From positions 1,080,869-1,144,868 of the forward strand of contig NZ_DS022299.1 in NCBI RefSeq assembly GCF_000153825.1: a stretch of DNA of 64,000 bases. Reading direction: 5' to 3'. The translations under genes were made by a program, and so were the position numbers. Position 1 is the first letter of the stretch. Every line of letters starts with the position of its first letter. Of this stretch, positions 1-64,000 are shown one piece after another. The notes beneath the pieces are model-generated. The model saw nothing but the letters and a program-made list of their open reading frames with translations. It was not told the origin of the DNA and made no database searches. The stretch comes from Synechococcus sp. RS9916 (GTDB lineage: Bacteria; Cyanobacteriota; Cyanobacteriia; PCC-6307; Cyanobiaceae).

Positions 1-5
1 ACAAC

Positions 6-296
6 ATGACCTCAGATGCACAGCGTGCTTTAAGGCGGAAGCTGCCTGAAGCGAAGGGACTGGTAACCATGCGGATGCTGAGGCACCTCACTGTAATGAG
101 ACTGTTTAAGCATCCAAAGATCGGGAGCGACAAGGATTATCTAATCGCTAAGATTGTTTCCACTAGCGTCGACCAGCTACGGAAAACATATAGCCAGCTT
201 TATACAAACCAAGCGACCAGTATTGTCGGAGATGCTTTTGACTTCACGATCAGAAGCTCAGAGGATGACGTTCGCAGAGCCCTGGAGAACCTGTAA
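6..296 (+). CDS. Small hypothetical protein, possibly 5'-truncated
   Basis: This is a 96-residue basic protein that I do not recognise. It starts at an ATG five bases inside the window, and no in-frame stop is visible before it, so the true start may lie outside. The sequence is mostly helical and charged, with a basic N-terminal half and an acidic end (EDDVRRALENL). It has no signal peptide or membrane segment. It faces two small minus-strand genes and lies upstream of the terminase region, so it is probably an element-borne gene of unknown function. Confidence 0.45.
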   Translation: MTSDAQRALRRKLPEAKGLVTMRMLRHLTVMRLFKHPKIGSDKDYLIAKIVSTSVDQLRKTYSQLYTNQATSIVGDAFDFTIRSSEDDVRRALENL

Positions 297-316
297 CCTA
301 CTTCAGGCCAAATAGC

Positions 317-490
317 TCATCCCAGGAGATCAAGTCCCCATCCGAACTCTTCGATGATTGCATCACAACTTGCTGGTCTGCGTTCGCGGCAGTGTTGCAT
401 GGCTGTATCGAAGATCGCCCTGGCCTGGTCGGGCGGGATTGACGATGGGAGCGTGAAGCACCGCTCAAGGTGTCGCTTATCGTTGACCAT
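317..490 (-). CDS. Small hypothetical protein (57 aa)
   Basis: This is an ATG-to-TGA frame of 57 codons just downstream of the 145-residue minus-strand gene. The product starts MVNDKRHLERCF and contains IPPDQARAIFDTAMQHC and EEFGWGLDLLG. Its composition reads more like a real protein than the Ser/Arg-rich competing frame over the same bases. It is probably co-transcribed with the gene before it (gap about 36 bases). No family is recognised. Confidence 0.4.
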   Translation of the reverse strand: MVNDKRHLERCFTLPSSIPPDQARAIFDTAMQHCRERRPASCDAIIEEFGWGLDLLG

Positions 491-526
491 GATTTGATAT
501 CGCGTGATGATTGATTATGCATAGGT

Positions 527-964
527 TCAGGATTCCATTTCGCTGGCAAAACTTGTAATCTCAAGCGGCAGTACAGGGAACTCTTCCAGCTGTTCTGCTG
601 TGACTGTTTGAATTTCACCTTTAGGGATTGGCCGCAATCTTTCGTCGTCCATCTCAACGTCTAATGCGATCAGGACATTCGCGATTCCTGGCGTAGTTAG
701 TATAATTTCCGTTGGAAAGAGATGAATGGTGTCTTTGGGAAATTCGATGCTGTATTCCTTGTATCGGCGATCGTAAGCTCCCAGGTCAATATTGTCGTTG
801 AATAGGCAGCCGCTGCTAAAGACTAATGCGCTTTGTGGTGTGCTTCGCGACCACTTGATCTTCGCGCCATAGCTCCACTTTGTGCCTTCAATGCGCCATG
901 TGGTTTTGTGTTCCTTCCTTGCCTTCATCCGTTTCCAGATTGTTTGCCGTGCCATTGGGCTCAT
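527..964 (-). CDS. Hypothetical protein (145 aa)
   Basis: This 145-residue soluble protein has a basic N-terminus (MSPMARQTIWKRMKARKEHK) followed by alternating beta-like segments and an acidic C-terminal third. I see no signal peptide, membrane helix or catalytic motif and do not recognise the family. It is transcribed away from the terminase cluster, and the 57-codon frame follows it on the same strand. It is probably a mobile-element gene. An overlapping minus-strand frame (298-657) has shadow-like composition and is not used. Confidence 0.5.
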   Translation of the reverse strand: MSPMARQTIWKRMKARKEHKTTWRIEGTKWSYGAKIKWSRSTPQSALVFSSGCLFNDNIDLGAYDRRYKEYSIEFPKDTIHLFPTEIILTTPGIANVLIALDVEMDDERLRPIPKGEIQTVTAEQLEEFPVLPLEITSFASEMES

Positions 965-1040
965 TTATTCACTGGCCTAGTATTCCGTTGGCCTAATTCC
1001 TGCTGCTCGAGAAACCTTTTAGGCACACTATTTTCAGTTA

Positions 1041-1736
1041 ATGGGTGCTGAGATGGCGTCGAATTCTGATTTGTTCCTGCAGGCCTGGGCGGGTAAGACT
1101 AATGCTCAGAAAGAAGCTGAATTGGGCAAAGCTTTAACACCTGACCAGCGCACAGATACTTTCTTGGCGGCATTTGCGACGCCTGCTGAGGCCAAACTTC
1201 CTACTCCAATTGTTGGCCAGAACTGGAGATGGGACATGGTAAAGCTCGCCAAGCTGAGTCCAACTGAGCAATATATGCTCACTCAATATGAAGGCTGCAA
1301 GTATAGAGATTTGCCTTCATGGATCCAGGACGGGGGTTACGTCAAGATCAGCGATTCTGAAAAGAAGTATCAGCGCGAAATGCTGAAGGAAACTGGCTTA
1401 ACGCAGTCCGAAAGAAACGAAGTAGTTGATCATGCCGCCATTCATATCGGTGCACTAGGAGACATGCTGCAGCGGGAAGTGTTGAAAGGTAGCAAGGCTC
1501 TTGAAAGCGAAATTGATCGTTGCATTGAGCGCTTTGGCAACGATCTTGTTATGACCATGCTCGAGGAGATCGATCCTGCTGGCGCCGCTGAACTAATCAA
1601 GGTGCAACAGATACGGGCCACTACTGCTGCAGCCAAGGATGAGCTGGAGCTGGTAAGCAACCAGGAAGCACAGGTACGCGCTGAGATCAAAGAGGCTCAG
1701 GCCGCAATTGAAGCCATGAATGCTGACTCTGCCTAA
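1041..1736 (+). CDS. Hypothetical helical protein, terminase-linked
   Basis: This is a 231-residue soluble protein; a second ATG at 1053 is an alternative start. The C-terminal 60 residues are strongly helical and look like a coiled coil (KDELELVSNQEAQVRAEIKE). It lies two genes upstream of the large terminase and on the same strand. A packaging role such as a small-terminase or DNA-binding partner is possible from position only. No helix-turn-helix or phage structural motif is clear, so the function stays unknown. Confidence 0.55.
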   Translation: MGAEMASNSDLFLQAWAGKTNAQKEAELGKALTPDQRTDTFLAAFATPAEAKLPTPIVGQNWRWDMVKLAKLSPTEQYMLTQYEGCKYRDLPSWIQDGGYVKISDSEKKYQREMLKETGLTQSERNEVVDHAAIHIGALGDMLQREVLKGSKALESEIDRCIERFGNDLVMTMLEEIDPAGAAELIKVQQIRATTAAAKDELELVSNQEAQVRAEIKEAQAAIEAMNADSA

Positions 1737-1818
1737 GCGATATCTCTACGGAAGCCATGCAGGCGGAACTTACCCGTCGTGCATCGATGGCTACTCACCA
1801 AGCCGCAGAGGCAGGTGA

Positions 1819-2208
1819 ATGAGCCCTTACAACACCAAGATTGGGGAGGTCTACGTCAACAAATACGGCCTCAGGGAGGTGCTCAGGACCACCACTAGAT
1901 CCAGGACTAAGCCATCGGCAATCGACAAGTTAGACAGGATTTGGCTCTCGCACCCGCATGGTGCATTGCTGCCCAGTGTAGATACAACCCATGTTCGTAT
2001 TACCTGCGATCGGGTCGAGCCACACGGCTGCTGGGTTATTACTTTAGGGTCAGACATAGTAGAAATCGACAACTCCTATGCAGGGCAGCGGTTCGACTAC
2101 GTGATTCCGCTGATCGAGGGTGCTGCGATCACCACAACGTTGAACGGTATGCAGCGTGAGAATGCAGCTGAGATCTACATCCAGGAGTTAATTATCGAGG
2201 ACGGTTGA
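1819..2208 (+). CDS. Hypothetical protein, translationally coupled to terminase
   Basis: This is a 129-residue protein with mixed beta composition and no signal or membrane segment. Its TGA (2206-2208) overlaps the terminase ATG at 2208 by one base, which is usual for translational coupling. The two products are therefore probably made together. The family is not recognised. Its position directly before the large terminase would fit a small packaging factor, but the sequence itself does not show this. Confidence 0.6.
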   Translation: MSPYNTKIGEVYVNKYGLREVLRTTTRSRTKPSAIDKLDRIWLSHPHGALLPSVDTTHVRITCDRVEPHGCWVITLGSDIVEIDNSYAGQRFDYVIPLIEGAAITTTLNGMQRENAAEIYIQELIIEDG

Positions 2209-4130
2209 TGGGTACGAATACCAGGCATTTTAAGATCGACAGCTCAACGCCGCTCCGCAAACAGGAGGGGGAGAGAGAATCTGCCTATCGCCTATTTCTG
2301 CGATGGAAGGAACTGGAGTGGTGCAGCGATGAAGAATTAGCGGCCGACAATGGCAAGGTGTCTTGGGAGACAGTTCGCCGATACAGGGTTGGTTTCAAAT
2401 GGGCTGAACGAAGGGGTCTCTATTTAGCCCGACAGCAACAACCAGTCCACGAGCGGATGTACCCGCTGCCAGAGAAAGAAGCACCAGTCAGGGCAAAGAA
2501 GCGCCGCAGATCAGACGCAACCGTCACCAACAACGGCGACACCCTGTTGCCTCCACCGCCACGGCTGGAGATGGGGCTCCACGAATTTGCCCTCCGTTAC
2601 GCAAGGGTGGTCTGTACAAAATTCACCATGGACAAGGTGATGAATCTCCTGCTGACAGAGCTGGAGAAATGGGTGGAGGGAGAGACCGAGTTCCTGATGC
2701 TTGTGCCTAGCCCACGAGCTGGAAAGACGACTGCTGCAATTTGCGCAATGGTCTACAGCTACCTTCGCTACCCCACTAGGCCACAGATCCTGGTGAGCGC
2801 TTCTGGCCGCCTAAGTGCCATCTCTTGCCAGAACATGAAAACCCTTTTCGAGGTGGCCTGTCCGCCTGGATATGGACTCAGCTCATCGGACAAAAGCAAG
2901 CTGCAATGGCGTGGGAACTGGGAAGGCGCGGGACTGCAATACGCCGCCAGTAGAGGGGGTGCTCTCCTCGGCCTCTCCTCCGTGAGGACGCTGATTGATG
3001 ACCCGCTGAGCAGTGTCACGGAGACCGAATCAACAGAGATCATGGCCACCACCATGAGGCAGGTCACCACTGACGTTCTCAGCCGTAGAACACCCTGCAG
3101 CTATGACCGCAGCTCGGGCATTTGCCTGGTGAGTCAGCGCTTGGCTGCCACCGACATCGTGGCCGAACTTGCCTCCCGCGATCACAACAACGAACGCGAT
3201 GGACTGCCCACGACACCATGGAAAGTGGTGGTCTCTCCATTCGTTAGCCCCACCAAGGAAGAGCAGGCCAAGATCGTTGGCAACCTGCCCGCCTCGTGGC
3301 AGATCCTGCAGCCTGAATACGGAGAGCCAGGCACACCAGTGTCAGAGCGATTCGATAAAGACTTTGCCCGCGTGCTCCAAGCACAGATGAGCCAACGTGA
3401 TTATCGGGCTCTGTATATGTGCGACGTCAGCTCCGATAACGAATGGTCCGCCTGGAAAGATCGCTACCTACAGGAGGTGGAGGCCGAAGACGTCCGCGTG
3501 ACCGCCACGTTTGCTGCCCTGGACATGGCGCTGATTGGCGGGGATGGAAGGGACTCCTCAGCCCTGGTTGTCGGTGGCGTTCATGAGGATGGAGTGATCA
3601 TTGTTGGCATTCATGAGCTAAAGGGAGAGGTTGATCAGCAACTGGGGCAGATCGTTGAGCTAGCCGAGCGGTATCGGTTCCACACGTTGGGTGTTGAGCA
3701 GGCGGCCTCGGGAAGCTGGGTGATGAAGTCTCTGAACAACAGCATCCAAGGGAAAAGCTTCAATGTCGTTCCTCTCAGCCACCAGGGAAAGAACAAGGGC
3801 GCCCGACTCAACGACATCCTGGGTCCTGCTGCCAGTGGCAAGTTCTATATCCAGAAGGGGTTAGAGCTCACGCCTGTCCTGCAGCAACAACTCAGACTGA
3901 TTGCCCGCACGAATGGCCGCACAAAGAAGCACGATGATATTGGTGATGCCGCCTGTTACTGCCTGTCCTGGATCTGGGGGCATTGGTGCAAAGCAGGATG
4001 GTCGCCCACTGCTGTGTCATGGCAATCGGGACCTGGTAGCCAGCCTGGAATTACAGAGGTCACCTGGGGAAGGGGCGTAGCCAGTAAGAGGCGCGGGCTG
4101 GATGGGGTTGAGCGTTATCAGATTTGGTAG
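2208..4130 (+). CDS. Phage-type terminase large subunit
   Basis: This is a DNA-packaging ATPase-nuclease, about 640 residues. Residues about 164-177 hold a Walker A-type loop (LVPSPRAGKTTAAI). Residues about 260-265 hold a Walker B-type strand ending in DDP. The C-terminal half looks like the RNase-H-fold nuclease of TerL: D439 in AALDMA, E497 in GVEQAA, and a DDIGDA motif at about 576-581. Residues about 40-75 look like a helix-turn-helix, which is unusual for TerL. The start is ATG 2208 (a TTG at 2205 is in frame). No portal, capsid or tail genes are visible nearby, so this looks like a satellite or remnant rather than a complete prophage. Confidence 0.88.
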   Translation: MGTNTRHFKIDSSTPLRKQEGERESAYRLFLRWKELEWCSDEELAADNGKVSWETVRRYRVGFKWAERRGLYLARQQQPVHERMYPLPEKEAPVRAKKRRRSDATVTNNGDTLLPPPPRLEMGLHEFALRYARVVCTKFTMDKVMNLLLTELEKWVEGETEFLMLVPSPRAGKTTAAICAMVYSYLRYPTRPQILVSASGRLSAISCQNMKTLFEVACPPGYGLSSSDKSKLQWRGNWEGAGLQYAASRGGALLGLSSVRTLIDDPLSSVTETESTEIMATTMRQVTTDVLSRRTPCSYDRSSGICLVSQRLAATDIVAELASRDHNNERDGLPTTPWKVVVSPFVSPTKEEQAKIVGNLPASWQILQPEYGEPGTPVSERFDKDFARVLQAQMSQRDYRALYMCDVSSDNEWSAWKDRYLQEVEAEDVRVTATFAALDMALIGGDGRDSSALVVGGVHEDGVIIVGIHELKGEVDQQLGQIVELAERYRFHTLGVEQAASGSWVMKSLNNSIQGKSFNVVPLSHQGKNKGARLNDILGPAASGKFYIQKGLELTPVLQQQLRLIARTNGRTKKHDDIGDAACYCLSWIWGHWCKAGWSPTAVSWQSGPGSQPGITEVTWGRGVASKRRGLDGVERYQIW

Positions 4131-4165
4131 CGAGGAAACCTATGGGGTAACTCTTCAAAATCACC

Positions 4166-4534
4166 ATGAGTACTCCAAGAAGCCAATCCCAGGGAATCTT
4201 CCCAAGCCGCGCCAGTACAGACGACGATGCGGGACTCTTGACCACCAGCTTTCAACCCATCGTTGGATTGCAGTCGGCAAAGACCGCGCAAATTAATGCC
4301 GTCGCTACCTTTGCGGCCGACACCGATGAGGTGATTATTCAGGTCCAGAAAAATGGGGTAACCAAGAATCTGACCTTTGGCTGGAACGATTTCAAAGATC
4401 TGAACCAGACCAGCTTCCTGTCAGGTGAATACCGCTTGGTGGCTTACGTTCGCGGCTACGGCATCACAGCGGCCCGCGTGGGACTGTCTTCGACTGCCAC
4501 CAACATCCGTGCTGATTTCAGCGCTGTTTGCTGA
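4166..4534 (+). CDS. Hypothetical protein downstream of terminase
   Basis: This 122-residue protein starts 35 bases after the terminase stop and is followed at once by a hairpin terminator, so it is probably the last gene of the terminase operon. The middle is beta-rich (EVIIQVQKNGVTKNLTFGW), and the end is small-residue-rich and closes in Cys. It has no signal peptide. A minor structural or decoration protein is possible from its context only. Confidence 0.55.
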   Translation: MSTPRSQSQGIFPSRASTDDDAGLLTTSFQPIVGLQSAKTAQINAVATFAADTDEVIIQVQKNGVTKNLTFGWNDFKDLNQTSFLSGEYRLVAYVRGYGITAARVGLSSTATNIRADFSAVC

Positions 4535-4564
4535 TCGGGAACCTAGGTGGGACAGCCAGTTGAG

Positions 4565-4590
4565 GGCCTCGTTTCGGCGGGGCCTTTTTT
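4565..4590 (+). terminator. Rho-independent terminator
   Basis: A GC-rich stem (GGCCTCG / CGGGGCC) is followed by six T. It closes the terminase operon. The same hairpin and flanking bases recur at 4851-4876. Confidence 0.75.
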
Positions 4591-4599
4591 ATTGACCGC

Positions 4600-4609
4600 T
4601 GCTATGACT
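4600..4609 (+). promoter_or_regulatory. Extended -10 promoter element, copy 1
   Basis: TGCTATGACT lies 32 bases before the ATG of the 4632 gene and directly after a terminator. Near-identical elements (TGCTAWNACT) stand at the same distance before the two prochlorosin genes and before the decayed GG-leader gene at 15.68 kb. No good -35 box is seen at normal spacing, so an extended -10 promoter is inferred. Confidence 0.6.
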
Positions 4610-4631
4610 GCTGGAGAGACCGTTGCCAGCT

Positions 4632-4820
4632 ATGTCCAAGGAGCAAGACAAGAAGGAGTTGTCGGGGGACGAGCTAGAAGGCTCAAGCAGACAGGTCGAA
4701 ATTTCAGAAGAGGCGCTGGAAGGCGTGTCAGGTCGGGGCGCAGCGGCGATGAAAGGCCCACTGCGGAAACTATCTACCGTGGTAGATGCAACTGGCGACC
4801 TCCCAGGCGACCTCCCCTAA
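4632..4820 (+). CDS. GG-leader-type precursor peptide
   Basis: This is a 62-residue peptide starting MSKEQDKKELSGDELEG. It carries two leader-like segments: ELSGDELEG, then ISEEALEGVSGRG. These resemble the ELSxDELxxVxGG leaders of double-glycine (bacteriocin/NHLP) precursors, though the usual GG reads GR here. The remaining 25 residues (AAAMKGPL to the end) have no Cys, so a lanthionine product is unlikely. It sits in its own cassette of terminator, conserved promoter and peptide gene, just before two prochlorosins. The longer frame from a TTG at 4623 adds only three residues. Confidence 0.55.
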   Translation: MSKEQDKKELSGDELEGSSRQVEISEEALEGVSGRGAAAMKGPLRKLSTVVDATGDLPGDLP

Positions 4821-4850
4821 TTGGTCTGAAACCCATAGCCACAGTTGAGG

Positions 4851-4876
4851 GCCTCGTTTCGGCGGGGCCTTTTTAT
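4851..4876 (+). terminator. Rho-independent terminator (duplicate)
   Basis: The stem and T-tract are the same as at 4565-4590, now ending the GG-leader peptide gene. The identity runs on into the following promoter, which shows that a terminator-promoter block has been copied. Confidence 0.75.
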
Positions 4877-4883
4877 TGACCGC

Positions 4884-4893
4884 TGCTATCACT
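4884..4893 (+). promoter_or_regulatory. Extended -10 promoter element, copy 2
   Basis: TGCTATCACT lies 31 bases before the first prochlorosin ATG, in the same arrangement as copies 1, 3 and 4. Confidence 0.6.
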
Positions 4894-4914
4894 GGTGAAG
4901 AGACCTAGACACCT

Positions 4915-5190
4915 ATGTCTGAAGAGCAACTCAAAGCGTTCCTGGAGAAGGTCAAAGCAGACACCAGCGTTCAGGAGAAGCTGAAAGCTGCTTCGGATGC
5001 TGATGCAGTAGTTGCGATTGCAAAGGCTGCAGGGTTCACGATCACCACAGAAGACCTAAACTCACATAGACAAAATCTGACTGAGGATGAGCTTGAGGGT
5101 GTGGCTGGGGGAGGGTGTAAGCTTGGCTCTTTTGTGACATATACATTAATGTGTCGCTGGGCGACTCATTGTGTGGGCTTGGGTTGCTGA
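4915..5190 (+). CDS. Prochlorosin-type lanthipeptide precursor (ProcA)
   Basis: This is a 91-residue precursor. Residues 1-66 are a Nif11-type leader that is almost canonical ProcA: MSEEQLKAFLEKV, AIAKAAGFTITTEDL, then LTEDELEGVAGG. The GG at 65-66 would be cut by an LahT-type protease-transporter. The core (67-91) has Cys at 68, 80, 86 and 91 and Ser/Thr at 72, 75, 77 and 84, enough for several (methyl)lanthionine rings. In known systems one ProcM synthetase modifies many such substrates encoded elsewhere. No lanM gene is in this window. It is a stand-alone cassette with its own promoter and terminator. Confidence 0.93.
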   Translation: MSEEQLKAFLEKVKADTSVQEKLKAASDADAVVAIAKAAGFTITTEDLNSHRQNLTEDELEGVAGGGCKLGSFVTYTLMCRWATHCVGLGC

Positions 5191-5212
5191 GGTAGCCTAC
5201 ACACTCACAAAA

Positions 5213-5238
5213 CCCCTGCAAACGCAGGGGCTTTTTAT
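5213..5238 (+). terminator. Rho-independent terminator after first prochlorosin
   Basis: The stem is CCCCTGC / GCAGGGG with a short loop, followed by CTTTTTATTT. A near copy ends the second prochlorosin gene. Confidence 0.8.
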
Positions 5239-5240
5239 TT

Positions 5241-5307
5241 CTTCAATCACCCCAAAAGACCATCAATCAGCCTCCAATACCTGGCACCATCGCCCGCATT
5301 TAGCGGG
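5241..5307 (+). repeat. Direct repeat downstream of prochlorosin genes, copy A
   Basis: About 67 bases, starting CTTCAATCACCCC, reappear almost unchanged at 5706-5773. Each copy follows a prochlorosin terminator, so the whole unit of peptide, terminator and repeat was duplicated in tandem. Confidence 0.85.
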
Positions 5308-5314
5308 CTTTTTT
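5292..5314 (+). terminator. Second hairpin terminator of the cassette
   Basis: The stem is GCCCGC / GCGGGC followed by a T-run. In the duplicated copy near 5757 the right arm is eroded (TAGTGG), so that hairpin is largely lost. Confidence 0.65.
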
Positions 5315-5342
5315 ATTGTCTACCGACAAAGCTGCCGACCGT

Positions 5343-5352
5343 TGCTAAGACT
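5343..5352 (+). promoter_or_regulatory. Extended -10 promoter element, copy 3
   Basis: TGCTAAGACT lies 31 bases before the second prochlorosin ATG. The bases before it (GCCGACC) also match the region before the minus-strand copy near 15.71 kb. Confidence 0.6.
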
Positions 5353-5373
5353 GGTAAAGCGACCAAGCCAGCG

Positions 5374-5634
5374 ATGTCAGAAGAGCAACTCAAAGCCTTC
5401 CTAGAAAAGGTCAAAGGCGACACCAGCCTTCAGGAGAAGCTGAAAGCGGCTGCTGATTCCGATGCAGTTCTTGCGATTGCAAAGGCTGCAGGGTTCACGA
5501 TCACCACAGAAGACCTAAACTCTCATAGACAAAATCTGACTGAGGATGAGCTTGAGGGTGTGGCTGGGGGCGGCAATAATCACCTCAGCCATGGACCAGT
5601 CCCAGTCCCCTGTACCTATATCGGTGGATGTTAG
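5374..5634 (+). CDS. Prochlorosin-type lanthipeptide precursor (ProcA)
   Basis: This is an 86-residue precursor. Its leader (1-66) differs from the 4915 gene at only a few positions (for example A15G, V19L, and changes around 27-33), and the stretch from AIAKAAGF to the GG is identical. The core (67-86) is unrelated: it is Pro- and Val-rich, with Ser72, Thr81, Cys80 and Cys86, allowing at most two thioether rings. This conserved-leader, variable-core pattern is the hallmark of prochlorosins. The maturation enzyme must be encoded elsewhere. The cassette boundaries match those of the first copy. Confidence 0.92.
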   Translation: MSEEQLKAFLEKVKGDTSLQEKLKAAADSDAVLAIAKAAGFTITTEDLNSHRQNLTEDELEGVAGGGNNHLSHGPVPVPCTYIGGC

Positions 5635-5675
5635 GTTTGAGTTAAACGGTTGCTGAGATAGCCTACACACTCAAA

Positions 5676-5703
5676 ACCTCTGCAACTGCAGGGGTTTTTT
5701 TAT
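5676..5703 (+). terminator. Rho-independent terminator after second prochlorosin
   Basis: A CCTCTGC / GCAGGGG stem is followed by at least seven T. It is homologous to the 5213-5238 terminator. Confidence 0.78.
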
Positions 5704-5705
5704 TG

Positions 5706-5773
5706 CTTCAATCACCCCAAAAAGACCATCAATCAGCCTCCAATACCTGGCACCATCGCCCGCATTTAGTGGT
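5706..5773 (+). repeat. Direct repeat downstream of prochlorosin genes, copy B
   Basis: This copy differs from copy A by a single extra A and a degenerate end of the GCCCGC hairpin. It marks the right end of the tandem duplication. Confidence 0.85.
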
Positions 5774-5778
5774 TTTTA

Positions 5779-6102
5779 TTAGAAGCCAGCCAGGAACTCG
5801 TCAGCGGCGGCCTTCAGATCAGAGGAAGGTTGTTGGCGGATATCCTCCAGTTGGCTTTCGAGGGCTTCAACGCGGGCCAATAGCTTCTGTAAAGCCTCGC
5901 GTGCCTGGACATCCACAGAGGCGGTCACAGAGGCTTGCGGGGACGATACAGGGGCATCATTGATCATGCGGTCGATCGCCAACCTGATGCACGCCGTGCG
6001 GTCCAGTGCCCCGTGCTCTTTGCCCCATTTATCAAGTGCAGCCAACTGCTCATGGGAGAGCCTGAGGCCGACCTGAATCGTGTCTGGGGACCGTGGAGCC
6101 AT
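5779..6102 (-). CDS. Ribbon-helix-helix DNA-binding protein
   Basis: This 107-residue protein has an N-terminal CopG/Arc-like ribbon-helix-helix (residues about 8-48: TIQVGLRLSHEQLAALDKW, then ACIRLAIDRMI). A low-complexity linker and a C-terminal coiled coil (REALQKLLARVEALESQLED) follow. Such proteins bind as dimers to short repeated operators and often repress their own genes. An operator-like motif overlaps its start codon (6099-6110). It may regulate the element's genes or be an antitoxin or partition factor. No toxin is evident next to it. Confidence 0.7.
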   Translation of the reverse strand: MAPRSPDTIQVGLRLSHEQLAALDKWGKEHGALDRTACIRLAIDRMINDAPVSSPQASVTASVDVQAREALQKLLARVEALESQLEDIRQQPSSDLKAAADEFLAGF

Positions 6103-6110
6103 GGGTATAC
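6099..6110. promoter_or_regulatory. Candidate operator at the RHH gene start
   Basis: The 11-base word TATACCCATGG (minus strand) spans the ATG of the ribbon-helix-helix gene. The same word occurs at 6705-6715 within a triple TATACC/T repeat. Autoregulation by the RHH protein is an inference. Confidence 0.3.
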
Positions 6111-6149
6111 GAACGCTAGCTTGAAGCTAATATAGCCCCACCAGTTAGA

Positions 6150-6233
6150 TCAAGCCTCAGCGACCCACTTGATAAGCCAGCCGTAGAGGGGAATCGAGAT
6201 CGCCAGGATGACGCCAGCTGTGACAGGATCCAT
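6150..6233 (-). CDS. 27-residue single-pass membrane microprotein
   Basis: This is a 28-codon frame whose product is one hydrophobic helix (AGVILAISIPLYGWLI) with a short polar start and the end KWVAEA. A GGAG ribosome-binding site stands about seven bases before the ATG. It lies 47 bases upstream of the RHH gene on the same strand, so the two may be co-transcribed. Small peptides like this can be type I toxins, holin-like or membrane-protein modulators. The sequence does not decide between these. Confidence 0.4.
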   Translation of the reverse strand: MDPVTAGVILAISIPLYGWLIKWVAEA

Positions 6234-6852
6234 CGATCACTCCATTCAGTACACCAACCATGGCCTTGGGGACCTGGGCTGAAGGGTGCGAGAAATCACA
6301 GCACTTGGTGAGTTTCGTCTGAGTCTGGGGTCCCTGTGGATGTGAGAGGGGAGTGCCTAGCCCAGCTACACCTTGCCCTGTCGGGGTAGGGGGGTTTGTT
6401 ACACCGACCGCCTCCAATCCTTCCTAGGTGGTAACAGGAACTGTACACTGAGTTGCTGTTAGCTTGTGATGCTACTTAGTGGCCGCAAGTATAACTAACT
6501 AGTTCGGGTGCGAATGAAATAATACATAAAACTTGGGTGATACTTTAGCTGGCAGATTGAAGAAATTCGCAAATAATAACTCGCTGGCTGCTGTGTGGAC
6601 ATATTCAACGCTAATCCTGATTGCACATTGTCACTAATAGACAGTAGCTCAATACATTCAAAATATTCCTCAGCCAACTCTAAGGCTTGATATACCCCTT
6701 GGCTATACCCATGGGCTATACTGAAGGAGTCAAAGGGAGAGCACCAGCCGCCGCTACCACCAGCCACGCCAAACGGATCAGAGCTCGGAGTCAGTACGGC
6801 CGCCAGTCCCCTCTCCTTTTGTTAGTACCAACATTCGCAATTAGGAGCATTG
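6234..6852. other. Gene-poor stretch with a short repeated motif
   Basis: No convincing gene is seen. A 90-codon minus-strand frame (6495-6767) exists but is weak. A triple TATACC/T repeat (starts 6691, 6705 and 6718) is the only notable structure. Confidence 0.4.
6691..6724. promoter_or_regulatory. Triple TATAC direct repeat, candidate operator
   Basis: Three TATAC(C/T) units are spaced 13-14 bases apart. The middle one extends to TATACCCATGG, the word found at the RHH gene start. The spacing is a little over one helical turn, as expected for tandem RHH dimers. Confidence 0.3.
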
Positions 6853-7017
6853 ATGATGCAAACCAAATGCCAGCACGAAACACGGCTATTAAAAATTGCA
6901 GTCGATCACATTACCTGGATGGAAAAATTTCAATTTGATTGTTCACAGCACTTCCGCGATCTAAAACGTGAAATGTTGCACAACCTCATGAACAGAGACT
7001 ATCAACCACTCTACTGA
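6853..7017 (+). CDS. Small hypothetical protein (54 aa)
   Basis: Two adjacent ATGs (6853, 6856) follow an AGGAG site at the right distance. The 54-residue product (KCQHETRLLKIAVDHITW, then FRDLKREMLHNLMNRD) is helical and charged with no membrane segment, so it is probably a small cytosolic protein. It directly precedes a secreted small protein. No family is recognised. Confidence 0.45.
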   Translation: MMQTKCQHETRLLKIAVDHITWMEKFQFDCSQHFRDLKREMLHNLMNRDYQPLY

Positions 7018-7053
7018 TTACAGCCAACACGCCAACACCAGGAATTGTAAACT

Positions 7054-7251
7054 ATGAGGACTTCTATTCTTATTCTACTTGGCATTAACCTGCTGGCTAC
7101 ATCTATGGTAGTAGCTAAAGTCGATGGCCCAAAATATTGCACCACCAACATTGAACATATGATCGTATTAGGTCAAGCTCGCAGTGAAGATCCTGCAAGT
7201 TATTGGGAATGCAAGGATGGTATTAACGTCCTAGTTCAACCAGGTTTGTGA
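7054..7251 (+). CDS. Small secreted protein
   Basis: This 65-residue protein has a clear N-terminal signal peptide (MRTSILILLGINLLATSMVVA), leaving about 44 residues with two Cys (CTTNIEH and ECKDG) that could form one disulfide. It is followed after about 120 bases by another small exported two-Cys protein. The family is not recognised. Confidence 0.55.
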   Translation: MRTSILILLGINLLATSMVVAKVDGPKYCTTNIEHMIVLGQARSEDPASYWECKDGINVLVQPGL

Positions 7252-7368
7252 TTGACGCCTAATGAATAGAGGCTAACGGCAGAACTTCTGATTAGTTAAT
7301 TGCGCATTCTTGATATCGGATTTATAATGGCAAAGTGACGCTAAGTCTTACTCCATCCTGAAATCATT

Positions 7369-7605
7369 ATGCATAAAGTTCTAGCAGCGGCATTTCTTCC
7401 ATTGCTAATTGGAACCAGCGCTCATGCATATAGTTATCACTCTGCTGGTAAACCTGGAGACTATGTTGTGGTTGACCGCGGAGAAACGTATGTTATCAAT
7501 TGCCGTAATGATACGCTGATTCGTGTCGCTAATCCAAAGAGAGTTCCGCGTGCATTTAAAACTCCTCTTGGCAGGAAATTCTGCACAGATATGGCGAACT
7601 GGTAG
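7369..7605 (+). CDS. Small secreted protein
   Basis: This is a 78-residue product with a signal peptide (MHKVLAAAFLPLLIGTSAHA; cut after AHA likely) and a mature part of about 58 residues that is basic and has two Cys (INCRND and KFCTD). Its size, export signal and Cys pair resemble the 7054 and 8370 genes. A minus-strand frame across the same bases is a shadow. Confidence 0.55.
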   Translation: MHKVLAAAFLPLLIGTSAHAYSYHSAGKPGDYVVVDRGETYVINCRNDTLIRVANPKRVPRAFKTPLGRKFCTDMANW

Positions 7606-8354
7606 CAATATGAACGCTTAGTAATCACCACATAATCTAATTGCCCTGGTATGGTTATATCGGGGTATTTTCCTGGTATATTGAAGTATAGCCACCAATC
7701 TGATTGCGCGTTATTAGTAATTGGCAAGGCTGAAATATATTTAGGGGACCCTGCGGCCTGAACTCGGAAAGTTCACTATCAACCACTATCACGAACTCTC
7801 TATAAAATTTTCAGGGGGCTTGATTCTGCCCGCCACTTGTGCTACACAGAAGGCCTAGAAGGCAGTCAGGCACTGGGAAGTGGCACTGCAGACGGTACCT
7901 CCAGGCCACCAGCTAAGTAATAACTTGCTTGTCTGATGCGGGTGGTGCATGGGGCAAGGATTACGCTGCCAATGTGCTGCGTAGTGTGGCCGATTGATTA
8001 GCAGTTCTGATATTGCAAACCCGCAATCTGTTATTGAGAAAACTTGACAGCTATTGAGAGTCGGCGCATTCCACCCCATCACCATTCACCCAATACCAAG
8101 TCATACTGCAGCTTAATGCGGTCCCCTGCCAGCCGTAATCTCGACCACTGCATAACATCCTCATGGAATATATAGATGCATCGACTCTCTGAGGGCCCTG
8201 TAATCGCCTCTAACGGCTCTCAACCAGTCTCTACGATCTACCTGCCACAAATACAGCTAACGGGGCTTAGGACGCCTGCTGGAGATCAACCAGGGAAAAA
8301 ATCGTAGAAATAAAAAATTGAGAAGTGGGTCTTGGCTAACATAAAAAAGATCCA
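7606..8354. other. No gene seen
   Basis: About 750 bases with only short shadow frames on either strand. It may hold a decayed gene; no repeat or RNA is recognised. Confidence 0.4.
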
Positions 8355-8369
8355 ATGAGACCAGCCACC

Positions 8370-8690
8370 ATGAGAATCCATCCTCTGGGAATCATCGGGG
8401 GTTTAGCTATAGCTGCAATCGGAACCCCAGCCCTCGCCTGGGAGCCAGGAGACCCTTTTCCAACGTCGCAGTGTGGACCCCAGCCTGCCACGATCGGACC
8501 AGATGTAACCGTCTGCCAAGCCAAAGACAGCAATGGCAATAAGCACATCTCTGTTAAGTGGCCTGAAGAATCATCGGGAACGTATGTGGTCGGGCCCTGT
8601 GTAGAAGGTGTGTCACCAACAAAGGGCGACCTCAGTCAGAAGGGCGCTCGGATGTGGATCAAGTTCTACTGCAACTACGTTGATTGGTAG
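8370..8690 (+). CDS. Small secreted Cys-containing protein
   Basis: The signal peptide (MRIHPLGIIGGLAIAAIGTPALA) is followed by about 83 residues with four Cys (QCGPQP, VCQAKD, PCVEG, YCNYVDW), suitable for two disulfides. I prefer the ATG at 8370; an in-frame ATG at 8355 would add five residues before the signal. The function is unknown. With the neighbouring genes it forms a set of exported mini-proteins in the island. Confidence 0.6.
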   Translation: MRIHPLGIIGGLAIAAIGTPALAWEPGDPFPTSQCGPQPATIGPDVTVCQAKDSNGNKHISVKWPEESSGTYVVGPCVEGVSPTKGDLSQKGARMWIKFYCNYVDW

Positions 8691-8728
8691 AAGTAATCGG
8701 AACCAATTACTGATCCCAGATACAACAA

Positions 8729-8760
8729 AAGGGCTAACGGGGGATGAACCGCTAACCCTT
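8729..8760. terminator. Hairpin after the secreted-protein gene
   Basis: A 12-base imperfect stem with wobble pairs has an eight-base loop. A T-run follows only on the minus strand, so termination of the plus-strand gene is uncertain. Confidence 0.4.
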
Positions 8761-8790
8761 CGTGTCTGCCACCAGGACAGTGTGAAGTTC

Positions 8791-9145
8791 GCCAAAACGT
8801 TCACTCAACCATTTTACCGATCGCTGGCTGTTGGGCTGTTAGAGCGAAGCGATCTGATTCAATCCGATCCCATATGTTTAATAGATTTATATAGAGGGTT
8901 TAATAGATTTATATTAGTAGTTATCTATATATAATGTTGGGGGGATTTACCCCCCGCCTGGTGGGTGGAGTTACCCCCCACCCAAATACTGACTGGGGGG
9001 AGTTACCCCCCACCCGTATCTGAATTTGTTGTGCTTCAGCTGTATACAGGTTGTATCGCTTGGGGGGGAGATTCCCGCCACCTAGAAATTAGTGGGGGGA
9101 GATTCCCACCACCACACTCGGTAAACTGGGGTTAGCCAAAACGTT
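8791..9145. other. Origin-like or operator-rich module
   Basis: The region is bounded by direct repeats of GCCAAAACGTT (8791-8801, 9135-9145). It contains an AT-rich part with two copies of TTTAATAGATTTATAT (8877-8892, 8899-8914, 22-base period). Then come five G/C quasi-palindromes: 8939-8955 (GGGGGG-ATTTA-CCCCCC), about 8963-8983, 8995-9011, 9062-9079 and 9094-9110. The winged-helix gene starts six bases after the last repeat. This is the layout of a replication origin with initiator sites, or of a multi-site operator. Neither has been tested. Confidence 0.5.
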
Positions 9146-9150
9146 TAACA

Positions 9151-10062
9151 GTGACGAGAATTATCAACCACCCACGCCGAGAGGGTGATCCATCGTGGTC
9201 TCCTCAGTACGATGCAATTCTTGCAATTCAGTACTCCAAGGGTGAGAAGGTAACCGACGCCGACAAGACCACCTACCTGATGCTGTCGGCACTGTGCAAT
9301 AACCACGACAACAACCACTTCAACTACAGGAATCGCCAAGAACTCGCTAAACAGCTAGGCCTAAGCGACTCAGCGATGAAGGACAGGCTTGCGAGACTAC
9401 GGAAGATTGGCTGGGCAGGAAGTGGGCAATGGAGGTGGGAACTAACACCCGTACAGGACATCCTTTCGTTCTCAACGACCACAGCAACCCATGCGCGGTT
9501 CGGCGCCGTTCCTCAGCAGGTGGAGCCAGTGCAGGCTGCCGACGTGGTGACAGAGAAGCCCACGCTGGACAAAGCGATCAAGAAGCAGGCCACAGTAGAA
9601 ATTGCTCATAACGAGCAGCCGAAGCAAGCATTGCCTGTCAGCACCCTTGAGGTGTTCGTTACCGATACTGAGCCCGCTCCTGTTGAGCAGATGGTGGAGG
9701 TGAGCACAGCCACGATCGTGCCCGAGCAGAAGGCCATCGATGAGAGCTCACTCGATCCCGAGTATCTCGACTACACGCAGAGGGCCGAGGCTGCTGGTTG
9801 CAACGTCTCGCACTACCTCACCTGGAGCTACGGCAAGGAGCACCTCATGGCCAACCTCCAAAAAGTTGAGGCCAGGGTCAGAGCAAACATCGCCGCCCAA
9901 AAGACTTCGGCTACTGAGTCGACCGAAAAAATCGCATCCAATCCTCCACTGGAATCAAGCTTCGAGGCTTACGAGCGCAAGCGCCAGGAAGAGATCGCGC
10001 AATGGGCTGCTGGGAACTGGGACGATCAAACCGCGAGCAGTGAGGACGACGAACTCTTTTGA
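9151..10062 (+). CDS. Winged-helix protein, candidate replication initiator
   Basis: This is a 303-residue protein starting at GTG 9151. Residues about 20-100 look like a winged helix-turn-helix (TTYLMLSALCNN, NRQELAKQLGLSDSAMKDRL, RLRKIGW), as in plasmid and phage replication proteins and HTH_36-type regulators. The middle is low-complexity, rich in Val/Glu/Pro. The end is acidic (SSEDDELF), loosely like SSB-type tails that recruit replication proteins. Five palindromic sites lie directly upstream. I infer an initiator or master regulator of the element; a simple repressor remains possible. Confidence 0.6.
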   Translation: MTRIINHPRREGDPSWSPQYDAILAIQYSKGEKVTDADKTTYLMLSALCNNHDNNHFNYRNRQELAKQLGLSDSAMKDRLARLRKIGWAGSGQWRWELTPVQDILSFSTTTATHARFGAVPQQVEPVQAADVVTEKPTLDKAIKKQATVEIAHNEQPKQALPVSTLEVFVTDTEPAPVEQMVEVSTATIVPEQKAIDESSLDPEYLDYTQRAEAAGCNVSHYLTWSYGKEHLMANLQKVEARVRANIAAQKTSATESTEKIASNPPLESSFEAYERKRQEEIAQWAAGNWDDQTASSEDDELF

Positions 10063-10299
10063 TCAACTTCTGCCATCAGCACGGGGGACAATCTCCCTTA
10101 GGTAGCGCTTCGCAGCACGCTGGCCCTGGGTATCTTCGGGGATCAAGCCATTGGCCACGTTCTGCACCAGTGGATAGAGGATCGAGATCTGCTGCGAAGC
10201 ACTGGGAGAGGACCAATACCCCGCCAAGACAATCGACCCAGGGCTGCTGAATTGATTGCGATTTTGGGATCCCTCAGTTGAGGGAGAAACTCCGTTCAA
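10063..10299 (-). CDS. Uncertain small protein
   Basis: This 78-codon frame is convergent with the winged-helix gene and starts right beside its stop. The C-terminal half (NGLIPEDTQGQRAAKRYLRE) looks protein-like, while the first 35 residues are Ser/Pro-rich and doubtful. A palindrome (TCCCTCAGTTGAGGGA, about 10268-10283) lies inside its start region. It may be a fragment of a larger gene. Confidence 0.25.
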   Translation of the reverse strand: MNGVSPSTEGSQNRNQFSSPGSIVLAGYWSSPSASQQISILYPLVQNVANGLIPEDTQGQRAAKRYLREIVPRADGRS

Positions 10300-10381
10300 A
10301 TATCACTCATTTGGGGGAGGCTTAATGTCGTATTTAGAATTAGCTTCAATATGCATATAGACATTCATCCGCCTAGAAAGA

Positions 10382-11647
10382 ATGCATCCATCTGATCAAA
10401 GTCTTGCTGTGGGAAGGCTTACTCTTGTTGAAGACCTTGGGATGCACTTTCCTAGGCCAACTTCTAAGCAGAAAGCAAGGTATGGCCTCTTTAAATGCGC
10501 CTGTGGTAACCCAGACTTGCTTCGCATTCAAGTCCGTAATGTCAAAAAGGGCAATACAACCTCATGTGGAAAATGCCGTTTCTATGAAGATCCAGATAAT
10601 TATGGAGAGGTGATAACCAAGTGCGAAACCTGTGGGGCCCCCATCAAAACCAGTAAAAACAGGATAAGAGCTGGTAGAGGCAGGTTTTGCTCGCAACAGT
10701 GCATGTTTGATATGAGAGAAATAGAGGCCAATAAGCGTAATATTGGCTTTAAGCATCCTAATGGATTCTTGACGGTATTGTCCTTTTCGCGTCATCCGAC
10801 AAGAAGAAGCAATAAAGGCAAAACCCCAGTTGTAATTGCCTTATGCAAGTGTGACTGCGGCAGAATCCACAGTACGGATTGGATTAGCATCCAGCATGGA
10901 AGATGCCTCAGATGTGAAGTATGCAATAGGGAGAATCATTCAAGGAATAGCTCAAAATTTGAACAGTTGCAGGACAAGCGGTTTGGAAGGTTGGTTGTTG
11001 TCGGATACAAATATATTCCTGGAAACAATGGTGCCGATAGCCACTACCTATGCGATTGTGACTGCGGCACCAAGGGACACCCTGTGAAGAGTGCTTATGC
11101 ACTTGAAAGCGGTCATACCACTTCTTGTGGCTGCTGGGAGGGTAGTGGTAGAGATACATATCAGGGATTCAAGGGAAGTAGGGCGCATAGAGAATCGGCC
11201 TGTGAGTTCTACTTTGTTGAGGTAGCTGGTGGCCCTCTTCAGAAGTTCGGAATATCGGTAGATACTGTCAAGATAAGAGGAATTAAAAGCTATGGAAACT
11301 ATACGAAGTACTACCGTCTTGCCAAGGGCCTAAACAGGGCAAAGTGTTGGGTTATCGAGCAGGTAATGCTTTACGAGACCCTTGAAAATTTTCCTACAAA
11401 GAACGATATTGATGCGGCTGGCATTGGCGAGGGTTGGCTTGGCGGTACAGAGCTACGAATAGGCCTCGATATTGATCAATGCTGCAAGCGAATTGATTTC
11501 CTCGTAGAACAGGCATGTTTGAAAAGCTGGCGTGGTCTTTATGAGCAGTTTGTTACTGGCCATCAGAGGGATCTTCGTAAGCAGCAGCTGAGAAAAGCGA
11601 TAGCGGCAGGTTTATTGGAAGATCATTCGAAGATGCAAATTGAATGA
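10382..11647 (+). CDS. Zinc-repeat protein with possible GIY-YIG nuclease end
   Basis: This is a 421-residue protein. The first 290 residues carry repeated Cys clusters: CACG with TTSCGKC, KCETCG with FCSQQC, CKCDCG with RCEVC, and CDCDCG with TTSCGCW. The CDCG...TTSCGC pattern is the DNA-binding module often found in phage homing endonucleases. The C-terminal part has FYFVEV, then KFGIS, then a later IEQVMLYETLE, loosely fitting a divergent GIY-YIG/T5orf172 domain (YxxxV ... KxGxS ... E). An HNH motif is not seen. It is probably a selfish endonuclease carried by the element. The nuclease assignment is tentative. Confidence 0.6.
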   Translation: MHPSDQSLAVGRLTLVEDLGMHFPRPTSKQKARYGLFKCACGNPDLLRIQVRNVKKGNTTSCGKCRFYEDPDNYGEVITKCETCGAPIKTSKNRIRAGRGRFCSQQCMFDMREIEANKRNIGFKHPNGFLTVLSFSRHPTRRSNKGKTPVVIALCKCDCGRIHSTDWISIQHGRCLRCEVCNRENHSRNSSKFEQLQDKRFGRLVVVGYKYIPGNNGADSHYLCDCDCGTKGHPVKSAYALESGHTTSCGCWEGSGRDTYQGFKGSRAHRESACEFYFVEVAGGPLQKFGISVDTVKIRGIKSYGNYTKYYRLAKGLNRAKCWVIEQVMLYETLENFPTKNDIDAAGIGEGWLGGTELRIGLDIDQCCKRIDFLVEQACLKSWRGLYEQFVTGHQRDLRKQQLRKAIAAGLLEDHSKMQIE

Positions 11648-11820
11648 TCATATCCCCTTCTTTGCTGCACTAGTGGCTTAGGCGCCGCAATTTTTCATGC
11701 TGCTCTTGGAACCCTAAAACCTGCAGCATGAGATACGGCTTTGGAACCAATCTTTTTACTGGTTGGATACTTCGCGCTCACTTTTTTAGTCAGCTTCTGT
11801 GTATCGCGGAGCCTGGCGAA

Positions 11821-12033
11821 ATGACTGACTATTCAACTGTTAGCGCAATCCTTTTAGGCGATCGCTGGATACAGGTATCAGAGGGTACTGAGCCTTGCGG
11901 TGGTGAGGTCTCGTTCCGCACGGCCCCATACACCAGATTGATCGTTCGTCAGGCTGCGATCGACGCAGTGAAGGTCATCGAGCGGCCAGATACCTCAAGG
12001 CCCCCGATCCACACGCCTTGGGAGGAGAAATGA
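11821..12033 (+). CDS. Small hypothetical protein
   Basis: This is a 70-residue protein from ATG 11821; an in-frame start at 11728 would add 31 residues of unlikely composition. The product (MTDYSTVSAILLGDRWIQVS) looks beta-rich and ends EEK. Its TGA overlaps the next ATG (ATGA at 12030-12033). A strong GGAGGAG site lies within its last codons, so the two genes are translationally coupled. Confidence 0.45.
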   Translation: MTDYSTVSAILLGDRWIQVSEGTEPCGGEVSFRTAPYTRLIVRQAAIDAVKVIERPDTSRPPIHTPWEEK

Positions 12034-12203
12034 GCCGCCGCATTCTTAGCCGACCACGTCCGCTGTGTCTGTCGGCCACTTGCACTAAAGATTCTGATCG
12101 CGAGTTGATCCGCAACTTTCGAGCAATGGCTGCAGTACGAGGCCTCTCAGTGCAACAGGCGCTACTCCAAGCCGCCCGTGAATGGTTAGGAGCAAGCCAG
12201 TGA
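12030..12203 (+). CDS. Small RHH-like protein
   Basis: This 57-residue protein has the C-terminal pattern DRELIRNFRAMAAVRGLSVQ then LLQAAREWL, which resembles the two helices of a ribbon-helix-helix fold. The start is ATG 12030, preceded by GGAGGAG, overlapping the previous stop. Its own TGA overlaps a GTG start (GTGA at 12200-12203), which continues a tightly coupled chain of small genes. Confidence 0.5.
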   Translation: MSRRILSRPRPLCLSATCTKDSDRELIRNFRAMAAVRGLSVQQALLQAAREWLGASQ

Positions 12204-12538
12204 GACCACTCACAGAGGAAGAGAAGGCCTACATAGCGTTGAGGCGTGAGATACAGCGCCAAGATCAGGAAGAGGCCGATCAGTGCAGCTCTGGAGGGAT
12301 TGCCAGGCAGAGAACTGGTGTGCCGACGCCGCCCGCGCACTTGCTGAAGTCAATGGTGTTAGAACCGCCCGCGAAGCCCAGGATCAGTCCCGATGGCAGG
12401 GCCGCGTTGCCAAGGCAGTCGCAGACACCATCATTGAGCTGGATCCAGACGACTGATGTAGTTGGTACTGGTACCACCACAAGCGGTACTCAAGTGGTAC
12501 AACCCCCTCAGCTCTCCAGTATTTACAAGGGATTCTGA
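12200..12538 (+). CDS. Small ORF, probably frameshifted or overlapped
   Basis: The GTG at 12200 overlaps the preceding stop and has AGGAG eight bases upstream. The first 30 residues (VRPLTEEEKAYIALRREIQRQD) look like a real helical protein. The remainder is Pro/Thr/Ser-rich and resembles a shadow frame, while another frame over the same bases (12283-12456) reads well. Either two genes overlap or a frameshift split one gene. Confidence 0.35.
   Translation: MRPLTEEEKAYIALRREIQRQDQEEADQCSSGGIARQRTGVPTPPAHLLKSMVLEPPAKPRISPDGRAALPRQSQTPSLSWIQTTDVVGTGTTTSGTQVVQPPQLSSIYKGF
12283..12456 (+). CDS. Small ORF overlapping 12200-12538
   Basis: This is a GTG-started frame of 57 residues (MQLWRDCQAENWCADAARAL, ending in ADTIIELDPDD) with coherent helical composition and an AGGAAGAGG site a few bases upstream. 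It is in a different frame from the ORF starting at 12200. It could be an independent small gene or the true C-terminal half of that gene after a frameshift. Confidence 0.4.
   Translation: MQLWRDCQAENWCADAARALAEVNGVRTAREAQDQSRWQGRVAKAVADTIIELDPDD
12459..12501. promoter_or_regulatory. GGTAC repeat cluster
   Basis: Four GGTAC/GTACC words occur within 43 bases, including the palindrome GGTACTGGTACC and GGTACTCAAGTGGTAC. They lie just before the DUF1651-like gene. They may be an operator or chance repeats in overlapping coding sequence. Confidence 0.25.
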
Positions 12539-12798
12539 TGCCAAAGAAGAATCAGCCACTTGTTGACCGTCACCCGCAGAAAGAAGGGGAAGGCTGGCTG
12601 CTGAACGAGCAGGAACAACTGATGGTCTGCTTCCGCAACACGCTGCCATCAGCGCATGGCAAGTGGGTTGAGGTCGAGACACGCCCTCTTCGCGGTGGTG
12701 GCCAAGCGGTCGTCAGACGAATGCTGCGTCACAACGCCATCGAGGCCTGGATCAACCTGCAAAAAACAGGCTGGGTGCGCTGTCAGCCAAGGTGCTGA
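12538..12798 (+). CDS. DUF1651-like protein
   Basis: This 86-residue protein has the layout of the picocyanobacterial DUF1651 family: an EGWLLNEQEQLMVCFR start, a central RPLRGGGQAVVRRML segment, and the end EAWINLQKTGWVRCQP. The family is frequent in marine Synechococcus and Prochlorococcus islands and has no known function. The start is ATG 12538, just after the preceding small ORF ends. It has no signal or membrane segment. The assignment is from memory of the family pattern. Confidence 0.6.
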   Translation: MPKKNQPLVDRHPQKEGEGWLLNEQEQLMVCFRNTLPSAHGKWVEVETRPLRGGGQAVVRRMLRHNAIEAWINLQKTGWVRCQPRC

Positions 12799-13009
12799 CG
12801 ACTTGAGATCGGGAACATCACCAAGTGAAGAAACTCTTGATTCAGCAAAAACCAGATTGTGTATCTGGCTGAACGACACAGGAGTTGGCACTGCTCCTAT
12901 AAAAGAGATGTAGCAACCACTACCAACAACGTTCACCTCCCTTTGCCGGGAGGCGCAGTTCGATTCAGGCCATGGAACGGGGACCTGAACTTGCTTCGAG
13001 GAACCTCAA

Positions 13010-13171
13010 ATGACTCTGACCTATCGCGGCCAGCAGTACGCACAGCACAACGCTCCAGCCGCTGGAACCGTGACGCTCACCTATCGCGGCAAGCACTACG
13101 GACAGCACAAGGGTGTGGTCACCAACACCCATCGTGTTGGGACTTATCGCGGTGCTCGCTTCGAGAAGTGA
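13010..13171 (+). CDS. DUF4278-like small repeat protein
   Basis: This 53-residue protein is built from repeated YRG units: MTLTYRGQQYAQH, VTLTYRGKHYGQH and GTYRGARFEK. This is the (L)TYRGxxY motif of the cyanobacterial DUF4278 family. Its role is unknown; these are abundant small proteins in cyanobacteria. A good terminator follows 25 bases after the stop, which supports a real gene. Confidence 0.65.
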   Translation: MTLTYRGQQYAQHNAPAAGTVTLTYRGKHYGQHKGVVTNTHRVGTYRGARFEK

Positions 13172-13196
13172 TCAAAACTGGATCAAGCCATCTTCA

Positions 13197-13220
13197 CCCC
13201 GCCACCGGCGGGGTTTTTTA
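13197..13220 (+). terminator. Rho-independent terminator
   Basis: A CCCCGCC / GGCGGGG stem with a three-base loop is followed by six T. It ends the DUF4278-like gene. Confidence 0.85.
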
Positions 13221-13273
13221 TTGCCTGCGATCCCGCTAGGAACGTGGCCGGACTCTTGAGCAAGAGTGAGACA

Positions 13274-13304
13274 CAAAAAAGCCATCCCTCCCCCCAGGGA
13301 TGGC
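13274..13304 (-). terminator. Rho-independent terminator (minus strand)
   Basis: A perfect nine-base stem (GCCATCCCT / AGGGATGGC) is followed on the minus strand by six T. It probably ends the transcript of the 13615-13890 membrane-protein gene. Confidence 0.75.
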
Positions 13305-13614
13305 TCAGCTCTGTCTGTGCTTTCTCAAGGCTGTGACGCCGTATCACTCCCGCTAATGGACTCCTTTGTTATGGCTCAAGTGTTCAGGAGGATACATGAG
13401 TGATTAAGCGCATTGACTCAGTTCCTGGTGAACAGTTGCGCACGGGTTCATGCCTGCGAGAAAGGTCACAACCCGGCTGAGCCAGGCCAATGAAGCCGCT
13501 GACGAACAAGGCAGTTGGATGCAGAGTGGGTCCCTAACGGCGTTCATTGAGCGGGCCTCTCTCTGCTCGACGAGGGCGGCTCCACTCATAGACCTTGGTG
13601 TATTGCTGAGGGAA
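13305..13614. other. No clear gene
   Basis: About 310 bases. A plus-strand frame (13450-13977) has a plausible beginning but runs antisense through the membrane-protein gene. It may be a remnant. Confidence 0.35.
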
Positions 13615-13890
13615 TCAGCGCGAAATCTCGTGATTCGGTGGCGGCGGTGGCGTGTGGCGGATGGTGAGTTGATTTTGTTTCCGACCTTGGTATCGGAGGA
13701 TTCGATAGATCACATAAATACCAGCTGCAATTGCCGTTGCTGCGAAAATGATTTCTCCAAGTGCTCCAACTTGGGCGAATGCAACAACGAAAATCCCGAC
13801 ATTGATCAGGATGATCGTGCGCGCTATTTTTCTGACCCCAGGCTTGACCGTTCTGCTGGTTGGTCCTCCGTAATAGGGATATGGATCCAT
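13615..13890 (-). CDS. Small two-helix membrane protein
   Basis: This 91-residue protein starts MDPYPYYGGPTSR. It has two hydrophobic helices (IILINVGIFVVAFAQV and EIIFAATAIAAGIYVIYRIL) separated by a short loop, then a basic tail ending in a proline run (TPPPPPNHEISR). It is an integral membrane protein of unknown function. The minus-strand terminator about 310 bases downstream could serve it. Confidence 0.55.
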   Translation of the reverse strand: MDPYPYYGGPTSRTVKPGVRKIARTIILINVGIFVVAFAQVGALGEIIFAATAIAAGIYVIYRILRYQGRKQNQLTIRHTPPPPPNHEISR

Positions 13891-13985
13891 TGCAAGGCGG
13901 TTGCGTTGACCATTACAAGACAGTCTGCCAAAAGCGAAGGTGGTGAAACAGCCACCTATCCAGGTATCTCGAAATAGCCAAAGCT

Positions 13986-14126
13986 AGCTTGCTGCCGCTT
14001 TTTCGATGGCAGCAGTCAGGACCTGCTTTTGCTCTGAAGCCCAGACACAAAAAACCAGTCAGTGATTGGGCTGTTGTTTAATAGAGCTAAAGGGAGTCGA
14101 ACTCCTGCCCCCTGCATGCAATGCAG
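13986..14126 (-). repeat. Decayed copy of tRNA-Ala 3' half plus downstream flank
   Basis: This stretch aligns with 17667-17808 in the same orientation. The shared parts are CTTGCTxCCGCTTTT, the CCCAGTC-type terminator hairpin, the T-arm (GGAGT..GAACTCC) and the anticodon arm ending CTGCATGCxATGCAG. The acceptor/D half is absent and the stems carry mismatches, so it is not a working tRNA. It looks like an old attachment-site duplicate left by integration at the tRNA-Ala 3' end. Confidence 0.7.
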
Positions 14127-14364
14127 ACTTAACAATCCCTAAGAATCATTGCTGCAACTAGAACCCAACGGTGCCTACAAACCGCTGCAGTAGCAAAGGC
14201 GGTAACAAAACTGATCACCCACGCCAATGAAGCTCTGATCTGAACTTGTCTCGCTGAATCTGCCCGCTACCACCCGCCAGATGGAACCATCACACCTGCA
14301 GGAGCTCTCCTACCAACGAGAAGGGATCTAGGCTGAACAGCAGCTCAATGCAACCAAAAGGGAA

Positions 14365-14658
14365 ATGAGAATCAGAGCTTTTATCATTGCTAACGTCTTA
14401 GCGATCTTGCCGAACGCTTGCCCCAAAAGCGCCGAAGCAGACGATTACGACTTCAATTACGGATATGCCAAAGGAGGGCTAGCTGCTTTATGTGCCTTAT
14501 ACCAAGGTGAATACATCACCGCCGACATGGTGGGGGAAGTCTCCATGGTTTTCATGACAAAGAAAGACGATGAGGGCAAAAACAAAGCCTTAGAAGCTGC
14601 ATTCGCATCAATTAGTGGAGCCACCACATTCGAAGCCTGCCCATTAAGGCGCCCATAA
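14365..14658 (+). CDS. Small secreted protein
   Basis: This is a 97-residue product. The N-terminal signal (MRIRAFIIANVLAILPNACP, then KSAEA) is followed by a mature part of about 70 residues, with the hydrophobic turn GYAKGGLAALCALYQG and a C-terminal Cys (EACPLRRP). The function is not recognised. Together with 7054, 7369 and 8370 it is a fourth exported small protein in the island. Confidence 0.5.
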   Translation: MRIRAFIIANVLAILPNACPKSAEADDYDFNYGYAKGGLAALCALYQGEYITADMVGEVSMVFMTKKDDEGKNKALEAAFASISGATTFEACPLRRP

Positions 14659-14804
14659 AAATTCCCGACTGCATGAACTTTTCCTCGCGATACGCTAAAT
14701 AAGTGCGGCGAACACTGTCTGGAGCTTCACGCCTTGACCTCCTTCATTCACTAAAGGGATTAGGAAGTGATTCATTACTGCAATTTTTTACGGGCAATTC
14801 CTGA

Positions 14805-14894
14805 TCAGGACTTGTTCTCTCGGTCGTATTTCTTGGAGCCAAGCAGGCTGCGCAATGTTCTGCAGGCGTTCTCGCCCCCTGCATCGCAAGCCAT
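14805..14894 (-). pseudogene. Fragment related to the 17462-17662 gene
   Basis: A 29-residue frame ending in stop reads MACDAGGENACRTLRSLLG then SKKYDRENKS. It closely matches residues 31-57 of the intact gene at 17462 (GCDEGDADACRTLRSLLG, SEKYDREN). The N-terminal half has no match upstream, so this is a truncated paralog and not a complete gene. Confidence 0.6.
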
Positions 14895-14962
14895 GTTCAA
14901 AACGGGCGCAGTGCTTAATTGAAGTTCGAACGATTCAGTGGGAGGATGTTGTCGGCAGGCAA

Positions 14963-14986
14963 TAAAAACCCCGCTCGTGACGGGGG
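14963..14986 (-). terminator. Terminator (minus strand)
   Basis: A CCCCG / CGGGG stem is followed by five T on the minus strand. It ends the decayed GG-leader gene at 15013-15291. Confidence 0.55.
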
Positions 14987-15012
14987 CTGATGATCGTTTT
15001 GGCAGCAGGTGA

Positions 15013-15291
15013 TCAGATGTCGTCACCACCAGAACTAGCGCTGCTGATGAAGTCCTCCTTCACCGATCAGGACTATCCCCTGTGATGTCATTATTGCGAA
15101 CGTTGGCATTTTCTCTGATGACAATATTCTGATTCTTTTCAGTAGGGAGACTAGTGCTCTGGACACTACCGCCTCGCGCCATAGCAATCAACGCACCGAT
15201 AAGACCGTACTCGGTACCTGTGGATCCCCCAGAAGCATCCTTCAGCTGATCCAGGCTCAGCTCTTGGTCTTCAGTGCTTGGGGTCAGTCAT
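15013..15291 (-). pseudogene. Decayed GG-leader precursor gene
   Basis: An ATG at 15291 reads MTDPKH then stop, but one frame over the text continues TEDQELSLDQLKDASGG, a double-glycine leader. A possible core follows (STGTEYGLIGALIAMARGG). A second shift near 15060 would restore an ending SSASSGGDDI, similar to the end of the neighbouring gene. At least two frameshifts make a functional product unlikely. The related gene at 15329-15678 lies just upstream on the same strand. Confidence 0.55.
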
Positions 15292-15328
15292 CAGCTTGAA
15301 GTGGGTAGAGGGGGTAAAGCAGGTGATC

Positions 15329-15678
15329 TCAGATGTCGTCAACACCAGGATCAGCGCTGCCGAGGATGTTGTCCACTGGCTTACGAAAGCGAGGTGGCAC
15401 CTTGCATTCAATGCTGACTTGATCCTTGGGCAGAAGGGTCTCCAGGTGTATTCCAGTGTTAGCAGCTATTTCGCAGGAAACCCGGAACCATCTGGCGAGT
15501 CCATAGCCCAAGGGACACCTTGAGTGGTGACGAACTTCCGTCCACTGCCATCTAAAGGTGCTTGCTTCTTTCCTGGTTGGACATCAGGGTCGCATTCTGC
15601 TCCAGCACTAATTCCTCCACTGACCTTTTTTAATTCATCAAAAGAAAGCTCTTTGTCCTTGCCTTGCTCTTGGGACAT
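15329..15678 (-). pseudogene. GG-leader precursor gene with a frameshift
   Basis: The reading frame opens at ATG 15678 as MSQEQGKDKELSFDELKKVS, then GG, a typical double-glycine leader. It runs to a stop at 15466. From about 15490 another frame continues smoothly (SCEIAANTGIHLETLLPKDQ, then KPVDNILGSADPGVDDI). Adding one G in a GGG run joins the two frames, giving a protein of about 115 residues with Cys in the second half. The conserved promoter module lies upstream (15701-15710). It could also be a functional 70-residue product from the first frame alone. Confidence 0.55.
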
Positions 15679-15700
15679 AGCTAGCAACGGTCGCTTCAAC

Positions 15701-15710
15701 AGTAATAGCA
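15701..15710 (-). promoter_or_regulatory. Extended -10 promoter element, copy 4
   Basis: TGCTATTACT (minus strand) lies 32 bases before the ATG at 15678. The surrounding bases, from GCCGACCGC to the start codon, match the regions before the 4632 and 5374 genes, more than 10 kb away. Confidence 0.6.
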
Positions 15711-15736
15711 GCGGTCGGCAGCGTTGTCAGTTGGCA

Positions 15737-15764
15737 ATAAAAAGCCCCACCGTGTGGCGAGGCT
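15737..15764 (-). terminator. Terminator of the autotransporter-like gene
   Basis: On the minus strand an AGCCTCGCC / GGTGGGGCT imperfect stem is followed by TTTTTATT. It lies directly after the stop of the 15772 gene and before the GG-leader promoter. Confidence 0.65.
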
Positions 15765-15771
15765 GGTCACA

Positions 15772-17046
15772 TTATTCCCATCCTTCAAGCGCAACATCAA
15801 AAGTTGTATGCATGACTTCAATGCATGTGTCTGGATCTGAAGCGCAGAACTGTCCAAGTGGTCCAACAAATGGAACCTCAGTAAACTTTTTATAATTCTT
15901 GAGCCATTGGTTTTTAAGGCCTGCTTCTTCAAGAAGGTTATTAGCGCAAACCCAGTTGCCGTCAGATGCACATTTAAAAGCCATAATTTCGTACCCGACC
16001 ATTTTGACCCATTCCCCACCTGTATGAACACCCCCCACAAGTGGAGAAATTATATGATGCTTGCCCCAGCCTTCAGCTTTGCAAAGGAAAGCATCCCAAT
16101 GATGGCAGTCATGCACTCGAACGATTCGATTGTCGATGAAGTCGCTTACTGCGAATTGAACAGCACTATCGATTGACAGAGGAGCTTTTTTGCTTTGGGG
16201 AGTTCCTACTCTCAAAAATCCCAGCAAGCGACCCTCAAAAGCAGGGTCGTAAGTATATTCAACGCCCATCGAAAATGAGCCTGCAGGGTTTATCGCAATC
16301 GTGCTTTTTAGTCCTGAGCCATTGGCATATGTCAAGTCACCTTGCTGGTAGTAATAGCCAATTGATGCCGTAAGAAGTTCGTCAAAGCTGTGTTCAATAT
16401 CAATTCCATATGTATCTAATGCGCCACCACTGTAAAATAAATTCAGAACATCTTCTGTTTTTCCAACGGGAACCAAGGCATAAGGCTTGATAGCAATATT
16501 GTTGGTGACCAACTCAGCTCCAAAGGCTATTTGCTGGAAAAAGACATCTTGTGGCTGCAGAAGACTTCTCGGAGCCCAGGAATATCTAGACGGAATGCCA
16601 GTGGAGATGGGCCTGCTGTCATAGCCAGCATTAACCCCAAACAAGATGTCACCATTGTCATTAAGCCAGCGATATCCAATTCGCGATGATGTGCTAAAGG
16701 TTGTCCCTTCAACAGGAGTATTGACAATGCTGGAGGTGCTAAGAGCATCGCCAAAGTCAGCCGTTGCCAATGCATCCAGAAAGAATATAGATTTTCTTGT
16801 TGTGGAGATTGGGATAAAAACTTGTCCACCTGCTTGGTTGGGTGTTCCTGCGCCCTGAGACTTGGAAAATACATTCCATCTGAATTTAGTAGTTTTGCGA
16901 ATATCTATCGGCTCAGGTTCAGAGGCAGGTGTCGAAGTCAAATGATCATCAGGAAGCGCATCTTGCTTCAGGTCTCCTGCAAGCACTGGAGTCGATAACA
17001 GTGATGCAAAGGAAAAGAAGCAGCCAAATAGTAAATGCTTTTGCAT
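15772..17046 (-). CDS. Inverse-autotransporter-like outer-membrane barrel protein
   Basis: This 424-residue exported protein has a signal peptide (MQKHLLFGCFFSFASLLSTP, then VLAGD) and an acidic linker. Residues about 55-290 consist of repeated amphipathic beta strands with the pattern SRIGYRWLNDNGDILFGVNA, FGAELVTNNIAIKPYAL and IGYYYQQGDLTYA. This resembles the inverse-autotransporter (intimin/invasin) beta-domain found in marine Synechococcus. The C-terminal 120 residues form a Cys-containing domain (HDCHHWDAFLCKAEGW) that I do not recognise. It is likely surface-exposed; adhesion or defence is a guess. Confidence 0.65.
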   Translation of the reverse strand: MQKHLLFGCFFSFASLLSTPVLAGDLKQDALPDDHLTSTPASEPEPIDIRKTTKFRWNVFSKSQGAGTPNQAGGQVFIPISTTRKSIFFLDALATADFGDALSTSSIVNTPVEGTTFSTSSRIGYRWLNDNGDILFGVNAGYDSRPISTGIPSRYSWAPRSLLQPQDVFFQQIAFGAELVTNNIAIKPYALVPVGKTEDVLNLFYSGGALDTYGIDIEHSFDELLTASIGYYYQQGDLTYANGSGLKSTIAINPAGSFSMGVEYTYDPAFEGRLLGFLRVGTPQSKKAPLSIDSAVQFAVSDFIDNRIVRVHDCHHWDAFLCKAEGWGKHHIISPLVGGVHTGGEWVKMVGYEIMAFKCASDGNWVCANNLLEEAGLKNQWLKNYKKFTEVPFVGPLGQFCASDPDTCIEVMHTTFDVALEGWE

Positions 17047-17249
17047 GCTAATCTGCCTTCGCTTAAAGACTGGCGACTTTCATCGCAGAGTCAACAATTG
17101 AGTTGTGTTCTGAAACGTTGTATCTCCTGATGTAGGAAGACCCACAGCTTCTGTTTGGATATAGCTGGATGGGTTGTTTCGATAGTCACAACAGCGATCG
17201 GAGTCAGATTGCATTTTTACGAAAATAGACTGAGGGAAAGGGAGGATTT

Positions 17250-17462
17250 ATGGCTAAGTCATCGAAGCGCAAACCAGTTAAGTCGCGTGCAATCGTCAAG
17301 TTGACTGGCAATCTTGAAGTTGCAGCAAAGAGCCCTGAGCAGAAGCTGCGTGACGCTGAGAAACGTGCTTTTGAGAAGGCACGGAAACATGCCCGTATTG
17401 CCGCCGCCAAGAAAGCTGGTTTCGAAGCAGGGTTGAAGGACGCCAAGAAAGGCAAGAAGTAA
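17250..17462 (+). CDS. Small Lys/Ala-rich basic protein
   Basis: This is a 70-residue, very basic protein (MAKSSKRKPVKSRAIVK; KLRDAEKRAFEKARKHARIA; ending KKGKK), helical and probably nucleic-acid-binding. The TAA overlaps the next ATG by one base (TAATG at 17460-17464), so both genes are translated together. A histone-like or RNA-associated role is possible from composition only. Confidence 0.5.
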   Translation: MAKSSKRKPVKSRAIVKLTGNLEVAAKSPEQKLRDAEKRAFEKARKHARIAAAKKAGFEAGLKDAKKGKK

Positions 17463-17662
17463 TGCCTTGCAAAGCCTGCGAGCAGCGCCGCCAGAAAGCG
17501 CTTGAGACGCGCCGCAAGTTCAGAGATGAAAAGGTTGCCCGTCTGACCAAGGGCTGTGATGAAGGGGATGCAGACGCCTGTCGAACCCTGCGCAGCCTGC
17601 TTGGCAGTGAGAAATACGACCGAGAGAACAGGTTCAGGTCAGAGCTGCACTGGCGCGCCTAA
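17462..17662 (+). CDS. Small basic protein with N-terminal CxxC
   Basis: This 66-residue protein starts MPCKACEQRRQKA, with a CxxC pair, then a helical basic part. The segment GCDEGDADACRTLRSLLG recurs in the truncated fragment at 14805-14894, so the family had at least two copies here. It may bind zinc through four Cys (3, 6, 32 and 39). It is coupled to the 17250 gene and ends next to the duplicated tRNA-Ala flank. Confidence 0.5.
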   Translation: MPCKACEQRRQKALETRRKFRDEKVARLTKGCDEGDADACRTLRSLLGSEKYDRENRFRSELHWRA

Positions 17663-17666
17663 TCAG

Positions 17667-17808
17667 ACTTGCTACCGCTTTTACTACCGCAAGGCTGAGC
17701 GAGCGATTTCGCGGCTGAACCCAGATACAAGAAAACCCAGTCAGCGACTGGGCTTCAAAGAATGGAGCCAAGGAGACTCGAACTCCTGACCCCCTGCATG
17801 CCATGCAG
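17667..17808 (-). repeat. tRNA-Ala 3' half and flank, partner of the 13986-14126 repeat
   Basis: This is the intact counterpart of the decayed block at 14 kb. It includes the 3' half of the functional tRNA and its terminator. Direct-repeat orientation is as expected for attachment sites. Confidence 0.7.
17732..17752 (-). terminator. Terminator of the tRNA-Ala gene
   Basis: On the minus strand a CCCAGTC / GACTGGG stem with a three-base loop is followed by TTTTC. It lies just after the tRNA 3' end. Confidence 0.65.
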
Positions 17809-17835
17809 GTGCTCTACCAGCTGAGCTATGGCCCC
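17763..17835 (-). tRNA. tRNA-Ala (anticodon GGC)
   Basis: A 73-base cloverleaf with acceptor stem GGGGCCA / TGGCTCC contains the G3:U70 pair diagnostic for alanine. It has a D-arm GCTC-AGCTGGTA-GAGC, an anticodon arm CCTGC-ATGGCAT-GCAGG and a T-arm AGGAG-TTCGAGT-CTCCT, with A73. CCA is not encoded. It marks the border between island (left) and core genes (right). Confidence 0.95.
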
Positions 17836-17915
17836 ATGATCGTCGGCAGAGCGCTCAGGCTTGGCCTTCGACGTGAGGAAGCTTACACCGGCACGGGCAG
17901 CACGCTCCTAGATCC

Positions 17916-18533
17916 TCAGACCTGGCGCCAGACCGCCACCAGCTTGCCCTGCACTTGCACCTGATCCACAGGCAACACAATCGGCTCATAGGCGGGATTA
18001 GCAGCCTCTAGGCGGATCGTGCCCTTACTGCGATGGAAGTGCTTGAGGGTGGTGCCACTCCCGGGCACCAGAGCACTCACGATGGTGCCCTCCCGCAAAC
18101 GGGAGGCCTCCAACACGGGCTCCATCAACACCACATCGCCATCGGCGATATGGGCATCGACCATCGAATCACCATTCACGGTGAGGGCGAAAAGCCCCTG
18201 AGTCTCCAAAACTGGTGCCAGGTCCAGGCGTTCCTGGACATCATCAAAGGTCTCCACAAGGCCACCAGCAGCGACAGCACCGAGCACGGGAATGCCGGAC
18301 GCCAGCCCTCCCAGCAGCTGCAACGTGCGCGCCTGGCCTTCCTGCCAGGTGATCCACCCTTTCTGCTGAAGATGGCGCAAACGGCTCTGCACCGGCGCAG
18401 GAGAGCGCAGGCCCATGGCCTGCATCATCTGCCGGATCGACGGACTGTGGTGATTGGCACCGATGTAATCCGAGAGCCAGTCGTACAGCTCCTGTTGTGC
18501 GGGCGTGAGGGGCTCAGGGGTTCCAGCAGACAC
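17916..18533 (-). CDS. lexA: LexA-family SOS repressor
   Basis: This is the SOS regulator: an N-terminal winged helix (LTPAQQELYDWLSDYI; SPSIRQMMQAMGLRS; RLRHLQQKGWI) and a C-terminal S24 autoprotease domain. The Ala-Gly cleavage site is AVAAGG. The nucleophile Ser lies in NGDSMVDAHI and the general-base Lys in GTTLKHF. I chose the GTG at 18533 (about 205 residues, normal for the family). Upstream in-frame starts exist to 18587, but they would place the LexA-box-like operator inside the coding region. The cleavage residues look intact, so RecA-stimulated self-cleavage is expected. Confidence 0.9.
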   Translation of the reverse strand: MSAGTPEPLTPAQQELYDWLSDYIGANHHSPSIRQMMQAMGLRSPAPVQSRLRHLQQKGWITWQEGQARTLQLLGGLASGIPVLGAVAAGGLVETFDDVQERLDLAPVLETQGLFALTVNGDSMVDAHIADGDVVLMEPVLEASRLREGTIVSALVPGSGTTLKHFHRSKGTIRLEAANPAYEPIVLPVDQVQVQGKLVAVWRQV

Positions 18534-18551
18534 CTGCGAAGGCTCAATCGT

Positions 18552-18567
18552 CAATACATTTGTACCT
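18552..18567 (-). promoter_or_regulatory. LexA-box-like operator
   Basis: The minus strand reads AGGTACAAATGTATTG. The core GGTACAAATGTATT matches the cyanobacterial LexA consensus RGTACNNNDGTWCB except for one base. It sits directly upstream of lexA, as expected for autoregulation. Confidence 0.6.
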
Positions 18568-18594
18568 GTGAGCCGGTGTGATGGCAAGGCCTAA

Positions 18595-19359
18595 TCAGGT
18601 TTGATTCAGCCCAAGCGACTGAAGAAAGGCCAGGCTCTGCTCACACACCAGAGGCCATTCCGCATCAGCCGTGAGACCATGGCTGCTGCGCTCAAGCCAC
18701 ACCAGCTGTTTCGTGGCCGAGGCCACCCGGCGGATCAACAGGCGCACGCCACGCTCAGTCACCACGTTGTCGCGCCGACTCGCCATCACCAACAGGGGTT
18801 GGCTGACCTCCGCCAACTGGCTGCGCACCCTGGCGATCATCTGCAACACCAAACTGCTGCAGACCACTGGATAACGGTCGTAGGACCACAACCGATCGGC
18901 AGTCGCAGGGTCGACATAACCACTGGGGGGCTTAGGTACGGACGTGACCAAGCGAGTCAGCACGGGCGCAAAGAAACGACGCCAGTCGCGGCTTCCGATC
19001 GGCGGAGAAAACAGAAGCAAACCTCGGATCTGAGGCCAGCGCACAGCGGCCTGGAGCGCCAGGATCGAGCCCATCGACAATCCACCAAGCACCACCTGCT
19101 GCCCACGGGTGAGCTCCTGCTCGATCAGCGCATCCAACTGATCAATCCACTGCTGGGGGCGCATGGGCACCAAATCGTCCAGCCGGGTGCCATGGCCCTC
19201 CAGCAGAGGCACCTCAACGCTGTAGCCGTGGGCATGGAGCGCCTCAGCCAGCAGCGTCATCTCAGCGGGCGAGCCGGTGAAACCATGCACCAGCACCACC
19301 GTGACCGGACCACCGACCATCGAGAGGGGAGCAGGGCTGGCAAGTCGACCGATCCCCAT
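18595..19359 (-). CDS. Alpha/beta hydrolase (carboxylesterase-like)
   Basis: This 254-residue serine hydrolase belongs to the esterase/monoacylglycerol-lipase type. It has the oxyanion motif VLVHGFTGS (about residue 22), the nucleophile elbow GLSMGS (about 93), Asp in SRRDNVV, and His in SSHGLTAD near the end, giving a full catalytic triad. There is no signal peptide, so it is cytosolic. It lies 18 bases after argF and just before lexA on the same strand. The substrate is unknown; lipid or small ester turnover is likely for this family. Confidence 0.8.
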   Translation of the reverse strand: MGIGRLASPAPLSMVGGPVTVVLVHGFTGSPAEMTLLAEALHAHGYSVEVPLLEGHGTRLDDLVPMRPQQWIDQLDALIEQELTRGQQVVLGGLSMGSILALQAAVRWPQIRGLLLFSPPIGSRDWRRFFAPVLTRLVTSVPKPPSGYVDPATADRLWSYDRYPVVCSSLVLQMIARVRSQLAEVSQPLLVMASRRDNVVTERGVRLLIRRVASATKQLVWLERSSHGLTADAEWPLVCEQSLAFLQSLGLNQT

Positions 19360-19377
19360 CGCTCTGTTCCCTGCCGA

Positions 19378-20334
19378 TCAGAGGCCGCCCATCAATGCAG
19401 CCAGCAGGGCCTGCTGCGCATGGAGGCGATTTTCTGCCTGATCAAAGATGCGGCTTGCTGGGCCTTCCATCACCCCGGCACTGATCTCCTCGCCGCGGTG
19501 GGCCGGCAGGCAGTGCAGCACGATCGCGCGGGAATCAGCCTCCGCCAGCAGGTCTTCGTTCAGGCAGAAGCCCTGGAAGGCCCTTTCCCGCTCAGCCTGC
19601 TCCTGCTCCTGGCCCATGGAAGCCCACACATCGGTGTACAGCGCCTGGGCTCCTCGCACAGCCGCCACTGGATCGCTGGTGACGGTGATCTGAGCACCAC
19701 CCACAGCCAATGCGCGTGCTTGGTCGAGCACCCCCGGCAAGGGCTCAAACCCATCCGGGCAGCCAATGCGCACATTCACCCCAAGCAGAGCGCCGCAGAT
19801 CATCAGCGAGTGGGCCACGTTGTTGCCATCTCCCACGTAGGCCAGGGTCTGGCCCTGCAGATCGCCAAAGGCTTCCTGCATGGTGAGGAAATCGGCCAGG
19901 GCTTGGCAGGGGTGCTCCAGATCAGTGAGGGCATTGATCACCGGAATCGAGGCCCAATGGGCATAATCCACCAGCTCTTGCTGCGCGAAGGTGCGGATCG
20001 CCAGGGCATCACAGAACCGACTCAGCACCCGAGCGGTGTCTTCCAAGGGCTCGCCGCGGCCCAGTTGGGTGACCTGAGGGTTGAGATCCACGGTCTGACC
20101 ACCCAGCCGTGCCATCGCCACCTGAAAGCTGACCCGGGTGCGGGTGGAGGCCTTGGTGAAGATCAGCCCCAGCACCCGATTGCCCAGGTCAATGCGCCGG
20201 TCCCCTGATTTCAGCTGGGCGGCCAGGGTCAACAGCGCCGCGGTCTGCTCAGCATTCGCATCCTCTGATGAGAGGAAATCCCTGCCGCTCAGAGGGGAGA
20301 GAACAGAAGCAACACCCTGAGAGGCGCTGACCAT
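19378..20334 (-). CDS. argF: Ornithine carbamoyltransferase
   Basis: This enzyme makes citrulline from ornithine and carbamoyl phosphate in arginine biosynthesis. At 318 residues the length is normal. Carbamoyl-phosphate motif STRTR is in KASTRTRVSF; HPCQALAD and the ornithine/Cys loop HCLPAHRGEE are all present. It is cytosolic and trimeric in known members. It follows the TauD-like gene by 46 bases and precedes the hydrolase, so it may share a transcript with the upstream four-gene operon, although its role is general metabolism. Confidence 0.95.
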   Translation of the reverse strand: MVSASQGVASVLSPLSGRDFLSSEDANAEQTAALLTLAAQLKSGDRRIDLGNRVLGLIFTKASTRTRVSFQVAMARLGGQTVDLNPQVTQLGRGEPLEDTARVLSRFCDALAIRTFAQQELVDYAHWASIPVINALTDLEHPCQALADFLTMQEAFGDLQGQTLAYVGDGNNVAHSLMICGALLGVNVRIGCPDGFEPLPGVLDQARALAVGGAQITVTSDPVAAVRGAQALYTDVWASMGQEQEQAERERAFQGFCLNEDLLAEADSRAIVLHCLPAHRGEEISAGVMEGPASRIFDQAENRLHAQQALLAALMGGL

Positions 20335-20380
20335 GGCGAGGCTTTCAAAGGAGCTTTATCGGGGATCAGCCCCCTTGCCG

Positions 20381-21253
20381 TCAAGGGGTTTGGTTCAACC
20401 AGAGACGAATCAGACGCCGCGGCCTGTGCGGATCGTCCTCGTAGGCCTCCCTGTCATGCACCAATTTGTGGTTGTCAATCAGCAGGATGTCGCCCTCCTG
20501 CAGCTGGAAGCTGTGGCAGAAACGGGGGTGATTGAGGGCGGCATCGAGGGCATCAAAAGCGCGCAGGTCGTTCGCGTCGAGGGGCTGCCCCAGGCGCTGA
20601 TGCCCCTTCTCAATCCAGTAGCGCATGTAGCGCAGGGTGGGGCCATCCGTGTCTGTGCTGAACACGGGGAAGCGGTTGTGGGCGATCAGAGCCAAAGGGT
20701 CCACGGCGCCGGGCGTGACCACATCACGGGCAAAGCTGCGCTGCAAGCGCTCCAGGCTTCTGGGGTCGCTCGCCTTGAGGTGGTTATGCACCGCCAGCGC
20801 CGACGCCAGACGGGACCCACCCCCCACCGGCGCCTGCTGCACGCAGGCCAAACCAACCCAGCGGGGGTGCGTTTCGAGCCGAGAGCTATCGGTGTGCATC
20901 GAGGTGGCAGCCCGCGTCTGGGAGACGGGGATGGCCTTGGTGAGATACGACTGGCCACTGTCGGTGACGTCGTAGAGCTCGCCGTAGGTGCCATCGGGAG
21001 TGCCAAGACACCGACCTAAAGCGAGATAAAGGCGACGGAACGTCGACTCCGGTTGCGGCGACAACCCACGAATCAACACCACGCCGTAGCCGTGCAACAG
21101 CTGATCCCGGGCCGGTGCGAACCAGGCCTGCAAGGCCTCGGTTGACAGCAAAGCCAGCTCTGGATCCGCCGCCACGATCCACTGCTGCGACTCCGCCAGA
21201 TCAGCGGCAAGCCAGGGCTTCAACGGGGTGTTGCTCGCAGATGCACAGTTCAT
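20381..21253 (-). CDS. TauD/TfdA-like Fe(II)/2-oxoglutarate dioxygenase
   Basis: This 290-residue oxygenase has the HxD iron motif in SMHTDSSR, a distal His in NHKLVHDREAYED, and the 2-oxoglutarate-binding Arg in RPRRLIRLWL. Family members hydroxylate or desaturate small metabolites. The start ATG overlaps the methyltransferase stop (ATGA). With the upstream diiron-type enzyme, cupin and methyltransferase it forms a pathway-like operon. The substrate is unknown; taurine use is not implied. Confidence 0.82.
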   Translation of the reverse strand: MNCASASNTPLKPWLAADLAESQQWIVAADPELALLSTEALQAWFAPARDQLLHGYGVVLIRGLSPQPESTFRRLYLALGRCLGTPDGTYGELYDVTDSGQSYLTKAIPVSQTRAATSMHTDSSRLETHPRWVGLACVQQAPVGGGSRLASALAVHNHLKASDPRSLERLQRSFARDVVTPGAVDPLALIAHNRFPVFSTDTDGPTLRYMRYWIEKGHQRLGQPLDANDLRAFDALDAALNHPRFCHSFQLQEGDILLIDNHKLVHDREAYEDDPHRPRRLIRLWLNQTP

Positions 21254-22023
21254 CGCTTCAGCTCAAAGAGCAGATGAAGCGGCATCCCTTTCAACGGCCC
21301 GAAGAAAGCGGGATCAAGCGCCAGGTGCTCTGCGGTCACCCCCAGCTCATCGAGATAGGGAAGGCTGGTCCAGCCCGCCTCTGCCACGGCCCGCAGGTAG
21401 TCGGCCATGGTTTTGTGCACGCACCGCACTGGCGTAGAACCCCCATCACGCCGCCAGATGCGCCCCTCCAACAATTGATCACTAGCCTCCAGATAGGTGT
21501 GGTCGGCCGGATCGAAAAAGAAGGGTGGCTGCTGCGGCCTCAGATAGGCCAGCGAGGGATGGGGAACGGTGAACAGGAAGCGACCTCCCGGCCGCAAGCT
21601 CTGGTGCACGTGGCGCAGCACCGCTGTCGTGGCAGACAGGGAGAGGTAATTGAACAGAAACACCGCAATCGCCAGATCGCATGGCCCGGAGGGCAACTGA
21701 TCCACCTGGGACAGATCCCCAACCCTGTAGCGCAGCGGGCCGCCCTGATCCTCTCCGCCCGCTCCGGCCTGACGCCGCGCCGCCTCCACCATCTCCCGTG
21801 ACAGATCGATCCCCTCCACACCAGCGGGACGCTGAGGCAGCAGCTGGCGGCCCATGAACCCTTCACCGCAGCCCAGGTCCCAGATGTGCAAGCCAGCCAC
21901 AGAACCCAAGCGCTCCAGCACCCGAGGGCGAGCTGTGTAGTCACTCAGCAGTACCGGCTCCTGGCGATTCCAGGTGCTGGCATGGCGGTCGTAGAGCTGC
22001 TCAGTCGACGCAGGCTTGGTCAT
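21250..22023 (-). CDS. SAM-dependent class I methyltransferase
   Basis: This 257-residue methyltransferase has the SAM-binding motif I HIWDLGCGEGFMG, an acidic loop GIDLSREMV and LAIAVFLFNYLSL as motif IV region. It most resembles UbiE/BioC-like small-molecule methyltransferases. Both ends overlap neighbours by four bases, the upstream diiron-fusion gene and the downstream TauD-like gene, so translation is coupled. It probably methylates an intermediate of the same pathway. Confidence 0.82.
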   Translation of the reverse strand: MTKPASTEQLYDRHASTWNRQEPVLLSDYTARPRVLERLGSVAGLHIWDLGCGEGFMGRQLLPQRPAGVEGIDLSREMVEAARRQAGAGGEDQGGPLRYRVGDLSQVDQLPSGPCDLAIAVFLFNYLSLSATTAVLRHVHQSLRPGGRFLFTVPHPSLAYLRPQQPPFFFDPADHTYLEASDQLLEGRIWRRDGGSTPVRCVHKTMADYLRAVAEAGWTSLPYLDELGVTAEHLALDPAFFGPLKGMPLHLLFELKR

Positions 22024-23192
22024 AACCCGGTGGTAGCAGCAAGGCCACGGGTGCGGTCTGGATCAAGGGCCCGTTGATGCAGCCAATTCCAGAAGGCATC
22101 CCGGAGGCTGAGGGCTTTCACCATGCCTTTGGCCAGATCAGCACGCCCCTGGGGATCCACGGCATAGGCGGCTGCCACCTGCTTCAGCGTGGCCTGGTGG
22201 TGGTCGTCGACGGCGGTGTGCAACGGGAAGAACACGGCATCGCGCGCTTCTATCGCACCAAGGCCATTGATCGCCGTCACGAACGGTTGGTACAGGGTTT
22301 GCACAATCGTTTCTGTGCCCAACCCCAGCGCCCCCACCGCCTCTGCCGGTGAGCCATTGGTGAGGATCGCCAGAAACATCTCCCGCCAGCACAACACCTC
22401 AATGTGGTCGTCTTGCACCGCGGTATTGGCGACCCCCAAAGCCCGACGGAAACGTTGAAACAACTCCGGGTGCGGAATCCCCACGATCCATTCGGGCTGA
22501 ATCCCGATCGCTGCTAATTCGTCGAGTTCCTCCTGCTCATACACACCACTTTCCTCAGTGAGATTCTCAAGCAGAGCCTGGCGGTGGTCCGGATCCTCCA
22601 GGCAGGAAATCAAAGCCGTGAGGTAACGGGGGAAGTGGGCGGAATAGCCGTAGTAATGGCGCGCAAAATCCTCCAGCGCAAAACGCAGGTCGGGCAAGTG
22701 GCCGGCGGCCAGAGCCTGCAGGTAGGGATGACGCACCGCCCGATGCTGAAGCGCCGCTTCAGAGAGGTCGTCGACCAGCTGGGTGCTGCTGCGCTGATCC
22801 GTTTCCGCATCACGCTGGAGGCGGTGACGCTGCAGCGAACTGAGCGCACTGATCAATTCGTTCAGCAGCAGAGGCTGATCACTGAAGGCTTGGAAACAGG
22901 GCTCCCGGTCGATGGCACGCAAGCGCACCGGTCCAGACGCCACGACCGTCGCCGTGCGCGGGCGGTTGTCGAGAAACGCCATCTCACCCACCACTTCACC
23001 GCTGGCAACAGGCACCGATGCATCACGGGTCTGAGCCAGCAGTTCTCCTTCCTCCACCACATACAGCTGGGTGGTCACCTCTCCGCGAGCCATCACCTGA
23101 TCGCCATCGGCGAACTGCTGCGTTGTTCCGATCGCGCGCAACCGCTGTTGAAGCGGCTGAGACAGGGAATCCACAAACGTTGACGGGCTCAC
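22020..23192 (-). CDS. Cyclic-nucleotide-binding domain fused to haem-oxygenase-like diiron enzyme
   Basis: This 390-residue fusion has residues about 1-120 as a cNMP-binding fold, with the phosphate-binding cassette GEVVGEMAFLDNRPRTATVV (the GE and PR-TA positions of ligand-binding members are kept). Residues about 150-370 are a helical TenA/PqqC-like (haem-oxygenase-like diiron oxidase) domain: EDFARHYYGYSAHFP, ENLTEESG, and HxxxDxxH as HTAVDDHH. That last pattern is the metal-ligand motif of this enzyme group. A nucleotide sensor attached to such an oxidase is unusual. It overlaps both the cupin and the methyltransferase genes by four bases. Confidence 0.75.
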   Translation of the reverse strand: MSPSTFVDSLSQPLQQRLRAIGTTQQFADGDQVMARGEVTTQLYVVEEGELLAQTRDASVPVASGEVVGEMAFLDNRPRTATVVASGPVRLRAIDREPCFQAFSDQPLLLNELISALSSLQRHRLQRDAETDQRSSTQLVDDLSEAALQHRAVRHPYLQALAAGHLPDLRFALEDFARHYYGYSAHFPRYLTALISCLEDPDHRQALLENLTEESGVYEQEELDELAAIGIQPEWIVGIPHPELFQRFRRALGVANTAVQDDHIEVLCWREMFLAILTNGSPAEAVGALGLGTETIVQTLYQPFVTAINGLGAIEARDAVFFPLHTAVDDHHQATLKQVAAAYAVDPQGRADLAKGMVKALSLRDAFWNWLHQRALDPDRTRGLAATTGL

Positions 23193-23758
23193 GCGACGTC
23201 CTCCCCGTTGTGGCGCAGCCGAGTGCGCGCGTCGTAATCACCAAGAACCGTGCTGGTCAGCCCGAAATCGGTGATGGCCAGCAGCATCAACGGCTGCTGC
23301 TCAGATGGGTTGCAGGTTTGATGCACCACCCAGCGGGGCACAAAGGCCACCGCGCCACGCTCCAGCCGATGGGTCTGATCACCGATCTGGATCTCTGCCG
23401 AACCCGAAAGCACCACAAACAGTGATTCATGGGCATGGCGATGCTTCTCGTTGCAGGCACCGGGGGCAATGCGCACCACGCGCGGATCGAGCACCTCAGC
23501 AGCAAAGGGGTTGTCTTCGACGCAGAAATCGATCCCCCGCTTCGCGTCGCGATTGGCATAACGCAGCTGACCCTCACCAGGCTCCGCACCCGGTCGCCAC
23601 AGACAAACGCTGGCCTCCGGTTGGGCCGGCTGGTGGGGAGCCATCCGCTGGAGCAGCGGTCCGAGAGCATCCGGCAGCGACGGGCATGGTCGTGACGGCG
23701 ATTGCACAGACGGCAGTGGCCCTGACGGCAGTGGTGGTGTGGAGGTGAGATCAGGCAT
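23189..23758 (-). CDS. Cupin-domain protein
   Basis: From ATG 23758 the product has about 189 residues: a Pro/Ser-rich N-terminus, then a single cupin barrel. The metal motif is APGACNEKHRHAHESLFVVL (HxH with Glu), and motif 2 is VPRWVVHQTCNP. It is the first gene of the four-gene overlapping operon (ATGA with the fusion gene). It could be a dioxygenase or isomerase, or a small-molecule sensor. An upstream extension to 23842 in the same frame looks non-coding. Confidence 0.72.
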   Translation of the reverse strand: MPDLTSTPPLPSGPLPSVQSPSRPCPSLPDALGPLLQRMAPHQPAQPEASVCLWRPGAEPGEGQLRYANRDAKRGIDFCVEDNPFAAEVLDPRVVRIAPGACNEKHRHAHESLFVVLSGSAEIQIGDQTHRLERGAVAFVPRWVVHQTCNPSEQQPLMLLAITDFGLTSTVLGDYDARTRLRHNGEDVA

Positions 23759-23882
23759 GGCGATGGGACATGAAGCTTGGGGTCTGCCTCGATGACACTC
23801 ACTGTGGTGCCATTCCCCACAACCGGCATTGACCAGGATCAACAGTTGCTGTGATCGAGCTCACACCACGGAGCCAGCCCAC

Positions 23883-23910
23883 AAAAAGGCGGCCCCTTGC
23901 GGGACCGCTT
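23883..23910 (-). terminator. Rho-independent terminator after ftsH
   Basis: On the minus strand a GCGGTCCC-GCAA-GGGGCCGC stem is followed by a T-run. It lies about 40 bases after the ftsH stop. Confidence 0.75.
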
Positions 23911-23950
23911 GTGCCACGCCCCGCAGGGAATGAAAGGAAGCGCTTGGAGA

Positions 23951-25816
23951 TCAGCCGGGCATCACGCTGGCGGAGAGCATCTCCTTGAGCTCATCACCCT
24001 CGATCACCTCTTTCTCGAGGATCTTCTGGGAGATGGTTTCCAGCAGGGCCATGTTGTGGCGCAGGATGCCGAGGGCCTGCTCATGGGCCCGGTCCACCAG
24101 ACCACGCACCTCGCTATCGATCGCCTGGGCCGTGGCGTCACTCACCGTGCGGCGAGGGTTGTTGTTGCCCCCCAGGAAACGACCACCGCCCTGCTTGTCG
24201 TAAGCGAGGGGGCCAAGGGTTTCACTCATGCCGTAAGTGCCCACCATCTGCTCAGCGATGTCTGTCGCCCGCTGAAGGTCGTTGGCGGCACCCGTGGTGA
24301 TCTTCCCGAACACGATTTCCTCAGCGGAGCGGCCCCCAAGCAGGGTGGCGATCTGTCCTTCGAGGTCTTCGCGGGAGTTGAGGAAACGCTCTTCGGTGGG
24401 CAGCTGCAGGGTGTACCCCAGGGCACTCATGCCGCGGGGCACGATCGAAATCTTGGCCACCTTGCTGCCGCCGGGCATCAGGTGTCCCACGATCGCGTGG
24501 CCCACTTCGTGGTAGGCCACCACCTTCTTCTCGTCGTCTTGGAGCACACGGCTCTTCTTCTCCAGACCCGCAACCACCCGTTCGATCGCTTCGCCGAGAT
24601 CCTGCTGCTCCACCTTGGTGCGCTTGGCACGGGCGGCAAGCAGTGCTGCTTCATTCACCAGGTTGGCCAGATCGGCACCGGCGAAGCCACTGGTGGCCTG
24701 GGCGATGCGGTCGAGATCAACGCCTTCGGCCAGCTTCACCTTCTTGGCGTAGATGTCGAGGATGGTCTTGCGGCCCGACAGGTCGGGGCGGTCCACCAAC
24801 ACCTGGCGATCGAAGCGACCCGGACGCAGCAGAGCGGCATCCAACACTTCAGGTTGGTTGGTGGCAGCAAGCACGATCACCGGCTTGTCTTTGGAGGCAA
24901 AGCCATCCATTTCGGTGAGCAGCTGGTTAAGGGTCTGCTCACGCTCATCGTTGCCGCCGACCACACCCATGGAGCCGGAACGGCTCTTGCCGATGGCATC
25001 AAGTTCGTCGATGAAGATGATGCAGGGAGCGTTCTTCTTGGCCTGCTCGAACAGGTCGCGCACCCGGGCCGCACCTGCACCGACAAACAGCTCGACGAAT
25101 TCCGAGCCGCTGATGATGAAGAAGGGAACGCCTGCTTCACCAGCAACAGCTTTAGAAAGCAGGGTCTTACCAGTGCCGGGGGGGCCCACCAGCAACACAC
25201 CCTTGGGAATGCGGGCGCCGATCTCGGTGTAACGCTCGGATGACTTGAGGAAATCGACGATCTCCGTGAGTTCGTCTTTGGCCTCATCCACTCCGGCCAC
25301 ATCGGCAAAGGTGATGCGCGACTGCTCATCAGGCACGTAGACCTTGGCCTTGCTCTTGGTGAAGTTCAAGGCACCCTGAGCACCGCCGGCGCCCATGGAG
25401 CGGCGGGCAAAGAACTGCAGCACCAGGATGAAGATCAGCGGGGGGACAACCCAGCTGAGGATGGTGGTGAAAATATTGGGCTTCTTGGGAGGAGCGGCCG
25501 CAAATTCAACGCCTTTGGCTTCCAGGCGCTGCGGCAGATCCATATCGAAAATCGGCGTGGTGGCCAGCACCGACGGCGCCCCTTCTTCGGGAGCATTGAG
25601 CTCGTAACGGATCTGATCCTGGGTGATGAAGGCGCGCTTCACAGCCCCGTCATTGACCTGATCAATGAATAAGGAATAGGGCACCCGAGGCACCTGCTGC
25701 ATCCCCTGATTCGGCAGGAAGCTGCTGATCAGCAGCAACACCCCGAAACCGATCAATACCAGGTTGATGATGCCGAATCGCCTGTTCGGCTGATTGTCAT
25801 CCTCGCGAATCGCCAT
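23951..25816 (-). CDS. ftsH: FtsH membrane AAA+ metalloprotease
   Basis: This 621-residue protein is a membrane-anchored ATP-dependent protease for quality control, including photosystem II repair in cyanobacteria. It has two N-terminal membrane helices ([35 protein letters not shown]), Walker A GPPGTGKT, Walker [12 protein letters not shown], an SRH with RPGRFDRQV, and the zinc motif HEVGH. The longer frame to 26389 is not coding: [13 protein letters not shown] at 25816 is the usual start. Which of the cyanobacterial FtsH paralogs this is cannot be settled here. Confidence 0.96.
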
Positions 25817-25870
25817 GGCGTCAGATCGGAGTTGAACGACCAAACTAAAGCGAGCTTTTGATGGTGGGGG

Positions 25871-26740
25871 TTGGCGCGAGAGGGGGGAGAACCGAACGTT
25901 CGCGGGCCATTGCTCCAGCTCCGCACCCACTGGCGCAGCCGCTGGGGCATCACCGCCTGGCGCCACCGCAAGGGAATCTGGACGAGCCGCCGCCTGCGCA
26001 AGGGCCATGGCCCTTTGGCGCAAGGGCACTACCAACGGCTGCGATGGGCGCAGATGCTCAGGGCGTTGATGCGGGACAAGCCGCTGAAGCGGCTCGATGT
26101 GCGCACCGCATTGGCCTTCATTGCCGGCCCACTGCTGTTTGCCCTCGGAGCGGGGCTGTCGTTGCGGCCCAGTGGGGCAACACCCTTCACCGCTGGCCTG
26201 CTGGCGATCGGCTCGGTGCTGTTCACCGCCGGAGGTGGCTGGCAACTGCAGCAAGCGCAACAGGCGGTCCGGCACCTGCCAGACGATGCCAGCCCCTGGC
26301 AGTGGTGCGGCTGGCGTTGTGCCCTCACCCAAAGCCTGGGCACGGTGCTGTTCAACATCAACACCTTCTTCTGCTGGGGATGGCCCCACCCATCGGATGC
26401 CACCTGGCTGGGATTGGCGGTGCTCCCCAACCTGCTGGGCTCAATTCTGTTTCTGATCTCCGCCGCCGATGGGCTGCTGGAGGTAGGTCATGGCCGCCTG
26501 CTGGTGTTTGAACCCCAGCACCTGGGCTGGTGGATCGCGATGGTTAATGCCCTGGGCTGCCTCTGGTTCATGCAATCGGCGCTGGCGGCCCTGCCCAATG
26601 CCTGGCCGCAGCAAACGGTGTTCAACGCTGTGATGGCGAATCAAACCACCCTGCTGGGGTCGCTTGCCTTCGCAATCGTTGGCATCCTCTGTCTGGCGGA
26701 ATGCTCGGAAGATGAGGTCACTGCGCAGCCGAATCCGTAA
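25871..26740 (+). CDS. Polytopic membrane protein
   Basis: This is a protein of up to 289 residues; the first 70 are Arg/Trp-rich and soluble. Four or five membrane helices follow (RTALAFIAGPLLFALGAGLS; TAGLLAIGSVLFTAGGGW; LGLAVLPNLLGSILFLISA; WIAMVNALGCLWFMQSALAA; TTLLGSLAFAIVGILCLAE). The start is uncertain (the TTG at 25871 or an ATG near 26054). It is divergent from ftsH and overlaps the start of the K+-channel gene, so the two are coupled. It resembles cyanobacterial YrhK-like proteins; the function is unknown. Confidence 0.6.
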   Translation: MAREGGEPNVRGPLLQLRTHWRSRWGITAWRHRKGIWTSRRLRKGHGPLAQGHYQRLRWAQMLRALMRDKPLKRLDVRTALAFIAGPLLFALGAGLSLRPSGATPFTAGLLAIGSVLFTAGGGWQLQQAQQAVRHLPDDASPWQWCGWRCALTQSLGTVLFNINTFFCWGWPHPSDATWLGLAVLPNLLGSILFLISAADGLLEVGHGRLLVFEPQHLGWWIAMVNALGCLWFMQSALAALPNAWPQQTVFNAVMANQTTLLGSLAFAIVGILCLAECSEDEVTAQPNP

Positions 26741-27548
26741 CACCTCCCGCGAAGGGGTGTACGAGCTGCTGTTGGGCCTCTGCCTGATGGTGCTGATCAG
26801 CTTTGCGTTTCCCTCCTTCACCTGGATGGGGTCGATCGGCTATTCCCTAATCGCTTTGGTGCTCACCCAACTGGTGGTGCTGCACGCGCAACGCAAAACC
26901 TGGCGCGATCACCTCTACCAAGTGCTCGGGGTGGCGGCCCTGGTGAGCCAGGTGATCTGGACGCTGACCCCCGTGCGGCTGACCAGCAGCGGCGTGCCGT
27001 TGGTGCTGAGCTGGAGTGTGTTGGTCTCCTGGAGCGTGGTGCGGCTGGTGGAAAGCCTGGCCAACGAGCGCAAGGTGAACAGCTCGATGCTGATGGGGGC
27101 GGCAGCGGGCTACCTGCTGATCGGCCTGGCCGCTGGGCTGGTGATGAGTGCAGTGGAGACGATTCAACCCAACAGTTTTGAACCCCTCGATCTGCCCCTT
27201 CAAAGCCTGAGTGGTCACTACAGCACCGTGCTGGAAACGGCACCGGTGTTTTCCCGCATCAACTACTTCGCCTTTGTCTGCCTCACCACCGTTGGATTTG
27301 GGGACATCACCCCCAACCTGCCGTTAGCGCGGATGATTTCGGTGTGCACCTCGATTGCAGGGCCGCTGTATCTGGCGGTGGTGATGGGGGTGTTGATCAG
27401 CCGCTACACCGGAGATGTGGAAGAAGAAGATGCGGCAACTGCCGACCGGGAACGGACCGGTCGGCGATCGGGTCGCAGCACTAAGCGCAACAGCCGTGAT
27501 CGCGGCAGCCGGACTCGCCCTGGCCGTGATCGCGGCAGGCGGCCCTAG
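26712..27548 (+). CDS. Potassium-channel-like ion channel
   Basis: This protein of about 278 residues has several N-terminal helices, then a pore loop and final helix. The selectivity filter is TTVGFGDITP near residue 192, TVGFGD being a K+-type filter. The C-terminal 45 residues are acidic and then strongly Arg-rich (RTGRRSGRSTKRNSRDRGSR), likely facing the cytosol. ATG 26712 overlaps the end of the preceding membrane-protein gene. It may act in membrane potential or osmotic control. No RCK or cNMP domain is attached. Confidence 0.78.
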   Translation: MRSLRSRIRNTSREGVYELLLGLCLMVLISFAFPSFTWMGSIGYSLIALVLTQLVVLHAQRKTWRDHLYQVLGVAALVSQVIWTLTPVRLTSSGVPLVLSWSVLVSWSVVRLVESLANERKVNSSMLMGAAAGYLLIGLAAGLVMSAVETIQPNSFEPLDLPLQSLSGHYSTVLETAPVFSRINYFAFVCLTTVGFGDITPNLPLARMISVCTSIAGPLYLAVVMGVLISRYTGDVEEEDAATADRERTGRRSGRSTKRNSRDRGSRTRPGRDRGRRP

Positions 27549-28816
27549 CCGTTGAGCCCGCCAGCACCGTCGGCCGCATCGTTCACCGCCTGCGGGAGAT
27601 CAGGCGTTGATCCACCCGACTGGGTGATGCGCAGGCCGGTGCTGTCTTGCAGTTGCCGCAACAAGGTGGCGATCGACAGGTTCATCTGCCCCTCCCGTTC
27701 CCCAATCAAGGCGACTTCTTCCACCTCGATGGGCTGCACGGTGTCGCTGAGCATGGTGAGCAACGGCTCCAGCTTCTGCAGCAGGAAGAGGCGCTTGGCA
27801 TCCGAGCCGGAACGCTTCAAGGACGTGACCAGATCCTGGAGACCTTCGGCCTGGGAGCGGCCCTGCTCCACGATCGTGGCGGCGGCACCTTTGGCCTCAG
27901 CCATCATCGTTTGGCACTCGGATTCAGCCGGTGCGATCACATCGGCTTCCAGCTGTTGGGTCACCTGTTTGATGCGCTCCTCCTGCACCGGCAGTTCAGC
28001 CTCAGCCCGAGCCAACTCGGCACCGATTTCCGCCTCTACCTCAGCCACAAGGGCCTCACGGCGCGTAAGGGCATCCTTAATTCGTTTCTGGGCGTTGGCC
28101 GTCGCAACCGCTAGGTCCTTGTCGAGCCGCCGCAGGGAAGTGATGCGGGCGTTCTCGGCCTGTTTCACAGCTGATTGCGACGTGGCCTCGGCTTCAGCAA
28201 TGCGCGAATCCCGCTTCAGCTCCACCAGCTGCTTGCGGCCGATCGAATCGAGATAGCGCACGTCATCGGAGATGTTCTGGATCTGCAGGGTGTCGAGCAC
28301 CAGCCCCAGCTTCTGCAGATCGTCTTCCGCCTCCTCCAGCAAGGTACGGGCAAAGGTGATCTTGTCTTCATTGAGCTGCTCGGGGGTGAGGCTGGCCATC
28401 ACGCCGCGCAGGTTGCCCTCAAGGGTTTCTTTGGCGATGTGGCGGATGTCGTCTTGGCTTTTGCCGATCAGGCGTTCGATCGCGTTGTGGATCCCCGGCT
28501 CATCGCCGGAGATCTTGATGTTGGCCACACCCGCCACATTCAGAGGGATGCCTCCCTTGGAGTAGGCGTTCTCCACCCGCAGCTCGATGATCATGTTGCT
28601 GAGGTCGAGACGCATCACGTCTTCCAGCACAGGGATGCGCAAGGCACTGCCACCGCGCACGGTGCGGTAGCCCACCTTGCGGCCATCACCCGTGGTGCGA
28701 CTGAGACCCGCAAAGATCAGCACTTCACTGGGCTGGCAGATGAAATACAGCTGCCTGAGCATCACCACAAAGGCCCAGAGTCCGGCAGCACCGGTGATTC
28801 CAACAGCAAAAAACAT
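27545..28816 (-). CDS. Flotillin-like SPFH/Band 7 protein
   Basis: This 423-residue membrane protein has one N-terminal helix (FFAVGITGAAGLWAFVVML), an SPFH domain (AYSKGGIPLNVAGVANIKIS; AIERLIGKSQDDIRHIAKE; TLEGNLRGVMASLTPEQLNE) and a long coiled coil rich in Ala/Glu/Arg. Such proteins form membrane scaffolds, usually partnered by an NfeD protein. It directly follows the paralog at 28816 (stop and ATG share one base) and ends convergently with the channel gene (four-base overlap). Confidence 0.85.
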   Translation of the reverse strand: MFFAVGITGAAGLWAFVVMLRQLYFICQPSEVLIFAGLSRTTGDGRKVGYRTVRGGSALRIPVLEDVMRLDLSNMIIELRVENAYSKGGIPLNVAGVANIKISGDEPGIHNAIERLIGKSQDDIRHIAKETLEGNLRGVMASLTPEQLNEDKITFARTLLEEAEDDLQKLGLVLDTLQIQNISDDVRYLDSIGRKQLVELKRDSRIAEAEATSQSAVKQAENARITSLRRLDKDLAVATANAQKRIKDALTRREALVAEVEAEIGAELARAEAELPVQEERIKQVTQQLEADVIAPAESECQTMMAEAKGAAATIVEQGRSQAEGLQDLVTSLKRSGSDAKRLFLLQKLEPLLTMLSDTVQPIEVEEVALIGEREGQMNLSIATLLRQLQDSTGLRITQSGGSTPDLPQAVNDAADGAGGLNG

Positions 28817-30138
28817 CAGTTCACTCCGGTTGACGACAAGGTGCCGAGCAGGTCGACGCCAAGGATCTCCTTGACCTGCTCAAAGAACTGGCGCACCACC
28901 TTGTGGTTCACAGCCACAAGGCTGGCGAGGCTGGAGGCATCGTCGCCATCAAGGGCGGTGATGCGCTTGAGCTGCAGTTGGCCGGGCAAACGGGTGGCCT
29001 GCGCGAGCACCATCTCGATCTGCTGCAACAGGAACACCAACTCCGCGGTGCTGCCGGCGTCTTCCCACACCTGGGTAAGCAAATCGTTGACGAGCGCGCT
29101 GGCTTTCACATCTTCAGCAGTGGCGGCTGCACGGCCACGGGCCCGCAATTCCTGGGCTTTTTGCTGCGCCTGAGAGGGCAGCACCGCTTCTGCGCGAAGA
29201 CGCAGGCGCTCGAGCTCAGCGCGCACCTTCTGAAGCTGTTGTTCGGCCTTGGCACGGGCTTCCAGTTCGGCTGCCTCCGTGCGTTCCTCCTCAGAACGAG
29301 CCTCCTTCTCCATCTGCGCCACCTTGGTGCGCACGTCGTTGTCTTTCTCCAGCACCACGGTTTCAGCCTCGGTGCGCACCACCTCAGCCACTTCTTCCAT
29401 TTCCGCCTCGATGCGCTCGGCCTGGCCAATCGCCTCGGCTTCGGCAATTTCGGCATCACGCACAATCTGGGCGACACGCCGGCGGCTGATCGAATTGAGG
29501 TAGTCGACGTCGTCGAACACGCTCTGAATCTTGAGGGTGTCGAGCTGGAGCCCCAGGCGACGCAAATCTTCCCCCACCTCATCGGCGATCTGCTCGGCAA
29601 AGCGCAGCCGATCTTCATTCACCTGCTCTGGGGTGAGCTGGGCCAGCACACTGCGCAGGTTGCCCTCGAGATTTTCCTTCGCCACCTGCACGATCTCTTG
29701 GGTGTCGCGCCCGAGGAAACGCTCAATGGCGTTGTTGCGCACGGCCGGGTCAGTGCTCACCTTCACATTGGCGATCGCCTGGATGTTGAGGGGCGTGCCG
29801 CCTTTGGAGTAGGCGTTGCTCACCTCCACGAGCACCGGCAGCAGGGTCACATCCATGCGCCGGGCCGTTTCCAGAATCGGCTTCACAAAGGTGAAGCCCC
29901 CGTTGGCCACCACCCGGTAGCCCTTCACCCCCTGGCCACCCTGGTTGGATTTCGATCCGGTCACCACCAACATTTCGTTGGGCCGGCAGATGCGAATCAT
30001 CCAGCGGCTGATCAGGGTGAGTGCCACGATCACCACAAACACCGTGGCGCCAATCGACACCACCGCTCCAGCAGGGTTGTTGTTGGGTTGGCGCTGAGCG
30101 AGAAGCGGCAACGGTTCCGTTGCCAGGCTGCGTTGCAT
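28816..30138 (-). CDS. Flotillin-like SPFH/Band 7 protein
   Basis: This 440-residue paralog of the downstream gene has one N-terminal membrane helix (GAVVSIGATVFVVIVALTLI), an SPFH core (AYSKGGTPLNIQAIANVKVS; ERFLGRDTQEIVQVAKENLE; AQLTPEQVNEDRL) and an extended coiled coil. Two different flotillins side by side suggest a hetero-oligomer, like paired flotillins elsewhere. The NfeD-like gene lies just upstream on the same strand (41-base gap). The order nfeD-flotillin-flotillin resembles the yuaF-floT-type scaffold operon of other bacteria. Confidence 0.85.
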   Translation of the reverse strand: MQRSLATEPLPLLAQRQPNNNPAGAVVSIGATVFVVIVALTLISRWMIRICRPNEMLVVTGSKSNQGGQGVKGYRVVANGGFTFVKPILETARRMDVTLLPVLVEVSNAYSKGGTPLNIQAIANVKVSTDPAVRNNAIERFLGRDTQEIVQVAKENLEGNLRSVLAQLTPEQVNEDRLRFAEQIADEVGEDLRRLGLQLDTLKIQSVFDDVDYLNSISRRRVAQIVRDAEIAEAEAIGQAERIEAEMEEVAEVVRTEAETVVLEKDNDVRTKVAQMEKEARSEEERTEAAELEARAKAEQQLQKVRAELERLRLRAEAVLPSQAQQKAQELRARGRAAATAEDVKASALVNDLLTQVWEDAGSTAELVFLLQQIEMVLAQATRLPGQLQLKRITALDGDDASSLASLVAVNHKVVRQFFEQVKEILGVDLLGTLSSTGVN

Positions 30139-30179
30139 GCCTGCTGCAAGCGACTTCCCTTCCCTTAGCCAGGGTGCCG

Positions 30180-30725
30180 TCAGTCGGCCATGTCGAGTGG
30201 ATCGACGATCAGCGTGGGGCCATCGGAGCGGAGAATCACCACCCGCTCACCCCGCTGCAGCGGCCTGGAACCACTGCGGGCAGCCCGGCGCAACAAGCTG
30301 CCGCGCACCGACAGCTCCACAAAGCCGCGCTCATCCACCGACAAGGGCAAGGTGACTGTGGCTTCGCTGCCGATCAGATCATCGGATCGCACCACCGTGT
30401 TGGCATCACGGCGGGCCAGCACCCGTAGGGCGAGGGCAGCGCCCCAGCCCATCAGCAGACCCAGCAACAGAGCCAAGGGCAACGTGAACGGTGAGGAGAC
30501 AGATCCCTGAAACAGCTGCAACAGCAGACCGCAGAGACCAAAGGCCGCCAAGCCAAACGACCAGAACGACGTGCTGAACAGCACCGCCGGGTTTCCGCCC
30601 TCAGTGATGCCGCCACCATCACCGTTCAAACCGTCCACGTTCAAATTGGCATCGGCATCACTGGCGATCGACAGGGTGATCAACACCCCACCGGCGATCA
30701 GGCAGAAGAGATAGGTCCACGTCAT
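30180..30725 (-). CDS. NfeD-like membrane protein
   Basis: This 181-residue protein has an N-terminal helix, then two further helices (FGLAAFGLCGLLLQLF; LPLALLLGLLMGWGAALAL). The C-terminal OB-fold domain, residues about 115-181, holds DDLIGSEATVTLPL, VELSVRG and RGERVVIL. This is the short NfeD (YuaF-like) type that works with flotillins, without the protease domain. It overlaps ribD upstream by four bases and precedes the two flotillin genes. Confidence 0.8.
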   Translation of the reverse strand: MTWTYLFCLIAGGVLITLSIASDADANLNVDGLNGDGGGITEGGNPAVLFSTSFWSFGLAAFGLCGLLLQLFQGSVSSPFTLPLALLLGLLMGWGAALALRVLARRDANTVVRSDDLIGSEATVTLPLSVDERGFVELSVRGSLLRRAARSGSRPLQRGERVVILRSDGPTLIVDPLDMAD

Positions 30726-31882
30726 TGGCGTGTCCCGCGAGTGACTCCATCCTGAATCGGCATCGCACCGACGACGCCCTGCAGCAACAAATCGCGGCCC
30801 AAGTTCTGGGCTGCAGCCAGGCTCACCGGCACCACCTGATCCATGGCGGTGAACCCCAGATCCCCCAGGGGAGTGCGCGCCAGCTCACCGCCCATCACTT
30901 TGGGAGCAATCACCACCGCCAGCTCCTGCACGCAGCCCTGATGCAGAGCAGCGGCGGCCAGCGACGGGCCGCATTCCCACAGCACTCGGTTGCAACCGCG
31001 GCTGGCGAGCTCAGGAAACAGGGCCTCAGGCTCACAGCGATCGAGTTGCTGAACAGCAACGCCATGGCCCTGCAATGCCGCCAATCGAACAGACGCTGGT
31101 GCCTCATCAGCCGCCGCAGCGACGGCCACAGGGCCATGGGCCACCAGGGTGGGCGCAACCGTTTGATCCCATAGCTGGGCGGACTGGGGCAGATCAAGGC
31201 TGCGGCTGAGCACCACCCGCAATGGCTCCGAAGCGCAGCGACCGCGACTGGTGAGCAGGGGGTCATCCGCACGAACGGTGCCACCGCCCACGATCACCGC
31301 ATCACAGCCAGCCCGCAGTTGATGCACCCACGCCCGTGCCGGCGGACCGCTGATCCACTGGCTGGCGCCATTGCTCAAGGCCGTGCGCCCATCGAGGCCC
31401 ATCGCCCACTTGAGAACGCCCCAGGGGCGGCCCGTCTGCACCCGGTGCACAAAGGCCCGGTTCTGGTAAGCCGCCTCCGCTTCGAGGACACCGCTGATCA
31501 CCTCAAGGCCGGCATCCCGCAGACGCTGAAGACCACCTCCCGCCACCCGGGGATCGGGATCGGTGAGGGCGACCACCACCCGCTGGATGCCTGCGGCGAT
31601 CACGGCATCCGCGCAGGGAGGCGTGCGGCCGTGGTGACAACAGGGCTCAAGGGTGACGACGATCGTGCCGCCGCGGGCCGCATCCCCGGCCTGGGCCAGA
31701 GCACCCACCTCGGCATGGGGCTCTCCGGCGCGGGCATGAAACCCTTCGCCCACGAGCTGCCCAGCAGCATCAAGCACCACCGCACCCACCAACGGGTTGG
31801 GGCTGGTGTGGCCATCAGCGAGGGCCGCCAGCTGCAATGCCCGGCGCATCCAGGGAATCCAGCGCTGCTCGGCAGCAGACAT
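30722..31882 (-). CDS. ribD: Bifunctional riboflavin biosynthesis deaminase/reductase
   Basis: This 386-residue enzyme catalyses the second and third steps of riboflavin synthesis. The N-terminal zinc deaminase has GEPHAEVGAL (HAE) and TLEPCCHHGRTPPCADAV (PCxxxGxxPPC). The C-terminal NADPH reductase has KWAMGLDGRTA and VIVGGGTVRADDPLLT. The start is ATG 31882; a TTG at 31894 is in frame. It is coupled to the NfeD gene by an ATGA overlap, an odd pairing of metabolism with membrane scaffolding. Confidence 0.93.
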   Translation of the reverse strand: MSAAEQRWIPWMRRALQLAALADGHTSPNPLVGAVVLDAAGQLVGEGFHARAGEPHAEVGALAQAGDAARGGTIVVTLEPCCHHGRTPPCADAVIAAGIQRVVVALTDPDPRVAGGGLQRLRDAGLEVISGVLEAEAAYQNRAFVHRVQTGRPWGVLKWAMGLDGRTALSNGASQWISGPPARAWVHQLRAGCDAVIVGGGTVRADDPLLTSRGRCASEPLRVVLSRSLDLPQSAQLWDQTVAPTLVAHGPVAVAAAADEAPASVRLAALQGHGVAVQQLDRCEPEALFPELASRGCNRVLWECGPSLAAAALHQGCVQELAVVIAPKVMGGELARTPLGDLGFTAMDQVVPVSLAAAQNLGRDLLLQGVVGAMPIQDGVTRGTRQ

Positions 31883-31993
31883 GGGCTCAAGCAAACGGAG
31901 AGTCCATCATCGTCATCCCAAAGCGTGACCTTGTTTAGGCCAAAGCCTGATCGACAAACAGCAGAACTCGCAGCCATGCCTCCCGCCGTGCCG

Positions 31994-32362
31994 TCATGCC
32001 TTCGCCAGACACAACGCATCCTTAGCGATGGCGCTCCAGTAGAGATCGCCTCCACCTTGGCGCTGCTCCCATTCATCAAGCGTGAGAGGCAAGGCATCGT
32101 CAGCCAGGCCTTGTGACAAGACTCGCTCGGCCAAATCCACAGCCAGTGGTCGTTCGGGCGCAACAGCCAAGACATCCACATCGGAAAAAGCATCCCAATC
32201 GCCTCTGGCGAGGGAACCAAACAACCACAGGCTGCAGCCCGGGTACTGCGCCAATAGGCGTTGAGCGTGCACGCGCAAACCATGGATTCGTTGGGCCTGC
32301 TTGCGGCCACGAATCTCTGCCACGGTGGCCGATGGCGTTGCGATGGGGATGGATGAACCCAT
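31994..32362 (-). CDS. MNT-type nucleotidyltransferase-domain protein
   Basis: This is a 122-residue minimal nucleotidyltransferase. The active-site motif is GCSLWLFGSLARGDWDAFSD (GS-x-ARGD then SDVD as the metal-binding pair). Such proteins are often antitoxins of HEPN toxins (MNT-HEPN) or act alone. No HEPN partner is seen next to it. ATG 32362 is chosen; a TTG two codons upstream is possible. The gene is between ribD and a DUF3122-like gene and appears monocistronic. Confidence 0.75.
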   Translation of the reverse strand: MGSSIPIATPSATVAEIRGRKQAQRIHGLRVHAQRLLAQYPGCSLWLFGSLARGDWDAFSDVDVLAVAPERPLAVDLAERVLSQGLADDALPLTLDEWEQRQGGGDLYWSAIAKDALCLAKA

Positions 32363-32477
32363 GACCAAACCCTATGGCTGCCTTAAACCCGATGCAACCT
32401 GCCTCGATGACGGGAGAGCCTCGAAATCATGGTTCCCCAACTGAGAGATCAAGGCGAGAGGCCAGGCCGTGACGCCA

Positions 32478-32984
32478 TCATCCCAGGGGCGCCTTCTGCA
32501 CCTGGCGCCATTCACCCACCACAAAGGGAGGCACCGGCAGCTCATTGAGCACGCCATCGAGATACAGGCGCAAGGGGCGGTTGTTCTGAAGGTCGTTGAG
32601 CAGCGGATCCAGGGCAAATTCAGCAGCTGCATCACGGCTGTCGCTGGCCAGAGCTTTGTTCTCCAGGGTGATGTCAGGCAAGGTCCACTCCTTCACCCCG
32701 GCCTGCACCACCAGGTCGGTGGGGTGCTCAAGGCGCACCTTGCCGGGATACCCAACAATGCGCAGCACCACAGGGTTGCCGGGCTTACCGGTGCGATAAG
32801 CCACCGCCTGCCAGCTCTGATAGTCGAGGTCGCGCAGGCTCTCAAGGCTGCGCACCATCGGTGCACCGTTTTCATCCTGGTGCTCATGCACCTGGGCGAC
32901 TGCAATCCCCGGAGTGACCAGCAGCAGCAACACGGCAGCAAGCACAGACAACAACAAGCGGCGCAGCAGACCCATCAAGTGCAT
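32478..32984 (-). CDS. DUF3122-like exported protein
   Basis: This 168-residue protein has a signal peptide (LLLSVLAAVLLLLVTPGIAV, cut near VAQ). The mature part matches the cyanobacterial DUF3122 pattern from memory: LRDLDYQSWQAVAYRTG, VVLRIVGYPGKVRLEHPTDL and PPFVVGEWRQV. It is probably a periplasmic or thylakoid-lumen protein. The function is unknown. A REP-like palindrome pair lies just upstream. Confidence 0.7.
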   Translation of the reverse strand: MHLMGLLRRLLLSVLAAVLLLLVTPGIAVAQVHEHQDENGAPMVRSLESLRDLDYQSWQAVAYRTGKPGNPVVLRIVGYPGKVRLEHPTDLVVQAGVKEWTLPDITLENKALASDSRDAAAEFALDPLLNDLQNNRPLRLYLDGVLNELPVPPFVVGEWRQVQKAPLG

Positions 32985-33002
32985 TAAAGAAGTACACCCA
33001 TC

Positions 33003-33069
33003 ATCGGTGCTGCAGCTCCCTCAAGTGAGGGATCCCAAAGCAAAGGCTTCTCCCTCAACTGAGGGATGG
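33003..33069. repeat. REP-like palindrome pair, copy 1
   Basis: Two palindromes of the form TCCCTCAA(C/G)TGAGGGA are separated by about 28 bases (CCCAAAGCAAAGGCTTC). A similar pair is at 37755-37815, and a single unit is near 10268. Each pair lies just downstream of an autotransporter stop. They may also act as a terminator or mRNA-stabilising hairpin. Confidence 0.6.
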
Positions 33070-33092
33070 GGCTTGTTCTGCCTAGACAGCCA

Positions 33093-34290
33093 TCAGAACT
33101 GCCACTCAAAACCACCGGATGCCCGGTAGTCAGTGCCCCTGGCTCCACCCCAGGCTTCGATGCCACCACGGAAATACACCTTGTAGGAGCTGCTGTTGAC
33201 GTTGGCGATGGTGTAATCCAGACCGCCTTCAACCAACACCCCATTGGTGTCCTCATTGGCGGACTTGATGTTGGCCTCCTTGTTGGTGAAGCGATACCCC
33301 AGGGTTTGATCACTGAGGTTGCCGCTCCAGTCACCCAACCAACCCACACGCAGTGAGGGAACCAGTTGAGAAGTCTCTCCTGTGTTGATGGGATAGGAGA
33401 ACTTCATCGCCAGGTCGGTCTGCACATAGGTGGTCGAACGCTCCTTGTAGGTGAGGTTCAGCTGACCAGCACCACTCTCCGTGAACTGGTGCTCGTTGTT
33501 GAAGCTCCAGGTGGTAGTGAACTGGGGTTCGAGAACGAACTTGCCTGCCTCAAAGGGAGCACCGAGACGGAAGGCCAAGCCGTAGCTGGTGGCACTCTTG
33601 TCGCCTGAAGCAGTGTCATCACCCAGCTGATCCGTGATCTCAATGATCTCCCGCTTCTGGTTGCCGCTGAATCCAGTGGCACTGAACAGACCCTGGACAT
33701 AGAAGTTGTCGGTCCAGTAGTCAGCCTTTACGCCACCACCCCAACCATCGGAGTTCCAGGACCCACCACCAGCAAGGGTGTTCTGCTGAATCAGGTTGAT
33801 GTTGCCGTAGTTGGCAAAGGCACCAATCTGGAAGTTGTCAGTGACTGAGACATCAACACCCAGCACTCCACCACCAGCATTGACGTAATAGGGGTTGTAG
33901 AAGTTGTCGTTGTAGCTGTCGTGGTCATCACCACCAAAGCCACGGAACCAAGCCCTCACCCCATCACGGCGTGCGTATTGAGCGGTCAGTGAGGTGTCTT
34001 CAATGAAACCAGAAGCTTCAAGTGACTCAATCGTGGTTTCACCGGTGACCTCTGCCTGAGCAATGGCTTGGTCCAGGGCCTGTTGTGCCTGCTGATCAGA
34101 CACCTCACCACTCTTGTTCCAAAGACCACGGACTGGAGGTGCTGATTCTTCAATCACCTCCTCCTGCTCCACCACAGTCTTCTCAACAACCACGGGATCG
34201 AACTGACGCAGAGGCAGACGTTCAAACACAACATCTGTCAGCAGGTTGTTGTAGGTGGCCATCCCACGACCAGCACCATCGATGTTGCGA
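33093..34290 (-). repeat. Duplicated autotransporter barrel, copy 1
   Basis: About 1.2 kb, coding linker and barrel from FGPRNIDGAGRG to the stop, is nearly identical to 37833-39030. Differences are scattered and mostly silent, which fits recent duplication or gene conversion. Confidence 0.85.
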
Positions 34291-37200
34291 GGACCAAAAC
34301 CTGAGACAAACAACTTGCCCAGGGTGCCGTAGCTGATGATTGGCAACTCAATGTTTTCAATCACATCAGGCAGAAGGCTGTCGATCAGGTCAGCCCCTGG
34401 ACCTCCATCCTGAATAATCTCAACTAGCTCCTGCTCATCATCATCCAGACCCAGGTCAGGATCTGAAGGATCAATATTGTTCAGGTCTTTATCAATTTCT
34501 GGTGCTGACTTGGCATCAACCTGAACGTTCAAACTTCCTTCTACCATGTAGACATCGAAGTTGGCAGTTCCCTCAATGCCATTCTCCTCTCCAATACCAG
34601 AGAACTCGCCAACTTCATCGTCATAAATCAACGTTGAATTTGCAGCCAGCTCATTCATTTCGCTCTGACTAGTCTCAGGCACATCAAGGATTACATAGGT
34701 CCCTTCTGGATCAGTCGTAGATCCTGCCTGAACAATCAGCTGAGGCGGCATCTTTGCATTAGATGGTTTGTATTCAAACGAATCAGCCGTCAGAGGAGCG
34801 CTGGTCTTATCTGAAATGTCGGCAAGGATTGTGCCACCAGTCATCACAACATCCTCAAATATGCTGGCATCAGAGTCAGTGAGGTGCATCGTTCCTCCAC
34901 TGATAGTTATTGTTTTAACGCCAGCAGTTTTATAATCGCCGTCATAGTCCCAGGTTCCATCAACCTGTTCTGCACTCTCAAAGTTCTTAATTGTGGAAGC
35001 ACTGAACGATGCTGAACCTGTGGTAGCAAACTTGATGATGTCATCACCATCACCACCATCAATAAAGGCACCTTTATCAGTGCTACTGATATTGGCGTTG
35101 GTCAAAAGGATGTCATTTCCAGCACCCATATCAATTCCACCAGTAAGTCTGATGGAACCTGCATTAGCCCAAATATTGTCGTTGCCATAGTTGGTGGACC
35201 CAACAAGGTTTTTAGCTATAACTGTTCCTGAATTAACAAGATTATTGATAACAGCATCTTTCAGACCCCTTCCTTCACCTTGATATCCTCTCTGAAATGT
35301 GCCCCCTTCCTCAATAACGATATTTTTGAAGTTAGTATTTGAGTCTGAGTTTAAAGCACGCACAATAGTTCGTGCGCCAACTTGAAGAACACCACCGGTG
35401 AGATCTGATAGATCATCTATCTGGTCAGTATCAATCTTTAAATCGTACCAAGTTATTCTTGAGGCATCTTCGCCAGTGTAAGTATTCAAAAAGGCAATAT
35501 TTCCACTACTCAATTTCTTTGGAGTGATAGCAACTGTGGCAAACGTTGGTTTGCCTTCACCCTCTGTGAAATTCCTAAAGTTAAAGACAAAATTACCAGA
35601 ACCACTATCAACCTCGGCAGGAGTAGCGAGAACATGAAATTCTCCAGATAATCTGGATGCTGATCCAAAATTGCCATCACCAATTAAAAAATTACCTTTC
35701 CCTTGAGCAGCAAATGTAATATTTTTACCTATTTCTGAAGTTTGGATATCACCATTACCAACAAGTCTTATCTCTCCTGTTCCAACCCTCTTCAAATCTC
35801 CCAAAACTCTCAAGTCTGTTAAACCATTATTATTCACGGCAAGGGTCTCACCACCACTGAATACAACCTTTTTGGTTCCAAGGTTTCCATCATTGGTTCC
35901 ATCACCCAGCTGCAGGATCGAACCGGAACCACCACTCAGAGTCAGAGAACCCGAATACCTGTTGTTCGTTGAAGCAAGTGTCCAAGTTCCCTCACCAGTT
36001 TTAACCACATCCCAAGCACCAGTGATCGGAGCACTCAACAAGCCATCTTTCCCATTTGCAGTCGACAGGGTCAGCTTGTTCCCCATTCCAACAGCACCAC
36101 TATTAATGGCACCCGTAATGTCAGAACCTCCGTAGAGAGTCACATCAGCTTTAATTCCAGATTTAATCTGGATAGCTTGTTGACCACTCAGCGTTCCATA
36201 GTTGCTGATAGCAACAGAAACCTTGTCTCTGGTTGCATTCTTAGAGATTTTGATCGCATTACCACCCGCAGACGTAATCGATCCATAGTTCAAAATATAA
36301 GCATTTGACTGAGCTGAAACATCACCCAAACCTTGGGTGGTAATCATCAATCCATTACCCTCACCTGCAGTTGACTCAACAACAGCACCTTCTGGGATTT
36401 CGACGAGTGTGGTCTCAGGATTCACACCACCACTAGCATCTAGAGGTGCGGTTTCACTGGTATTCACCAGCTTGATAGCTGCAAAATTGTCAGTGGAATC
36501 TGGGTTGGTGTAGGTAACTCTTGTGTTGTCTTCGATCAGGAGAGCTTCCAAGTCACCTTGGAGGTCAACAGAGTCTCCTGTCGTCCCAGGTACATATTGG
36601 ATTGCACCCATACTGTTGATCGACCCACCAGTCGTTTCAAGGGTGATATCCCCATCTGTGTAAATGATGGCACATTTATCATTGACAGGACTTTGATCAC
36701 TACTGGGAATATAATACTTTCCACACGTTTCTGCAGCTCCTACAGCCTCCTCTTGAGTGAGAGCAAAGGTTCCGTTAATTGCAGAAAAGAATCCAAAAGG
36801 GAAAAAATCCTCACCATAATTATTGTAATAGTCAGTAGTAACGACAACAGAATAAATCTGTCCAGCAGTCCATTCAACTTCGCCGTAATTTATCCAAGGA
36901 CATTTGTAATTTTTCCCTCCACACAATCCTCCATCTGGCTGATTACGGTATGCATTACCACTTGTGAACCAACCGACATCATTAATCTGCTCTTGAGTTA
37001 TATCTCCTCCCTCAAATGGCCCATCGTTCAGCCAAAGGTTCGTGCTGGTAGGAGAGCTGTCAACGCCGAAATATGCACTACCACTCTCAGATGGAACCCA
37101 GAAAAAATTGATGAACCTAAAGGGGTATGAATACCTCTCTGGAGGCTTTAGACTGGAAGCCCTTTCAATTTTATTAAAATAATTATTAAATGTGCCTGAT

Positions 37201-37361
37201 TTGACGCCAGTATCCTCGTCAATTGTATAACAATTCCATGTTGCATAACTCAGACCAGAACCAGATCCTGTGCACTTATTAGACTCGACAGCTATGGATT
37301 CTGATCCGGACAACAGAGCTGCAGCACCTACCAGGAAGGACGCAGCGAGAACTCGCTTCAT
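33093..37361 (-). CDS. Large autotransporter, Fur-box-like site upstream
   Basis: This 1422-residue outer-membrane autotransporter has a signal peptide (MKRVLAASFLVGAAALLSGS) and a beta-helical passenger (residues about 25-1040) with repeats such as GGDGDDIIKF and NFESAEQVDGTWDYDGDY. A linker follows (EEVIEESAPPVRGLWNKSGE), then a C-terminal beta-barrel (about 1130-1422) ending in Phe (GGFEWQF), a BAM-type signal. The passenger is unlike that of the 37833 gene except for a short motif, while the last 400 residues are nearly identical. A Fur-like site lies about 100 bases before the start. Confidence 0.85.
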   Translation of the reverse strand: MKRVLAASFLVGAAALLSGSESIAVESNKCTGSGSGLSYATWNCYTIDEDTGVKSGTFNNYFNKIERASSLKPPERYSYPFRFINFFWVPSESGSAYFGVDSSPTSTNLWLNDGPFEGGDITQEQINDVGWFTSGNAYRNQPDGGLCGGKNYKCPWINYGEVEWTAGQIYSVVVTTDYYNNYGEDFFPFGFFSAINGTFALTQEEAVGAAETCGKYYIPSSDQSPVNDKCAIIYTDGDITLETTGGSINSMGAIQYVPGTTGDSVDLQGDLEALLIEDNTRVTYTNPDSTDNFAAIKLVNTSETAPLDASGGVNPETTLVEIPEGAVVESTAGEGNGLMITTQGLGDVSAQSNAYILNYGSITSAGGNAIKISKNATRDKVSVAISNYGTLSGQQAIQIKSGIKADVTLYGGSDITGAINSGAVGMGNKLTLSTANGKDGLLSAPITGAWDVVKTGEGTWTLASTNNRYSGSLTLSGGSGSILQLGDGTNDGNLGTKKVVFSGGETLAVNNNGLTDLRVLGDLKRVGTGEIRLVGNGDIQTSEIGKNITFAAQGKGNFLIGDGNFGSASRLSGEFHVLATPAEVDSGSGNFVFNFRNFTEGEGKPTFATVAITPKKLSSGNIAFLNTYTGEDASRITWYDLKIDTDQIDDLSDLTGGVLQVGARTIVRALNSDSNTNFKNIVIEEGGTFQRGYQGEGRGLKDAVINNLVNSGTVIAKNLVGSTNYGNDNIWANAGSIRLTGGIDMGAGNDILLTNANISSTDKGAFIDGGDGDDIIKFATTGSASFSASTIKNFESAEQVDGTWDYDGDYKTAGVKTITISGGTMHLTDSDASIFEDVVMTGGTILADISDKTSAPLTADSFEYKPSNAKMPPQLIVQAGSTTDPEGTYVILDVPETSQSEMNELAANSTLIYDDEVGEFSGIGEENGIEGTANFDVYMVEGSLNVQVDAKSAPEIDKDLNNIDPSDPDLGLDDDEQELVEIIQDGGPGADLIDSLLPDVIENIELPIISYGTLGKLFVSGFGPRNIDGAGRGMATYNNLLTDVVFERLPLRQFDPVVVEKTVVEQEEVIEESAPPVRGLWNKSGEVSDQQAQQALDQAIAQAEVTGETTIESLEASGFIEDTSLTAQYARRDGVRAWFRGFGGDDHDSYNDNFYNPYYVNAGGGVLGVDVSVTDNFQIGAFANYGNINLIQQNTLAGGGSWNSDGWGGGVKADYWTDNFYVQGLFSATGFSGNQKREIIEITDQLGDDTASGDKSATSYGLAFRLGAPFEAGKFVLEPQFTTTWSFNNEHQFTESGAGQLNLTYKERSTTYVQTDLAMKFSYPINTGETSQLVPSLRVGWLGDWSGNLSDQTLGYRFTNKEANIKSANEDTNGVLVEGGLDYTIANVNSSSYKVYFRGGIEAWGGARGTDYRASGGFEWQF

Positions 37362-37462
37362 TTGACATTTGTCACTTCTCGGACGCTAGAGATCCCTCAT
37401 CAGACCTGCTCTGAATTGAAACAAGCACCGGCGAACATGCACTATCGGGATCTTTCAAAAAA

Positions 37463-37477
37463 TGAGAATCATTATCA
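37463..37477 (-). promoter_or_regulatory. Fur-box-like operator
   Basis: TGAGAATCATTATCA matches the 7-1-7 Fur consensus (TGATAATnATTATCA) with one mismatch. It lies about 100 bases upstream of the 33093-37361 autotransporter start. Iron-regulated expression is inferred. Confidence 0.6.
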
Positions 37478-37754
37478 ACCCCTCCCAATAAACCCATAAC
37501 CACTGAAGGCTTCCTTCAAGAATTATCAAAACTAGTATTCATTTATTCCTAAACGCAAGAGTAAAGACAATAGCAATGTAGATAGAGTAAAACAATAAGA
37601 AAGGCATATCTTCAATCACTATTACAAGAAGGTGAGTTCATTCACATAACAGGGGGGTTGTCTCCCAGTACCAGTGAGAGCACACACAAGCAGGTAAGGG
37701 CGAACCCATAGAGTCCAAGTGAAAGGGAACTCTGAAGGGGTCGCCTTTGCATCA

Positions 37755-37815
37755 ACAGCTCCCTCAGTTGAGTGAGGGAGTCCAAAGCAAAGCCCCCTCC
37801 CTCAACTGAGGCAGA
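37755..37815. repeat. REP-like palindrome pair, copy 2
   Basis: CTCCCTCAGTTGAGTGAGGG and TCCCTCAACTGAGG are separated by CAAAGCAAAGCCC, closely like the pair at 33003-33069. It lies directly downstream of the second autotransporter stop. Confidence 0.6.
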
Positions 37816-37832
37816 GAGCTTGCTGACAGCGA

Positions 37833-39030
37833 TCAGAACTGCCACTCAAAACCACCAGACGCCCGATAGTCAGTGCCCCTGGCCCCTCCCCAGGCTTCGA
37901 TACCACCACGGAGATACACCTTGTAGGAGCTGCTGTTGACGTTGGCGATGGTGTAATCCAGACCGCCTTCAACCAACACCCCATTGGTGTCCTCGTTGGC
38001 GGACTTGATGTTGGCCTCCTTGTTGGTGAAGCGATACCCCAGGGTTTGATCACTGAGGTTGCCGCTCCAGTCACCCAACCAACCCACACGCAGTGAAGGC
38101 ACCAGCTGAGAGGTCTCTCCTGTGTTGATCGGATAGGAGAACTTCATCGCCAGGTCGGTCTGCACATAGGTGGTCGAACGCTCCTTGTAGGTGAGGTTCA
38201 GCTGACCAGCACCGCTCTCCGTGAACTGGTGCTCGTTGTTGAAGCTCCAGGTGGTGGTGAACTGCGGTTCGAGCACGAACTTGCCTGCCTCAAAAGGAGC
38301 ACCAAGACGGAAGGCCAAGCCGTAACTGGTGGCACTCTTGTCGCCAGAAGCAGTCTCATCACCCAGCTGATCGGTGATCTCGATGATCTCCCGCTTCTGG
38401 TTGCCGCTGAATCCAGTGGCACTGAACAGACCCTGCACATAGAAGTTGTCGGTCCAGTAGTCAGCCTTCACGCCACCACCCCAACCATCGGAGTTCCAAG
38501 ACCCACCACCAGCAAGGGTGTTCTGCTGAATCAGGTTGATGTTGCCGTAGTTGGCAAAGGCACCAATCTGGAAGTTGTCAGTGACTGAGACATCAACACC
38601 CAGCACTCCACCACCAGCATTGACGTAATAGGGGTTGTAGAAGTTGTCGTTGTAGCTGTCGTGGTCATCACCACCAAAGCCACGGAACCAAGCCCTCACC
38701 CCATCACGGCGTGCGTATTGAGCAGTCAGTGAGGTGTCTTCAATGAAACCAGAGGCTTCTAAGGACTCGATTGTTGTTTCGCCAGTGACCTCTGCCTGGG
38801 CAATGGCTTGGTCCAGGGCCTGTTGTGCCTGCTGATCAGACACCTCACCGCTCTTGTTCCACAGGCCACGCACTGGAGGCGCTGATTCTTCAATCACCTC
38901 CTCCTGTTCCACCACAGTCTCCTCCACAACCACTGGATCGAACTGACGCAGAGGCAGACGTTCAAACACAACATCTGTCAGCAGGTTGTTGTAGGTGGCC
39001 ATCCCACGACCAGCACCATCGATGTTGCGA
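37833..39030 (-). repeat. Duplicated autotransporter barrel, copy 2
   Basis: Partner of 33093-34290. Identity stops sharply just upstream of the FGPRNIDGAG / LAPRNIDGAG junction, where the passengers diverge. Confidence 0.85.
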
Positions 39031-42000
39031 GGAGCCAATCCTGAAATAATTAGCCTGGCAAAGGTGCCATAACCAATGATAGGAAGATCAATTTCGTCAA
39101 GAATGTCATCCAAAATCGCATCGATTATTTCAGCACCAGGGCTTCCAGGCTCTGTGATTTCCTCAACAATATCTTTTTCATCAGACGGAATGTCTTTATC
39201 ACACCCCTCATCATCTAGGCAGTCTATAATCTCACCTGAAGACTTCTGGCTAACCACCAACTGCAAGCTTCCCTCCTTCAGATAGACATCATAAATTGCA
39301 CTATTACCAATCCCATTGCTTTCGCCTATTCCAGTAAATTGACCAACATTGCTTCCATACTGAAGCTCTGTATTGGCAGCCAATTGATTCATCTCCGCTT
39401 GACTTTCTGACTTGATAATTGTGTAGACACCTTCTGGATCATTCTGCTGAGCAGCATTGATAACAAGCGAGCCTGCTTGATAATCAAACGTATCAGAGAC
39501 CAATGGAGCTGAGTTCTTATTTTCAAGACTTGCGTAGATCTCACCCCCATTCAATACAAAATGCTCAAAGGTGGCTTGCTCAGAATCCAAAACAAGAAAT
39601 CGCCCACCCTTAACTGACATCACACTGATACCTGCTGCTTTATAATCTCCGTCATAATCCCACTGCCCAGAAACCTGGTTCGCAATTTCGAAATTTCTAA
39701 CTTTGCCAACCTTAAATTGATGGATAGCAGAATCTGAAGCTCTAAAGGTAATCGTATCAACATCACCCTCTCCGCTACCCCCATCGATATACCCAGGCCC
39801 CTCAATATTAGAGTTTGTTGTAACAACGTCACTTCCAGTCCCCATCAGTATATTTCCAGAAAGGACTAATCCATCTTTTTGAGCTTCACCCGGAAGCTTA
39901 ACTACACCATCATTTATGAAATTGTCGGCACCAGGACCAAAATTGATATCACCGTAAACACTGACAGCCCCAGATTCTTTAACAATGAAGCTGTCATCAT
40001 TAGCTCCCAACTCAACTTTACCCCATATCTGAGCAGGTGAATCTCTTTTTTGTCCACCAACAGCAATTGTGTCATTACCTAAGCTACCAGTAATGGCCGG
40101 GTACTGATAACCAGCACCTTCACTGCCAACACTCCCCCAACGACATCCATAACCACCATTTTTATCTTTCTTTGTGCCGCATTGGTCAGAACCAAAACCA
40201 AGTGAATTCCTGAAAGAAATAATCGCCCTTCCCTGCAGGAGAACATTATTTCTCTCGTCTACATCTCCTGTATCAACATCTTTAGAAAGGGCAAGTGAAA
40301 CAGTATCATCAATTACACCACTACCGATCCAGTCATTGTTTTGAATGATGCCAAGGGTGTCACTACCATGACCAAGAACAATGCTGCCGCGTATGCCACC
40401 AGACGTCTCAACACTGTCATTACCATTACCCATATTAATGGCTCCACGAATATAACCTGAGTTACTCAAAGTGTCATCACCATTTGCGAACACTAAATTA
40501 ACATTATAATTACGATTTAGCTCATTTTTCGCGCCGTCAGGCAATTGATCGTTCACAAGTTGATCAGCCTGAGAGCAAGTATTTTGACCAACATATCCAT
40601 TCCATCCACCGGGATCAGCCGCAGACGTCAAGCATCCCAGATAACCACTGTTTTCAACAACATCATCACCACCACCAAGAGCAACCTCTAAGAAATTTCC
40701 GGTACTAGCTTCACCAGGCCCTATAAGAACACCCTCATTAATCAATTTATCATTTCCTGCATCAAAAGCAATTTGTGGAACCGCTTTATAGCAGGTAGCT
40801 TGATCCTGGTCAGCCTGGCAATTGGTCTTGTACTTAGAGTATTGAGAAGGAAGAAAATCGACATAGCTAACTACCGCCAGACTATTTGATTCAATTCCAA
40901 ACTTATCATCCCCTGCATTGAAACTGATGACCGGAGAGCGGTGAGCGACAACAGCTGCTTTATCAGAAGGCTGACCAGGTAATCGCGGGCCGCTATCATC
41001 GTCTAAATCATTGCCGGTAACTTGTAGAACACCCTTTTGCATAATGGTAAGGGTATTATTACTCTTACCATCTTTGATATTTTTGCCATCCAAGAACATC
41101 AAAGGTGTTGAAATCAAATCACTACTACTAGAGGTTATGCTTAATTGACTGCTTGCAGCAACATCTAAATTTCCATAGAGGCGCACCTGATTATTCAAGT
41201 ATGTAATCCCATCTCCTTTAAACAACAAGTTTCCATAAACGTCTTGTCCTTCAGGATCGACAGGAGTAAAGATTCCATTGAAGCTCAATGAACTACCTTC
41301 ATTACTTATTGTGCCTACAATAGTATTAACATTTTCGCTTTCATATTTTACATACCAATACTTGTTGCCCAAAACAGGCATATCTTCGGCAAAGTCAAGG
41401 ATGCCACCAGTAAAAACAGGGGCATAACGTGAACTTAATTGATCACCCTCCCATTCGCAATAGCCAGATTCCACTATTTGGGAAGAGATGACTTTAATAG
41501 GTTCGCCATTTTGGCTCTTGGATATTGTATTGGCCTCACAACCGCCATAAGCCTGAATGCGACCCTGCCCTTTATTTCCACCTTTTGTATGGTAAAGCGT
41601 TCCATTGTAATAATAAATCAAACCTTCAGAGCTCCCATCAGGGTTCAAGGGCCTTTGCTTGGACGTTGGCTCTTTGGTTCTCCAAGAATTATAAATAAAT
41701 CCACCACCATTGCTATATGAATACAATTCTAAGTCGCCCCGATTGTTTAACAACTCACCTCTATTCTTCTCTAGAAACACCTTAGACTCAGCAGAAAGTT
41801 TTCTTGAAAGATCTTCTGCATCTTTTGCATCTGAAGCCCACGGGAAGAACTTGCCGGTTACCTCATCGCTATACCATTGCCCTAAAGAGACACCAGGAAG
41901 AGAGAGAATATTTCCTTTATCGGGTGTCGAATACAAAGAGTATTCAATTGCGAAGATTCTTTTATCATCAATCAGCAAGATTTGCTTATAGTCTTCAGGT

Positions 42001-42155
42001 AATTCATACACACTTACCTGGCCACTTTTCACTACTAAATCATTTTCACTCGGCCCTGCTGGCGTGGTATCAACCATGATCTGCGCATTGGCGACACTGG
42101 TAGACGCAATCGCAGCGAACGCCAAAAAAAGAAATGCATTCAAGTAATTTTTCAT
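37833..42155 (-). CDS. Large autotransporter, paralog
   Basis: This protein of about 1440 residues has a signal peptide (MKNYLNAFLFLAFAAIASTS, then VANAQ) and a passenger of about 1030 residues with GxDxxxxxG-type repeats (AGDDKFGIESNS, GNDSVETSGG, GHGSDTLG, GANDDSFIVKESG). The barrel is nearly identical to the neighbour's and ends GGFEWQF. The passenger has several Cys pairs. ATG 42155 is preferred to GTG 42161. Surface adhesion or cell-cell interaction is possible, but nothing in the sequence fixes it. Confidence 0.85.
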   Translation of the reverse strand: MKNYLNAFLFLAFAAIASTSVANAQIMVDTTPAGPSENDLVVKSGQVSVYELPEDYKQILLIDDKRIFAIEYSLYSTPDKGNILSLPGVSLGQWYSDEVTGKFFPWASDAKDAEDLSRKLSAESKVFLEKNRGELLNNRGDLELYSYSNGGGFIYNSWRTKEPTSKQRPLNPDGSSEGLIYYYNGTLYHTKGGNKGQGRIQAYGGCEANTISKSQNGEPIKVISSQIVESGYCEWEGDQLSSRYAPVFTGGILDFAEDMPVLGNKYWYVKYESENVNTIVGTISNEGSSLSFNGIFTPVDPEGQDVYGNLLFKGDGITYLNNQVRLYGNLDVAASSQLSITSSSSDLISTPLMFLDGKNIKDGKSNNTLTIMQKGVLQVTGNDLDDDSGPRLPGQPSDKAAVVAHRSPVISFNAGDDKFGIESNSLAVVSYVDFLPSQYSKYKTNCQADQDQATCYKAVPQIAFDAGNDKLINEGVLIGPGEASTGNFLEVALGGGDDVVENSGYLGCLTSAADPGGWNGYVGQNTCSQADQLVNDQLPDGAKNELNRNYNVNLVFANGDDTLSNSGYIRGAINMGNGNDSVETSGGIRGSIVLGHGSDTLGIIQNNDWIGSGVIDDTVSLALSKDVDTGDVDERNNVLLQGRAIISFRNSLGFGSDQCGTKKDKNGGYGCRWGSVGSEGAGYQYPAITGSLGNDTIAVGGQKRDSPAQIWGKVELGANDDSFIVKESGAVSVYGDINFGPGADNFINDGVVKLPGEAQKDGLVLSGNILMGTGSDVVTTNSNIEGPGYIDGGSGEGDVDTITFRASDSAIHQFKVGKVRNFEIANQVSGQWDYDGDYKAAGISVMSVKGGRFLVLDSEQATFEHFVLNGGEIYASLENKNSAPLVSDTFDYQAGSLVINAAQQNDPEGVYTIIKSESQAEMNQLAANTELQYGSNVGQFTGIGESNGIGNSAIYDVYLKEGSLQLVVSQKSSGEIIDCLDDEGCDKDIPSDEKDIVEEITEPGSPGAEIIDAILDDILDEIDLPIIGYGTFARLIISGLAPRNIDGAGRGMATYNNLLTDVVFERLPLRQFDPVVVEETVVEQEEVIEESAPPVRGLWNKSGEVSDQQAQQALDQAIAQAEVTGETTIESLEASGFIEDTSLTAQYARRDGVRAWFRGFGGDDHDSYNDNFYNPYYVNAGGGVLGVDVSVTDNFQIGAFANYGNINLIQQNTLAGGGSWNSDGWGGGVKADYWTDNFYVQGLFSATGFSGNQKREIIEITDQLGDETASGDKSATSYGLAFRLGAPFEAGKFVLEPQFTTTWSFNNEHQFTESGAGQLNLTYKERSTTYVQTDLAMKFSYPINTGETSQLVPSLRVGWLGDWSGNLSDQTLGYRFTNKEANIKSANEDTNGVLVEGGLDYTIANVNSSSYKVYLRGGIEAWGGARGTDYRASGGFEWQF

Positions 42156-42298
42156 GAACACTTGGCGTCTTATTTTTAGATTAAGCGGGTATTGCTAGAG
42201 GGTGATCCCAAAAGTGCATGTCTAGTGATACTCAATCAAGACTCAACACAAGTATCTTCGACGTGCTTCAAGCAGCACAAAAGCTTGAAGCTACTTCT

Positions 42299-44797
42299 CT
42301 ACCCTTTGTGAGCACCAGGGATCCGCTGCCAATCCGTGTGGGTGGCCCACAAGCCCCAGATCGCCATCGCCCGCAGGTAATGGCAGGCTCGGAAGGTATT
42401 TACTGCCGTAATTGCCTCGGGCGTACGGAACTGCAAACCACCGGCATACACCTGGTTCACCACCGCTGAGCAGATCGCTTCAGCGGTTTGGCCTTCCCCC
42501 ATCAAGCGGTAATAGCTGGCAATGCCGAAGTTGATGCCCGTCCACACCTCCAAGGGGTGGGTGCCGTTGGGATCCAGAGGTGTGCCGTCCCGGCGCAGGC
42601 CATTGGCCACACCCAGCTTGCCGCCATCAAATTTTTCAAAGCAGGCCTCTCTCACCGCCTTGAGGGTGCTGCGGCTGTTGGCCTCACTCACCACCGGCTC
42701 CAAGCCCAGCAGGCGGGCATAAAAATCACCGCAAAGCTGATCGGCCATCACCACCGGCGTGCCGCTCTCGGCATCGATGTCGTAGTACTCGCCGTTCCAA
42801 AGCAGGCGATCAAAGTTGCCGCGGGATTGCTCCAGCCAGCCGCTGAATTCCCGTTGCTCAGCCGAGGTGTCGAGTCCGGTTTTGAGCTGCAGGGTTTGTG
42901 CGATCGCCAAGGCCGCCTCAAGCGCCGCAATCCAGAGGGCACCGCAATAGGCACTCACCCCTTTGAGCGGCCAGTCGTCGAAAGTTTGATCCGGTGCGCC
43001 GCCGTTATCCGGCAAGCCATCGTCGTTCACATCAAAGGTCTTCAAATAGCGGAGCGCTTCCACCGCGGATGGCCAGCAATCCGCCAGGAAGCGCACGTCT
43101 TCCCCACTGGGAGAGAGCTTGAAGGTGCGCCACACCTGCAGCACGTAATCGCTGCCGAGATCCTTCCAGAGGTTGCAATCCTGATAGGCCGTGTAATTAG
43201 TGGCATCCCAGGGCAGCTCATTGGGTGCCCCCAGATCGTGAGGCGTCGCCCCTTTCACCTTGCGGTCGGCCTCCACACGGCCCTTGCCCTGGGTGAAATA
43301 CCAGCCGATCGGCCGCTGGGTGGCATCCGCAGCAGGAATGGCCCGGGCAAAGCTGCGCAGCACCGCCTTATCCAGCTCCGGCCACAACTGCAGCAGGGCC
43401 AAAGAGCCGTAGAGGCGCACATCGAGGCTTTCGTACCAGGCGTAGTCGAGGCACTCCAAGACCCCGAAGCGTCCGTGGGGATCCTCGGGTGATGCCGCGC
43501 TCCAGAGGCTGCCGCCGCTGCAGAGGTCGTAGAGCTCATTGAACAGGGCCATGCGCAGCGGCTCAGGCAGCTCGCTGCGCTGCAGCACTGGCTGCTGCCA
43601 GGCGCCAATCTGCTCTCTCCATTGCTTCCAATCGCGCAGGGCCTCTGCCGCAATTGCCGCGGCCTGATCGCCTCCAGTGCCAAAGAAATCGGTGTAACGG
43701 CGCAAGGCCTGGCTGCCTGTGGCAAACGCCGTCACCGGTAGATCCCAACTGATCATCACCGGAATCTCCAGGCTCTGGCCCGGCGCCAACTGGCACTGCA
43801 CCGCCAACGCCGCACTGAGCGGATCATTGGCACCGCTGGTGCGGTCGTTGTTGCTCTCGGGAATGGAGCCATCGGCACTGAAGCTGTTCCACAGCTCACT
43901 GCCATCACCACTGGGATTCCAGCGACTGCAGCGCTGAATGCTCACCCCCGGCTGCTCGGTGGTGGCGATGCACCACTGCCCTTCGCCTTCGGCGACAGGG
44001 TTGGAGACGTTGCCCTCCAGCACCACACCCTTGAGGTTGCCATCGTCAACCCAGCGGTTGCGTTGGCCCACTGTCTTGCCGATGGCGGGGGCGTAGTTGT
44101 GCTCGGGGCTGCCGTCGTCGCGGAAGTGCACCTCCGCGGAGGCATCGGTGTTGGTGAACCAGCCGGTGGTGTTGCGCCAGCTCAGCAGCAGCGAGAGATC
44201 CAGGGGCTGGTCGGTGGGATTGTGCAGGGTCCACACGAACACCGCCACCGGGTAGCTGGTGCGCTGGTAGTCGCCCGGCAGGATCGGGCTGAAGGCCTCG
44301 CAGCGCACCTCGGCGTCATAGACGCCTTCGTAGCTCGTCCAGCTGAGGGGATAGCGGGCGGCATAGGTGCCGGTGCTGCGCTCCGCCGTACTGGCGGGGT
44401 ACCAATCCCAGGCCGGGAGTGGTTCGCCGGACTCCGGACGGGAGGCATCAGCACTCGGCTTCACCGCCAGGGCATGGGCACGTTTGCCGCTGCCGTTGCT
44501 CTCAAACAGGGCGAACTGGCAATCGGGCAGCACCCCAAACCAGTGCTCGCCGCCATCGAGATGCCAAAGATTGATGTTGCCGTCGGGTGCCCTGCCGATA
44601 CACCCAGCCCCGAAGCCCCCCAAGGGCATGCCGTGGTTGGGACCATCATCGAGGTTGCTGGCGTAGCGCACCGTGTAGGGCTTGTCCCAGCCCAGCCCGA
44701 AGGGCCGGCTCCAGCACGCCTCCGGTGGCTGCCAGCGTTTGGCTTGCTTGCCGCGGCCCAGCAGGGATTTCAGAGCAGACAAACCGAGCGGAGCCAT
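42299..44797 (-). CDS. GH116-family glycosidase (glucosylceramidase-like)
   Basis: This is an 832-residue enzyme of the bile-acid beta-glucosidase/glucosylceramidase (GBA2-like) family. An N-terminal beta domain (GMPLGGFGAGCIGRAPDGNI; PLDLSLLLSWRN) precedes an all-helical catalytic domain. Candidate catalytic residues lie in GVLECLDYAWYESLD (about 450) and DDWPLKGVSAYCGALW (about 609). Start ATG 44797 lies downstream of the chitinase terminator; the longer frame to 44926 would cross that terminator. No signal peptide is seen. The natural substrate in cyanobacteria is unknown. Confidence 0.85.
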   Translation of the reverse strand: MAPLGLSALKSLLGRGKQAKRWQPPEACWSRPFGLGWDKPYTVRYASNLDDGPNHGMPLGGFGAGCIGRAPDGNINLWHLDGGEHWFGVLPDCQFALFESNGSGKRAHALAVKPSADASRPESGEPLPAWDWYPASTAERSTGTYAARYPLSWTSYEGVYDAEVRCEAFSPILPGDYQRTSYPVAVFVWTLHNPTDQPLDLSLLLSWRNTTGWFTNTDASAEVHFRDDGSPEHNYAPAIGKTVGQRNRWVDDGNLKGVVLEGNVSNPVAEGEGQWCIATTEQPGVSIQRCSRWNPSGDGSELWNSFSADGSIPESNNDRTSGANDPLSAALAVQCQLAPGQSLEIPVMISWDLPVTAFATGSQALRRYTDFFGTGGDQAAAIAAEALRDWKQWREQIGAWQQPVLQRSELPEPLRMALFNELYDLCSGGSLWSAASPEDPHGRFGVLECLDYAWYESLDVRLYGSLALLQLWPELDKAVLRSFARAIPAADATQRPIGWYFTQGKGRVEADRKVKGATPHDLGAPNELPWDATNYTAYQDCNLWKDLGSDYVLQVWRTFKLSPSGEDVRFLADCWPSAVEALRYLKTFDVNDDGLPDNGGAPDQTFDDWPLKGVSAYCGALWIAALEAALAIAQTLQLKTGLDTSAEQREFSGWLEQSRGNFDRLLWNGEYYDIDAESGTPVVMADQLCGDFYARLLGLEPVVSEANSRSTLKAVREACFEKFDGGKLGVANGLRRDGTPLDPNGTHPLEVWTGINFGIASYYRLMGEGQTAEAICSAVVNQVYAGGLQFRTPEAITAVNTFRACHYLRAMAIWGLWATHTDWQRIPGAHKG

Positions 44798-44855
44798 GCA
44801 GGGGCCGAGAGTCTGCCCAGATTGCCAGAGCTGAGCGGAAGCACCAGAGGGGCAA

Positions 44856-44890
44856 CAAAAAGCCCCCACCGGCAAGCAGCTAGCGGGGGC
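44856..44890 (-). terminator. Terminator after the chitinase gene
   Basis: On the minus strand a GCCCCC...GGGGGC stem is followed by CTTTTTG. It separates the GH18 gene from the GH116 gene. Confidence 0.7.
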
Positions 44891-44950
44891 GATCCAACGC
44901 ACACCTTGAAGCCAAGAGCACGGCATGCGTCGGCGATGGGCTGGCGCTGA

Positions 44951-48229
<3,279 letters not shown>

Positions 48230-48497
48230 GAAACCTGTCTAGAAGAACAAACAACCCGCAAAACTGAAATCCGACTGAGAACAGAATTGGAAGCTAAATA
48301 GCCCACCAACGAACAACAATTATCAGCGAAGAATCAGCACAAATGCGTCTCATTCACGATCAACCAATGACCAAGTCTTTCCATCCCCCATCCAGGTGAT
48401 CTTTGGTCATAGGGCACTCCCCCAGCGAGGGACGTTCTGGTCGCCAACGCCCCAGGCACGGGCGTTGGCGTTGGATGGACAAGCGCGATGCACCGTG

Positions 48498-50042
48498 ATG
48501 GGCCGCTCCAGTTCACCCCCCACTGGCATCTCGCCCCTGGCCGTGCCCTATCTGGGCCTGCTGGCGGGCCTGCAGCTGATCGATCCCAGCGTGGCCAACA
48601 TCGCTTTGGTGAACGCCAGCGCCAACCTGACGATGGAAGGGCCAACGCTGGCGCTCGCGGCCAGCGTGTCCACCCTGGCGCAAGCCGCCACGGTGCTGGT
48701 GATGGGCTTCCTTGGGGATCGCTACGGCAGGCGCAGGATCCTGGCGGCTTCGCTGCTGCTGGCGATTGCGGGCAACCTGCTCTCCATGCTGGCCCCGACA
48801 GCGGGCGCGTTTCTAGTCGGCAGAGCGCTCACCGGGATCGCCCTGGGCTCAGTGCTCACCAGCACCTTTGCAAGCGTGCGGGCCGTGAGCCGGCCCGATC
48901 AGCTCAGTGCTGCACTGGGACTCTGGAATTTGCTGATCGTGGTGGCCTTCATCGTGGGCTCCCTGCTCGGGGGCTGGATGGCCAGCTTGCACTGGCGCGT
49001 GGCCATGGGCCTGGTGCCCCTGATCTGCGTGATCAGCCTGCCGATCCTTCCCGTGCTGCTGCCCTCGATTCCGGCCAATCGGCGCCTGCGGCCCGATGGA
49101 CCGGGCCTCGTCACGATCGCCGCTGCAGTGGTGCTGTTTCTCTATGGCATCAACCATGCCGCTACGGGATTGCAAAGCCCGGCGTTCTGGCTTCCCTGCG
49201 GCCTGGGGCTCCTGCTTTACGGCCTTCACATCGCCTGGGAACGCCGCTGCAGCACCCCGATCTTTCCCCCCCGGCTTTACCTCAGAGGCTTTTTCGCCGC
49301 TGCGGTGGTGAACGGCCTCGGCTGGAACGTGGCGCAAGCCGTGCTCCAGCTGCAAACCAGCAACTTCTGGCAACTGGTGCAGGGCTACAGCACCAGCGCC
49401 GTGGCGTTTGGTCAACTGCCGTTTCTGCTCTGCTTTGGCGTTGCCGGCATCCTGGCGGGGCGCTGGATGGCACCGGGACGGCGCACGTTGACGCTGATGG
49501 GCTGGGGCAGCCTGGCGCTCACCCTCGGGCTGGCACTGGTCGCGATCGTGCAGGTGCACACCCCGTACTGGCAGTTGTTACCGGCACTGGTGCTGTCGGG
49601 AGTCGGCCTGGCCTTTGTGGCTGTGCCCCAATCCGCCCTGTTCGTGCAGGAAGCACCAGCTGATTGCTTTGGCTCCGTGCTGGCCTTCCGCACCACCAGC
49701 GGCCAACTGGGGTTTGCCTTTGGTCTGGCCATCAGCGGCACGATGATTCGCGGCTTGGGCTTCGACGATCTACAAGCGCGTTTGCAGCTGGCAGGCCTCG
49801 GGGGTGGTGAGCAGGCCCTCCAGCTCGACCAGCTGGTGCATGCGTTTCTGCGCAACAGTCCGATCGCCTTACCAGCGGGAGAGCTCGAGCCGATGCTGGC
49901 GGTGCTGCGGGGGGCCTACAGCGAAGGGCTCGCCGGCACCATGCTGGCGATGGCAGGTCTCACCGGATTGCTGCTGGCCCTCAGCCTGCTGCTGCTGATC
50001 ATTGGTCGTCAACAGCAGCTGCTGGTTCAGCAAGACACCTGA
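48498..50042 (+). CDS. MFS transporter, DHA2-like drug exporter
   Basis: This is a 514-residue transporter from ATG 48498 with about 14 hydrophobic helices, the size of the DHA2 (14-helix) branch. The cytoplasmic loop motif GFLGDRYGRRRIL (motif A type) and the start PYLGLLAGLQLIDPSVANIA fit the multidrug-exporter family. It is divergent from the chitinase gene. The frame open to 48396 lacks transporter-like residues and is not used. The substrate is unknown. Confidence 0.85.
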   Translation: MGRSSSPPTGISPLAVPYLGLLAGLQLIDPSVANIALVNASANLTMEGPTLALAASVSTLAQAATVLVMGFLGDRYGRRRILAASLLLAIAGNLLSMLAPTAGAFLVGRALTGIALGSVLTSTFASVRAVSRPDQLSAALGLWNLLIVVAFIVGSLLGGWMASLHWRVAMGLVPLICVISLPILPVLLPSIPANRRLRPDGPGLVTIAAAVVLFLYGINHAATGLQSPAFWLPCGLGLLLYGLHIAWERRCSTPIFPPRLYLRGFFAAAVVNGLGWNVAQAVLQLQTSNFWQLVQGYSTSAVAFGQLPFLLCFGVAGILAGRWMAPGRRTLTLMGWGSLALTLGLALVAIVQVHTPYWQLLPALVLSGVGLAFVAVPQSALFVQEAPADCFGSVLAFRTTSGQLGFAFGLAISGTMIRGLGFDDLQARLQLAGLGGGEQALQLDQLVHAFLRNSPIALPAGELEPMLAVLRGAYSEGLAGTMLAMAGLTGLLLALSLLLLIIGRQQQLLVQQDT

Positions 50043-50044
50043 GC

Positions 50045-50317
50045 TCAGGCGCCTTCAAGAAACACTTGGGCCACCGTGCTCTCCAACACGTGACCTGATG
50101 AGGCAATCAAGTCAGCGTTGTCGGCGATGAAGGCCTCCATCACTCCGCTTTCAGCTTTCATCACCGCACACACCTTGGTGGGATCGTCTTTGCTGACCCC
50201 GCGGAAGAGGCTGGTAATGCCAGCCATCTTTTGCAGTGGCTGGGACGCGTCGTAGGTCTTCACCCACTCATCGAAGGGTTTGCTGATGGTGAACGTCAGC
50301 ACGTGGGTTTCGACCAT
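50045..50317 (-). CDS. DUF3764-like small protein
   Basis: This 90-residue protein matches the picocyanobacterial DUF3764 pattern from memory: VETHVLTFTISKPFDEWVKT, AGITSLFRGVSKDDPTKVC and ADLIASSGHVLESTVAQVFL. It has a ferredoxin-like (dimeric alpha/beta barrel) look. It is cytosolic with no catalytic motif. It converges with the MFS gene with only two bases between stops. The function is unknown. Confidence 0.75.
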   Translation of the reverse strand: MVETHVLTFTISKPFDEWVKTYDASQPLQKMAGITSLFRGVSKDDPTKVCAVMKAESGVMEAFIADNADLIASSGHVLESTVAQVFLEGA

Positions 50318-50360
50318 GTCACGAGGCCCGTTTTGGGGACCTTAATGGAGTTTTTCGCCA

Positions 50361-50630
50361 TTAAGTCACCTCTTTACCAGGAGCCTCTTCCGCATCCACC
50401 AAAGCGTCCAACGTCACAGCCGTGCGCACGAGCGATTGATAGCGATGGAGCACACGGCGATTGCGCTCCAACCAACGGGCGGGATCAGCAGGGCCCTCGC
50501 TGGATCCGCCCATGCTGAAACCTGCAGGCCCCTCGGAATCCATCAACTCCAAATCGTCCTGCTGGGCGATCAAGGCCAACAGCAACTCATGCAACCGATC
50601 CCGGCGACTCTTGATCCCGTCCGTGCACAT
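50361..50630 (-). CDS. Hypothetical protein (89 aa)
   Basis: From ATG 50630 the product is 89 residues (MCTDGIKSRRDRLHELLLAL; RWLERNRRVLHRYQSLVRTA; ending EEAPGKEVT), helical, with an acidic Gly/Ser-rich middle. The longer frame to 50720 has an unlikely N-terminus and crosses the start region of the divergent secreted-protein gene. The family is not recognised. Confidence 0.5.
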   Translation of the reverse strand: MCTDGIKSRRDRLHELLLALIAQQDDLELMDSEGPAGFSMGGSSEGPADPARWLERNRRVLHRYQSLVRTAVTLDALVDAEEAPGKEVT

Positions 50631-50710
50631 GTGCTGACGCTGATGGGGGCTATGGCCATCTTGCGAGAACGAGGGGTTTCGGCCCTCACCTCTGGATGGA
50701 TGCACCACCC

Positions 50711-51208
50711 ATGACCACACCGCAACGGTGCCGGTTGCTGCTGGGTCTGCTCACCTTGGGCAGCTTGTGGCACGCTCCGGCCCTTCAAGCAGAGGAGCTC
50801 TACCAGCTCAACACCACCTGCAGCACACCGACCGCCCGCTTTTCCTGTCAGGTCACGGCGGTGAATGTGGATGACACCACCGAATACCGCCACAGGTTTG
50901 GAACGCGAACGGTGGCCTATCGCGTGATCGACGAGCCCTACGTGCGCATCGAAGGCCAGAAAAATGCCGGTGCCCCCTGGGAGACGGTGAAGAACGCCAT
51001 GATCGATTTCAAAGCGCAGGAGCTTTGCTTCAACAACCGGGCGTTCTGCGTTAACAACCCCACCTTCCTCGCCGACGTGCTGATCAACAGCGGCGATGCC
51101 ATGCAGGGACGCACCAAGGCAGGCATGGCCTTTGGAAGCAACGGTCGTGTGGACGTGGCCTGCTTTGACAACGGCTGCAATCGACTGCTGGAGGCGATCA
51201 AGCAATGA
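50711..51208 (+). CDS. Exported protein, partner of the repeat-rich protein
   Basis: This is a 165-residue product from ATG 50711 with a signal peptide (RLLLGLLTLGSLWHAPALQA). The mature domain has about six Cys (NTTCSTP, FSCQVT, ELCFNN, FCVNN, ACFDNGC), likely disulfide-bonded in the periplasm. The TGA overlaps the next ATG (ATGA at 51205-51208), so it is translated with the Ser/Arg-repeat protein. The family is not recognised. Confidence 0.6.
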   Translation: MTTPQRCRLLLGLLTLGSLWHAPALQAEELYQLNTTCSTPTARFSCQVTAVNVDDTTEYRHRFGTRTVAYRVIDEPYVRIEGQKNAGAPWETVKNAMIDFKAQELCFNNRAFCVNNPTFLADVLINSGDAMQGRTKAGMAFGSNGRVDVACFDNGCNRLLEAIKQ

Positions 51209-52347
51209 ACAACAAAACCAAAACATCCATCGCCGGCTTCATCAGCCTGGTGCTGAGCCTGCAACCCACCGCCGGCCTGGCGGTGATGGGGTCTTCAATG
51301 GCCTCATCAACCGCCGAGACAGCCACCGGTTCCACCTCCAACATCGAACTCGCGCAGCGGCGCGGCGGTGGCGGCGGGGGATCACGTGGAGGCGGATCAC
51401 GCAGTTCTGGCTCGCGTAGCAGTGGCTCTCGCAGTTCTGGATCACGCAGTCGGAGTAGCTCCAGCTCCCGCAGTTCTGGATCACGCAGCAGAAGTAGCTC
51501 CCGCGGTAGCAGCGGTGGCCGCACCGGCTTCAGCTCCTACAGCGGCAGTGGCTCCCGCAGTTCTGGGTCACGCAGAAGTGGTTCCAGTGGATCCACCCGC
51601 CAGAGCACACGCCAAAGCACCCGCAACACGCGCCAAACCAATCGCCAGGGCACGAGCGCCAATCGCCAAAGCACCCGCAACACAAGGCAGAGCACGCGCC
51701 AGTCGAATCAAGGCACCCGCCAGACCAACCGGCAAACCAATCAGAGCAACCGGCAGGGAACGCGGGACACCAGACAGACCAACCGCCAAGGCACCCGCAA
51801 CACGCGGCAAACCGATCGCAACAACGCGATCAACAGCCGCCAGAACGGGCGCACCAACCGCACCGACATCCGCCAGGACGGTCGCAACAACCGGGTCAAC
51901 AACCGCAACGACACCTACCGGAAAGCGGTCAACAACTGGGATCGCTACGGCAAGGGCTGGTACAGCAACAATGGTTGGTACAACAACCGCCCCTGGAACT
52001 CCGGCTGGTATGGCGGCTCCTATTGGAACAACTGGGGCTGGTATCCAGGGCAAGCAGCAGCCTGGGGCCTCGCCAGCATGGCCACTTTCGGCGTGATCAA
52101 CAGCCTGGTGAACTCGGCCCAGAGCAATGAGGTGAGCTACATCGTGGTGCCTAGCTCCAACTATTCGCTCTATTACCCAAGCGTCACCGCCAGCGGTGAT
52201 GTGGTCACCTTCGAGGCCGACGACGGGTACGGGACGACGCGCTTCAGCGCCAACTGCAAACAGGGCACTCTCAACGGCGGCGCACCCCGCAATGCCGATG
52301 AGGCCCAACTGCTCAATGCGGCCTGTCAGGTGGCGTTTGGCCAGTAG
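51205..52347 (+). CDS. Secreted Ser/Arg- and TRQ/NRQ-repeat protein
   Basis: This 380-residue protein has an N-terminal signal region (AGFISLVLSLQPTAGLAV) and then a long low-complexity part. First come Gly/Ser/Arg repeats (SRSSGSRSSG), then about 130 residues of TRQ/NRQ repeats (TRQTNRQ, NRQSTRN). Next are a Tyr/Trp/Asn-rich stretch (KGWYSNNGWYNNRPWNS), a hydrophobic segment (AWGLASMATFGVINSLV) and a compact domain with two Cys. The strong positive charge suggests binding to polyanions or the cell surface. It overlaps the 3' end of the convergent sulfotransferase gene by 35 bases. Confidence 0.6.
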   Translation: MNNKTKTSIAGFISLVLSLQPTAGLAVMGSSMASSTAETATGSTSNIELAQRRGGGGGGSRGGGSRSSGSRSSGSRSSGSRSRSSSSSRSSGSRSRSSSRGSSGGRTGFSSYSGSGSRSSGSRRSGSSGSTRQSTRQSTRNTRQTNRQGTSANRQSTRNTRQSTRQSNQGTRQTNRQTNQSNRQGTRDTRQTNRQGTRNTRQTDRNNAINSRQNGRTNRTDIRQDGRNNRVNNRNDTYRKAVNNWDRYGKGWYSNNGWYNNRPWNSGWYGGSYWNNWGWYPGQAAAWGLASMATFGVINSLVNSAQSNEVSYIVVPSSNYSLYYPSVTASGDVVTFEADDGYGTTRFSANCKQGTLNGGAPRNADEAQLLNAACQVAFGQ

Positions 52348-53431
52348 CAGCCAAAGCGCCTGCAGGAGTCATCAGCTCCTGCAGGCGTGCCTCAGCTGCC
52401 AGGCTCAACTGCACCGGTTGAGCCTGGTAGCTCTGGGCCATTGCAGCCCTCTGGGCAATGGCAGGCTGAGCCAGATGCCAACCGGAAAGGTTCAACTCGC
52501 GGTAAATCCGCTCGGTGGCGGCCAGCGGGTCGGCGATGAGATCCCCATAGGCAACTTCCACGAGTTGACCAGGAGGGATCAGCGAGCGTGAGCGTTCGAA
52601 GGCATGCATCAATGCGCGATGAGCAGCTGTGGTTTCCTCCACCTGCGCGACCTCATCAAGGGGCGCCTGCAGCCCCACCAAGTGGGCTAACGACTGCTTC
52701 ACCTGCACCAACGAGCGAATCGAAGCGATTGGCTCCCGCTTCAGCAGCACAAACCGTGCCTTGGGAAACATCCGCAGCAACAAGGCCACCCGCGCTGTGT
52801 GGGCTGAGTTCTTGATGAGCAGCCGCGTCTTCCCGGCACCGTCATGCAACCAGGTGAGCCGGGTGAAGTGCAGCAACTGCTGCTGAAAGTCTGCAGTGGA
52901 CGCCAGCACGCAGCGCCGAAAATGATGCGGGTAGTGCTGCGGAAACGCCACACCCGCCATGTTGGTATCAGGCGTTAGCCGGGCCAGGCCGATCTCGTCT
53001 TCCTGTGGATCGAGGGCAGACCAAGGCACCGCATCGATCGGCCGAGTGCGGCTCATCCATCGCTGCAACACCGGTGCGAGCCAGGGCTTGAGCAGCACCG
53101 CCACCTGGGGCGCCACGGTGAAACTGTTGCGTGCCGTCGCCGTTTGCGGATCCACCGATAGCAACTGATGCAGGAAGGTCGTTCCGCTGCGCCAATGCCC
53201 CACGATCACAATCGGGTCATCAGGGACCTGCAAAGCCCGCAGTCGAGTACGAAGGATCAAGACCTGAAGCCATGCCAAGGGCTCCAGCACCACTCCCGGC
53301 AACACCAACTGCAAGCCAACCAACCAACGGGACGGCTGCATCGCTCCCAGCATCAGGCTTCTAACAGCGACAGCAGGCCTTAAACCACCACCGGCAACGA
53401 GACGATCAACGCTGTTACAAGGCGAACTCAA
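52313..53431 (-). CDS. Sulfotransferase-family protein
   Basis: This 372-residue enzyme transfers sulfate from PAPS to an acceptor. The 5'-phosphosulfate-binding loop is VIVGHWRSGTTFLHQLLS. The 3'-phosphate-binding region is near KARFVLLKREPIASIRSLV, the Arg/Ser pattern typical of bacterial PAPS sulfotransferases. There is no signal peptide. The acceptor could be a lipid or glycan. Its C-terminal end overlaps the repeat-protein gene. It sits close to two arylsulfatases, which would remove sulfate esters. Confidence 0.78.
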   Translation of the reverse strand: MSSPCNSVDRLVAGGGLRPAVAVRSLMLGAMQPSRWLVGLQLVLPGVVLEPLAWLQVLILRTRLRALQVPDDPIVIVGHWRSGTTFLHQLLSVDPQTATARNSFTVAPQVAVLLKPWLAPVLQRWMSRTRPIDAVPWSALDPQEDEIGLARLTPDTNMAGVAFPQHYPHHFRRCVLASTADFQQQLLHFTRLTWLHDGAGKTRLLIKNSAHTARVALLLRMFPKARFVLLKREPIASIRSLVQVKQSLAHLVGLQAPLDEVAQVEETTAAHRALMHAFERSRSLIPPGQLVEVAYGDLIADPLAATERIYRELNLSGWHLAQPAIAQRAAMAQSYQAQPVQLSLAAEARLQELMTPAGALAATGQTPPDRPH

Positions 53432-53527
53432 ATCAGATGAAACGGTGACTTTTTAATTGCAGGAGCAAAATTTATCCATAAATTGCATGGAACGACTCAC
53501 TTGCCTGGGCATCGGGAGAACTGTTCG

Positions 53528-54556
53528 ATGGCCAACCACCTGTTCTCTTCGCTACCCCAACTGAGTCCTAAAGGCTGTTTTCAGCTACCTGAACGACTCA
53601 CCAGCTGCCCCAATTGGGACACATCCTTTTTCAGCGCCTGCGAGCTAGCGCAATGCTTCGCAAAGATTGGCAAAGCGTTTACAGCCGTGCAGCTCAGCCC
53701 TGGCCCCCTGGCGGGTCGCTTCAGCATGGTGCACCTCGGAAACCTCAGCGTGCTGATGATCAGCACCAACCAGGTGTTGCTGCTCAATGGCGAGCGGGGT
53801 CATCACTGCATCGGTTTCAGCCTGGAGGTGACAGGCAACACCACCGATCAACGCGTGCAGTGCCAGACCTTTCATCCCCATGCCCTGTATGGGTTCAACC
53901 AGAACCTGCAGGAATGCCATTTCCAGCTCAGTGCAGGCTCCATCAGCATCATCACGGTCACCACATCGGATTTCTTCAATGCGTTTCTCACACGCACGGG
54001 TTACCCCCATCTGATCGAGCCCTTGCTCACAAGCAATTGCCTCAACCTGGATCAAGCCACGCATCGTCGCCTCGCCAATCAGCTCGGCGAGGTGCTGCGC
54101 CATCCGCCCACCAGCCAGCGCGCATGCCGACAGCGAACCCAAGAACTGCTGACGTCATTTCTGGACTGCTTACAGAGCCCAACCGGTGAACTCGAGCCGT
54201 TTGATCTGACATCCCGCCAACAATTGGTGCAGGAGTTCGTGCGCTGGGGGATCAGCAACGCCAAAACCTCTCTCACCTTGGATGAGATCTGCCAGCAGCT
54301 CTACACCTCGCGGCGCACGCTCATCCTGGGCACCAAAGAAAACTTTCACTGTGGCCCCATGGAGTTGTTGCGCACGATCAGGCTGCAGCAGGTGCATGCC
54401 CTGCTGCGCTCACCAGCCGAACGCGATCGCGAGGGGTTAAGCCAAGTGAGTGAAGTGGCCGCATTCTGTGGATTCAGAAGCCGAGGCCACTTCGCGAAGG
54501 CTTATCAAGAGCATTTCGCCGAATCGCCACGCACCACCTTGCTGCGATCCGCCTGA
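53528..54556 (+). CDS. AraC-family transcriptional regulator
   Basis: This 342-residue protein has a C-terminal AraC/XylS DNA-binding domain: ISNAKTSLTLDEICQQLYTS, SRRTLILGTKENFHCGPMEL, then EVAAFCGFRSRGHFAKAYQE, ending near FAESPRTTLL. The N-terminal 230 residues are a sensor domain of unknown ligand. The start is ATG 53528; an upstream frame to 53483 is possible. It is divergent from the sulfotransferase and convergent with the outer-membrane protein gene. It may control the sulfur-related genes nearby, by position only. Confidence 0.8.
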   Translation: MANHLFSSLPQLSPKGCFQLPERLTSCPNWDTSFFSACELAQCFAKIGKAFTAVQLSPGPLAGRFSMVHLGNLSVLMISTNQVLLLNGERGHHCIGFSLEVTGNTTDQRVQCQTFHPHALYGFNQNLQECHFQLSAGSISIITVTTSDFFNAFLTRTGYPHLIEPLLTSNCLNLDQATHRRLANQLGEVLRHPPTSQRACRQRTQELLTSFLDCLQSPTGELEPFDLTSRQQLVQEFVRWGISNAKTSLTLDEICQQLYTSRRTLILGTKENFHCGPMELLRTIRLQQVHALLRSPAERDREGLSQVSEVAAFCGFRSRGHFAKAYQEHFAESPRTTLLRSA

Positions 54557-54578
54557 ACCCTGCTCCCGGCAAGCGGGG

Positions 54579-55652
54579 TCAGCCCCGCTTCGGGAACAGG
54601 AACTGCACCTGGGCACGGAAGGTCCAATCGCCCATCAACGTTTGCCCCGCCACCTCGGGCTTCACCAGGTTGTAGTAGGCACTCAACGACGCATTGATGG
54701 GCTGGCGGCCGATCACAAACACCCGTCCAAACCCAGCACCAACAGGAACGGTCCAGCCTTTGTTATCAGGATGATTCCAATTGGCCGTAATGATCGGAGA
54801 ACTGGTGAGATACCAACCCTTCGGCAGGTTGTAGTTCAAGAAGGGTTGGATCAGCATTTTGTTCACATCGCTGCCACCATCTCCGGAGAATGACCAAATA
54901 TTGTTGATCAATCCACCGGCAACGACGCGCCCTTTCGTGTACACCAAAACCCCAGTCGGGCCTGCACTCCATCGCTTCGAGCTCAAACGCTGATCCGTTG
55001 CGGTGGGCATGACAAGGGTCGGCCCGAGACCCACCGTGAAGTTCCCCTTGAGGGTCGGAACAAAAAACACCGAGGGGTTGATATCACCGAGCGACTGAAT
55101 CGAGGAGCCGTTGCGCCAGGGCTGCGAAATAAACGGCACGATTGTGCGGGTGACCAAGGTGAGCGACTTGCTCACAGGGAAGGGAATCACCGGCTGAACG
55201 TTGACCACATTTTGGGTCTGGTTCGGCTTCGCTTTGACGTATTGCGTGGGACTGGTCAGCGGGATCGGTAGGTTCGGAGCCCACTGGGTGGATGGCGTGG
55301 AATTCCACTGAATCGGCAGACTGCTCATGCTGGCGATGGGGTTCTGCGCCGCCTTGGCCAGACTTCCGTCCTCCTTCGCCTTGCTCTCTCCCTCAGTCAC
55401 CGTGACGGGAACATTGTCAGTGCCCGGCTCGGGAGCTGCCTGGGCAACCTGTAAATCCTTCAGGGTGAGGGGAGCAAAGTCAAAAGCAGTCGCACCCTGC
55501 AGAGAATCAACTGCAACGGTCGTGTCAGCTTTGGCTGCTGGAGACAGCAGCAATGGCGCCAACCCAGCAGACACTGCTGCGCAAAGAGCTAAGGAAAACG
55601 ATTTTTTTGCCACTGAATCCAACTTGAGCTGGGACCTTAGTAGGGGGCGCAA
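54579..55652 (-). CDS. Exported outer-membrane beta-barrel-like protein
   Basis: This 357-residue protein has a signal peptide (SLALCAAVSAGLAPLLLSPA, cut near AKA) and an acidic linker. It then has many amphipathic beta strands: VNVQPVIPFPVSK, RTIVPFISQPW, FFVPTLKGNFTVGLGPTLVM, VAGGLINNIWSFSG, SAYYNLVKPEVAG. It ends FLFPKRG. It resembles the phenol-degradation MetA/neuromedin-U-like transporter family of outer-membrane barrels. The ligand is unknown. Confidence 0.65.
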   Translation of the reverse strand: MRPLLRSQLKLDSVAKKSFSLALCAAVSAGLAPLLLSPAAKADTTVAVDSLQGATAFDFAPLTLKDLQVAQAAPEPGTDNVPVTVTEGESKAKEDGSLAKAAQNPIASMSSLPIQWNSTPSTQWAPNLPIPLTSPTQYVKAKPNQTQNVVNVQPVIPFPVSKSLTLVTRTIVPFISQPWRNGSSIQSLGDINPSVFFVPTLKGNFTVGLGPTLVMPTATDQRLSSKRWSAGPTGVLVYTKGRVVAGGLINNIWSFSGDGGSDVNKMLIQPFLNYNLPKGWYLTSSPIITANWNHPDNKGWTVPVGAGFGRVFVIGRQPINASLSAYYNLVKPEVAGQTLMGDWTFRAQVQFLFPKRG

Positions 55653-55855
55653 GCTTGACCGTCAGCCAATGGTCAACAAAATTCGCCCGATTGGGATCAA
55701 AAACCTTGAAACACTGCCGGCAAACGCCAGACGTTGAGTGGCGAAGCAAAGCGGTCATGATCCCCAAAATGCCGTTTCAAGGCAGCCATCCCGTCACCTG
55801 AGCAAACCATGGCTACCAAACCAATGGTGACCTTCAACGAGGGCTGTCTTCTTTT

Positions 55856-58237
55856 ATGGGCAACACTCCACACATCGACGGATCAATCCTGCCGTTTCCA
55901 GCCAAGCCATCCGGCAGTCACGCTGGTACCTCCATGCAGGAGTCGACTTACAACCCCCTGCCGGAACCGCAAAGGCTTCCCGATGACGCACCCAACATTC
56001 TTGTGGTGCTAATCGACGATGCGGGCCCAGCATTACCTGATTGCCTCGGGGGTGATGTGCACACACCCGCTCTCGAGTCTGTGAAAAACGGAGGGGTGGG
56101 CTTCAACCGTTTTCACACCACAGCAATGTGTTCGCCAACGCGCTCATCATTGCTAACGGGTCGCAACCACACCTTCGTTGGCAACGGACAAATCTGTGAA
56201 TTCGCCAACGACTGGGATGGCTACTCGGGAAGGATTCCTGAAAGCTGTGCCTTGCAGGCGGATGTGCTGCGCAACTACGGCTATGCCACCGCAGCTTTTG
56301 GCAAATGGCACAACACACCGAGCACGGAAATCACTGCTGCGGGGCCATTTCACAACTGGCCAACAGGGCTTGGCTTTGAATACTTCTACGGCTTCCTGGC
56401 CGGTGAAGCATCGCAATATGAACCGCATCTGGTGCGTAACACCACGGTGGTCAAACCTCCCTGTTCACCTGAGGAGGGTTATCACCTCAGCGAAGACCTT
56501 GCCGACGATGCGATCAACTGGTTGCAGACCCACAAAGCACTGCGACCCGACAAGCCCTTCTACATGTACTGGGCGTCCGGAGCCCTCCATGGTCCGCACC
56601 ATGTGAATAAGGAATGGGCGGATAAATACAAAGGAAAATTTGATGATGGCTGGGACGCCTACCGCGAACGCGCCTTCCTCAATGCCAAAGCCAAAGGTTG
56701 GATTCCTGAGAATGCCCAACTGACTCCACGCCACCCGAAGATGGCGGGATGGGATTCCATTCCCGATCATCAAAAACCCTTCCAATCACGCCTGATGGAA
56801 GTGCTTGCAGGCTTTGCCGAGCACACAGATCATCAGGTGGGTCGCATCCTCTCTGAACTGGATCGACTGGGTTACGAAGAAAACACCCTGGTGGTTTACA
56901 TCTGGGGCGACAACGGCTCCTCAGGCGAAGGGCAAGACGGCACGATTTCCGAGCTCTTGGCTCAGAACTCAATCGCCACAGAGGTGGATGAACACATCCA
57001 GGTGCTGGATGAACTCGGCGGATTGGATGCCCTGGGCTCACCGCTGGTCGACAACATGTATCACGCAGGTTGGGCCTGGGCAGGCAGCACTCCTTATCAG
57101 GGCTTGAAGCTGATGGGTTCCTACCTCGGCGGAACCCGTAATCCCATGGCCTTGAAGTGGCCGAAGAAAATCAAGCCCGACCCGAGGCCTCGACAACAGT
57201 TCCACCACGTGAACGACCTGGTTCCCACGATTTATGAATTGGTCGGCATTACCCCTCCCACGGAAGTGAATGGGGTGAAGCAGGATCCGATTCACGGCAC
57301 CAGCTTTGCCTATGCCTTTAATGCTCCTGAAGAACCTGGAAGGCTTCGCACCCAGTTCTTCGACATCATGGGTTCACGATCGATCTATCACGATGGATGG
57401 ATCGCCGGTGCACCTGGCCCCCGCTTGCCTTGGGTCAAAGGTGTTGACCCCAACATTCTGAGCTGGTCACCTGACAGCGACGAATGGGAGCTTTACAACC
57501 TCGATGAGGATTGGAGCCAAAGCAGAAACATCGCAGATCAGCATCCAGAGAAACTGCAGATGCTCAAAAATCTGTTCCTGGTGGAGTCGGCCAAGTACAA
57601 AAACATGCCGATCGGCGGTGGCCTCTGGACCATCATCTTCCACCCCGAACTGAAGGTGGCACCAGAGGCGACTACATGGTCACTCCCTGGCACCATCACA
57701 CGCATCCCAGAAACCTGCGCACCTCGACTCGGCGCTCTGGACAACCGCGTTGTGATGGATCTGGAACTCCCGGAGCGGGCCAGCGGTGTTCTCTACAAAC
57801 TTGGTGCGAATTCGGGTGGATTGACCGTGTTCATGGATCAGGGAACACTCACCTATGAGTACAACCTGTTTCTGGTTGAGCGAACCAAACTGCGCTCCGA
57901 GCAGCCCCTACCGGCTGGACGTCATCGCCTGGAAATCGTGACGAGGCACACGAATCAAGACCCAAGGGGTCCTCTTTCGATTCAGGCTTTTCTCGACGAC
58001 CACACGCTGTTTACGGGCATCGTTCCACGGCCAGCGGCGGTGCTGTTTACAGCCAATGACTGCCTGGATGTCGGACAGGCTCTGGGATCTCCAGTATCCA
58101 TGGAGTATCGCGATCGCGCTCCCTTCCCATTCAATGGCACGATCCACTCGATGCAAGTCGAGTACCTCAATGTGGAGACGCCTCAAAGCGCCGAACTCAG
58201 CGAAGCTCCGAGCGTGAGGCATCACCAAACGGTCTGA
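55856..58237 (+). CDS. Type I arylsulfatase
   Basis: This sulfatase of up to 793 residues opens with the metal motif ILVVLIDDAGPALPD. The active-site motif CSPTRSSLLTGRNH (CxPxR) has the Cys converted to formylglycine. KWHNTP and other sulfatase positions follow, and the C-terminal 200 residues form a separate beta domain. No signal peptide is seen; an ATG at 55934 is an alternative start. The family hydrolyses sulfate esters. It is divergent from the outer-membrane gene and ends at a bidirectional terminator. Confidence 0.85.
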   Translation: MGNTPHIDGSILPFPAKPSGSHAGTSMQESTYNPLPEPQRLPDDAPNILVVLIDDAGPALPDCLGGDVHTPALESVKNGGVGFNRFHTTAMCSPTRSSLLTGRNHTFVGNGQICEFANDWDGYSGRIPESCALQADVLRNYGYATAAFGKWHNTPSTEITAAGPFHNWPTGLGFEYFYGFLAGEASQYEPHLVRNTTVVKPPCSPEEGYHLSEDLADDAINWLQTHKALRPDKPFYMYWASGALHGPHHVNKEWADKYKGKFDDGWDAYRERAFLNAKAKGWIPENAQLTPRHPKMAGWDSIPDHQKPFQSRLMEVLAGFAEHTDHQVGRILSELDRLGYEENTLVVYIWGDNGSSGEGQDGTISELLAQNSIATEVDEHIQVLDELGGLDALGSPLVDNMYHAGWAWAGSTPYQGLKLMGSYLGGTRNPMALKWPKKIKPDPRPRQQFHHVNDLVPTIYELVGITPPTEVNGVKQDPIHGTSFAYAFNAPEEPGRLRTQFFDIMGSRSIYHDGWIAGAPGPRLPWVKGVDPNILSWSPDSDEWELYNLDEDWSQSRNIADQHPEKLQMLKNLFLVESAKYKNMPIGGGLWTIIFHPELKVAPEATTWSLPGTITRIPETCAPRLGALDNRVVMDLELPERASGVLYKLGANSGGLTVFMDQGTLTYEYNLFLVERTKLRSEQPLPAGRHRLEIVTRHTNQDPRGPLSIQAFLDDHTLFTGIVPRPAAVLFTANDCLDVGQALGSPVSMEYRDRAPFPFNGTIHSMQVEYLNVETPQSAELSEAPSVRHHQTV

Positions 58238-58264
58238 GCAAAGAGCCCAAACCCATCACATCAA

Positions 58265-58296
58265 GAGCAAGCTTCCTAGGAGGCTTGCTCTTTTTC
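58265..58296. terminator. Bidirectional hairpin terminator
   Basis: The stem GAGCAAGC / GCTTGCTC is followed by TTTTT on the plus strand. It lies after the sulfatase stop and includes the last codons of the minus-strand DUF1622-like gene. Confidence 0.65.
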
Positions 58297-58695
58297 TTTG
58301 AGTTCCAACGACAAAAAGTAATTCAAAAAGGTACGCACAAGCGCGACTGCTCCCAGCTGAATCAATGCAGAAGCTTCACGGCTGATGGTGGTCTGAACCA
58401 CATCGGCACCCAGTTGAAACTCGAGAGCAAGGGCAATCCACCCTCCCAAGGTCAACCGCGCTGATGACAAAGGCCCTCGCTGGAGCAATCGAGGCGGGAT
58501 CGCTCGTAAACGCAACGGACCTTGTGGACTAAAAACAGCAACAAGCCCAACAGCAACAGAAAGAATTGACAGTCCTTCCAGCAGCAAGCGCAACCAACCC
58601 GCCATACCGGAAAGCAGATGCTCTGCAAATTCCATAATCCCAACAAACATGCAAGTGATGCCTATGAAGCTAATGAACAAAAGCGGCAAAAACAA
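58276..58695 (-). CDS. DUF1622-like membrane protein
   Basis: This 139-residue protein has two N-terminal helices (MFLPLLFISFIGITCMFVGI; GLSILSVAVGLVAVFSP) and the DUF1622-like C-terminal block (LTLGGWIALALEFQLGADVV; AVALVRTFLNYFLSLELK). It is an integral membrane protein of unknown role, from memory of the family pattern. It converges with the sulfatase gene and diverges from the DUF202-like gene. Confidence 0.7.
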   Translation of the reverse strand: MFLPLLFISFIGITCMFVGIMEFAEHLLSGMAGWLRLLLEGLSILSVAVGLVAVFSPQGPLRLRAIPPRLLQRGPLSSARLTLGGWIALALEFQLGADVVQTTISREASALIQLGAVALVRTFLNYFLSLELKEKEQAS

Positions 58696-58795
58696 TAAAT
58701 AAATATTGCAAAAACAAGGTCGATTCTGCTTGAGGGCACTGCCATGTCATCGAACTATTTCTACCTTGAAAAAAGAGAAGGGGAGACGATCACGC

Positions 58796-59170
58796 TTGAG
58801 CGACATCAACACCGAGCTAGCAAAAGCACGCAACAGAGCTGCTGCTGATCGCACAACCCTGGCTTGGATACGCACATCTCTCGCCCTGATCAGCTTTGGC
58901 TTTGGCCTCGACCAGGTAATTAATGCGATTCACAACGTGAATGCCAACAGCAGTGCCAACGAAAGTGGTGTTCACCTGGTATCAATTGCATTCATTGTCG
59001 TTGGCATCTTTACTCTCGCTGTTGCCGCCAAACAACACAAATTTGAATTATCACGTCTCAACAACAGCTATTACACCTACCGAGAGCAACTGTCACTCCC
59101 AATCGCCACAGCGATTGCCAGCCTGATCATCGGAGGCATCACGCTTTCCATTCTTCTGTACAGCCTCTAA
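58796..59170 (+). CDS. DUF202/YidH-like membrane protein
   Basis: The product has the DUF202 signature NRAAADRTTLAWIRTSLALI followed by GFGLDQV, and two further helices (HLVSIAFIVVGIFTLAVAA; LPIATAIASLIIGGITLSIL). TTG 58796 follows an AGAAGGGGAGA site and gives a start MSDINTELAKARN. The longer frame from 58706 adds an unlikely 30-residue tail. It is a small membrane protein of unknown function. Confidence 0.72.
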   Translation: MSDINTELAKARNRAAADRTTLAWIRTSLALISFGFGLDQVINAIHNVNANSSANESGVHLVSIAFIVVGIFTLAVAAKQHKFELSRLNNSYYTYREQLSLPIATAIASLIIGGITLSILLYSL

Positions 59171-59206
59171 AAACACTTCACACTCAAATCTCAATCACCA
59201 AAGAGC

Positions 59207-60079
59207 ATGAAACTTCTCATCTCCATTGCATTATTTCTGATCATGATGTCACTGGGGCTGAACCTGCCACCAGTGCGATTCGGAATCCTCAAACAGCGAC
59301 CGTTTTTTCTGGCTCGCGTTCTGATCACCACCTGCATCGCTATTCCCATCGCAGCGGTGCTACTGCTTCAATCTCCGATTGGGCAGACGCTGGCAACACC
59401 GATTGCAACGGGCCTGATGCTGATGGCGATCTGCCCAAGTGCGCCAATGATCACTCTTAAGAGCAGCAAATTAGCAGCAACATCGGATATCGCCATCAAA
59501 CTGCAATTTTGGTCGGCATGCGCTGCAATCATTAGCGTGCCGCTATGGATCGGGCTCCTCGCAAGCAAAGGTGGGAGCAACATCTGGAACATCTCCTCTC
59601 AAGAGGTGGCAGCACAAGTGTTCACAGTGCAACTGATCCCCCTACTAATCGGAGTGAGCCTGCGGAAATGGTGCAGCGAATGGGCTGAACGCTGGAACCC
59701 TTGGATTCAGAAAATTGCAACGCTGCTGCTTGTCGGGCTTCTGATCTTGATCTTGGCGACAGCGGTACCAACCGGAACTACAGCCCTGCTCGGGAATGCA
59801 CAAGGAGCCTTGGCCATGCTGCTACTCACATGGATTGGCTTGGCCGCGGGATATGTGATTGCTGGCAAAGATGCAAGCGAGAAAAGCACGGTTCCCCTGG
59901 TGATCTCAATGCGAAACCCAGGTCTTGCGCTTCTGTTGGTGCAAGACATGGCCCCTGATGCCAGCAACATCAAAGCAGCAGTCGCAGGTTATGTGCTGAT
60001 GACCGTGATTGGCACCGCACCTTTCATGAAGTGGAGAAAGGCACTTCATTCCAGCCACACAACCACGGCAGCTTCGTAA
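59207..60079 (+). CDS. BASS-type (bile acid:sodium symporter-like) transporter
   Basis: This 290-residue protein of about nine or ten helices has the BASS-like layout (LIMMSLGLNLPPVRFGIL; GLMLMAICPSAPMITLKSSK; VPLVISMRNPGLALLLVQD). Relatives move organic anions such as pyruvate, glycolate or sulfonated compounds with sodium. It follows the DUF202-like gene on the same strand and precedes another membrane protein by nine bases. The substrate is unknown; its place between two sulfatases makes a sulfated or organic anion conceivable. Confidence 0.72.
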   Translation: MKLLISIALFLIMMSLGLNLPPVRFGILKQRPFFLARVLITTCIAIPIAAVLLLQSPIGQTLATPIATGLMLMAICPSAPMITLKSSKLAATSDIAIKLQFWSACAAIISVPLWIGLLASKGGSNIWNISSQEVAAQVFTVQLIPLLIGVSLRKWCSEWAERWNPWIQKIATLLLVGLLILILATAVPTGTTALLGNAQGALAMLLLTWIGLAAGYVIAGKDASEKSTVPLVISMRNPGLALLLVQDMAPDASNIKAAVAGYVLMTVIGTAPFMKWRKALHSSHTTTAAS

Positions 60080-60088
60080 ACAGCAGCG

Positions 60089-60685
60089 ATGACCTTCCAG
60101 CCCAACCAACAAGACCTTCTGCATACCAAGCCACAACGGGGTGCAGAAGTCGCAGTGCTGATTAGCACTGCTTGTTTTGGCTACGCCATGCATCTGGTCA
60201 TACCGACCATCATTACTGCAACCATCAGCTGCGCTCTTCTGATCCTGTTGAGCAGTCAACGCAATCCTCTGCAGCACCGAATGCGGTGGTGGCGAAACAT
60301 TGGCCTGTGCTCGGGTTGCTTTCTCGGCACAGCATCCTCAATGGTGAATGAAATCAACCAAGGCGGGGAAGCTCATTCGCCCTGGGAACGGCTCACCGTG
60401 GTAGCGATCCTAGGGATCACCGGATTCCTCTCAGGTCATCGAATCGGATTCACCACCCACCAAGCGGAAGTTCGCTCGATCGGAGACTCGCTGCGCTCCT
60501 TAAGCGGAACATTCACAGGCATCTTCGGAGTGCTAGTAGCCATTCACTTTGTGCTCCATGGCCTCGACGAAGCAAGAACCCTGGCCAGCAGACTCAGCAC
60601 ATCACTCACTGTGATCGTGTTATCCGTCGCTGGACCAGGCTGGATCACCTATCACCTAAAGAAACCGCAACGAGAACAAAAGTAG
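60089..60685 (+). CDS. Polytopic membrane protein
   Basis: This 198-residue protein has about five helices (VAVLISTACFGYAMHLVIPT; ITATISCALLILLSS; RNIGLCSGCFLGTASSM; LTVVAILGITGFLSG; GTFTGIFGVLVAIHFVLHGL). Nine bases separate it from the BASS-like gene, so they are probably one operon. The family is not recognised. Confidence 0.6.
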   Translation: MTFQPNQQDLLHTKPQRGAEVAVLISTACFGYAMHLVIPTIITATISCALLILLSSQRNPLQHRMRWWRNIGLCSGCFLGTASSMVNEINQGGEAHSPWERLTVVAILGITGFLSGHRIGFTTHQAEVRSIGDSLRSLSGTFTGIFGVLVAIHFVLHGLDEARTLASRLSTSLTVIVLSVAGPGWITYHLKKPQREQK

Positions 60686-60691
60686 AACGCA

Positions 60692-60723
60692 TAAAAAAGC
60701 ATGGATCACCAGGTGACCCATGC
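60692..60723 (-). terminator. Terminator of the second sulfatase
   Basis: A GCATGGGTCACC / GGTGATCCATGC stem on the minus strand is followed by six T. It lies 22 bases after the stop at 60745. Confidence 0.8.
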
Positions 60724-60744
60724 CAAAAGATTCAATCAATTAAC

Positions 60745-63168
60745 TTAGTTGGATGACTTTCCATCTGACGGCTTGGGGTAGATCTGAATCGTCACCTTGT
60801 CGATCTGACCGCCATAGGCGCTGTAACGGCGAGGACCAATGGTTTTCACCGTGACGGCTGAGCCACGATCAAGACCGACATCAGCACCTTCATCAATGGA
60901 GAAACGCGACGCAATCGTCTTCTCCATGCGGCCTTGAGCGACCACCTCACCATTCAATTTCAAGCGAAGATCAGCTCCTTTACCAGTTCCACCACCGTCG
61001 TAGTCGAGCTCAAAGCGAATTTCGGACTTACCAGCAGGCAATGGCTTGTTGCTGGTGAGCGTGACCAGCTCTCCCATGTAGTTGTAGGTGTAGGAAGGCC
61101 TGTTGTTTTCAACGTAAAGCGACCAACCACCAAAGCGACCGCCCTGGGAGAAGATCACGCCGTCTTCATCAGCTCCCTTGACATCCACAAAGGCCGTCAC
61201 GCTGTTGGAGACGTTCTTCACGTTGAGAATCGAGTCTTCAACGAGGTTCCAGGCATAGGGATACAGATCCATGGAGGTTCGGTCACCCAACAGAGTCGGC
61301 CGACCTGCGACAGACGGCACCAAGCGCTCGAGCAGACGATCGTCCAAGGGCAACACCTGGTTCTCAATCGCCTGTTCCATGAACTTCGCCTTCAGGGCCT
61401 TGAGCCGATCGGGGTATTGCGCCGCAAGATCATTGGAAAGGCTGAAATCAACGGTGGTGTCATACAGCTCCCAACCATCATCGGCTGCAACCGTATTCAT
61501 CCGTTGTGGCGCCATCCAGGGATACATGATCGTTGTTCGCGCCATCCAGCCATTGTGATAAATACCGCGGTTGCCAATGATCTCGAAATACTGAGTATTG
61601 TGCCGCTCTTTCGCACCTGGATTATCAAAGGTGTACATCAGGCTGGTTCCTTGCATCGGAATCTGCGGGATGCCATTGATTGAGCTGGGCATCGGCAGAT
61701 TGGCCGCCTCAAGGATCGTGGGAGCCACATCATTCACATGGGAGAACTGCGTGCGAATGCCACCACCCTTCCGGATCCGCTCAGGCCAGTGAATCACCGT
61801 TCCATTGCGCGTTCCGCCAAAATCTCCGGCCACCTGCTTGGACAGTGCAAACGGTGAGTTGAAAGCGATCGCCCAGGCCATGTGATACATGGGATAGGTC
61901 GTAGGCCCACCCCATTCATCCATTTTGGCCTCCTGCTCATCCGGCGTTTCGCCAACGCCATTGAGATAGTGATTCCAATTCCAGTGGCCTGTCCGATCCC
62001 CCTCAACACTGGCACCGTTATCACCAGTGATATAAATCACCAAGGTGTTATCCAGCTCACCCAGATCATCAATCGCTTGAATTAAACGACCTGCTTCGTG
62101 ATCAGAATGCTCTGTGAAAGCAGCAAACACTTCTGCCTGCCGGGCATAGATGCGTTGCTGCTGAGGCGTAAGGCTATCCCATTTGGGAATACTGTCAGGT
62201 GCTTTTGCTAACTGCGTGCCTGGAGGAACAATCCCTGCCTTGATCTGGTTCTCAAGATTGCGCGCCCGCAGAACATCCCAGCCTTCATCAAACTTGCCGC
62301 GGTATTTGGCGATCCATTCCTTACCCACATGGTGTGGGGAGTGGGCACCGGCTGAGGAGTAATAAATGAAGAAGGGCTTATCGGGCTTGATGGCTTTCTG
62401 TTGGCGAACCCAACCGATCGCCTGGTCGGTCATGTCTTCGGTGAAGTGATACCGATCTTTCTTCGGTGCATCCACGATGGTGACTCCGTCATGGATGGTG
62501 GGTTCCCACATGTTGTCTTCAGCACCCACGAAGCCATAGAACTTCTCGAAGCCTTGGCGCGTTGGCCAACGGGTCTGAGGGCCAGCAGCCGTGGTCTCAC
62601 GACCCGGGGTCTCATGCCACTTGCCAAAAGCAGCTGTGTTGTAGCCGTTCAGCCGGAGGATTTCTGCAACCGGAATGGCGTAATCAGGCACCACGGTGGA
62701 ATTACCCGCATAACCGGTAGCAACCTCCGGGATCGACCCGGTGTTGACCTTGTGGTGATTGCGTCCAGATTTCAACGCCGCCCGCGTCGGCGCACACAAC
62801 GCCGTGGTGTGGAATCGGTTGTAGCGGAGGCCATCTTGGGCGAGCCTTTCTGCGGTGGGCATGTTCACCACCCCGCCAAATGCGGACGGTGCCGCATAAC
62901 CGACATCATCGAGAAGGATGATCACCACATTGGGGGCACCTGCTGGTGCCGTCACTTCCCACTGCGGGGGCAAAGGCACCTCAGAGGGGAGCACCTTGGT
63001 GACCTTCTCTGGCCTGGGCTCCGCAATCGGGAGTTTCGTCCGATCGAATTCACGAGCCTGGGCGTGCCCTTGCGTGATACCGGCAATCGACACACTGGTC
63101 GCAAGGAATAGACCACTCCCCACAACCAGGCGGCGGAGCAGGCGAGACGCTTTGATCGGATGTGGCAT
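60745..63168 (-). CDS. Type I arylsulfatase, exported
   Basis: This 807-residue sulfatase has an N-terminal export signal (LLRRLVVGSGLFLATSVSIA, with a twin-arginine), the metal motif VVIILLDDVGYAAPSAFGG and the formylglycine motif CAPTRAALKSGRNHH. KWHETPG and NGAS follow, with a C-terminal beta domain as in the 55856 gene. The overall organisation matches that gene, but this copy is periplasmic. A formylglycine-generating enzyme gene lies at the right edge on the same strand, as expected for activation. Confidence 0.88.
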   Translation of the reverse strand: MPHPIKASRLLRRLVVGSGLFLATSVSIAGITQGHAQAREFDRTKLPIAEPRPEKVTKVLPSEVPLPPQWEVTAPAGAPNVVIILLDDVGYAAPSAFGGVVNMPTAERLAQDGLRYNRFHTTALCAPTRAALKSGRNHHKVNTGSIPEVATGYAGNSTVVPDYAIPVAEILRLNGYNTAAFGKWHETPGRETTAAGPQTRWPTRQGFEKFYGFVGAEDNMWEPTIHDGVTIVDAPKKDRYHFTEDMTDQAIGWVRQQKAIKPDKPFFIYYSSAGAHSPHHVGKEWIAKYRGKFDEGWDVLRARNLENQIKAGIVPPGTQLAKAPDSIPKWDSLTPQQQRIYARQAEVFAAFTEHSDHEAGRLIQAIDDLGELDNTLVIYITGDNGASVEGDRTGHWNWNHYLNGVGETPDEQEAKMDEWGGPTTYPMYHMAWAIAFNSPFALSKQVAGDFGGTRNGTVIHWPERIRKGGGIRTQFSHVNDVAPTILEAANLPMPSSINGIPQIPMQGTSLMYTFDNPGAKERHNTQYFEIIGNRGIYHNGWMARTTIMYPWMAPQRMNTVAADDGWELYDTTVDFSLSNDLAAQYPDRLKALKAKFMEQAIENQVLPLDDRLLERLVPSVAGRPTLLGDRTSMDLYPYAWNLVEDSILNVKNVSNSVTAFVDVKGADEDGVIFSQGGRFGGWSLYVENNRPSYTYNYMGELVTLTSNKPLPAGKSEIRFELDYDGGGTGKGADLRLKLNGEVVAQGRMEKTIASRFSIDEGADVGLDRGSAVTVKTIGPRRYSAYGGQIDKVTIQIYPKPSDGKSSN

Positions 63169-63343
63169 GGCAGACGTCGGTGAGGCAACGAGGCCTTAGG
63201 ACTTCTTCCTGCTTAGCCAGGGGGTTGACGTTTGAGATGCCAACGTCGACCAACTGTGCACCATTCGGATCAAGCGGGAGCTGTTCTGCGGCGAAACATG
63301 TTCTGCAGCTAAACAACGACCAAACCGTTCATGCACCACAGCG

Positions 63344-63712
63344 ATGACTCCTCGACGCAGTCTTTATCGAATCGCCACCGCTGTTGAGCTCATCACCGGC
63401 ATCACGCTGCTGTGCTTGCCAGCCGTGATGGTCCGGCTTCTGTTTCAAACCGATGCGACTGGAGCGGAGCTTCATCTGGCTCAGCTCTATGGGCTCGCCC
63501 TTGTTGGCCTCGGAGTGTCTTGCGCAAGCGAGCCCTATCCACGATCGGCGCAACGAGGACTGTTGATTTACAACAGCTTCGCGGCAGTGCTCTTGTTCGC
63601 TCTGATTGCCAAGGCAATCTCCGGGGGCTTGGTGGTGTGGGCAGCCGCTTGCCTCCACCTCATGTTGGGCATGTTGATGATCATCGACCAACTGCAAGCG
63701 CGATCACACTGA
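63344..63712 (+). CDS. Small four-helix membrane protein
   Basis: This 122-residue protein has about four hydrophobic segments (RIATAVELITGITLLCLPAV; AQLYGLALVGLGVSC; YNSFAAVLLFALIAKAI; WAAACLHLMLGMLMIID). It is divergent from the sulfatase and overlaps the end of the convergent formylglycine-generating gene by nine bases. The family is not recognised. Confidence 0.55.
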   Translation: MTPRRSLYRIATAVELITGITLLCLPAVMVRLLFQTDATGAELHLAQLYGLALVGLGVSCASEPYPRSAQRGLLIYNSFAAVLLFALIAKAISGGLVVWAAACLHLMLGMLMIIDQLQARSH

Positions 63713-64000
63713 ATCCGAAGCACAGCGAAACCCCATATGGCAGGTGGCAGTATCCGTCGTCTGCCCCATCAGTGCAGCCGGACGGAACCGGTGGCAGTAG
63801 TTTTCCGCGCAGAGAAATGACCCGCCCTTGATGATCCGTCGTTCCTGCTCACCTTTGGGAACTGGGAACAACGTCGATGTCCATTCCCAGACGTTCCCAC
63901 ACATGTCGACCAATCCATAGCCATTGGCAGGAAAGCTGCCGACAGGCGACGTCCAAAACCAACCATCAGTCTGCTCATTACGCCAAGGAAACGGCCCTTG
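63704..64000 (-). CDS. Formylglycine-generating enzyme (SUMF1-like), C-terminal part
   Basis: Only the last about 98 codons are inside the window; the gene continues beyond the right edge. The visible part has the family block GYGLVDMCGNVWEWTS, then RRIIKGGSFLCAENYCHRFR with both Cys of the active site, and CHMGFRCA near the end. This enzyme oxidises the sulfatase Cys to formylglycine. It is on the same strand as the exported arylsulfatase, 536 bases upstream of it. Activation of both sulfatases is likely. Confidence 0.85.
   Translation of the reverse strand, partial: QGPFPWRNEQTDGWFWTSPVGSFPANGYGLVDMCGNVWEWTSTLFPVPKGEQERRIIKGGSFLCAENYCHRFRPAALMGQTTDTATCHMGFRCASDSV

Follow-up and report, generated by a model that had tools for sequence, protein, structure and literature searches.

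The window analysed here is a stretch of 64,000 nucleotides from Synechococcus sp. RS9916, in which four genes follow one another on the minus strand between ftsH (23951..25804, minus strand; the start at 25804 is assumed and the open frame extends to 26389) and argF (19378..20334, minus strand), both of which flank the insertion site and lie outside the system. From 5' to 3', the four genes encode a cupin (23189..23758; 189 aa from an ATG, a longer alternative frame being also open from a TTG at 23842), a fusion of a cyclic-nucleotide-binding (CNB) domain with a haem-oxygenase-like dimetal oxidase/oxygenase (HDO) domain (22020..23192; 390 aa, GTG start), a SAM methyltransferase (MT; 21250..22023; 257 aa) and a TauD-type oxygenase (20381..21253; 290 aa). 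The preliminary description, made from the sequence alone, had named the same genes; the Pfam domains agree with it and its coordinates match the operon exactly. The overlap that it gave for every junction was confirmed by direct reading of the minus strand (exactly 4 bp at all three), and its motifs are present, i.e., GEMAFLDNRPRTAT from residue 69 and FFPLHTAVDDHH from residue 321 of the fusion, and HTD at residue 120 of TauD. Overlaps of 4 bp are frequent in operons, and the conservation of the partner genes is the weightier argument for an operon.

A terminator-like hairpin (23889..23908, minus strand; a consensus match only) lies between ftsH and the cassette and suggests that the latter is a separate transcription unit; no sigma-70-like promoter was found. 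The G+C content of the cassette resembles that of its flanks and gives no signal of lateral transfer.

Cupin, methyltransferase and TauD partners

The cupin (Pfam Cupin_2, 3e-16) carries HRHAH (residue 106) and PRWVVHQTCN (residue 141), consistent with what we take to be the two cupin motifs. Homologues of it are fused to the C-terminus of the HDO at four loci (L056, L057, L069, and L072) and to its N-terminus at another (L229). SznF also combines an HDO domain with a cupin partner, according to the part of the source considered here (PMC13108848); in SznF-type proteins a cupin with three His follows the HDO in one chain, whereas in the window the two are encoded by separate ORFs. The methyltransferase is of class I and SAM-dependent (Pfam Methyltransf_25, 6.7e-16). 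TauD (Pfam 4.1e-43, 148.6 bits against a cut-off of 27) shows no variation, across 22 aligned rows with the window among them, at H120, D122, H266, and R279, i.e., the HxD...H triad and distal Arg by which it is assigned, from sequence, to the Fe(II)/2-oxoglutarate oxygenases.

The HDO domain and its likely chemistry

The HDO domain (22020..22796, minus strand; approximately residues 133-390 of the fusion) matches Pfam Haem_oxygenas_2 (6.9e-19, residues 175-364) and keeps all six metal ligands (E214, H241, E294, H325, D329, and H332), which are invariant in two alignments (21 and 35 rows) and line up with those of CADD, given the residue numbers that we assume for the CADD ligands. The AlphaFold2 model of the fusion (pLDDT 94.6) places the domain at Z 19-25 from HrmI, CADD, BesC, FlcD, HamA, UndA, RohS, and PolF. 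By fold and by its six ligands the domain is a member of the HDO superfamily, and dinuclear metal/O2 chemistry is predicted for it. The second half of the fusion, which the preliminary description had taken for a diiron domain, aligns with CADD/BesC/PqqC/UndA-type proteins, and the modelling of the site that it proposed returned a fold matching HrmI, CADD, and BesC with a complete predicted ligand set. The N-oxygenases HrmI, HamA, and RohS have this fold in common with the window HDO, and the N-oxygenases of the superfamily the same six-ligand dimetal site; the window system differs from HrmI, HamA, RohS, and SznF in its CNB fusion and in its TauD and MT partners. SznF itself is not among the listed PDB matches, an absence that excludes nothing.

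The diiron HDO would oxidise an amino-acid-type substrate, with N-oxygenation as our best guess. It could instead be a BesC/UndA-like C-C or C-N lyase that converts an amino or fatty acid into an alkene, alkyne or aldehyde, a possible but minor alternative in our judgement. CADD and BesC come first in profile searches, ahead of HrmI, and BesC (4-chloro-allylglycine synthase), the next-nearest characterised profile after CADD, is also a structural match (Z 23.0), with approximately 19% identity and operon partners that differ from what we take to be the BesC context. Against a lyase, the N-oxygenase HrmI is the top structural row (Z 24.8), though tied with CADD (24.3; rule: Z < 1 apart), and because of this tie the fold cannot tell N-oxygenation from C-C cleavage; the cupin partners are, in addition, reminiscent of SznF-type N-N chemistry, which we take as a lead.

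The CNB domain and probable cyclic-nucleotide control

The CNB domain (22809..23192, minus strand; approximately residues 1-128) matches Pfam cNMP_binding (3.1e-12, residues 25-101; 46.8 bits against a cut-off of 27.5), and its phosphate-binding cassette, GEMAFLDNRPRTAT, contains E70 and R79. The modelled fold resembles HCN2 (Z 17.6) and 5h5o (Z 17.4), and both fold and intact phosphate-binding cassette are like those of CRP, PKA/PKG, HCN channels, and the bacterial cGMP effector 5h5o; in these known proteins the output is a DNA-binding domain, a kinase or a channel, whereas here it would be a metallo-oxygenase. Besides the window, the fusion was found in five of the 80 MT loci surveyed (L077, L080, L082, L087, and L097), scored with a profile built from the window alone and confirmed by Pfam in L082, L087, and L097, those in L077 and L080 being scored by this profile. 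The architecture therefore recurs, at a frequency that fits the earlier remark that such enzymes are seldom fused to a nucleotide sensor. The six fusions come from picocyanobacteria, Kiritimatiellota, Planctomycetota, and UBP10. On the MT tree, the CNB label is carried by 5 rows, requires 5 changes (equally low in 500/500 shuffles) and does not cluster; on the HDO tree it is carried by 6 rows, requires 5 changes (equally low in 73/500 shuffles) and clusters only weakly.

An exact CRP-type palindrome, TGTGATCGAGCTCACA (23850..23865, unstranded), is centred approximately 100 bp upstream of the cupin ATG. It was spotted by eye before the pattern search and corresponds to the consensus TGTGAN6TCACA as given in the part of the source considered (PMC2633013), so that the cassette is, by sequence, a putative member of a CRP regulon. 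Exact sites number 27 genome-wide, whereas the reversed pattern used as a control occurs once. A search of the window that tolerated one mismatch showed no enrichment (4 sites; mean 2.23, 20/100 shuffles as high), and the exact site is absent from L077-L081. The genome encodes two class III nucleotide cyclases and has seven CRP-family HTH matches, five of them above the cut-off. Together, the leader site, the cyclases, and the CRP-family regulators lend indirect support to nucleotide control. Since the HDO carries a fused CNB domain and a CRP-type site lies in the leader, both transcription and enzyme activity of the cassette are probably set by a cyclic nucleotide.

The CNB might alternatively be a passive or dimerising module without nucleotide control, which we consider unlikely. 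It is absent or shortened in close relatives (L078, L079, L081, and L229), and no class III cyclase was detected in the genome of L077, which has an intact fusion and an assembly of just 1.7 Mb. Against a passive role, the phosphate-binding Glu and Arg are kept across lineages (G69-E70-x-A72 and R79-x-A81-T82 in 6/6 fusions), and class III cyclases occur in the window genome and in those of 4/5 other fusions.

A family of MT-HDO operons

The survey was anchored on the MT, with 80 of 102 relatives kept as loci and a family scored as present in a locus when a purpose-built profile gave an HMM score > 30. The MT relatives belong to seven named phyla. An HDO gene lies within 5 kb in 75/80 loci and within 300 bp in 69/80, and was not detected in 5/80; it was found in all 19 MT-bearing genomes of a sample of 388 cyanobacterial genomes. 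TauD occurs in 27 loci and a conserved unnamed family, 'c4', in 36, never together, and 17 have neither. The four-gene cassette is, on this sequence evidence, a member of a widespread MT-HDO operon family spanning phyla, for which we found no published description. Its gene set is therefore not unique to this genome, and the idea of oxygen-using enzymes in a conserved operon is supported by the ligand set and the recurrent partners. On plasmids, three matches were obtained (28-35% identity over 55-59% of the query, all within the HDO part), and the plasmid locus of Indioceanicola (L075) holds an HDO-MT pair; on viral contigs, two stretches matched a pattern and neither encodes a relative. The MT tree comprised the window and 79 of the 80 loci, L080 being left out because its MT is broken, while the HDO tree was a quick FastTree of 57 rows (72 HDO rows minus 26 near-identical Nostocales loci, plus the window and ten others), in which long branches were flagged as meeting.

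As a side observation, an HSD...H...R pattern seen by eye in 'c4', together with its mutual exclusion with TauD, hints at a hidden Fe/2OG oxygenase. Its AF2 model has a pLDDT of 46.2, the PDB search gave no significant match (best E 0.37), and hhalign against TauD gave a Prob of 0.2 (percent scale).

A gene for H-NOX, a haem NO/O2-sensor, lies within 5 kb in 42/80 MT loci and never together with the CNB-HDO fusion (42 vs. 5 loci). By phylum labels assigned by hand from record titles and the tree, 38 of the 42 are cyanobacterial, largely Nostocales, and are therefore not independent. In the cyanobacterial sample, H-NOX is within 6 kb of the MT in 17/19 cases, the window being one of the two exceptions, and is present in 18/19 genomes with the MT vs. 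29/369 without it. H-NOX together with an HNOBA kinase was found at L084, L085, and L113, each of which is either non-cyanobacterial or unplaced, and H-NOX is also present at L154. H-NOX/HNOBA kinase and HNOBA-GGDEF-EAL modules are thus neighbours of the MT-HDO core in other bacteria, whereas the window genome has no H-NOX match. This link, the breadth of the MT-HDO family, and the fusions of cupin with HDO go beyond the preliminary description.

The insertion site

An argF match was obtained in 27 genomes of the genus; the cassette occupies the ftsH|argF gap in one of them, and the remaining 26 have an empty gap. This pattern would suit a laterally mobile accessory island of unsettled function, kept by chance beside argF, which we regard as very unlikely: the frames are intact in the window, the base composition shows no break, the partner genes are conserved across phyla, and this gap holds the same four families in four Cyanobium-type MAGs (L077-L080; damaged in L078 and L080). 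A search of the other 75 MT loci revealed neither argF nor ftsH, and the fetched stretch of four further family genomes (L229-L232) likewise yielded neither gene. Because it is only in the window and L077-L080 that the two genes mark the insertion site, a link to arginine was rejected, and a functional meaning of the earlier mention of argF as a neighbour is not supported.

Proposed function and significance

The cassette would form a self-contained O2-dependent small-molecule pathway, apparently in one transcription unit, in which the MT, the TauD-type Fe/2-oxoglutarate oxygenase, and the mononuclear cupin would finish or rearrange the product of the HDO. In many lineages the MT-HDO family is paired with the H-NOX gas sensor, usually plus its kinase, while in the HDO group of the window the HDO is joined to a CNB domain instead; nucleotide binding, allostery, and CRP control are what we infer for it. 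Judged from sequence, we find it fairly likely that this is an O2-dependent pathway of amino-acid type whose usual gas-sensor partner has been replaced by cyclic-nucleotide control. That the HDO is a self-sacrificing p-aminobenzoate synthase for folate has a close to negligible chance and was rejected: CADD (with NePabS) is the nearest sequence profile, but the sacrificial Tyr27 and amine donor Lys152 named for CADD in the part of PMC11965152 considered align with Leu158 and Phe304, NCBIfam TIGR04305 gives 58.6 bits against a cut-off of 200, and the operon is a different one, with MT, TauD, and cupin partners that would be ill-suited to folate synthesis.

In a bolder extension, which we hold to be quite unlikely, the MT-HDO enzymes would make a haem-binding or NO-releasing molecule (e.g., an N-nitroso or diazeniumdiolate compound). 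The adjacent H-NOX kinase would in many bacteria read this molecule or its gas, so that synthesis and sensing would form one circuit; a fused CNB would have replaced this sensing in picocyanobacteria and in some Planctomycetota/Kiritimatiellota, giving a cyclic-nucleotide-gated metallo-oxygenase.

HDOs, whose chemistry is unusual, are a growing family of enzymes, and the loci described here form a coherent HDO operon family in several phyla, Nostoc-type cyanobacteria included, that is repeatedly tied to a gas sensor or a cyclic-nucleotide domain. The family opens the questions of what is sensed by bacterial H-NOX proteins encoded next to biosynthetic genes, and whether a diiron oxygenase can be switched directly by a second messenger.

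Gene content and predicted structures of the cassette

The four minus-strand open reading frames of the preliminary description were recovered with exactly the coordinates and 4-bp overlaps claimed there, and Pfam assigned them to Cupin_2 (23189-23758), cNMP_binding plus Haem_oxygenas_2 (22020-23192, 390 aa), Methyltransf_25 (21250-22023) and TauD (20381-21253). A terminator-like hairpin lies between ftsH (23951-25804, minus strand) and the cassette, so that the four genes probably constitute a separate transcription unit; the same scan found no sigma-70-like promoter. The cassette enzymes look intact: the cupin contains HRHAH and PRWVVHQTCN, in agreement with the cupin motifs, the H120/D122/H266 triad and R279 of TauD are invariant in the alignment, and neither a 21-row nor a 35-row alignment shows any variation at the metal-ligand positions of the haem-oxygenase-like diiron domain (HDO; E214, H241, E294, H325, D329, and H332). 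These six positions line up with the ligands of the p-aminobenzoate (pABA) synthase CADD.

In the predicted model of the fusion of HDO with a cyclic-nucleotide-binding domain (CNB; mean pLDDT 94.6), VIA-align matched the HDO best to the N-oxygenase HrmI (Z 24.8, rmsd 2.5, 226 residues) and CADD (Z 24.3, rmsd 2.0, 211 residues), a tie under its rule, followed by the 4-chloro-allylglycine synthase BesC (Z 23.0, rmsd 2.2, 213 residues), FlcD (Z 22.5), HamA (Z 20.7), and UndA (Z 20.6). The N-terminal domain matched HCN2 (Z 17.6, rmsd 1.6, 118 residues) and the cGMP effector 5h5o (Z 17.4). A pABA synthase of the CADD kind is ruled out, because the sacrificial Tyr27 and Lys152 described for CADD in PMC11965152 are replaced, on our reading of the alignment, by Leu158 and Phe304.

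Distribution and partners of the operon family

Among 388 sampled cyanobacterial genomes, own genome included, HDO was detected in 25 (E ≤ 1e-6) and the SAM methyltransferase (MT) in 19 (E ≤ 1e-40), all 19 lying within the HDO set. An MT-profile scan of named genomes turned up 102 relatives, 80 of which were retained as loci (Cyanobacteriota 49, Planctomycetota 9, Bacteroidota 7, Pseudomonadota 5, Myxococcota 3, Kiritimatiellota 1, Verrucomicrobiota 1, and five unplaced). HDO lay within 5 kb of MT in 75/80 loci and within 300 bp in 69/80; none was detected within 5 kb at L088, L125, L126, L141, and L149. TauD was near MT in 27 loci and c4, a conserved family (about 335 aa) with neither an over-cut-off Pfam match nor a significant PDB match, in 36; the two never occurred together (0/80), and 17 loci had neither. 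In filamentous cyanobacteria highly conserved c4 copies stand beside MT-HDO (e.g., L061:7907-8911 and L134:9476-10429). Unfused cupins were rare (5/80), and cupins were fused to the HDO C-terminus in four cyanobacterial loci (L056, L057, L069, L072) and to its N-terminus in one picocyanobacterium (L229). Both these fusions and the joining of HDO and c4 in one protein at L134 argue independently for a joint function of the parts. AMP-binding adenylation genes adjoin MT-HDO at L142:5884-8608 (there also with a carrier-protein domain) and L156:8738-11443, a hint that the product of some relatives enters peptide-type assembly. A diverged MT (37%) with HDO (30%) about 1 kb off was seen at L231, in a 1.5-Mb genome (G720) of the host's taxonomic family.

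In filamentous cyanobacteria, the neighbours of MT-HDO are the haem NO/O2 sensor H-NOX (HNOB, 1.7e-58) and an HNOBA histidine kinase, in some loci also an HNOBA-GAF-PAS-GGDEF-EAL protein. H-NOX was carried by 47/388 sampled genomes, namely 18 of the 19 with MT vs. 29 of the 369 others (Fisher p about 2e-17, kinship ignored), and in 17/19 it lay within 6 kb of MT. The two exceptions are G227, where MT-TauD-HDO is followed by an ethylene-receptor-like ETR1_N hybrid kinase in place of H-NOX (as at L065:7743-13683), and the window genome, in which no H-NOX match was found and CNB is fused to HDO. H-NOX was near MT in 42 of the 80 named loci, 38 of them cyanobacterial. The remainder comprises L084 (proteobacterium), L085 (Planctomycete Poly30), L113 (unplaced), and L154 (Rhizobacter), with an HNOBA kinase at all but the last. 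H-NOX and the CNB fusion never shared a locus (0/80).

Occurrence and descent of the CNB fusion

The CNB-HDO architecture put forward in the preliminary description recurs in L077, L080, L082 (Kiritimatiellia), L087 (Fuerstiella), and L097 (UBP10), and Gly-Glu and Arg of the nucleotide cassette are retained in 6/6 fusions. A quick HDO tree placed all six in one 11-member group with domain-less or trimmed relatives (support 94, below the 95 mark), which allows one fusion followed by losses; the CNB of L078 is a shortened remnant, and L079 has a short N-terminal piece only. Several gains could also account for the pattern; the CNB label was barely clustered on the HDO tree (5 changes in 6 rows; 73/500 shuffles as low) and unclustered on the MT tree (5 changes in 5 rows; 500/500). 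L097 was placed with the window on the HDO tree and apart from it on the MT tree, so that operons may have exchanged genes. Class III cyclases number two in the window genome and are present in 4/5 of the other fusion genomes (L080, L082, L087, L097; none found in L077, a 1.7-Mb assembly). Cyclases are no marker of the fusion, since fusion-less relatives also have them (L078, L079, L081, L099). Separate CNB-domain genes occur in cassette-free same-genus genomes, some kb from argF or lexA (L186:9685-9978, L188:4047-4346, L189:2094-2387).

Genomic position and leader

In the window, the cassette lies between ftsH and argF (19378-20334, minus strand). Among 31 same-genus genomes, argF was found in 26 besides the host (no match in 4); in 26/26 ftsH is beside argF, at a gap of roughly 70-390 bp from which the cassette is absent. 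The four-gene set of the preliminary description is nonetheless found elsewhere, as the ftsH-argF gap of four Cyanobium-type MAGs (L077-L080) holds all four families, with the order altered in L078. Two of these copies are decaying: L080 (= L228) has broken MT and TauD frames and extra HDO fragments, and the cupin of L078 (= L226) is split over two frames. An MT match (E ≤ 1e-30) was present in 9/400 genomes of the host's family, five of which appear to be L077-L081; neither ftsH nor argF was seen in the fetched stretches of L081 and the remaining three MT-bearing genomes, so the site is not always ftsH-argF. The G+C content of the cassette does not differ from its flanks, and loss in most lineages and transfer by recombination both fit its distribution. 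Elsewhere in the window, 15000-17050 has a lower G+C (0.455-0.495 vs. 0.60-0.64 beyond 18 kb), encodes a 424-aa ORF and is separated by about 700 bases from the nearby tRNA gene at 17763-17835, making it a possible island; a Glutamine-II riboswitch (72.8 bits) is found at 12927-12989.

The 192-bp leader contains TGTGATCGAGCTCACA (23850-23865), the sole exact match in the window to TGTGAN6TCACA, the consensus described for cyanobacterial CRP (PMC2633013). Exact sites number 27 genome-wide vs. 1 for the reversed pattern; at this density about 0.002 would be expected in such a leader, a figure that is post hoc because the site was spotted by eye ahead of testing. The one-mismatch pattern matched four times in the window, a count reached by 20/100 shuffles. 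Seven CRP-type HTH matches were found in the genome, five of them above the cut-off; visual inspection of one protein, L211, showed a nucleotide-binding-like cassette. Some marine Synechococcus genomes have neither CRP nor its sites, according to PMC2633013, and no exact site was found in L077-L081. Outside the window, four exact palindromes at exact 512-bp spacing (G000:C1:1024718-1026254) suggest a tandem array with one CRP-type site per unit.

Proposed pathway and its control

Within the literature searched we found no description of this operon family and no paper joining H-NOX with heme oxygenase-like proteins. Among the matches listed, none joined cyclic nucleotide-binding (domain) with heme/haem-oxygenase-like, and such an operon was mentioned neither in the titles nor in the opening lines of the abstracts; the terms cyanobacteri, methyltransferase, cyclic nucleotide, fusion, and nitric oxide are absent from the main text of a 2026 HDO review. 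Direct evidence covers gene content and order, ligands, partners, the CRP-type site and the predicted fold. Beyond it, the HDO would oxidise an amino-acid-like substrate, which MT and TauD would then modify. By analogy with the N-nitrosating SznF, which according to the review differs from other characterised HDOs by its C-terminal cupin and offers a precedent for cupin rearrangement (PMC13108848, PMC10849742), the cupin may rearrange the product. As CNB and HDO are fused, CNB would control HDO in the window genome, and the H-NOX beside the operon elsewhere may either regulate the pathway in response to NO or O2 or sense the product made.
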